From the IMG/VR virus record IMGVR_UViG_3300032087_004989, positions 1 through 26,398 of that record: 26,398 nt of DNA; one strand, 5' to 3'. Each line of letters starts with the position of its first letter. Positions within the stretch are counted from its first letter, which is position 1. The notes beneath the pieces were generated by a model. That model saw only the letters and a list, made by a program, of their open reading frames with translations, had not been told where the DNA came from and did not search any database. This document shows, in pieces, positions 1-26,398 of this stretch. This DNA is from a virus. The position numbers and the translations under genes were made by a program.

Positions 1-1
1 C

Positions 2-832
2 CGCAAATATATCATCATGTTTGGTAACATGTTTAACGATATTGACGTTGTTCGATTCAACAATGCGGGTAATGCAGTGCAAACTATCCGTGTTCCAATC
101 GCTTATGGCCCAAAAGAAAAGTTTCTTGCTAGACTTAGACAAGACCCTGATATGAATGCTGATGTTGCTACAACTCTACCAAGACTTTCATTTGAGATCA
201 CAGGATTTAATTATGATCCAGCAAGACAAATGAATAAGCAAAACCGCATCACTTCTATCAGCAGTGGTAATAATTCTTTGCGTTCTGGTTTTGCTCCATC
301 CCCATACAGCATTGATATGTCTCTTTATGGTATGTTTGCAAACAATGAAGATGCGGTACAGGTTGTAGAACAAATTCTACCATACTTTAGACCTGAGTGG
401 ACGAACTCTGTGAAGATTGTACCATCTCTTGGTATCTATGTTGATGTTCCTACTGTCCTTCAAGGTATGACTATGGAAGATACCTATGAAGCAGACTTTC
501 AGACACGCAGAGCGATTATCTACACATTCAACTTTACGGTAAAGGGTTATATCTATGGACCCGTTACCAATAAAGGAATTATTACAAGAACAAGGGTTGA
601 CTTCCATATTCCAACTGCAAATACTGCAACTGGTAATGTGGTTGTAAATACTTCTGACTTTGAAGTAGAGAGGGTTACTTTAACACCGGGTCTTCTTGCA
701 AATGGTTCACCAACAGCTAACTCATCTGCTAGTGTGGATAGAAGTTCTATTAGTGCTAACTCAACTTATGGATTCGCTTTCGACACTGACAACTTCTTTA
801 CAGGGAATAACGCCGCAGGGGTTATTAGGTAA
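2..832 (+). CDS. 15: Tail sheath stabiliser / tail completion protein gp15 (5' end outside window)
   Basis: T4 gp15 caps the contractile tail, holding the last sheath ring and joining tail to neck. The protein reads through LPRLSFEITGFNYDP and PSPYSIDMSLYGMF to VVEQILPYFRPEW, which parallel T4 gp15 (PSPIKMIYELSIFTRYED, VEQILPYFQPHF), followed by the FNFTVKGYIYGPV strand that T4 has as LTFEVNGWMYPPV. An ATG at 17 gives 271 aa, about the size of T4 gp15. However, the frame stays open upstream and the first codons read RKYII before MFGNMFNDI, matching the internal RK..x-FG-LFNNI stretch of gp15 relatives. The true start is therefore probably before the window and this is a 5'-partial gene. It is followed 5 nt later by gene 16, as in T4. 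Confidence 0.9.
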   Translation, partial: RKYIIMFGNMFNDIDVVRFNNAGNAVQTIRVPIAYGPKEKFLARLRQDPDMNADVATTLPRLSFEITGFNYDPARQMNKQNRITSISSGNNSLRSGFAPSPYSIDMSLYGMFANNEDAVQVVEQILPYFRPEWTNSVKIVPSLGIYVDVPTVLQGMTMEDTYEADFQTRRAIIYTFNFTVKGYIYGPVTNKGIITRTRVDFHIPTANTATGNVVVNTSDFEVERVTLTPGLLANGSPTANSSASVDRSSISANSTYGFAFDTDNFFTGNNAAGVIR

Positions 833-837
833 ATATT

Positions 838-1260
838 ATGAAAACCAATGTGAGTGATGGTCTTGATAAAGTTTTGAATATTGATAGTGAGTATGAGGTT
901 ATTGAACCGAAGTCTGTCGAAGTCGATGAAAATCAAGAAATAGATTCTGATTACAAATACGCTAGAGAAAACTTGTATGGTGTAATAGAAAAAGGTACTG
1001 ATGCTCTAGACACTCTTATAGAGTTGGCCAAAGCGAGTGAGCATCCTAGAGCGTTTGAGGTAGTGTCTCAGCTAACAAAAACTCTAGTTGATGCAAATAA
1101 AGATTTACTAGATATACAGAAGAAAGTAAAAGACTTGAAAAAGTCTGAAAAAGAAGATCAACCTAAGAATGTTACCAACGCTTTGTTTATTGGTAGCACT
1201 GCTGAACTACAGAAACTTGTAAATGGGAGAAGTGAAGATGGCGAAATTCGTGAAGAATAG
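838..1260 (+). CDS. 16: Small terminase subunit gp16
   Basis: gp16 is the small terminase subunit, which recognises or regulates DNA for packaging and stimulates the large terminase gp17. The 140-aa product has an acidic N-terminus, a helical centre (about 38-105, LYGVIEKGTDALDTLIELAK and the following KTLVDANKDLLDIQKKVKDL) and a C-terminal NALFIGSTAELQKLV (114-128) that matches T4 gp16 NATFFMGSPTELMDEI. It is slightly shorter than T4 gp16 (164 aa). It sits directly after gene 15 as in T4, but gene 17 does not follow. The end overlaps the next small gene by 23 nt. Confidence 0.88.
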   Translation: MKTNVSDGLDKVLNIDSEYEVIEPKSVEVDENQEIDSDYKYARENLYGVIEKGTDALDTLIELAKASEHPRAFEVVSQLTKTLVDANKDLLDIQKKVKDLKKSEKEDQPKNVTNALFIGSTAELQKLVNGRSEDGEIREE

Positions 1261-1384
1261 TGCAAGTGCATGGGAACCTACTTATAATAAAACCTCTATA
1301 GGAAGAAACCCATCTCTTGCAAAAATGAATAAGCATAAGAGAAGAAGTTTTAAAAAGAATCGTGGACAAGGGAAAGCAATATAA
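1238..1384 (+). CDS. 48-aa basic protein, RSFKK(N/Y)RGQG family
   Basis: This small ORF begins at an ATG preceded by GGGAGAAGTGAAG, overlaps the end of gene 16 by 23 nt, and stops in TAATG, sharing one base with the next start. The product is very rich in Lys and Arg. Its C-terminal half, KTSIGRNPSLAKMN then KRRSFKKNRGQGKAI, is clearly paralogous to the 35-aa protein at 3025. No known function is recognised. The charge suggests a nucleic-acid or ribosome partner, which is inference. Repetition of the motif in two places, tight gene packing and a good ribosome-binding site argue that it is a real gene. Confidence 0.7.
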   Translation: MAKFVKNSASAWEPTYNKTSIGRNPSLAKMNKHKRRSFKKNRGQGKAI

Positions 1385-1584
1385 TGGCTAAGAAAAATAG
1401 AAATGATAAAGCATGGATGATTCCAGAGGATGAGCAAAGAGACAATGCAACATATCATTTTGTGCATCCAAAAACATTGACCCAAATTCGTAATGGTGTG
1501 AAGTTGAGAATGCGTAAATATCATCCGGGCCGTAGAGAGCATGTATGGTTCAAAGAAGCTAAGATGCCGCCGCACAGTAAATAA
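1384..1584 (+). CDS. Ribosomal protein bL33-like protein
   Basis: The 66-aa basic protein resembles bacterial bL33 (rpmG). E. coli bL33 has GHFYTTTKNKR, then [20 protein letters not shown] at its C-terminus; here residues 24-61 read YHFVHPKTLTQIRNG, then KLRMRKYHPGRREHVWFKEAKM. Shared positions include the HF, the K-(F/Y)-x-P turn, R-x-HV and the (Y/F)KEAK end. It has no Cys, so it would be the zinc-free form, as in E. coli. It carries an N-terminal extension of about 15 residues and a short PPHSK tail compared with the usual 50-55 aa. Phage-encoded ribosomal proteins (bS21, bL12 and a few others) are known; replacing host bL33 or tuning ribosomes is inference. It lies directly downstream of the small basic gene, with start and stop overlapping. 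Confidence 0.65.
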   Translation: MAKKNRNDKAWMIPEDEQRDNATYHFVHPKTLTQIRNGVKLRMRKYHPGRREHVWFKEAKMPPHSK

Positions 1585-1598
1585 GGAAACCGATATAA

Positions 1599-1904
1599 AT
1601 GATTAGCATAACAGACAGTGCAAAAAAGTATCTGGATGAAGTCAGAAATGACGATTATGTTACACTTGGTGTTAAAGGTGGTGGTTGTAGTGGATTTACA
1701 TATGTTTGGGATTTCAAGAAAAATTGGCCAGATGTAAATTGGAGCGAACCCTATGGTGATGTTTTAGTTCTAGACCCGATGGCTGAAATGTTTGTCGCTG
1801 GTTGTACAATAGACTATGTAAATGAACTTGGTGGTTCGTATTTAAAAGTAATAAATCCTAATGCGACTGCCTCTTGTGGATGTGGAGAAAGTTTTGCCGT
1901 ATAG
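1599..1904 (+). CDS. HesB/IscA-type iron-sulfur cluster carrier
   Basis: A-type Fe-S carrier proteins accept and deliver iron-sulfur clusters in the cytoplasm. The 101-aa product has the family signature: GGGCSGFTY near the N-terminus (Cys30) and SCGCGESF at the end (Cys93 and Cys95), giving the three-cysteine cluster site, and family-like spacing. The N-terminus ISITDSAKKYLDEV also fits (I-x-IT-x-x-A). The SD-like AAGGAAAC sits 9-14 nt before the ATG. The gene overlaps the downstream glutaredoxin, so the two may work together, since monothiol glutaredoxins and A-type carriers cooperate in Fe-S transfer; this one is dithiol, so that link is inference. HesB-like genes occur in marine T4-type phages. 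Confidence 0.9.
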   Translation: MISITDSAKKYLDEVRNDDYVTLGVKGGGCSGFTYVWDFKKNWPDVNWSEPYGDVLVLDPMAEMFVAGCTIDYVNELGGSYLKVINPNATASCGCGESFAV

Positions 1905-2148
1905 AGTTTATTCCAAAAAAGGTTGTATCTTTTGTGATGCAGCAATGGATTTAATGGAAAAGCACGAAATTAAATACGAAGAAATAAAAATAGATGGAAA
2001 TGAAACAGCTTTAAGATTTTTAAAACAACATGGATTTAAGACTGTACCACAAATTTATGATGAACGAGGCAAACATATTGGTGGATATCAAGATTTTAGA
2101 ACTCTAGTTGAATGGCCAGAAAATCCAGCAGAATGTCATTCGTTATAA
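1861..2148 (+). CDS. Glutaredoxin (CxxC type)
   Basis: Glutaredoxins reduce disulfides or glutathionylated targets, including ribonucleotide reductase in T4-type phages. The thioredoxin fold is clear: YRVYSKKGCIFCDAAMDLME with active site C22-I-F-C25, the cis-proline TVPQIY (61-66), and the glutathione-binding IGGYQDF (73-79). The start is uncertain. The ATG at 1861 gives 95 aa but its first 13 residues are encoded inside the hesB cluster-ligand codons and do not resemble glutaredoxin. A TTG at 1894, 6 nt after GGAG, would give an 84-aa protein starting just before the first beta strand, close to T4 NrdC in size. Either way it is translationally coupled to hesB. Confidence 0.87.
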   Translation: MRLPLVDVEKVLPYRVYSKKGCIFCDAAMDLMEKHEIKYEEIKIDGNETALRFLKQHGFKTVPQIYDERGKHIGGYQDFRTLVEWPENPAECHSL

Positions 2149-2231
2149 AAAAACGAAAAAAAATGAAAAAAAGCATGTACATTACTTTTTACTTGTAGTA
2201 GGATAGATATATCAAAAGAGGAGAACTTGAT

Positions 2232-2549
2232 ATGCAATTCGTAGTAAAAACACAAATTCTTGAAAACTATGGCGCACACAGCGAAGATGGTCGTTTCGCT
2301 TCTGGTAATGCATACTGGAAAATGAAAGGTGGTCACGACTATATCGTTAGTGATCTTTCACGTCCACAAGATGCTATGGCATTCGTTGCAGCCAAATTCA
2401 TCGAGAACAATATCTTCTACAAAGAGTTTCCGGTAGCTGTAATCTCTCATGCAGAGTGGCAAGATGAACTCAACGAACTTGACGAAGACTATCGTGAGTT
2501 CCTAGTAGAACAGGCTAAAGCTTGTTCTCCAAAGGATGTGGCTGCATGA
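2232..2549 (+). CDS. Conserved-looking phage protein of unknown function
   Basis: A 105-aa acidic protein starting QFVVKTQILENYGAHSED and ending in a helical acidic tail (ELNELDEDYREFLVEQAK). I do not recognise a domain, although the KTQILENYGAH start looks like that of hypothetical proteins in other marine phages. The AGGAG at 2218-2222 is a strong ribosome-binding site 9 nt before the ATG. An A-rich 83-nt gap precedes it, so a new transcript could start there, but I see no convincing promoter. It ends in ATGA, coupling it to the next gene. Confidence 0.75.
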   Translation: MQFVVKTQILENYGAHSEDGRFASGNAYWKMKGGHDYIVSDLSRPQDAMAFVAAKFIENNIFYKEFPVAVISHAEWQDELNELDEDYREFLVEQAKACSPKDVAA

Positions 2550-2785
2550 GAATAGACGGACTTACTGATCATCAAGTAGTATTACTCGATATGATGTGGG
2601 AATGTGAAACTCCTCGAGAGTTAATGGAATTACGTGAATGTTTAACAGAACACGAACAACAAACGATGGATGTATTGATACATCTTGTACATATGGAAAC
2701 TGTTGAACCTGAAATTTTAGCAATGAGAGAATTTCCAACAGTTAAAAAATTGTTGGAAAGAATAAAGGATGGAAAATCTACCTGA
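2546..2785 (+). CDS. Small helical protein of unknown function
   Basis: Starting at the ATG that overlaps the upstream TGA (ATGA) gives 79 aa. An AAGGA motif lies about 8-12 nt upstream, so this start is preferred over an in-frame ATG 24 nt earlier, which would add only MFSKGCGC. The product is probably all-helical and acidic: DHQVVLLDMMWECETPRELM, then TEHEQQTMDVLIHLVHM and FPTVKKLLERIKDG. No domain is recognised. The last 17 nt overlap the start of the putative membrane protein at 2769. Confidence 0.65.
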   Translation: MRIDGLTDHQVVLLDMMWECETPRELMELRECLTEHEQQTMDVLIHLVHMETVEPEILAMREFPTVKKLLERIKDGKST

Positions 2786-2939
2786 AATTTTGAATGAGGT
2801 GCCAGAGCCCGTTCTCCTTCTCCTCTTTCTCTGTGTGGCTCTGGCACTTCTCCTTGGAGTGATCCGCCTCGTATACAAATACGCTGGCTGGATCCTCCTC
2901 GGACTTATCGGTTATTATGTTATACATATGGTTGCGTAG
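2769..2939 (+). CDS. Putative 56-aa two-helix membrane protein
   Basis: The ORF begins 17 nt inside the preceding gene, with GGAAAG about 9 nt upstream, and reads MENLPEILNEVPEPV followed by a first hydrophobic segment (about 14-32, LLLLFLCVALALLLGVI), a basic turn RLVYKYAG, and a second segment (about 40-56, WILLGLIGYYVIHMVA). This looks like a small hairpin membrane protein facing its acidic N-terminus to the cytoplasm. Function is unknown. Two oddities: its Leu codons are mostly CTC/CTT, unlike neighbours that use TTA, because a long inverted repeat lies inside it; and its last three codons and stop lie within the tRNA-Arg gene. It could be a chance ORF over a structured RNA, so confidence is moderate. 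Confidence 0.55.
   Translation: MENLPEILNEVPEPVLLLLFLCVALALLLGVIRLVYKYAGWILLGLIGYYVIHMVA
2796..2850 (+). repeat. 14-bp inverted repeat with pyrimidine-rich loop
   Basis: GAGGTGCCAGAGCC (2796-2809) pairs with GGCTCTGGCACTTC (2837-2850) over 14 bp with one G-U, 11 of them in an unbroken perfect block, around a 27-nt loop made almost only of C and T. It lies inside the putative membrane-protein ORF and 80 nt upstream of tRNA-Arg. It is not followed by a T-run, so it is not a standard terminator. Confidence 0.8.
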
Positions 2940-3006
2940 CTCAACTGGATAGAGCAACAGACTTCTAATCTGTAGGTTGAGGGTTCGAGTCCTTCCGCAA
3001 TCGCCA
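2930..3006 (+). tRNA. tRNA-Arg(TCT)
   Basis: Cloverleaf by eye: acceptor GGTTGCG / CGCAATC (one G-U), D arm GCTC...GAGC, anticodon stem ACAGA/TCTGT with loop CTTCTAA (anticodon TCT at 2964-2966), T arm GAGGG-TTCGAGT-CCTTC, discriminator G and an encoded CCA at 3004-3006. It reads AGA codons, which are abundant in the fibre genes here. The first 10 nt overlap the end of the membrane-protein ORF. Confidence 0.96.
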
Positions 3007-3024
3007 ATTAAAGTGAGGAAAATT

Positions 3025-3132
3025 ATGGCTAAAGGTAATAAGAAAACTTCTATCGGAAAACGAAATGTAAAGTTTTCGTCAATGAATAAATCCACAAAAC
3101 GTAGTTTTAAAAAATATAGAGGACAAGGTTAA
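3025..3132 (+). CDS. 35-aa basic protein, paralogue of the 48-aa protein, between tRNAs
   Basis: A GTGAGGAAAATT ribosome-binding region precedes the ATG. The product MAKGNKKTSIGKRN... contains KTSIGKR, SSMNKSTKRSFKKYRGQG and stops. It aligns with the protein at 1238 over KTSIG(R/K), MNK and RSFKK(N/Y)RGQG, but lacks the N-terminal 10-residue extension and the KAI tail. About 40 percent of residues are Lys or Arg. The TAA (3130-3132) is immediately followed by the first base of tRNA-Pro. Function is unknown. Position within a tRNA array and charge make an RNA or ribosome partner plausible, which is inference. Confidence 0.72.
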   Translation: MAKGNKKTSIGKRNVKFSSMNKSTKRSFKKYRGQG

Positions 3133-3209
3133 CTCGGTATAGCACAGCCTGGTAGTGCGCTAGTTTTGGGTACTAGAGGTCGTTGGTTCGAATCCAGCTA
3201 CCGAGACCA
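3133..3209 (+). tRNA. tRNA-Pro(TGG)
   Basis: Acceptor CTCGGTA / TACCGAG is perfect, the anticodon stem is CTAGT/ACTAG with loop TTTGGGT (anticodon TGG), the T arm is GTTGG-TTCGAAT-CCAGC, the discriminator is A and CCA is encoded at 3207-3209. It decodes CCA, the preferred proline codon in this window. Its 5' end abuts the stop codon of the 35-aa gene with no gap. Confidence 0.96.
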
Positions 3210-3215
3210 ATATAA

Positions 3216-3256
3216 CGGGAGCGTTTAAGAAGGTTCGAACCCTCCACTCCCGCCCA
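3216..3256 (+). pseudogene. tRNA relic: acceptor plus T arm only
   Basis: CGGGAG (3216-3221) pairs perfectly with CTCCCG (3247-3252), followed by C and an encoded CCA (3254-3256). Between them are a T arm (GAAGG-TTCGAAC-CCTCC, one mismatch) and only six or seven linker bases. The D arm and anticodon arm are missing, leaving a 41-nt minihelix. It lies 6 nt after tRNA-Pro, so it would be co-transcribed. The simplest reading is an internally deleted tRNA; a retained minihelix substrate for tRNA enzymes is possible but unproven. Confidence 0.7.
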
Positions 3257-3260
3257 GAAA

Positions 3261-3400
3261 ATCCTCTAAATGTTGAGGTCACATAGATGAGATTAGACTG
3301 TTGGTAATCTATGTGTGGAGTAACAGTCTATGCCTGCATTGCCCGTCGGTGCAGGATGAAATCAAAGATGATCTGCATAGCGGTGATTCTAGGGCGGGCC
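3261..3400 (+). ncRNA. Candidate pseudoknotted structured RNA within the tRNA array
   Basis: No ORF explains this segment. CACATAGAT (3280-3288) pairs perfectly with ATCTATGTG (3307-3315), and TAGACTGTT (3294-3302) pairs perfectly with AACAGTCTA (3322-3330). The two 9-bp stems are interleaved, the layout of an H-type pseudoknot with loops of 5, 4 and 6 nt. Downstream, CCTGCA (3333-3338) pairs with TGCAGG (3350-3355), and its loop GCCCGTC (3341-3347) can pair with GGCGGGC (3393-3399), a second crossing interaction. A short CCTC/GAGG stem (3263-3266/3275-3278) precedes the knot. The strand is taken from the flanking tRNAs. Weinberg-type manA or wcaG motifs, which occur in marine phages, are candidates to compare; I cannot identify it from sequence alone. 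Confidence 0.6.
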
Positions 3401-3407
3401 AAATTAT

Positions 3408-3483
3408 GCGGGTATAGCTCAGTTGGTAGAGCGTCAGATTTCCAATCTGAATGTCGTCAGTTCGAACCTGATTGCCCGCTCCA
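3408..3483 (+). tRNA. tRNA-Gly(TCC)
   Basis: Acceptor GCGGGTA / TGCCCGC (one G-U), D arm GCTC...GAGC, anticodon stem TCAGA/TCTGA with loop TTTCCAA (anticodon TCC at 3441-3443), T arm GTCAG-TTCGAAC-CTGAT, discriminator T, and encoded CCA at 3481-3483. It reads GGA, used heavily in the collagen-like and glycine-rich adhesin genes downstream. Confidence 0.95.
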
Positions 3484-3485
3484 AT

Positions 3486-3571
3486 GCCTCCTTGGTGGAA
3501 TGGTAGACACAAGAGACTTAAAATCTCTCGCTAGTAATAGCGTCCCGGTTCGAGTCCGGGAGGAGGCACCA
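3486..3571 (+). tRNA. tRNA-Leu(TAA)
   Basis: Acceptor GCCTCCT / AGGAGGC is perfect, the anticodon stem is AGAGA/TCTCT with loop CTTAAAA (anticodon TAA at 3519-3521), there is a long variable arm (CGCTAGTAATAGCG), the T arm is CCCGG-TTCGAGT-CCGGG, and A plus CCA ends at 3571. It decodes TTA, the main Leu codon here. A run of six T (3575-3580) follows and could end the tRNA transcript. The reverse strand encodes the tail of a glycosyltransferase. Confidence 0.96.
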
Positions 3572-4198
3572 AAATTTTTTATGATGATAGTGATGAAAAT
3601 ATCCTGCAGCGTTTGGCATTTCTTGAAATCCATCTAAGATATAATTCCAACACATTGGTAAAAAATTGTGTTTACAACCATATCGTTCTATGATATAACT
3701 GATGTAAACTTCGTTATTAAAGTCTGAACATAGCTCTTTACATTCATCGAATCTTTCACTAAACTTTAATTCTTCCATTGATGCTTTATCACAATGGAAA
3801 ACACCTGTGTTGTAAATGATATTATTATATTTACGACCTTCAGACGCTAACATCATTTGTTTATTTAAAAGCTTATCATATTCTTTCATACCAACTTTTG
3901 GAAATGTTGGATATAAGCTTAGACCATTTACTTTTCTAAAAATGTCAGGCGCATAATCAGTTGGAATGACGTCATAATCAATATATAATACTTGATCAAA
4001 CTGTTGAGCATATTTTTCTGCTAACAATATTTTATTTAATTGTAAGTCATCATAATTGTCTATATCATCAGGCGTATGAAGAGCATATGTTGCTCCATAC
4101 TTTAGTGCATAATTTCTTTGCTTATTTTCTATATAGTCTGCGTATTCTTCAAACTGGTTATTCAGTGGAAGATACTGGGTGAATATTATTTTGCTCAC
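3518..4198 (-). CDS. DxD glycosyltransferase, small paralogue running into tRNA-Leu
   Basis: A GT-A-fold-like enzyme of 226 aa that would transfer a sugar from a nucleotide-sugar. It has QQFDQVLYIDYDVIPTD, with D74-Y-D76 as the metal-binding DxD motif, and NIIYNTGVFHCD (126-137), both shared with the upstream gene. The N-terminus MSKIIFTQYLPLNNQF fits a first beta strand. Its start overlaps the upstream gene by 41 nt, so the two are probably coupled. Residues 210-226 (WCLLPDSNRDAITSERF) are the antisense reading of tRNA-Leu, and the TAA stop is the complement of 3518-3520 in the anticodon loop. The native C-terminus was probably lost or replaced at the tRNA boundary. Substrate is unknown. Confidence 0.82.
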   Translation of the reverse strand: MSKIIFTQYLPLNNQFEEYADYIENKQRNYALKYGATYALHTPDDIDNYDDLQLNKILLAEKYAQQFDQVLYIDYDVIPTDYAPDIFRKVNGLSLYPTFPKVGMKEYDKLLNKQMMLASEGRKYNNIIYNTGVFHCDKASMEELKFSERFDECKELCSDFNNEVYISYIIERYGCKHNFLPMCWNYILDGFQEMPNAAGYFHHYHHKKFWCLLPDSNRDAITSERF

Positions 4199-5081
4199 AC
4201 CATTCCTTTACCCAATCAAATTCTTTATTAATAACATGAATAAAATTAGTACCATTTGGCACATAACAATGATTATCCATAAAGTGGTGCCAATCAGGCC
4301 GTAACCATATATTTGGCACTTTATTTATTTTATTTTTTACACTCCATAAAGTTTCATTATCCCACCCGAATATTTCTTGAATCCACATAGGATACATAGA
4401 ATCTTCTTCATGTTTTAATTCTGACATTGTTTCAAGCCAATAATCATGATCTTCAAAATATGCTAACTTATCTAGCCATTTTTTATTGCATCCAACAATC
4501 CCGGTATTGTAGACAAAGTTTTTAGGATCTTCTCCTTCATTTAATAATAAAGCAATTGCATTCCAGTATTTAGCAGCAGGAGATCTAATACTATGTGCTG
4601 ATTCATCTACTTGTTCTCTCCATTTTGCTTGATCTCTTATATTTTTAAGAGATGCATTTACCTTTGGATCATTTTGAAAAATAGCAATGCCTTCATTTAA
4701 ATCGTGTTCAGCAAAAAAGTTTTTCTTTGTAATAGGAACAACATCAATATCTAGATAAAGAACCTCGTCGAATTCTCGAGACAATTCATACATTAAATGA
4801 ATTTTATAAAAATTTACAATATTCCAAACTGTAACGTCAGTATGATTTTCTTTATACCATTTTTCAAATTCTAAATATTTGTCATCTCTAGTGTATTGTA
4901 TATACTCTGCGTCGATACTTTCAGCGTATGTCTTTTGCATTGCTGTAAGCCAATCATGGTTTTGTAAAAACACTCGATTAGCTTTATCATTTTTAGATTC
5001 AGTTTCACCTGGATATGGTGGTTGCCAATCTAAATCATCATTTGGGATTTGAATAAAAATACTATAAATAACTCGTTTCAT
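4158..5081 (-). CDS. DxD glycosyltransferase
   Basis: A 307-aa GT-A-type glycosyltransferase. After MKRVIYSIFIQIPNDD it has an insertion with PPYPGETES, a nucleotide-binding region, EFDEVLYLDIDVVPI with the DxD metal site D111-I-D113, and FVYNTGIVGCNK (189-200). These motifs align with the smaller neighbour, so the pair arose by duplication, this one about 80 residues longer. The pair forms a two-gene unit opposite to all other genes and diverges from the fibre operon across an 82-nt gap. No exact late promoter is seen on this strand, so timing may differ from the fibres. Target could be virion protein, host surface glycan or DNA; the sequence does not decide. Confidence 0.85.
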   Translation of the reverse strand: MKRVIYSIFIQIPNDDLDWQPPYPGETESKNDKANRVFLQNHDWLTAMQKTYAESIDAEYIQYTRDDKYLEFEKWYKENHTDVTVWNIVNFYKIHLMYELSREFDEVLYLDIDVVPITKKNFFAEHDLNEGIAIFQNDPKVNASLKNIRDQAKWREQVDESAHSIRSPAAKYWNAIALLLNEGEDPKNFVYNTGIVGCNKKWLDKLAYFEDHDYWLETMSELKHEEDSMYPMWIQEIFGWDNETLWSVKNKINKVPNIWLRPDWHHFMDNHCYVPNGTNFIHVINKEFDWVKEWCEQNNIHPVSSTE

Positions 5082-5106
5082 AATGTTATATATAAATCAT
5101 TTTTTT

Positions 5107-5114
5107 TATAAATA
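5107..5114 (+). promoter_or_regulatory. T4-type late promoter for the fibre operon
   Basis: TATAAATA matches the T4 late promoter recognised by gp55-type sigma factor exactly. It lies 50 nt before the ATG at 5164, so the transcript would begin near 5120 with a leader of about 45 nt. In the leader, GGTA (5132-5135) and TACC (5140-5143) enclose a GCAA tetraloop of the GNRA class, then GAGG precedes the start. Confidence 0.85.
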
Positions 5115-5163
5115 ATACTAAATAGCGGCAGGGTAGCAATACCGACAAAGAAACGAGGATTTC

Positions 5164-5529
5164 ATGGCCCAATACGAAGAATTTACAATCGACCAAGGCA
5201 CAGACGTGGCCATTGAAATATACTGTGTAGATGAGAATGGTAATACAAAAGACCTTTCAAACTATCAAGTTTCAGCAGAATTAAAGAGAAATTATTCAAC
5301 CACAAATTTAATATCATTTAACTCCGTTGTTGCAAATCCATCAACAGATGGTGTTGCTGTAATATCTTTAACTAATGCTCAAACATCAAATCTAGAAAAA
5401 GGAAGATATGTATATGATGTGAAATTGAGTTTCCAAGATAGTAATGGCGATACAATTATTGAAAGACTTCTTGAAGGTAGAATTCAAGTAACTCCACAAG
5501 TTACTGGTACTGGTGGAGGAGGCGTATAA
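5164..5529 (+). CDS. Small beta-sandwich virion protein, likely fibre/baseplate adaptor
   Basis: A 121-aa protein, predicted all-beta: IDQGTDVAIEIYCVDENGN, LSNYQVSAELKRNYST, DGVAVISLTNAQTSNL, KGRYVYDVKLSFQDSNG, then RLLEGRIQVTPQV and a Gly tail. The order (attached gap strand, polar beta hairpins, YDVKL then EGxIxVTP) resembles Ig-like or BppU-N-type domains at the start of phage baseplate and fibre genes. It is the first gene after the late promoter and its TAATG junction overlaps the giant fibre gene by one base, so it is likely a partner of that fibre. Exact role is inference. Confidence 0.7.
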   Translation: MAQYEEFTIDQGTDVAIEIYCVDENGNTKDLSNYQVSAELKRNYSTTNLISFNSVVANPSTDGVAVISLTNAQTSNLEKGRYVYDVKLSFQDSNGDTIIERLLEGRIQVTPQVTGTGGGGV

Positions 5530-8500
5530 TGGCAACTTTTGTAAGAAGAGTCGTTGTTGGTACACCAATACGAAGAGTCACATCTGGTTCATTTAGTCTT
5601 AACAATCTAAGTGGTGTTAATATATCAGGTGATGCTGGCACAGGTCAAAACATCGGTGAAGGTCAACACAATGATCTTTTAGTATATGACTCAGCTGCAT
5701 CAGAATATCGCAATTTAAATGTACTTCGTAAATTAAATGTAGATTATCTTACTTTCGATAGTAATGCAATTACTGTAGATTTTAATGATCCAGCTAAATT
5801 AAATGAATTGTATATTAATGCTATTAACGGTACTTTCTTTGATGGCCGAGTTGAAGCTGATAGATTTAACCAAAGACAGCTTACTGTTTTTGATGATAGT
5901 TCTCTTACAACAAAATTCTATGTAGACCAAGAAGTTGATAAGGTAAAAGAAGTTACCTTTACAATGGATGATGGATTTACTGACTCTGTTCAAATATATG
6001 ATGGTGAAACTATCACATTGGCTGGTGGACGAGGCCTGTCCACACGCGGTGTAAAAATTGGTCAAGTTCTTACAATCACAACTGATCTTGATTCTACAGG
6101 TGCAGATTCTGGAACATTTGGTTCTTCTATTCGTATTCCAGTTCTTACAACAAATTCGCGTGGTCAAATTACAGCAATTTCAGACGTAGCTGTTGCTTCA
6201 CTCGATTCAATTAGTTATGATTCTTCACTTGGTTCTGGTACATTTAGCATTAATACAAGTGATGGTGGATTATTTCAAACAGATATCAATTTAAATCCAT
6301 TTACGACTGATGATCTTGTTGAAGGTCCTGGTGATCCTCAACCTGCGACTGAAAGTTATACACTTACTCTTTCAGCAATAAACAATTTCTTCTATCAAGT
6401 TTCAGGTTCAGATAGAACAGGTTCAATTAATAGCGGAGATCCTGCTCTTACAATAAGAACAGATGATACAATTACATTTAATAATACTGTATCTGGTGAT
6501 CATCCAATGTACATTAAAACTGTGCAAGGAGATGGTACTGGAGATCAAGCGTCTGGAGTTACAGGACAAGGTACTGCTACAGTAACTTGGACACCAACAG
6601 TTCCTGGTACATATTATTATCAATGTGCTAATCATACAGACATGTATGGTGTTCTTACTGTTACACAACGACCAGGTGTACCAGAACCAAATTTATATTA
6701 TAGAAGAACAAGATTCGATAGTGCACTTGGGGATGATATATCTATTGCTACTATTAGAGGTTATTTTAGCACTGATGGAGACTTGTTATATGATTCTGCA
6801 TCAGGTCAATTCTCAATTGACGTTGACCAAGTTTATTCAAAGGATAACTTTGACTCTGACTTAGATGCTGCTATGAATAGCAATTATAACTTACATTGGT
6901 ATCCAGATAGTAACTTCTTTGATCTTACAGCAATTAATGATTCAACAGCTGGCACATATGGTTCACCAACACAAATGCCAGTATTTTCAGTTGATAGCTA
7001 TGGACGTATCGATAGTATTGGAGAAGTTTTAGTTGCTTCAGTAGATAGCACACGTTGGATCTCAAGTACAAATACTTATAGAATTAGTACAGGTGATGGT
7101 CAAGTATTTAATACTGTTATTGATAGCTTCAACAGCAATGTATTAATTCAAGACGACATTAAATTAAATTTTGGTGCAGGTGAAGATTTAAAAATCTATC
7201 ACAACACAGGTGATGGTACAAATTATATTGAAGCTACAAATAGTGTATTAAAAGCTTCAAGTACAATGTATATTCATCTTGGAAGTGAAACATATGTTGA
7301 AGGTGATCTTATACCTTGGGCAGATTCGACATATGATCTTGGTACTTCTACTAATAAATGGAAAGATCTACATCTTTCTGGCAATACTATTCATCTTGGC
7401 CAAGTAAAACTACAAGATAGTGCAGGTTCGCTTTCTATTAAAACTGCAAGTGGTTTACCTGGAGATTTAACTCTTAAACATTTAACTGCTGACTCTGCGT
7501 TTATTAGTCAATTAACTGTAGATAGCATTAATGTTGGTCAATTGAATCTATCTAATGCTGATATGGATAGCTTATATGTTGATCAATTAAATGTTAGTCA
7601 AGGTGATATTGACTCAGCACATATTTCTCAATTAGATATTGATAGTGCTTATGCTACTCAATTGAATGTAGCTACAGCAGATATTGATACTCTTACATCA
7701 GCTGATGCTATATTAGATAGCGCTTATATTGGTCAATTGAATGTAAGTCAAGCTGATGCCGATAGCTTATATGTTGATCAATTAAATGTTGTCACAGCAG
7801 ATATTGATAATGTTACATTAGGTCAAGTTACTATTGATTCGGCACATGCTACACAATTAGATGTTTCAAACGCTCACATTGATGCTGCTACTGTTGATTC
7901 TGCAAGAATTGAAAACTTAAGTGTAGATATTTTAAATGCTGATTCAGTATCAGCAGACTTTATAAGATTTGATCCAATTCTTTGGGATGATAATACTAAA
8001 CCTGCAAGTGATGAAGGTACAGTATACTATAACTCTGGACCTGATGCCCTCGTATATAAACCAGCTACTGCTTCTCCAATTAAAATTGGTCAAGATGATG
8101 TCGTAAGAGTTTATAATAACTCTGGTGCTATGATTCCAAAAGGAACACCAGTTTATGTAACTGGTGCAACAAATGATTTCCCAACAATTGAAAAAGCACA
8201 AGCAAATGATATCAATACTATTGATGAAACAATTGGTGTTCTAAAAGATAGTATTAATAATAACACTTTTGGTCTTGTATTACAGCGTGGTTTACTTGGA
8301 AGATTAGATACTTCAGCTTATGCTCCTGGTACAAAATTATTTGTATCGGCTGATAGCGCTGGTAAATTTACTTCTACTGCTCCTGAATATCCTAACTTTG
8401 CATATGAAATTGGTACAGTTCTTGTACAAGATTCTCAAGGTGGACCAGCAGTTGGTGGTTGTATTCAAATTAAACCATTTAGAGAATTCTTCGAACAAAT

Positions 8501-11057
8501 TCGTGTAACAGGTTCTGGTAGAGTTGATGCTAACTTTACAATCGGTGGTAACCTTACAGTTATTGGTTCTCAAGTTCAAACTTCGGTTCAAAGTTTAGCG
8601 GTATCTGACACCGTTATTGAAATGGGTGCAGGTGATACTATTGGCCTTGCCGCTACCAATTTTGGTGGAACTGGAACTAATGATGCATCACTTACAGGAC
8701 ACTATACTGGTGACGGTGTTGTCGAATTCCACGTTCGCATTGATAGCGTAGGATCTGGTGGAGAAGGTGATAAGATTGAATGGTCTTATGATAGTCAATA
8801 TGGATCATTAGAACCATTTGATTCAGCATTAGGTTCAACAAGCTTTGTACTTTCATCAGGAGATTTGGTTGCAAATCTTGCAAATGGAATTAAAATTGCA
8901 TTTACAGCAGAAACTGGTCACGATCTTGGAGATAGTTGGTCAGGTGAAGCTTCACCAATCGATGTTCAAATTGGTATTGTTGGTAACTATAATCCACCAG
9001 CAGATTCGCATGCTTATTCTGGATTCATAAGAGATCCATCGGATTTCAGATGGAAACTTTTCCAACAATATTTACCAGATCCACAAGCAAATATTAATTT
9101 CGCTGATCCTTCATTAGAATATGCTCCGCTTCAAGTTGGAACATTATACGCAGATACAGTAAATGCTGATCTTACAGGTAATGTCACTGGTACAGTAACT
9201 GATATTTCAAATCATACTACAGATCAATTACTTGAAGGTTCAACTAATCAATACTATTTAAAATCGCGTGTTGATAGTGATATTCTCGATTCGATTGCTA
9301 CAAATAATTTAAATGTTGCTACTGGTGATATTAGTCAATTTACTTCTGACTCTGCATTTATTACTCAATTAAATGTACCAACAGGAGATATTGACACATT
9401 AACATCGGCAAATGCTATACTCGATTCTGCTTATATCGGACAATTAAACGTAAGTCAAGCTGATGCTGATTCACTTTATGTAGATCAATTGAACGTAACA
9501 ACTGCTGATATAGACACATTGACTTCAGCTGATGCTGTATTAGATAGCGCATATATTGGTCAACTTAATGTTGCAACTGGTGATATTGATACCCTTACAT
9601 CGGCTAATGCTTCACTTGATTCTGCTTATGTTGGGCAATTAAATGTCACAACTGGTGATATTGATACCTTTACATCAGCAAATGCAAATATTGATTCTGC
9701 TTATATCGGCCAATTAAATGTAAGTCAAGCACATATCGATAGTCTATACGCAGATAATATTAACTTAACATTAGTTGATATTGATACGCTTACTGCTGAT
9801 TCGGCTGTTATCACAAATATATCTGGTAGTACAGCAAACTTTACTACAATTACAAGATCAGGTGCTACAAGTTATAATGGAATATGGGGTTCAGCTTCAG
9901 AAGTTCCAATAATTACACTAGATTCATCTGGTTTTGTAGATAGTATTGGAACAACTTCGGTTGCTGGTGTAACAGCATTTGCATGGGATTCTGCTACTTC
10001 AACTGCTACCATTAGTACCGCAGACGGTGGATCATATCCAGCTATTATTAATGGTTGGGGCGATAACCAAAAAGTTTATTTTGGTGCCGATAGCAACGCA
10101 TATTTCTATCATGATGGAAATAATTTTAATCTTGAAAATGATCAAGGTGGATTTAGAATTACTCTTAATGACAATGGACAGGATTTTGCCGTATATGCTC
10201 AAACTACTGATGCCTTAGAGCGAGTAATAACTGCCGGTGGTACTTCTGAGGTTTCTATTGTAAATCTATGGCATAATGATAAAAAGAGATTATTAACAAC
10301 TAGTACTGGGGTTGAAATAAGAGGTGGAAATGGATTCCAAGGTTCTCTTGGAGAAATCTTAGCTGATTCTGCTACTATTTCAAGATTAAGTGGCTCGGTT
10401 GTTGTAGAAAGTGGTCTTACTTCAGATTCATTACAGACAAATCTAATTAGTGTCACTGATGATTCTAACGGTGATTATAGAATTAAGAATAATATAGTTC
10501 AAAGAACATATGAAAATAGAGATTCTCAAAACCTCACTGCTGGTATTACTCAAGACTCAAATAATCAAGGATTAATTAACATTTATGTAAGAACTGGATT
10601 TAAAACTGGTCAACATAGATATTGGAAACAAGGATCTGCAAAAGGTTATTACATCGCATATGATTCAGATCATCTTTATACTGATAAAGAAATTCAAGCT
10701 CCGCTCCTTGATTTACTTCCAGGTGTAACATATAGATTCCATCATAATGATTCTTCAATGTCAACACACGATATTCGATTCTATTGGGATAATCAAAAAT
10801 CTGGATTACTTTCTGATAGTGCAGCAGATATTAAATATGTTGGCACTGCTGGTAATATTGATGTTGGAAATTCATATGCACAAATTAAAGTAAAAGATGA
10901 TGGACCTCGTTCATTTGGATATCAATGTTTGAACCACCCATATATGGGTAATCTTGCAATTACAAATAGCGGTGCTGGTGCAAGAATACTTGGAACATCA
11001 AGTGGTATTAAAGTTGATGGAAATATTGAGGCTATAATTGATGGCGGAACATATTAA
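5529..11057 (+). CDS. Giant 1842-aa repetitive tail fibre / adhesin with two cupredoxin-like domains
   Basis: A late structural protein that probably forms a long fibre. N-terminus MATFVRRVVVGTPIRRV is followed by typical fibre modules (NDLLVYDSAASEYRNL; GTYGSPTQMPVFSVDSYGRI; a DLKIYHNTGDGTNYI segment; TYDLGTSTNKWKDLHLSGN). A cupredoxin-like domain at about 275-381 has H325 and C366-x2-H369-x2-M372. Another near the C-terminus (about 1700-1815) has H1747 and C1800-x2-H1803-x2-M1806. Two arrays with five-residue periodicity (about 652-812 and 1258-1434) flank a globular region with PIKIGQDDVVRVYNNSGAMI. It ends with IKVDGNIEAIIDGGTY. Being all one frame with no signal peptide or membrane segment, it suits a fibre folded as a trimer. 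Which T4 fibre it replaces is not clear. Confidence 0.85.
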   Translation: MATFVRRVVVGTPIRRVTSGSFSLNNLSGVNISGDAGTGQNIGEGQHNDLLVYDSAASEYRNLNVLRKLNVDYLTFDSNAITVDFNDPAKLNELYINAINGTFFDGRVEADRFNQRQLTVFDDSSLTTKFYVDQEVDKVKEVTFTMDDGFTDSVQIYDGETITLAGGRGLSTRGVKIGQVLTITTDLDSTGADSGTFGSSIRIPVLTTNSRGQITAISDVAVASLDSISYDSSLGSGTFSINTSDGGLFQTDINLNPFTTDDLVEGPGDPQPATESYTLTLSAINNFFYQVSGSDRTGSINSGDPALTIRTDDTITFNNTVSGDHPMYIKTVQGDGTGDQASGVTGQGTATVTWTPTVPGTYYYQCANHTDMYGVLTVTQRPGVPEPNLYYRRTRFDSALGDDISIATIRGYFSTDGDLLYDSASGQFSIDVDQVYSKDNFDSDLDAAMNSNYNLHWYPDSNFFDLTAINDSTAGTYGSPTQMPVFSVDSYGRIDSIGEVLVASVDSTRWISSTNTYRISTGDGQVFNTVIDSFNSNVLIQDDIKLNFGAGEDLKIYHNTGDGTNYIEATNSVLKASSTMYIHLGSETYVEGDLIPWADSTYDLGTSTNKWKDLHLSGNTIHLGQVKLQDSAGSLSIKTASGLPGDLTLKHLTADSAFISQLTVDSINVGQLNLSNADMDSLYVDQLNVSQGDIDSAHISQLDIDSAYATQLNVATADIDTLTSADAILDSAYIGQLNVSQADADSLYVDQLNVVTADIDNVTLGQVTIDSAHATQLDVSNAHIDAATVDSARIENLSVDILNADSVSADFIRFDPILWDDNTKPASDEGTVYYNSGPDALVYKPATASPIKIGQDDVVRVYNNSGAMIPKGTPVYVTGATNDFPTIEKAQANDINTIDETIGVLKDSINNNTFGLVLQRGLLGRLDTSAYAPGTKLFVSADSAGKFTSTAPEYPNFAYEIGTVLVQDSQGGPAVGGCIQIKPFREFFEQIRVTGSGRVDANFTIGGNLTVIGSQVQTSVQSLAVSDTVIEMGAGDTIGLAATNFGGTGTNDASLTGHYTGDGVVEFHVRIDSVGSGGEGDKIEWSYDSQYGSLEPFDSALGSTSFVLSSGDLVANLANGIKIAFTAETGHDLGDSWSGEASPIDVQIGIVGNYNPPADSHAYSGFIRDPSDFRWKLFQQYLPDPQANINFADPSLEYAPLQVGTLYADTVNADLTGNVTGTVTDISNHTTDQLLEGSTNQYYLKSRVDSDILDSIATNNLNVATGDISQFTSDSAFITQLNVPTGDIDTLTSANAILDSAYIGQLNVSQADADSLYVDQLNVTTADIDTLTSADAVLDSAYIGQLNVATGDIDTLTSANASLDSAYVGQLNVTTGDIDTFTSANANIDSAYIGQLNVSQAHIDSLYADNINLTLVDIDTLTADSAVITNISGSTANFTTITRSGATSYNGIWGSASEVPIITLDSSGFVDSIGTTSVAGVTAFAWDSATSTATISTADGGSYPAIINGWGDNQKVYFGADSNAYFYHDGNNFNLENDQGGFRITLNDNGQDFAVYAQTTDALERVITAGGTSEVSIVNLWHNDKKRLLTTSTGVEIRGGNGFQGSLGEILADSATISRLSGSVVVESGLTSDSLQTNLISVTDDSNGDYRIKNNIVQRTYENRDSQNLTAGITQDSNNQGLINIYVRTGFKTGQHRYWKQGSAKGYYIAYDSDHLYTDKEIQAPLLDLLPGVTYRFHHNDSSMSTHDIRFYWDNQKSGLLSDSAADIKYVGTAGNIDVGNSYAQIKVKDDGPRSFGYQCLNHPYMGNLAITNSGAGARILGTSSGIKVDGNIEAIIDGGTY
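7482..7962 (+). repeat. Fibre repeat array 1, five-residue period
   Basis: The protein over this stretch runs in register as five-residue units such as DSLYV-DQLNV-SQGDI-DSAHI-SQLDI, with Leu or Ala at position 3 and Val, Ile or Leu at position 5. Units are grouped into 15- and 25-residue blocks (DSAYIGQLNV..., DIDTLTSADAIL). The DNA is only moderately conserved, so the repeat is old or selected at protein level. Confidence 0.75.
9300..9830 (+). repeat. Fibre repeat array 2, five-residue period
   Basis: A second array with the same units (DSAYIGQLNV, SQADADSLYVDQLNV, DIDTLTSADAVL) repeats five times or more. Part of it is almost identical in protein to array 1 (YIGQLNVSQADADSLYVDQL), showing that a block was copied between the two arrays about 1.7 kb apart. 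Confidence 0.75.
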
Positions 11058-11061
11058 CTTG

Positions 11062-11069
11062 TATAAATA
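11062..11069 (+). promoter_or_regulatory. Second T4-type late promoter
   Basis: TATAAATA is an exact match, in the only sizeable gap of the fibre operon (68 nt). It sits 57 nt before the ATG at 11126, so the genes from 11126 onward can be transcribed separately from the 1842-aa fibre. The leader contains a TGAGT/ACTCA hairpin with a TTTT loop (about 11085-11098), extended loosely by AGC/GCT pairing. Confidence 0.85.
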
Positions 11070-11125
11070 GAAGAAAGTGGAGCTGAGTTTTTACTCATTA
11101 AAGCTTACCTTATTAGGATTACGAG

Positions 11126-12373
11126 ATGGCAACAGAGATTAAACTTAAACGTTCCTCGGTCACGGGGAAGGAACCATTACCAGCTGATCTAGATTACGGC
11201 GAATTGGCGTTAAACTACGCTGATGGTGTTTTGTATTATAAAAATACAAGTAATACTATTGCTAATATTTCAGGTGGTGGTGCAGAGACAGATTCAGTTG
11301 CTCCATCTGGTAATTCCTTAAGAGATGGTAATCTTTGGTGGGATGCAGTAAATGGTCGCTTAAAAGTTTATTATGATGATGGAGATCCAGCCGCAGCTGG
11401 TAATATTACAGTTTCAATGACTGTAAATAGCACATATACAACTAATAGTGTATTTTCATTCAATACCGGTTGGTCTGATCGTAATGGAATGAAAAATTAT
11501 ACTAATGGTGATCCAGCATCTTTAAATCCAACTATTAATATTGTTGCTGGTGATACAGTTACTATAACTAATGGCGAATTTAATAATCACCCACTTTTCT
11601 TTGTAACTCAACTTGATCCCATTACGAATGATTATAACTCATCATACAACGTAGAAAATCCTCCATCTACTTATGGTGGTGGTACAAGTACGACTTCGTA
11701 TCAATTCAATTCAGCTGGAACCTACTATTATATTTGTGGTGTTCATGCTCCTATGGTTGGTACTATTAATGTACTTCCACAAGATGGATCCGCAAGTAGA
11801 CAATGGGTTGATGCATCTCCACAAGGACGTGGATATACGGGATCAGCTGGAGCAATTGGATATTCTGAAAATGCTCCTGCAAATCCAGCTGGTGGTCAAA
11901 TTTGGTATGACACTAAAACTGGCAAATCATATATGTATTTTATCGTTTCTGGTTATGGTCATTGGGTATTATTTGCAGATCCCACTATTAGTGATGGTGG
12001 TCAAGGATATTCTGGATCTGCTGGTTATACAGGATCTCGTGGAACTATTTCTCCAAGATCATTAGTGTTTTTAAGCCCAGGTTCAGGTGATGAACAGACA
12101 TTATTTTATGCCGATAGATCTTTTGAATTAACTGAAGTTCGAGGAGTTATTCGAGGTGGTACATCAGTTAATATATCTGTCGTTTATGCTCCAAGTAGAT
12201 CTGGAACTGGAACAGTAGCATCTACTGGAACTATTACGAGTAGTACCTCAGGTGATACTTTAACAGTTTCTTCTTCAACTATTCCAGCTAACAATTATGT
12301 TTGGGTTGAAATTTCAAGTCCAGTGGGAATTATAAATGAACTTCAAGTTAATCTTCTATTTGATGAGTATTAA
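11126..12373 (+). CDS. 415-aa fibre protein: tail-fibre N-terminal module, cupredoxin-like domain, collagen-like patch
   Basis: The start MATEIKLKRSSVTGKEPLP then DLDYGELALNYADGVLYYK is the usual N-terminal attachment module of many phage fibres (Mtd-N/hyaluronidase-type head). A cupredoxin-like domain follows at about 92-217 with H155 (NNHPLFF) and C204-x2-H207-x2-M210 (YYYICGVHAPMVG). Short Gly-X-Y patches (GRGYTGSAGAIGYS, GQGYSGSAGYTGSRG) surround a Trp-rich GQIWYDTKTGKSYMYF module. The C-terminal 100 residues (SLVFLSPGSGDEQTLFYADR...) look like a beta-sandwich tip. It starts the second late transcript. Confidence 0.8.
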   Translation: MATEIKLKRSSVTGKEPLPADLDYGELALNYADGVLYYKNTSNTIANISGGGAETDSVAPSGNSLRDGNLWWDAVNGRLKVYYDDGDPAAAGNITVSMTVNSTYTTNSVFSFNTGWSDRNGMKNYTNGDPASLNPTINIVAGDTVTITNGEFNNHPLFFVTQLDPITNDYNSSYNVENPPSTYGGGTSTTSYQFNSAGTYYYICGVHAPMVGTINVLPQDGSASRQWVDASPQGRGYTGSAGAIGYSENAPANPAGGQIWYDTKTGKSYMYFIVSGYGHWVLFADPTISDGGQGYSGSAGYTGSRGTISPRSLVFLSPGSGDEQTLFYADRSFELTEVRGVIRGGTSVNISVVYAPSRSGTGTVASTGTITSSTSGDTLTVSSSTIPANNYVWVEISSPVGIINELQVNLLFDEY

Positions 12374-12376
12374 GAC

Positions 12377-13345
12377 ATGGCAACACTAATTTTTCCAAAT
12401 TTACCAAATCATTTAGATCTTTACACCGATCCTAATCAGGCAATATGGCAATATGATAGCGATGGTCCATACTGGAATGTAATTACATCTACTACACGTA
12501 AGAATTTTAGCGGAGCTAAATTATATAATCAAAACGTATATACTTTAACTCAAGATTTTTCTTTAATTCAATTTCAAGATTTAGAATTTGATATCGATAA
12601 TTATTATATAAATGCTAATCAAGGTAGATTAACTGCTCCTACTACTGGATTTTATAGAATAACCGTATCATATTTTACTGGATCAACTGGTGCTGGAGCT
12701 TCTTATACATTTGAATTAAGAAAAAATGGAATAGCTATTGATACAACTACTTTAGGTCCTAATCAAAATACTAGTTATGATCAAACTATAGAATTAAATT
12801 CCGGGGATTATTTAGAAGTTTATGGTAAAGAAAGTACAGGAACAGGAACAATTAATGCAAATTCTGAATTCCAATTATATCGTCTTGGTTTTACACCAGG
12901 TACAGGTGTAAGTAACCATGTTGCTTTTAGTGGAGTAAGAGCAATTTTAAATGCTTCATCTAATACTACAAGTAGTCCTCTTGCAACAACTTGGAATAAT
13001 GTTGATTTTAATACGAATGCTAATGTTTTAGGCGATTTGTATTGGTATAATACAGAACCAGAAAGACTTACAATTAGAGCATCAGGATATTATAAAGTTA
13101 GATCTTTTGTTAGTACTTCTTCTGCTGGATCAGAAGATTCTTATACAATATCCTTAAGAAGAACTCGTGGAGTTACAACTACAAATTTAACAACTATTAA
13201 TATGAGTGCTAATGATTTTATTGAACTAGATGAAATATTTTATTTTTTAGAAGATGATTTTGTCGAATTAATGATTTCAAATAGCGATAACACTGGTGCT
13301 ATATTAAATACATCATATTTAGAACTCGTCAGAGAGGGAGTATAA
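12377..13345 (+). CDS. 322-aa structural protein with two C1q-like jelly-roll domains
   Basis: The N-terminal module FPNLPNHLDLYTDPNQAIWQ with YDSDGPYWNV is the FPxxP...W fibre-start motif also seen in the collagen-like gene at 19013. Two jelly-roll domains follow, each with the C1q pattern: GRLTAPTTGFYRITVSYF...YTFELRKNGI (about 90-175) and RLTIRASGYYKVRSFV...YTISLRRTRG (about 230-320). C1q-like heads trimerise at the tips of fibres and bind ligands, so this may be a receptor-binding tip; that is inference. The gene starts exactly one codon after the upstream stop, and GAGGGAG near its end serves the next start. Confidence 0.72.
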   Translation: MATLIFPNLPNHLDLYTDPNQAIWQYDSDGPYWNVITSTTRKNFSGAKLYNQNVYTLTQDFSLIQFQDLEFDIDNYYINANQGRLTAPTTGFYRITVSYFTGSTGAGASYTFELRKNGIAIDTTTLGPNQNTSYDQTIELNSGDYLEVYGKESTGTGTINANSEFQLYRLGFTPGTGVSNHVAFSGVRAILNASSNTTSSPLATTWNNVDFNTNANVLGDLYWYNTEPERLTIRASGYYKVRSFVSTSSAGSEDSYTISLRRTRGVTTTNLTTINMSANDFIELDEIFYFLEDDFVELMISNSDNTGAILNTSYLELVREGV

Positions 13346-13348
13346 TAA

Positions 13349-13717
13349 ATGGCATTTATTAAATCGACCAGTACACTATCTTCTAATGCCGTTACCGTTC
13401 CTAATATTACTGGCGGTGACAATGGTAAAGTAGTTAGAATATCTGGTTCAAATACAGCAATTAACGCGGCAAATACCGATACTTCATCACAACTTTTAGC
13501 TATCTTAATTAAAATTGGTGGTGAATATTATGCAAGTGGAGTTGTTTCAGGATTTTCAGGTTTAACACCTGGTTCTCCATATTATTTAGGAACAACTGGT
13601 GATCTAATTTCTACACCTCCAACACCTACAACCGCAACTCGAGCATTGCTCATTGGATTTGCTTTAAATACTACAGATATCGTATTTAGACCAGGAATAC
13701 CAATTTCAGGAACATAA
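13349..13717 (+). CDS. 122-aa small structural protein
   Basis: A small protein of beta character: SNAVTVPNITGGDNGKVVRI, a Gly-Ser rich middle (GGEYYASGVVSGFSGLTPGS), PYYLGTTGDLIS and a C-terminal ALLIGFALNTTDIVFRPG. The layout resembles the small virion decoration or fibre-tip domains that end with IGxALxxTxxxFxPG. It has no signal or membrane segment. It is preceded by TAA TAA with a GAGGGAG ribosome-binding site in the previous gene's end. Function is otherwise unknown. Confidence 0.65.
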   Translation: MAFIKSTSTLSSNAVTVPNITGGDNGKVVRISGSNTAINAANTDTSSQLLAILIKIGGEYYASGVVSGFSGLTPGSPYYLGTTGDLISTPPTPTTATRALLIGFALNTTDIVFRPGIPISGT

Positions 13718-13720
13718 TTT

Positions 13721-16700
13721 ATGGCAATTGCTAATTTAACAAGAGAAGTCGCATTAGTAGATTCAGATTTTCTGGGTTTACCAGTTATGCACCATATTTC
13801 TGATGCAGGATATTGGTATACATATCATCCATCTGATTTGGATTCTAATAATGTACTTACTGGAAACTCTATTCAAGTATATGAATGGGATACAGTATTA
13901 TCAATTGGTTCTGCGAGTCAATTAAGTACTAATGCAAATCGTGTTGAATTAGACGGTACAATTACATTTATTGATGATTCACATGCGCCTGGTGTTTTAA
14001 GATACCATGGTGGATGTATACAAGACATTGGTCCTGGTTTAAACGATATTACAAACCAAACTGAAAATGATGCCTTTATGTTTGCGCATATTGGTACCTT
14101 TGGTGATGATAATACTGGAGCAACTACTCCGTCTGGTGGTTCATTAGAAGATGATGCGTTTTACTGGGATAGACTTTATCAAGCAAATGCTGGTGGTAAT
14201 TGGGAATTTTATCAATACCACAAACACCTTCCTTCAAACTATTCAAAATATGATGATGGACGAATCGTATTTGCTTCAGACGGTTATATTAGACCAGCCG
14301 ATAAACAATTTGGTTACTTAATTAATATCCTTGCAAAACAAGGTCAAAGTGCATATTCAGTTCCTCTTGCTCGTATTCACACTCCTTCTGTTGGTGGTGC
14401 TCACAACTCTCACAATGACGTGACTTTACCTAATACCGCTGGTATTAACTATATGCCTGGTGGTATTTTAAAGGGTGGTTCTAATAGATTCCATGCATTT
14501 TATTTAAGCGATGCTGGAGCCAATGGTTGGAATGTATTTTCGAGAACATACACTTCCACTTCTGGATCTTTTACAAATGAAGTAAATTATGGTACATTTG
14601 ACATAGCTGATCCTGATTTCAATCCATATCCAGGAGGCAATGAAAACGCTGAAGGCACTCAAAGTTCTTATGCATTAAGAATAAGTGCAGGTCATGCATT
14701 TGGTTCTAAAATATATATGCCTGTTATAATGAAGGCTGAAGCTCGTCCTTACAATTATGAAGTTACAGATATCGTCGGCGGTGGTGTTGTTTATGCGATA
14801 ACTGGAAATGATAGACAAGGTGCTCATGCTGAAAGAAACCAACCAACAATATACATCAAAGTCGGTGATACATTAACAATTGAGAACTCTCAATATCTTG
14901 CTCACCCAATGTATATACGTGATACTACTAGCATTAATCCAACACCAACTAGTCATAATGTGGCAGGTGCTTCAGGCGGAGGAACGGGTAGTTCTACTCT
15001 TACATTTACTCCTCAAACTGCAGAGACAGTATATTATATTTGTTCACTTCATAATAATATGTATGGTCAAATAGTTATTACTGAAAGAGATGGCACATTT
15101 GATCAAAAAATCTGGCAATTGACAGATGCTAATACAATTTCTCCAGGTACATTAAATCAAATTGATATGCCATTTCAATTTCATGGTTTAGATCATAAAC
15201 CGGATTGTTATATTACAAGTGTTGGCAGTAATATTTACGTTGCAGCATCAAGTGGATTACAAGGTGGTGTGCAAATGTTTAGTGCGCCAAATCAAATCGA
15301 TTCAGTTGGTGATTTAACTCTTGAAGGTAATATTGTAACAAATGATTCAGATCAATTTTTAAGATTACATGGATTTAAATATAACGCTGCAACTACTAAA
15401 TTCTTTACTCTTCTTTCTGGTGTAGATGGAGCAGCAGGTAATTATTCGGGTAAAGGTCTTTATAGTTTTGACTTGGCTGGTGGTGCATTTGATGGTTACG
15501 ATCACATGTCATATGATACAACTACCGGAACATTTACAACAAGATCACCTCTTCAGGGTGGTTATTTACGCTATACTCATTCAGATGGAGTTATTGAATA
15601 TAATACTGGTACAGAACCAGAAGGAATTGCAAATGGAACATCAATATTCCAATGGAAAACAGCTTCTCCTACCTTCTATAATCTAAAAGAAATTAATACT
15701 GGCAATTCAGAAGAATATTATTTCCAAGGAATCTATCTTGAAGATGGTCGTAAAGCTCTTGTTGGTAGACTTGAAGGACATCCTCAAACTACTGGTGCAG
15801 AAAATACTGGTGATTTATTACTTACTATTGTTGATAACGAAAATAATTCAGTAAGCTATACTTGGGGTGGAACTGGTGATAACTTCCTTACTGGTATTAT
15901 TGAAGATAAAATTAATAATAAACTTGTATTATCTGGTTATTCAAAAGGAGAACTTGCTCCTAAAGGCGATCAATGGGTACATGGTTGGGGTAGAAATATT
16001 CATCAATCAAATGACTCTGCTGATATGTACTTATATGATGTTCAAAGAGATAGTATTTCTGGTAATTTTTATACTGTAGGTAATGATACTATTAATGGTA
16101 GAGCTATTTTACAGGCTTGGGATAAAAATTATAATTATAAAGAAAATTATTATTATTCAGTAGGACCAGATTCTACCAATATAAATTCAATTGATATTAG
16201 AAATGGCTATGCTTATACATCTGGTTGGACAAAAAATCAAACAGGTAAAAGAAGTGGATTTATTAACAAAATAAATCTAGCAACTCATACTGTAGAATTT
16301 ACAAAAGGATTATTTCAAGGAACAAATGTTCATAAAATAACCGATCATTGTATTGTAACTCGACAAGGTCAAGAATATGTAGTAGGATTTATCGAAAATA
16401 ATTCATTTACTGGAGATTCAGATACTTTAACTTCTGGATTAATTTTCTTAATGGATCCAAATGGAAATGTTACTGTTTCAAAATCAACAGAAGCTATTGC
16501 AAATAGCGGAACATATGATACATCTTTACATATTAAACGAATAAAACCAGGAAAAGAAGATACTGGTGATTTCTTCTTCGTTGGATCTGAAACGCGTGGT
16601 AATTACAGAGCTCCGATGTGGGGTTATGGAAATGTATTTACTTCAGATCTTATTCATTGGAATACAAATTTAGTTAATGAAGATGCAACTGCAGCTGCTA

Positions 16701-19009
16701 TTTCAGATAATACACTTACAAACTATAATAATGAAGAAAATGTATTTAATGATATTGATGTTTTAAAATATTATAGCGATAGTCAAAAATATGATATTAT
16801 TGTTGTTGGTCAAATAGAAGATTTGAATCTTACTCCAGGCGATTCTAATGGAACAAATGGATATGGATTTGCTTTAGCAGAAAAATGGCAAATATATACC
16901 GAAACTACAGGAAGCGGTGCTGCTGTACATAATACTACAAAATATTGGTCAAAAACATATCAATCTCAATACGGTAATGTAAATCGTTTCCTTTCAGTTG
17001 TCGTTGAAGATTCAGATAAAAGAGATTGGTGGAAAAATGAAGATCAATTCTTCCATAATGGCCAAGTAAGATTTATTGTAGGTGGAGAAGGATGGGATTT
17101 AGATAGTAATGCTGCTCATCCAGATTATACATCTGATATTTTAATGAGAAGAGATACTTTCTTTGCTGCTATTAATGATTCAGATGGTAGCGTTGAATGG
17201 GCAAATTCTCTTGGACATATGGGTAATGATGATATTAATAAATCCATGGTATGGGATGCTCATGGTAGAAATTTTGTAGCAGTTGGTTCATCTACATCTC
17301 ACTCTGTCGGTGAAGATGGTATTTTATTTAGATTGTGGAAAGATGGATTTGGAACTGGTGTATATCACACCGAAGCTTCTACATCTAATGCTTATTATTA
17401 TGATTCAATTTATTTATCTCCTACAGTATATAGTGGACCTACTTATGATAGTAATACATTCCCAAATACTTCGCTTTCTACTTTACAAAATACTGCTTCA
17501 TTAGGATCTAGTTTACTCGACAATACTAATGGTACTGTTCACGTTGAATATAACGGATCATATGGTGCTAATGGATTATTTACAGGATTTTTAGGAATTG
17601 TAGATCAAGGAGATTTACAATCATTTAAAAACACTGATCAATATATTGCAGAAGCACAAGCGGGGAAAATTGTACATAGGGTTCCAGATGATTTCTTTGA
17701 AATACACCAAGTATCTACAGTGGGTGATGCTACTGCCGATGATGGAAACGTATTTGCTTATGACGTAATTAAATCAAGAGATCAAGAATACTATTATCTT
17801 GGTGGTCAAGTGTCTGGTAATATTGCAAGAACTAATGATGGTCAATCTGGTGTTTATGACTATACATTATTCCAATGGGATATTGCCTCTGAACAATTTA
17901 GGTTCTGGCAAAATGGTACAGCACAAGATGAAGAGATCTATGCGATTACCGAATTAACTGGTACAGCTCTTCTTGTCACTAATCCTGAAGCTGCTGGCCA
18001 AGGTCGTCAAGATGGAACAGTAGAATGGACACCATCAACTGCTGGTACTTATTACTACCAGTGTGGACTTCATACTGCGATGCAAGGTCAACTTATTGTA
18101 ACTGATGTACATGCTTCACCACAAACATTCAATATCACTGTAACGAATAATGCATCTCTTGCATTTAGATTTAGTGGATCAGATAGAAATGGTACAATTA
18201 ATTCAACAGCAGATAATCCTACAATTACAATCGACACTGGTGATACTGTAAGATTTAACATTCAAGCTCCAGGTCATCCATTCTATATTCAGACTGCAGC
18301 TGGTACTGGTGGTTCTAAAAATGGTCATATCGCATTCTGCGGTAGAACAACTGGACAATTAGGTACTGATATTGGTTCACCTGACTCAGATACTCCATTA
18401 TTTGGTGGTTATGATTTATTCCTTGGTATTTTTGATCCAAATGCTTGGGTTGCTGAATATTATAACCAAGGATCTGGTTTTAATGATAAAGCAATGAATG
18501 TTCATGATTTACATCCAAAAATTCCTAACACATTGGCATTAGTTTATACATCATTTGGTTCTGTAAATGGTTCACCAACGTTTGGATCTGAAGATATTGG
18601 CGTAATTACATTTAATTACGATACTGATAGTTGGAGTCAAGGATTCCAAGTCGGTTCAGAAACTTCAGAAGAAATTGATCAAAACGGAAAACCAAGTACA
18701 CTTTTATCAGATGGAAGGATCGCTGTTGTTTGTAATACTGCTGGAACATTTGCTGATAATTCAATTACATATGGATTGAAAGATATGGGTCTCGCTATAT
18801 TTGATTTTGATAGCGATGGTTTTGGTAATTATGCAGGATGGAGTAAATATCAAATTGGTTCAGGATCTGCTGATTTCTCATACAGCATAGATAATAACGG
18901 AACTTCATTCCTAATTACAGGATTTTCTGAAGCTACGTGGGATAAAGCTGTGTCAGGAGTATTTGTTGAATTTGACCCCGAAAGAAACATTTTAGCGAAG
19001 AGTGCATAA
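13721..19009 (+). CDS. 1762-aa beta-propeller-like virion protein carrying two cupredoxin-like domains
   Basis: A giant structural protein built of repeated propeller-type strands (GDLLLTIVDNENNSVSYTWG; ILFRLWKDGFGTGVYHT; GGYDLFLGIFDPNAWVAEYY; NTAGTFADNSITYGLK), similar in style to SBBP-like blade repeats with xDxF(L/V)xxFD and G-x-x-x-x-x-G-x-(T/S). A standard cupredoxin-like domain sits at about 355-458 (H395; C441-x2-H444-x2-M447). A second, with its halves in reverse order, is inserted at about 1414-1532. The N-terminal 350 residues (MAIANLTREVALVDSDFLGL...) are unrecognised but include HHISDAGYWYTYHPSDLDS. It likely forms a large lateral or tip structure on the tail; function is inferred from context. 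Confidence 0.8.
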   Translation: MAIANLTREVALVDSDFLGLPVMHHISDAGYWYTYHPSDLDSNNVLTGNSIQVYEWDTVLSIGSASQLSTNANRVELDGTITFIDDSHAPGVLRYHGGCIQDIGPGLNDITNQTENDAFMFAHIGTFGDDNTGATTPSGGSLEDDAFYWDRLYQANAGGNWEFYQYHKHLPSNYSKYDDGRIVFASDGYIRPADKQFGYLINILAKQGQSAYSVPLARIHTPSVGGAHNSHNDVTLPNTAGINYMPGGILKGGSNRFHAFYLSDAGANGWNVFSRTYTSTSGSFTNEVNYGTFDIADPDFNPYPGGNENAEGTQSSYALRISAGHAFGSKIYMPVIMKAEARPYNYEVTDIVGGGVVYAITGNDRQGAHAERNQPTIYIKVGDTLTIENSQYLAHPMYIRDTTSINPTPTSHNVAGASGGGTGSSTLTFTPQTAETVYYICSLHNNMYGQIVITERDGTFDQKIWQLTDANTISPGTLNQIDMPFQFHGLDHKPDCYITSVGSNIYVAASSGLQGGVQMFSAPNQIDSVGDLTLEGNIVTNDSDQFLRLHGFKYNAATTKFFTLLSGVDGAAGNYSGKGLYSFDLAGGAFDGYDHMSYDTTTGTFTTRSPLQGGYLRYTHSDGVIEYNTGTEPEGIANGTSIFQWKTASPTFYNLKEINTGNSEEYYFQGIYLEDGRKALVGRLEGHPQTTGAENTGDLLLTIVDNENNSVSYTWGGTGDNFLTGIIEDKINNKLVLSGYSKGELAPKGDQWVHGWGRNIHQSNDSADMYLYDVQRDSISGNFYTVGNDTINGRAILQAWDKNYNYKENYYYSVGPDSTNINSIDIRNGYAYTSGWTKNQTGKRSGFINKINLATHTVEFTKGLFQGTNVHKITDHCIVTRQGQEYVVGFIENNSFTGDSDTLTSGLIFLMDPNGNVTVSKSTEAIANSGTYDTSLHIKRIKPGKEDTGDFFFVGSETRGNYRAPMWGYGNVFTSDLIHWNTNLVNEDATAAAISDNTLTNYNNEENVFNDIDVLKYYSDSQKYDIIVVGQIEDLNLTPGDSNGTNGYGFALAEKWQIYTETTGSGAAVHNTTKYWSKTYQSQYGNVNRFLSVVVEDSDKRDWWKNEDQFFHNGQVRFIVGGEGWDLDSNAAHPDYTSDILMRRDTFFAAINDSDGSVEWANSLGHMGNDDINKSMVWDAHGRNFVAVGSSTSHSVGEDGILFRLWKDGFGTGVYHTEASTSNAYYYDSIYLSPTVYSGPTYDSNTFPNTSLSTLQNTASLGSSLLDNTNGTVHVEYNGSYGANGLFTGFLGIVDQGDLQSFKNTDQYIAEAQAGKIVHRVPDDFFEIHQVSTVGDATADDGNVFAYDVIKSRDQEYYYLGGQVSGNIARTNDGQSGVYDYTLFQWDIASEQFRFWQNGTAQDEEIYAITELTGTALLVTNPEAAGQGRQDGTVEWTPSTAGTYYYQCGLHTAMQGQLIVTDVHASPQTFNITVTNNASLAFRFSGSDRNGTINSTADNPTITIDTGDTVRFNIQAPGHPFYIQTAAGTGGSKNGHIAFCGRTTGQLGTDIGSPDSDTPLFGGYDLFLGIFDPNAWVAEYYNQGSGFNDKAMNVHDLHPKIPNTLALVYTSFGSVNGSPTFGSEDIGVITFNYDTDSWSQGFQVGSETSEEIDQNGKPSTLLSDGRIAVVCNTAGTFADNSITYGLKDMGLAIFDFDSDGFGNYAGWSKYQIGSGSADFSYSIDNNGTSFLITGFSEATWDKAVSGVFVEFDPERNILAKSA
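17960..18315 (+). other. Circularly permuted cupredoxin-like domain inside the 1762-aa protein
   Basis: Residues 1414-1532. The usual C-terminal half comes first (GTVEWTPSTAGTYYYQCGLH, TAMQGQLIVTD; C1448-x2-H1451-x2-M1454). A linker VHASPQ follows, and then the usual N-terminal half (FRFSGSDRNGTINS, TITIDTGDTVRFN, APGHPFYIQTAAG with H1519). All strands and all four potential copper ligands remain. The break falls in the loop between the HPxYI strand and the GTVxWTP strand of the ordinary copies. Outside it, EEIYAITEL and NGHIAFCGRTTGQLG read as one propeller blade. Confidence 0.7.
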
Positions 19010-19012
19010 GAT

Positions 19013-20566
19013 ATGGCTATACTTAACTTTCCAATAAATCCATCGCACAACGATACTTATTCAGCAAATGGTATTGACTATCTATATGATAGTAATTCTA
19101 CTTCTTGGACTGTTGAACCAAATTTAGGATATACTGGTTCGCAAGGTTTTACTGGATCTAAAGGTGCTGGATTTACAGGATCAAGAGGATCCCTTGGTTT
19201 TGTTGGATCTCAAGGTTTTACTGGATCAGTTGGTTTTACTGGATCTGTTGGTTACGGTGGTTCTTCACAATCTCAAGGTATTTTATATGCTTATGATACT
19301 GGCACTACTGTGGGTGGAGCACTTACAGGTGAAATAAGATTTAATAACGCTGCTATTGGTTCTGCTACTCAAATTGGTATTAATGTTACTGATGCAAATG
19401 CAAATAATCTCACAGATTATTTTACTACACTAGATAACTTTGGTGATGCTGTAAATAATTTTATTGGTTATTTGCAAATAAGACCAGCCGATGTTTCTGA
19501 TGGAACAACCCAAGTATTTAGGGTTGAATCAGTATTTTCTTTAGCAAGTGGTGTTGTTACAGCAACTATATCTTCTGCTGGTGGTTCTATAACATTAAGT
19601 GATAATGATCAAATTTTAATTACTTTTGTGCCAGCTGCTCAAGGTGCTATCGGTTATACTGGTTCTCGAGGGGCCATTGGTTATACGGGATCTCGTGGAG
19701 CTCAAGGTTATACTGGATCTCAAGGTGTGATTGGTTACACCGGTTCACAGGGTGTTATCGGTTATACGGGATCACAAGGTTATACTGGTTCTCAAGGAGC
19801 TAAAGGTGATCTCGGTTATACTGGATCTCGAGGTGTAATTGGCTATACTGGTTCTCGAGGTGTGATTGGTTACACTGGATCTCGAGGAGCTACAGGATTT
19901 ACAGGATCTCGAGGTGTAATTGGTTACACTGGATCTCGAGGAGCTGATGGTACTTCATTGAATATCCAAGGTACTGTTGCAACAGTTGGAAACTTGCCAG
20001 CAAGTGGTAATACCGCTGGTGATGGTTATGTTGTACAAGCCGATTCTAATTTGTATATTTGGGATGGTTCTGCTTGGACTAACGTTGGTCAATTCGTTGG
20101 CTATACAGGTTCACAAGGTATAGGTTATACTGGATCTCAAGGTTCAACTGGATTTGTAGGATCTCGTGGAGATCAAGGTTACACTGGATCTCAAGGTTAT
20201 ACTGGATCTCAAGGTGTCATTGGTTATACGGGATCACGAGGAGCTCAAGGTTATACTGGTTCTCAAGGAGCTCAAGGTTATACTGGTTCTCGAGGAGCTC
20301 AAGGTTATACTGGTTCTCAAGGTTATACTGGTTCTCAAGGAGCTAAAGGTGATCTCGGTTATACTGGATCTCAAGGTGTCATTGGTTATACTGGTTCTCG
20401 AGGAGCTACAGGATTTACAGGATCTCGAGGTGCGATTGGTTACACTGGATCACAAGGTTATACTGGTTCTCAAGGAGCTAAAGGTGATCTCGGTTATACT
20501 GGATCTCAAGGTTTAGCAGGTGGGGGCACTGGTGTTGCAATTGCAATGGCAATGATATTTGGATAA
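19013..20566 (+). CDS. 517-aa collagen-like fibre protein
   Basis: MAILNFPINPSHNDTYSANG with YLYDSNSTSWTV is the FPxxP fibre-start module. Three Gly-X-Y collagen-like stretches follow (about 39-85, 215-325 and 363-502), made of GYTGSQG, GYTGSRG and GVIGYTGSRG units, with two globular inserts: a beta domain (about 86-215) and the fibre domain GTVATVGNLPASGNTAGDGY (about 325-362). The tail GGGTGVAIAMAMIFG is hydrophobic. No proline occurs in the Gly-X-Y parts. The protein should form a thin trimeric fibre. Because collagen triple helices depend on the frame, length may vary between relatives by repeat slippage. Confidence 0.85.
   Translation: MAILNFPINPSHNDTYSANGIDYLYDSNSTSWTVEPNLGYTGSQGFTGSKGAGFTGSRGSLGFVGSQGFTGSVGFTGSVGYGGSSQSQGILYAYDTGTTVGGALTGEIRFNNAAIGSATQIGINVTDANANNLTDYFTTLDNFGDAVNNFIGYLQIRPADVSDGTTQVFRVESVFSLASGVVTATISSAGGSITLSDNDQILITFVPAAQGAIGYTGSRGAIGYTGSRGAQGYTGSQGVIGYTGSQGVIGYTGSQGYTGSQGAKGDLGYTGSRGVIGYTGSRGVIGYTGSRGATGFTGSRGVIGYTGSRGADGTSLNIQGTVATVGNLPASGNTAGDGYVVQADSNLYIWDGSAWTNVGQFVGYTGSQGIGYTGSQGSTGFVGSRGDQGYTGSQGYTGSQGVIGYTGSRGAQGYTGSQGAQGYTGSRGAQGYTGSQGYTGSQGAKGDLGYTGSQGVIGYTGSRGATGFTGSRGAIGYTGSQGYTGSQGAKGDLGYTGSQGLAGGGTGVAIAMAMIFG
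19127..20520 (+). repeat. Collagen-type tandem repeats, with an exact 48-bp block present three times
   Basis: GGT-TAT-ACT-GGA-TCT-CAA/CGA-GGT style units occur throughout in 9-, 18- and 27-nt multiples. A 48-bp block (starts TATACTGGTTCTCAAGGAGC, encodes YTGSQGAKGDLGYTGS) is identical at 19781-19828, 20324-20371 and 20459-20506. These are protein-coding repeats, not a CRISPR array. Confidence 0.85.
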
Positions 20567-20569
20567 ATT

Positions 20570-20944
20570 ATGGCAGAAGCAAACTTAGAATCACTTTCAA
20601 CTGTTCGATTACAAATGGTTACTAATACCATTTCATCAACAGGTGGTACCGCTGGAATTACACATAATGTTTTATCTGGAAATGAAACTTGGATATTGAA
20701 AAATTTAACTATTTCAAATCAAAGTGCTAATAGCACTGATAATGAAATGAGTGTACAATTTAGACCAAATGGGGGAACTGCACGCTATATAATGTATAAA
20801 GTCTGGGTTCCATGGACAACAGCTTTAATTGTTATTCATGAAAATATTGGTCTTTATTTTCAATATGGCGATGAAATTAGAGTTATTATGGAACAAGGCA
20901 GTAATGCAGAAGTAGTTTTTAGCTATCAAACTTTGAGACAATAG
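20570..20944 (+). CDS. Small beta-structured virion protein A (paralogue of the next gene)
   Basis: A 124-aa predicted beta-sandwich protein. VQFRPNGGTARYIMYKVWVP then TALIVIHENIGLYFQYGDEI and AEVVFSYQTL align with the next gene (VAFNDGGTNRYLAYDIDL; TLIVLSKDQAVYLEEGDSI; AEIVISYEAI). It begins one codon after the upstream stop. Proteins of this form occur as small virion components in marine phages, but I cannot name a T4 counterpart. Confidence 0.7.
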   Translation: MAEANLESLSTVRLQMVTNTISSTGGTAGITHNVLSGNETWILKNLTISNQSANSTDNEMSVQFRPNGGTARYIMYKVWVPWTTALIVIHENIGLYFQYGDEIRVIMEQGSNAEVVFSYQTLRQ

Positions 20945-20969
20945 ATAGATAATATTTTAGGAGGAAAAA

Positions 20970-21332
20970 ATGGCAGCACCGAATATAGTGAATGTTGCAC
21001 AAATATATGGTAGAACTGTTACTGGTGCCGTTACAACCAGTCTTAATTCGTTTTTAACTAATGCAGCAAGTTCTAATTATGTTTATAAAGTAAATACAAT
21101 TATGATTTCTAATGTTGATGGAACGAATGATACAACTGTGCGTGTAGCATTTAATGATGGTGGAACTAATAGATATTTAGCATATGATATAGATTTAATT
21201 GCTAAAACAACCTTAATTGTATTATCAAAAGATCAAGCGGTATATTTAGAAGAAGGTGATTCAATTAGGGCTTCAGCTACTACAGCAAGTGATGCAGAAA
21301 TTGTAATTTCATATGAAGCAATTATCGACTAG
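20970..21332 (+). CDS. Small beta-structured virion protein B (paralogue of the previous gene)
   Basis: A 120-aa paralogue of the preceding protein, sharing the NGGT/DGGTxRY, TxLIV, GDxIR and AE(V/I)V(F/I)SY positions. Its ribosome-binding site AGGAGGAAAAA is the strongest in the window, and the gap of 25 nt breaks the run of one-codon junctions, so it may be made in larger amount. Duplicated small beta proteins beside adhesins may act as collar or decoration subunits; this is inference. Confidence 0.72.
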   Translation: MAAPNIVNVAQIYGRTVTGAVTTSLNSFLTNAASSNYVYKVNTIMISNVDGTNDTTVRVAFNDGGTNRYLAYDIDLIAKTTLIVLSKDQAVYLEEGDSIRASATTASDAEIVISYEAIID

Positions 21333-21340
21333 GTGTTAAA

Positions 21341-22531
21341 ATGGGAAGAAAGTCTCAAAACGGTGGGGTACTAGGAAAAACTTGGGCTTATTATGATCCT
21401 ACAAACCATGTTGGGGTTTGGGATCTTCAAGGGGTTTGTGATGGTTTTAGTGGTTCCCCCACGAATAGAGAAGGTTTTAATGCTGGAGCTGGATGGATTG
21501 ATGTTAGTGCATTAAATGTATCAATTATTGCCGGCAGTGCAGGTGGGACTTGGAGTAATGATACTACAATTACTAATGTTTCTGGAACAACTATTTTGAA
21601 TTATGGTAGTATTAATGCAACATATAATGGTTATTATTACATCGATCTTGTAAATACTGCTATTTATGACTTTTGGGCTAGAGGTGCTGATGGTTGTGAT
21701 TTAACTGCCGGTACTTATGCTAGTAATAACTCATGGGGTGAAGGCTATCAAATGGCTGGATCAATGACATTAAACGCGGGATGGAGAATTTGGTTAACTG
21801 CTGGACAAGTTGGTGAACCAACAGGAGACAACGAAGGTGCTGGTGGAGGTGGTATGTCAGTCATTGCTTATACTACAAATACCACAGATAGCCCAGCAAG
21901 TGCAATACCTATTTGTGTAGGTGGTGGTGGAGGAGGAGATAATCGAGGCTATAACAGCGTCAACGGTGATGTTCCAAACTATGCAAAAGCTAATGATGGA
22001 GAAAGAGGTCATATTGGAGGAGGAGCTGTTACTGGTGCAGGTGGCGCAGCAAGTTATGCAGAGAATTTAGCAACAAATGTTGGACAAGGTGTAGCTTTGA
22101 ATACTGGATCTAATTATACACAAGCTGGAGGTAGTGTTCTTCACCGTTTTGCTGGATGGCATGGTGGAGGTTTCTTTAGTAATGGAGGAGGTAGTTCTGT
22201 TCGTACTGGAGGTACTGCTGGTGGAGGATGGCAACAAGGTGGAACAGGTGGATTAAACCAAAATAATACTGGAACACGCGGCGGCTGGGGAGGCGGCGGC
22301 GGAGGTGGTTATAATTGTGGTTATGGCGGTGGTGGCGGAGGCTACACTGGAGGAATGTCAGCCGGTTATGCAAACGGATGCGGAGGAAATGGCGGAGGAG
22401 GTGGATCCTATATAAATCCTTCAGCTACCAAAAATACTACTTATAGTTATAACACAAATAGACTTACTGCTAATAAACCAGGATCTGTTGGAATTGGTGG
22501 GCAAGGCTTAGTGGCTTTTCCAGCAGCTTAA
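21341..22531 (+). CDS. Glycine-rich adhesin with ALK-type Gly-rich domain
   Basis: A 396-aa protein with a basic N-terminus MGRKSQNGGVLGKTWAYYD. The middle has YDFWARGADGCDLTAG, a GxGYQMAGSMTLNAGWRIW strand and LTAGQVGEPTGDN before GAGGGGMSVIAY, the pattern of the Gly_rich domain of ALK/LTK kinases (a polyglycine-helix fold). The C-terminal half is full of Gly runs (GGGGGGDNRGY, GGGGGGGYNCGYGGGGGGYT) and ends GIGGQGLVAF. Polyglycine bundles form the receptor-binding tip of gp38-type adhesins of T4-like phages, so host recognition is likely. Its codon use is dominated by GGA and GGT. Confidence 0.78.
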   Translation: MGRKSQNGGVLGKTWAYYDPTNHVGVWDLQGVCDGFSGSPTNREGFNAGAGWIDVSALNVSIIAGSAGGTWSNDTTITNVSGTTILNYGSINATYNGYYYIDLVNTAIYDFWARGADGCDLTAGTYASNNSWGEGYQMAGSMTLNAGWRIWLTAGQVGEPTGDNEGAGGGGMSVIAYTTNTTDSPASAIPICVGGGGGGDNRGYNSVNGDVPNYAKANDGERGHIGGGAVTGAGGAASYAENLATNVGQGVALNTGSNYTQAGGSVLHRFAGWHGGGFFSNGGGSSVRTGGTAGGGWQQGGTGGLNQNNTGTRGGWGGGGGGGYNCGYGGGGGGYTGGMSAGYANGCGGNGGGGGSYINPSATKNTTYSYNTNRLTANKPGSVGIGGQGLVAFPAA

Positions 22532-22551
22532 TTATTAGGAGAAAATAATAT

Positions 22552-23508
22552 ATGAGTAAAAACTCAAAATGGGGAAGATATTTAGGAACTGGTAAATCAC
22601 TAGATCATGGAGGACTTGGGACTTCTTTTACTCGATATGACCAGATGTCCAGGCGTAACGCACAAGGTATTCATTATATAGATCATATTGCTGAGTATGA
22701 AGGTGCTGATGATGGAAAATATGGAACCACTATTGCAGGCCAAGCTGAATATACAACTCCTGGAACATATAGTTGGACAGCTCCAGCTGGTGTAACTTCA
22801 GTTTGTGTTGTATGCGTAGGCGGAGGTGCAGCTGGTGCAGGATCAGGATTTCGTGGAGGAGGCGGAGGTGGCCTTGGTTGGAAAAATAATATTCCTGTGT
22901 CACCAGGATCGTCATATACTGTAGTCGTTGGAGCTGGAACAACTCAATCTGGTTGGGGTAGTGCTGGAACAACTGCAGGTGATAGTTATTTTATAAGCGC
23001 AGCTACTGTTAAAGGTGGTGGTGGAACTAGTGTATCAAATACTGGTGGTAATTACGTTGGTGATGGTGGAGGTAACGGTGGTGCAGGAGGTACTGGAGCT
23101 AGTGGTTTAGAATCAGGAGGAGGTGGAGCTGGAGGCTATTCAGGCGATGGTGGTCAAGGAGCTTCTTATACTACTCCTCCAGCTACAGCAGGATCTGGTG
23201 GAGGTGGCGGTGGCGGTGGCTATGGCAACCTTACAGCAGGTGGAGGTGGTGGAGTTGGTATTTACGGCGAAGGTGCAAGTGGTGCTGCTGGTGCGAGTAC
23301 AAATGGAGATTGGGGCGGAGGCGGAGGCGGAGGCTCTGGTGGAACAAATGGTGGATCTGGTTCATATACTGTAACTGGTGGTACATATGGTGGAGGTAGT
23401 TATGGAAGATTTGGAAATGGTGGTACTTCTATTGGTCAAGGCGGTGCAGTAAGAATTATATGGGGAGGTGGTAGAGCCTTTCCTTCAACAAATACCCAAG
23501 ATGTATAG
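22552..23508 (+). CDS. Glycine-rich adhesin with a TPGTYSW-GGGG module and RAFPSTNT tail
   Basis: A 318-aa protein. YTTPGTYSWTAPAGVTSVCV opens a beta/polyglycine module common in phage tail proteins; GGGGGGLGWKNNIPVSPGSS and AGDSYFISAATVKGGGGTS continue it, followed by long Gly blocks (GGGAGGYSGDGGQGAS, GGGGGGGGYGNLTAGGGGG). It ends AVRIIWGGGRAFPSTNTQDV, a tail I have seen on many marine phage structural proteins. It shares a Gly-rich body with the previous gene but not its ALK-type core, so the two are likely alternative or cooperating receptor-binding tips. A TAGGAG at its end overlaps the stop and serves the next gene. Confidence 0.78.
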   Translation: MSKNSKWGRYLGTGKSLDHGGLGTSFTRYDQMSRRNAQGIHYIDHIAEYEGADDGKYGTTIAGQAEYTTPGTYSWTAPAGVTSVCVVCVGGGAAGAGSGFRGGGGGGLGWKNNIPVSPGSSYTVVVGAGTTQSGWGSAGTTAGDSYFISAATVKGGGGTSVSNTGGNYVGDGGGNGGAGGTGASGLESGGGGAGGYSGDGGQGASYTTPPATAGSGGGGGGGGYGNLTAGGGGGVGIYGEGASGAAGASTNGDWGGGGGGGSGGTNGGSGSYTVTGGTYGGGSYGRFGNGGTSIGQGGAVRIIWGGGRAFPSTNTQDV

Positions 23509-23517
23509 GAGAAAATA

Positions 23518-23673
23518 GTGGCACACGAAGAAGATACACATATTTGTAGAGAATGCAATCATCCATGTCATGGTGATACTGATATATGCCCAGTATGTAG
23601 AAGTAATCATGAATGTATGTGTGATGAATGCGTCGAAAACGAATGCAATATAAGACCTGAAGCCCCCAAATAA
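23518..23673 (+). CDS. 51-aa cysteine-rich, zinc-ribbon-like protein (GTG start)
   Basis: A short gene starting at GTG, 5 nt after AGGAGAAAATA. The product has nine Cys in 51 residues: C10-x2-C13-x3-C17, C24-x2-C27, and C33-x-C35-x2-C38-x4-C43, with His at 8, 15, 18 and 31. The CPVC pair and the spacing suggest one or two zinc knuckles. No family is recognised. It is packed between the adhesin and the glycosyltransferase (18 nt gap), which supports it being real despite the short length. It could instead be a regulatory or chaperone helper of the adhesins; no evidence decides. Confidence 0.6.
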   Translation: MAHEEDTHICRECNHPCHGDTDICPVCRSNHECMCDECVENECNIRPEAPK

Positions 23674-23691
23674 TTTATATATAGATTTGTT

Positions 23692-26398
23692 ATGACAAAA
23701 TTGAAAATTGCTATTATAGACCTTTTAGGTTTAACTTATGATGGATCTACATTAAAAAAACGCGGTTTAGGCGGATCTGAATCTGCTGTGATATTAATGG
23801 CTGAACAACTATCTGGTGTAGGATTTGATGTTACAGTATTCAATAATTGTATAGATTCTGAAGCTGAACCTGGATTTTATTTAAATGGTCTTAAATATGA
23901 AACACATGGAATTGATACCTCTTCGATTCCTGAATATATTGATCATTCTCAGTATGAAGATGAAGATTGTGGCGAAGAGTGTAATTGTTTTGATATTGTA
24001 ATTTCTTCTCGATCTGTACATCCTTTTTTTCCTAATAATCAATATCAACCTTTAATAAAAAAATCTAAATACAAAATTATTTGGATGCATGATACTTTTT
24101 GTGAAGGTGATGAACATATTGAAAATATGCTCAATCAAGGTATAATTGATGAGTTATTTACTTTATCAGATTTTCATAGTACATATGTTTTAAATTGTGA
24201 TCATGGTGGAAAAAGAAATTTTGAAGTTATGAAACATAAAGTGTTTCAAACACGAAATGGTGCAGTAAAATATATTGATGAAATTGATTTAAGTAAAAAA
24301 GATAAAAACCATTTTGTTTATAATGCTTCAGTAACAAAAGGATTAAATCCTTTATTACAAGATATTTGGCCAGAAGTAAAACGTCAAATACCTAATGCAC
24401 ATCTTACTGTTATTGGTGGATTCTATAGATTTAGAGAAGGCGCTGAGCCTGATGCACAAGAAAAAGATCATCGTAGATATGTAGAAACATACCCAAAAGA
24501 ATTAGATGTAACTTTTACTGGAGTTATACCTCAAAAAGAAATAGCAAAAATATTAGCTAATGCTGGATTTATGTTGTATCCAACTGAATTTCCAGAAACA
24601 TTTGGCATTTCAGCATTAGAATCTTTATTATATAAAACTCCTCTTATTACTTCTCGATTTGGTGCTCTCGAAGAAACAGCACTCGATCTGGCATGCTATA
24701 AACAAAATTATGCTAATTGCCCAAATGGCTTGTTTCCAAAAATTAATAGACAAGAACAAGCTAAATCATTTATTGATATGACAATACAAGCATATCACAA
24801 TGATTATTTGTTACAACAAAAACAAAATTATTGTGATGTAATTGATGACATATATGGATGGGATACAGTCGCTTTACAATGGAAACAACATCTCTATAGA
24901 AAATTAAAAAAATATTTACCAGTAGATGATTATAGAAAAGTTTCAGTTATAAATGATAAAGTGAAAAGAATCTATGGAAGAAGATTTGAAAATGGTGTTG
25001 AAAGAACAGAATATAGAACAACTTATTCTGAAAAAAGAATTGTAGTAGTCTCACCATTTAGAAATGCTGATGATTATATCTACGATCATTGTTTATCTAT
25101 TGATCAACAAGATTATGATAATTATGTGCATCTTCTCATTGATGATAATTCTACAAATATAGTTGGTACTCCTGAAAATATAAAAAGAAAAATTACTCGA
25201 AATAATGAAAGAGAAGGATGTGTATTTAATCAGCTTTCAGTAAAAGATCAAATTAAAGATGATGATATTGTCATGCTTTTAGATGGAGATGATTTTTTAG
25301 TACATAATCCTACTATTTTTAAATATTATAATCAATTATATCATGAAGGAATCGAATTTACATATGGATCAATGTGGAGTATGGTTGATAATATTCCATT
25401 AATTGCTCAAGATTATCCACAAAAAGTAAAAGAAGAAAAATCATATCGAAGGCATTTATTTAATTGGAAAATTCCTTATACACATCTGAGAACGGTTTTA
25501 GGAAAACATTATAAAGAATTAAAGAATATAGTCTTTCAAAAACCTGGAGAGTCTGGTCATGGATATATGAAAAGCGGAGCAGATAATCCATTATTTTATG
25601 AATTAATAGAAAAAGTATCTCCTGAAAAAATAAAAGCTGTAAAAGAAATAATGTGTTTTTATAATGATGTAAATCCGCTTAATGACTTTAAAGTAAATCC
25701 AGTGGATCAAAATGAAAATGCTTATACATCATATCAAAATAGAGAAGAAAAAGAAATGAAAAAGATTTTAATTGCAGTTCCTACTAATAAAGGTATTGAA
25801 CCAGAAACATTTAAATCGATTTATAATTTAGATCTACCAAGTAGGATTATGACTCATTTTGAATTTTTCTATGGCTATCAAATTGATCAAATACGTAATC
25901 TAATTGCAGAGTGGGGAAAAAATTATGATTACGTCTTTTGCGTAGATAGTGATATGATTTTACCGCAAGATGCTCTTATTAAATTATATGAAGCTGACAA
26001 AGATATTATTTCTGCTGTTTATATGCAAAGAAAACACGATGAACAAATCTTAGAATTGTATGACGAAAATGGAAATATACCGAGTGATCAATTAAAACAT
26101 GGATTAATGCAAGTAAAGGGTTGTGGATTCGGTTGTGTTCTGATTAAAGGTAAGGTATTTAATGAAATACCTTATCCACATTTTAAATATAAATCTGCAT
26201 TAGATCATAAGTTTACTTACTCTGAAGATGTTTATTTTTGTGATAGAGCAAAAGAACATGGATTTGAAGTATGGGTTGATACTACATTAATTTGTGGACA
26301 TAAAGGAAATTATGAGTTTAAACCTCAAATCAATTATAAAGCTGATGAAGAAAGTCCTGACGCAAGAGAAATTAATTATGATTTGATTGAAATGTCAA
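23692..26398 (+). CDS. Three-domain glycosyltransferase, cut at window end
   Basis: The ATG at 23692 (no strong SD) opens a frame that stays open to the window end, 902 codons. Domain 1 (about 1-420) is a GT4-type GT-B enzyme: GLGGSESAVILMAEQL (GGSES 27-31), HLTVIGGFYRF, and PETFGISALE with E302-x7-E310. Domain 2 (about 447-680) is a GT2-type GT-A enzyme: RIVVVSPFRNADDY, LIDDNST, and MLLDGDDFL with D531-G-D-D. Domain 3 (from M689) is another GT-A: KILIAVPTNKGIEP, VFCVDSDMILP with D752-S-D754, then VKGCGFGCVLIKGKVF and FTYSEDVYFCDRAKEHG. Three transferases in one chain could build a short glycan in order. It follows the adhesins, so fibre or surface glycosylation is a reasonable guess. Confidence 0.85.
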   Translation, partial: MTKLKIAIIDLLGLTYDGSTLKKRGLGGSESAVILMAEQLSGVGFDVTVFNNCIDSEAEPGFYLNGLKYETHGIDTSSIPEYIDHSQYEDEDCGEECNCFDIVISSRSVHPFFPNNQYQPLIKKSKYKIIWMHDTFCEGDEHIENMLNQGIIDELFTLSDFHSTYVLNCDHGGKRNFEVMKHKVFQTRNGAVKYIDEIDLSKKDKNHFVYNASVTKGLNPLLQDIWPEVKRQIPNAHLTVIGGFYRFREGAEPDAQEKDHRRYVETYPKELDVTFTGVIPQKEIAKILANAGFMLYPTEFPETFGISALESLLYKTPLITSRFGALEETALDLACYKQNYANCPNGLFPKINRQEQAKSFIDMTIQAYHNDYLLQQKQNYCDVIDDIYGWDTVALQWKQHLYRKLKKYLPVDDYRKVSVINDKVKRIYGRRFENGVERTEYRTTYSEKRIVVVSPFRNADDYIYDHCLSIDQQDYDNYVHLLIDDNSTNIVGTPENIKRKITRNNEREGCVFNQLSVKDQIKDDDIVMLLDGDDFLVHNPTIFKYYNQLYHEGIEFTYGSMWSMVDNIPLIAQDYPQKVKEEKSYRRHLFNWKIPYTHLRTVLGKHYKELKNIVFQKPGESGHGYMKSGADNPLFYELIEKVSPEKIKAVKEIMCFYNDVNPLNDFKVNPVDQNENAYTSYQNREEKEMKKILIAVPTNKGIEPETFKSIYNLDLPSRIMTHFEFFYGYQIDQIRNLIAEWGKNYDYVFCVDSDMILPQDALIKLYEADKDIISAVYMQRKHDEQILELYDENGNIPSDQLKHGLMQVKGCGFGCVLIKGKVFNEIPYPHFKYKSALDHKFTYSEDVYFCDRAKEHGFEVWVDTTLICGHKGNYEFKPQINYKADEESPDAREINYDLIEMS

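Follow-up and report, generated by a model that had tools for sequence, protein, structure and literature searches.

The tRNA region of phage T4 produces two small RNAs, RNAC and RNAD (PMC3014915, PMC9697503), which lie at the end of the tRNA cluster and correspond to species 1 (139 nt) and species 2 (119 nt), respectively (PMC3014915, PMC12685909). Both are late RNAs that have been validated by Northern analysis (PMC9697503), and their role is unknown (PMC3014915); in a T4-like phage, one mutation in the rnaD region was reported to be common to all evolved lines (PMC12685909). GOLLD and ROOL are likewise structured phage RNAs of unknown role that are often found near tRNA islands, but they are several hundred nucleotides in length and form nanocages (PMC12286853), whereas the RNA candidate described here, element X, is shorter than 200 nt.

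Element X is non-coding, folded, and located in a phage tRNA cluster, and is in these respects of the RNAC/RNAD kind; like RNAC, it bears a T-arm/acceptor-like end. Unlike the two T4 RNAs at their cluster end, it lies between tRNAs, and a strict pseudoknot of two 9-bp stems comparable to that of element X was not found in either of them. Comparison with RNAC and RNAD by blastn on a phage collection gave only chance matches (E up to 10), and the single-sequence covariance model R1 had none in T4. In Rfam scans, both at gathering thresholds and at E up to 10, element X matched neither the GOLLD (RF02032) nor the ROOL model. A tRNA-like acceptor/T-arm and pseudoknots are also features of tmRNA, including the permuted alphaproteobacterial forms (RF01849, RF04321), but element X matches no standard or permuted tmRNA model and does not show the tmRNA combination of tag reading frame and closed tRNA-like domain, and ARAGORN finds no tmRNA in it. 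A permuted tmRNA was rejected on the absence of an Rfam match and because the T-arm is not directly adjacent to the closing stem described below. The best explanation groups element X in kind with T4 RNAC/RNAD and GOLLD/ROOL without making it a member of any of these families.

The tRNA array and its nearest relatives

The window, by which we mean the entire 26.4-kb stretch of DNA analyzed, is a viral record (IMGVR_UViG_3300032087_004989) from an uncultured marine phage. Genes for a tail sheath stabilizer and the terminase small subunit are followed by a tRNA array, all on the + strand, in the order tRNA-Arg, a small basic ORF, tRNA-Pro, element X, tRNA-Gly, and tRNA-Leu. Elsewhere in the window, an 1842-aa protein with many QLNVSQADADSLYVDQ-like repeats (5529-11057) and a 517-aa protein rich in collagen-like GYTGSRGA repeats (19013-20566) are each probably the product of a tail fibre or adhesin gene. 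The part of the array of concern here comprises:

3133..3209, + strand: tRNA-Pro(UGG), a variant copy apparently exchanged together with the cassette (ARAGORN and Rfam)
3210..3407, + strand: element X, the whole 198-nt non-coding gap from tRNA-Pro to tRNA-Gly, without a tRNA, an Rfam match, or a credible ORF
3408..3483, + strand: tRNA-Gly(UCC), apparently co-inserted with element X (ARAGORN and Rfam)
3486..3571, + strand: tRNA-Leu(UAA), its 5' part apparently within the swapped segment and its 3' part matching contig L076

Contig L076 is the nearest relative found; one of its proteins shares 98% identity with that specified by the gene downstream of the array. It provides an empty site, in which a single nucleotide separates tRNA-Pro from tRNA-Leu and both element X and tRNA-Gly are absent. 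Compared with L076, element X plus tRNA-Gly forms one discrete insertion of 276 nt between these two tRNA genes; element X is also absent from contig L060. Identity between the window and L076 is 95.6% upstream, falls to 79.2% in tRNA-Pro and 89.5% in tRNA-Leu, and reaches 98.7% downstream. The dip within the two tRNA genes indicates that the cassette was exchanged through them, and crossovers inside the flanking tRNA genes are the simplest account of these alignments. The window tRNA-Pro is identical at 77/77 positions to that of L079/L081, and the tRNA-Gly region is 98.8% identical to L088 over 80 nt.

Two further observations were made upstream. The small basic ORF between tRNA-Arg and tRNA-Pro (3026-3132), which is retained in L076 and L060, has a C-terminal motif, TSIG...MNK...RSFKK.RGQG, in common with another small basic ORF at 1223-1384. 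The 56-aa ORF preceding tRNA-Arg contains a perfect 11-bp hairpin, GTGCCAGAGCC/GGCTCTGGCAC (2799-2847); the L076 copy is identical, and L060 keeps only the inner 8 bp.

Interleaved stems and the surrounding fold

The center of element X contains two perfect 9-bp Watson-Crick stems, A and B, arranged in the order A-B-A'-B' within a total of 51 nt (3280-3330), as read directly from the sequence:

3280-3288, + strand: stem A, 5' strand CACATAGAT
3294-3302, + strand: stem B, 5' strand TAGACTGTT; a tenth pair, G-U, is possible at 3303/3321
3307-3315, + strand: stem A, 3' strand ATCTATGTG
3322-3330, + strand: stem B, 3' strand AACAGTCTA

This arrangement had been reported in the first-pass annotation, together with the view that it was very unlikely by chance, and both statements hold, the latter for the strict form of the structure. 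Stems A and B are the only interleaved pair in the window whose arms reach 8 bp or more. Interleaved 9+9 pairs within 60 nt were counted in simulated order-1 Markov DNA (i.e., preserving dinucleotide frequencies): with the window composition they occurred at 0.10 per Mb (four among 40 Mb), and with element X's own composition at 0.05 per Mb. The chance expectation is thus ~0.003 per 26.4-kb window and ~1e-5 to 2e-5 per 198-nt gap. In 0.79 Mb of related phage loci there were no 9+9 interleaved pairs and a single 8+8 pair (in L010). When G-U pairs or longer spans were allowed, such pseudoknots were common and most of the significance was lost, so that the structure stands out in its strict, compact form, in which the A/B interleaving is far beyond chance.

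The region had also been described as unused by ORFs, which was borne out: no credible ORF lies in element X, and the frames crossing it extend through tRNA genes. That it harbors a small protein gene is extremely improbable; frames of 38 and 108 codons do traverse the region, but the shorter begins with TTG inside stem B, both enter tRNA-Gly, and every nucleotide search was without a homologue.

If both stems are formed (B plus A by stacking energy), the calculated energy is -71.8 kcal/mol before any pseudoknot penalty, versus -60.4 kcal/mol for the best nested fold. The usual penalty is 7 to 9.6 kcal/mol, making the pseudoknot about equal or slightly favored; in these models, therefore, the predicted pseudoknot is roughly equal to or better than any nested fold. 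It would be of H-type order, with 9 bp in each stem and loops of 5, 4, and 6 nt, the 6-nt loop that spans the 9-bp stem A being close to the shortest usual in pseudoknots. The alternative that stems A and B never coexist, and that alternation between hairpin A and hairpin B controls processing of, or read-through in, the tRNA operon, we consider unlikely. The two hairpins are nearly equal when each is forced alone (-11.4 and -12.4 kcal/mol), as such a switch would require, but together the stems gain ~11 kcal/mol before the penalty, which favors their coexistence. Furthermore, no terminator follows either hairpin state, there is no regulated ORF immediately downstream on the same strand, and no ligand-type core was recognized by Rfam.

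Folding placed the A/B region inside a larger structure:

3216-3256, + strand: tRNA-like acceptor/T-arm minihelix (sequence and descriptor scan)
3249-3259, + strand: closing stem, 5' strand CCCGCCCAGAA (predicted alike by the minimum-energy and centroid folds)
3263-3278, + strand: small hairpin, CCTC / GAGG (minimum-energy fold)
3333-3355, + strand: hairpin C, CCTGCATTG / CGGTGCAGG, 9 bp (3333-3341/3347-3355) with loop CCCGT at 3342-3346 (fold)
3387-3398, + strand: closing stem, 3' strand TTCT-A-GGGCGGG with A3391 bulged (minimum-energy and centroid folds)

The 11-bp closing stem encloses a domain of ~150 nt that contains the small hairpin, the A/B region, and hairpin C, and it is directly followed by CCA at 3399-3401. 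Neither this stem, nor the upstream minihelix, nor the cassette nature revealed by the empty site in L076 had been noticed in the first-pass annotation, which proposed a third contact between the loop of hairpin C (GCCCGTC, 3341-3347) and GGCGGGC at 3393-3399. Those sequences can indeed pair (seven pairs, one of them G-U), but the downstream partner prefers the closing stem: GGGCGGG (3392-3398) finds a better complement in CCCGCCC (3249-3255), lengthened by AGAA/TTCT. In addition, G3341 and C3347 sit in the 9-bp stem of hairpin C and not in its loop (3342-3346). The fold of hairpin C has a z-score of -2.56, and 2 of 200 shuffles were equally good.

The 150-nt core, whose ends were picked after the fold had been seen, scored z -3.7 against dinucleotide shuffles, with none of 200 as good, and z -2.3 against a Markov resampling control; the full 198-nt gap reached only -2.15. 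Gaps in such arrays averaged -1.7 where protein-coding and -1.9 where non-coding, i.e., the two classes are not separated, and with the full gap so close to the coding mean we take fold energy as supporting evidence only.

In the minihelix, CGGGAGC (3216-3222) pairs with ACTCCCG (3246-3252) at six of seven positions to give an acceptor stem, and a T-arm (3229-3245, loop TTCGAAC) is present; C-CCA follows at 3253-3256, and there is neither a D nor an anticodon arm. A descriptor scan of the window found only one other match, inside tRNA-Pro. The minihelix and the closing stem are mutually exclusive because bases 3249-3256 are common to both. These features could be taken to mean that element X is a decaying remnant, namely a former tRNA (3216-3256), now lacking the D and anticodon arms, joined to recombination debris that folds accidentally. 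The tRNA acceptor/T-arm geometry and CCA, coupled with one mismatch in each stem, as well as the recent recombination visible in the array, are consistent with such decay, but it leaves unexplained both the 9+9 interleaving (~1e-5 per gap) and the 11-bp closing stem, and we regard it as quite improbable.

Element X might alternatively act only in cis, as a spacer whose fold insulates or assists tRNA-Pro and tRNA-Gly processing before being degraded. Its position exactly between two tRNAs, and the CCA that follows both the minihelix and the closing stem, would suit tRNA-type enzymes; adjacent tRNAs here and in relatives, however, are usually a few nucleotides apart, and a folded spacer of 198 nt is thus unneeded. 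We give this possibility a low probability.

Searches for relatives and other phage arrays

No match to element X was obtained in the Rfam scan at gathering thresholds or at E up to 10. The families suggested in the first-pass annotation (manA, wcaG, and tmRNA-like) failed to appear in this check even at E 10, and models of other phage cis-regulatory RNAs gave no match either. A group I intron was rejected, Rfam again being without a match at E 10. Exact 25-mer and 16-mer scans of viral contigs turned up no homologue (the three 16-mer matches had neither tRNAs nor element X), and none emerged from two 20-mer scans of 84,980 genomes or from blastn against 50,697 phage records plus 72,556 plasmids and against 88 related viral records. 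With covariance model R1, no relative was detected across 658 kb of loci plus 44 whole records. Exact-pattern scans can recover only copies that are nearly identical, and very close relatives of the window possibly lie outside the sets searched. A short match between the 3' end of element X (CGGGCCAA) and the leader of the L085 tRNA-Gly was rejected as homology because the only other match to the gapped pattern, in L096, is an ordinary tRNA 3' end.

Phage contigs reached via their tRNA sequences have non-coding array gaps of ~100-290 nt, none of which shares the element X sequence. Known RNAs occur in or near some of these arrays. GOLLD is present in tRNA arrays at L088:5966-6425 (- strand, 186 bits) and L092:9388-9849 (+ strand, 190 bits); ARAGORN tRNAs lie inside or overlap both copies. 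Permuted alphaproteobacterial-type tmRNAs were found at L085:2722-3144 (- strand; RF01849, 116 bits; RF04321, 121 bits) and L089:1480-1838 (+ strand; RF01849, 91 bits; RF04321, 102 bits). Further stretches between or beside phage tRNA genes with little or no coding capacity, often strongly folded, are:

L085:3876-4132 and 4209-4340, - strand
L089:315-482
L092:8297-8446 and 10165-10709
L093:10964-11255
L088:7457-7601
L045:3683-3787
L080:10702-10800

Fold z-scores were -5.7 for the L093 gap, -4.1 for that of L089, and -3.4 for L092:8297. At Rfam gathering thresholds, only tRNA was detected in the gaps of L085, L088, L089, L092, and L093, and nothing in that of L045. Pseudoknots seen by eye in the L045, L078, L085, L090, and L092 gaps did not, as a group, exceed shuffles, and we consequently do not claim a shared pseudoknot class; the pseudoknot score was clearly beyond shuffles only in L093 (z -3.8, 1/100), L080 (3/100), and the window (2/100).

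Two other features of these contigs are recorded here. L085:4335-4375 (- strand) has a sigma-70-like promoter, TTGACG, ~17 nt, TACTAT, immediately preceding a folded non-coding stretch that is followed by tRNA-Gly, as if the folded stretch had its own promoter. ARAGORN tRNAs with a CUA anticodon (labelled Pyl) occur at L077:4413-4487 and L082:9771-9848; they are possible amber suppressors, and TAG may be recoded in those phages.

Predicted processing and significance

Element X is a real, non-random, folded element and most likely a small non-coding RNA like those of phage tRNA clusters, without a family. The first-pass annotation had suggested a non-coding RNA processed along with the tRNAs, of which the structured, non-coding element is the best-supported part (no ORF, core z -3.7). 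We think it probable that element X is a structured phage non-coding RNA that is transcribed along with the tRNAs and released when these are processed. As we picture it, an RNA of ~150-200 nt, seated in the tRNA operon of a T4-like marine phage, would be part of the tRNA transcript and would be excised by the enzymes that process tRNAs: its 5' end would be released as the 3' end of tRNA-Pro matures at about 3209/3210, and its 3' end by RNase P cleavage at the 5' end of tRNA-Gly (3407/3408). The predicted RNase P and CCA processing is drawn from motif resemblance. Element X would owe its persistence to a GC-rich stem plus CCA, which would lock its ends, and to a compact H-type pseudoknot at its center; its action would be in trans.

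Small RNAs of phage tRNA clusters were discovered in T4 decades ago and are still without a function. Element X is independent, compact, and well bounded, and its predicted ends and clear insertion site make it a clean object of study. A bolder reading, which we hold as a tentative and somewhat doubtful possibility, is that marine phage tRNA arrays store fast-changing, compact folded RNAs as swappable cassettes between tRNA genes, with element X the first to be described of a new pseudoknotted family that acts in trans during infection. Element X also suggests that annotation pipelines skip many RNAs of this kind in the tRNA arrays of uncultured marine phages.
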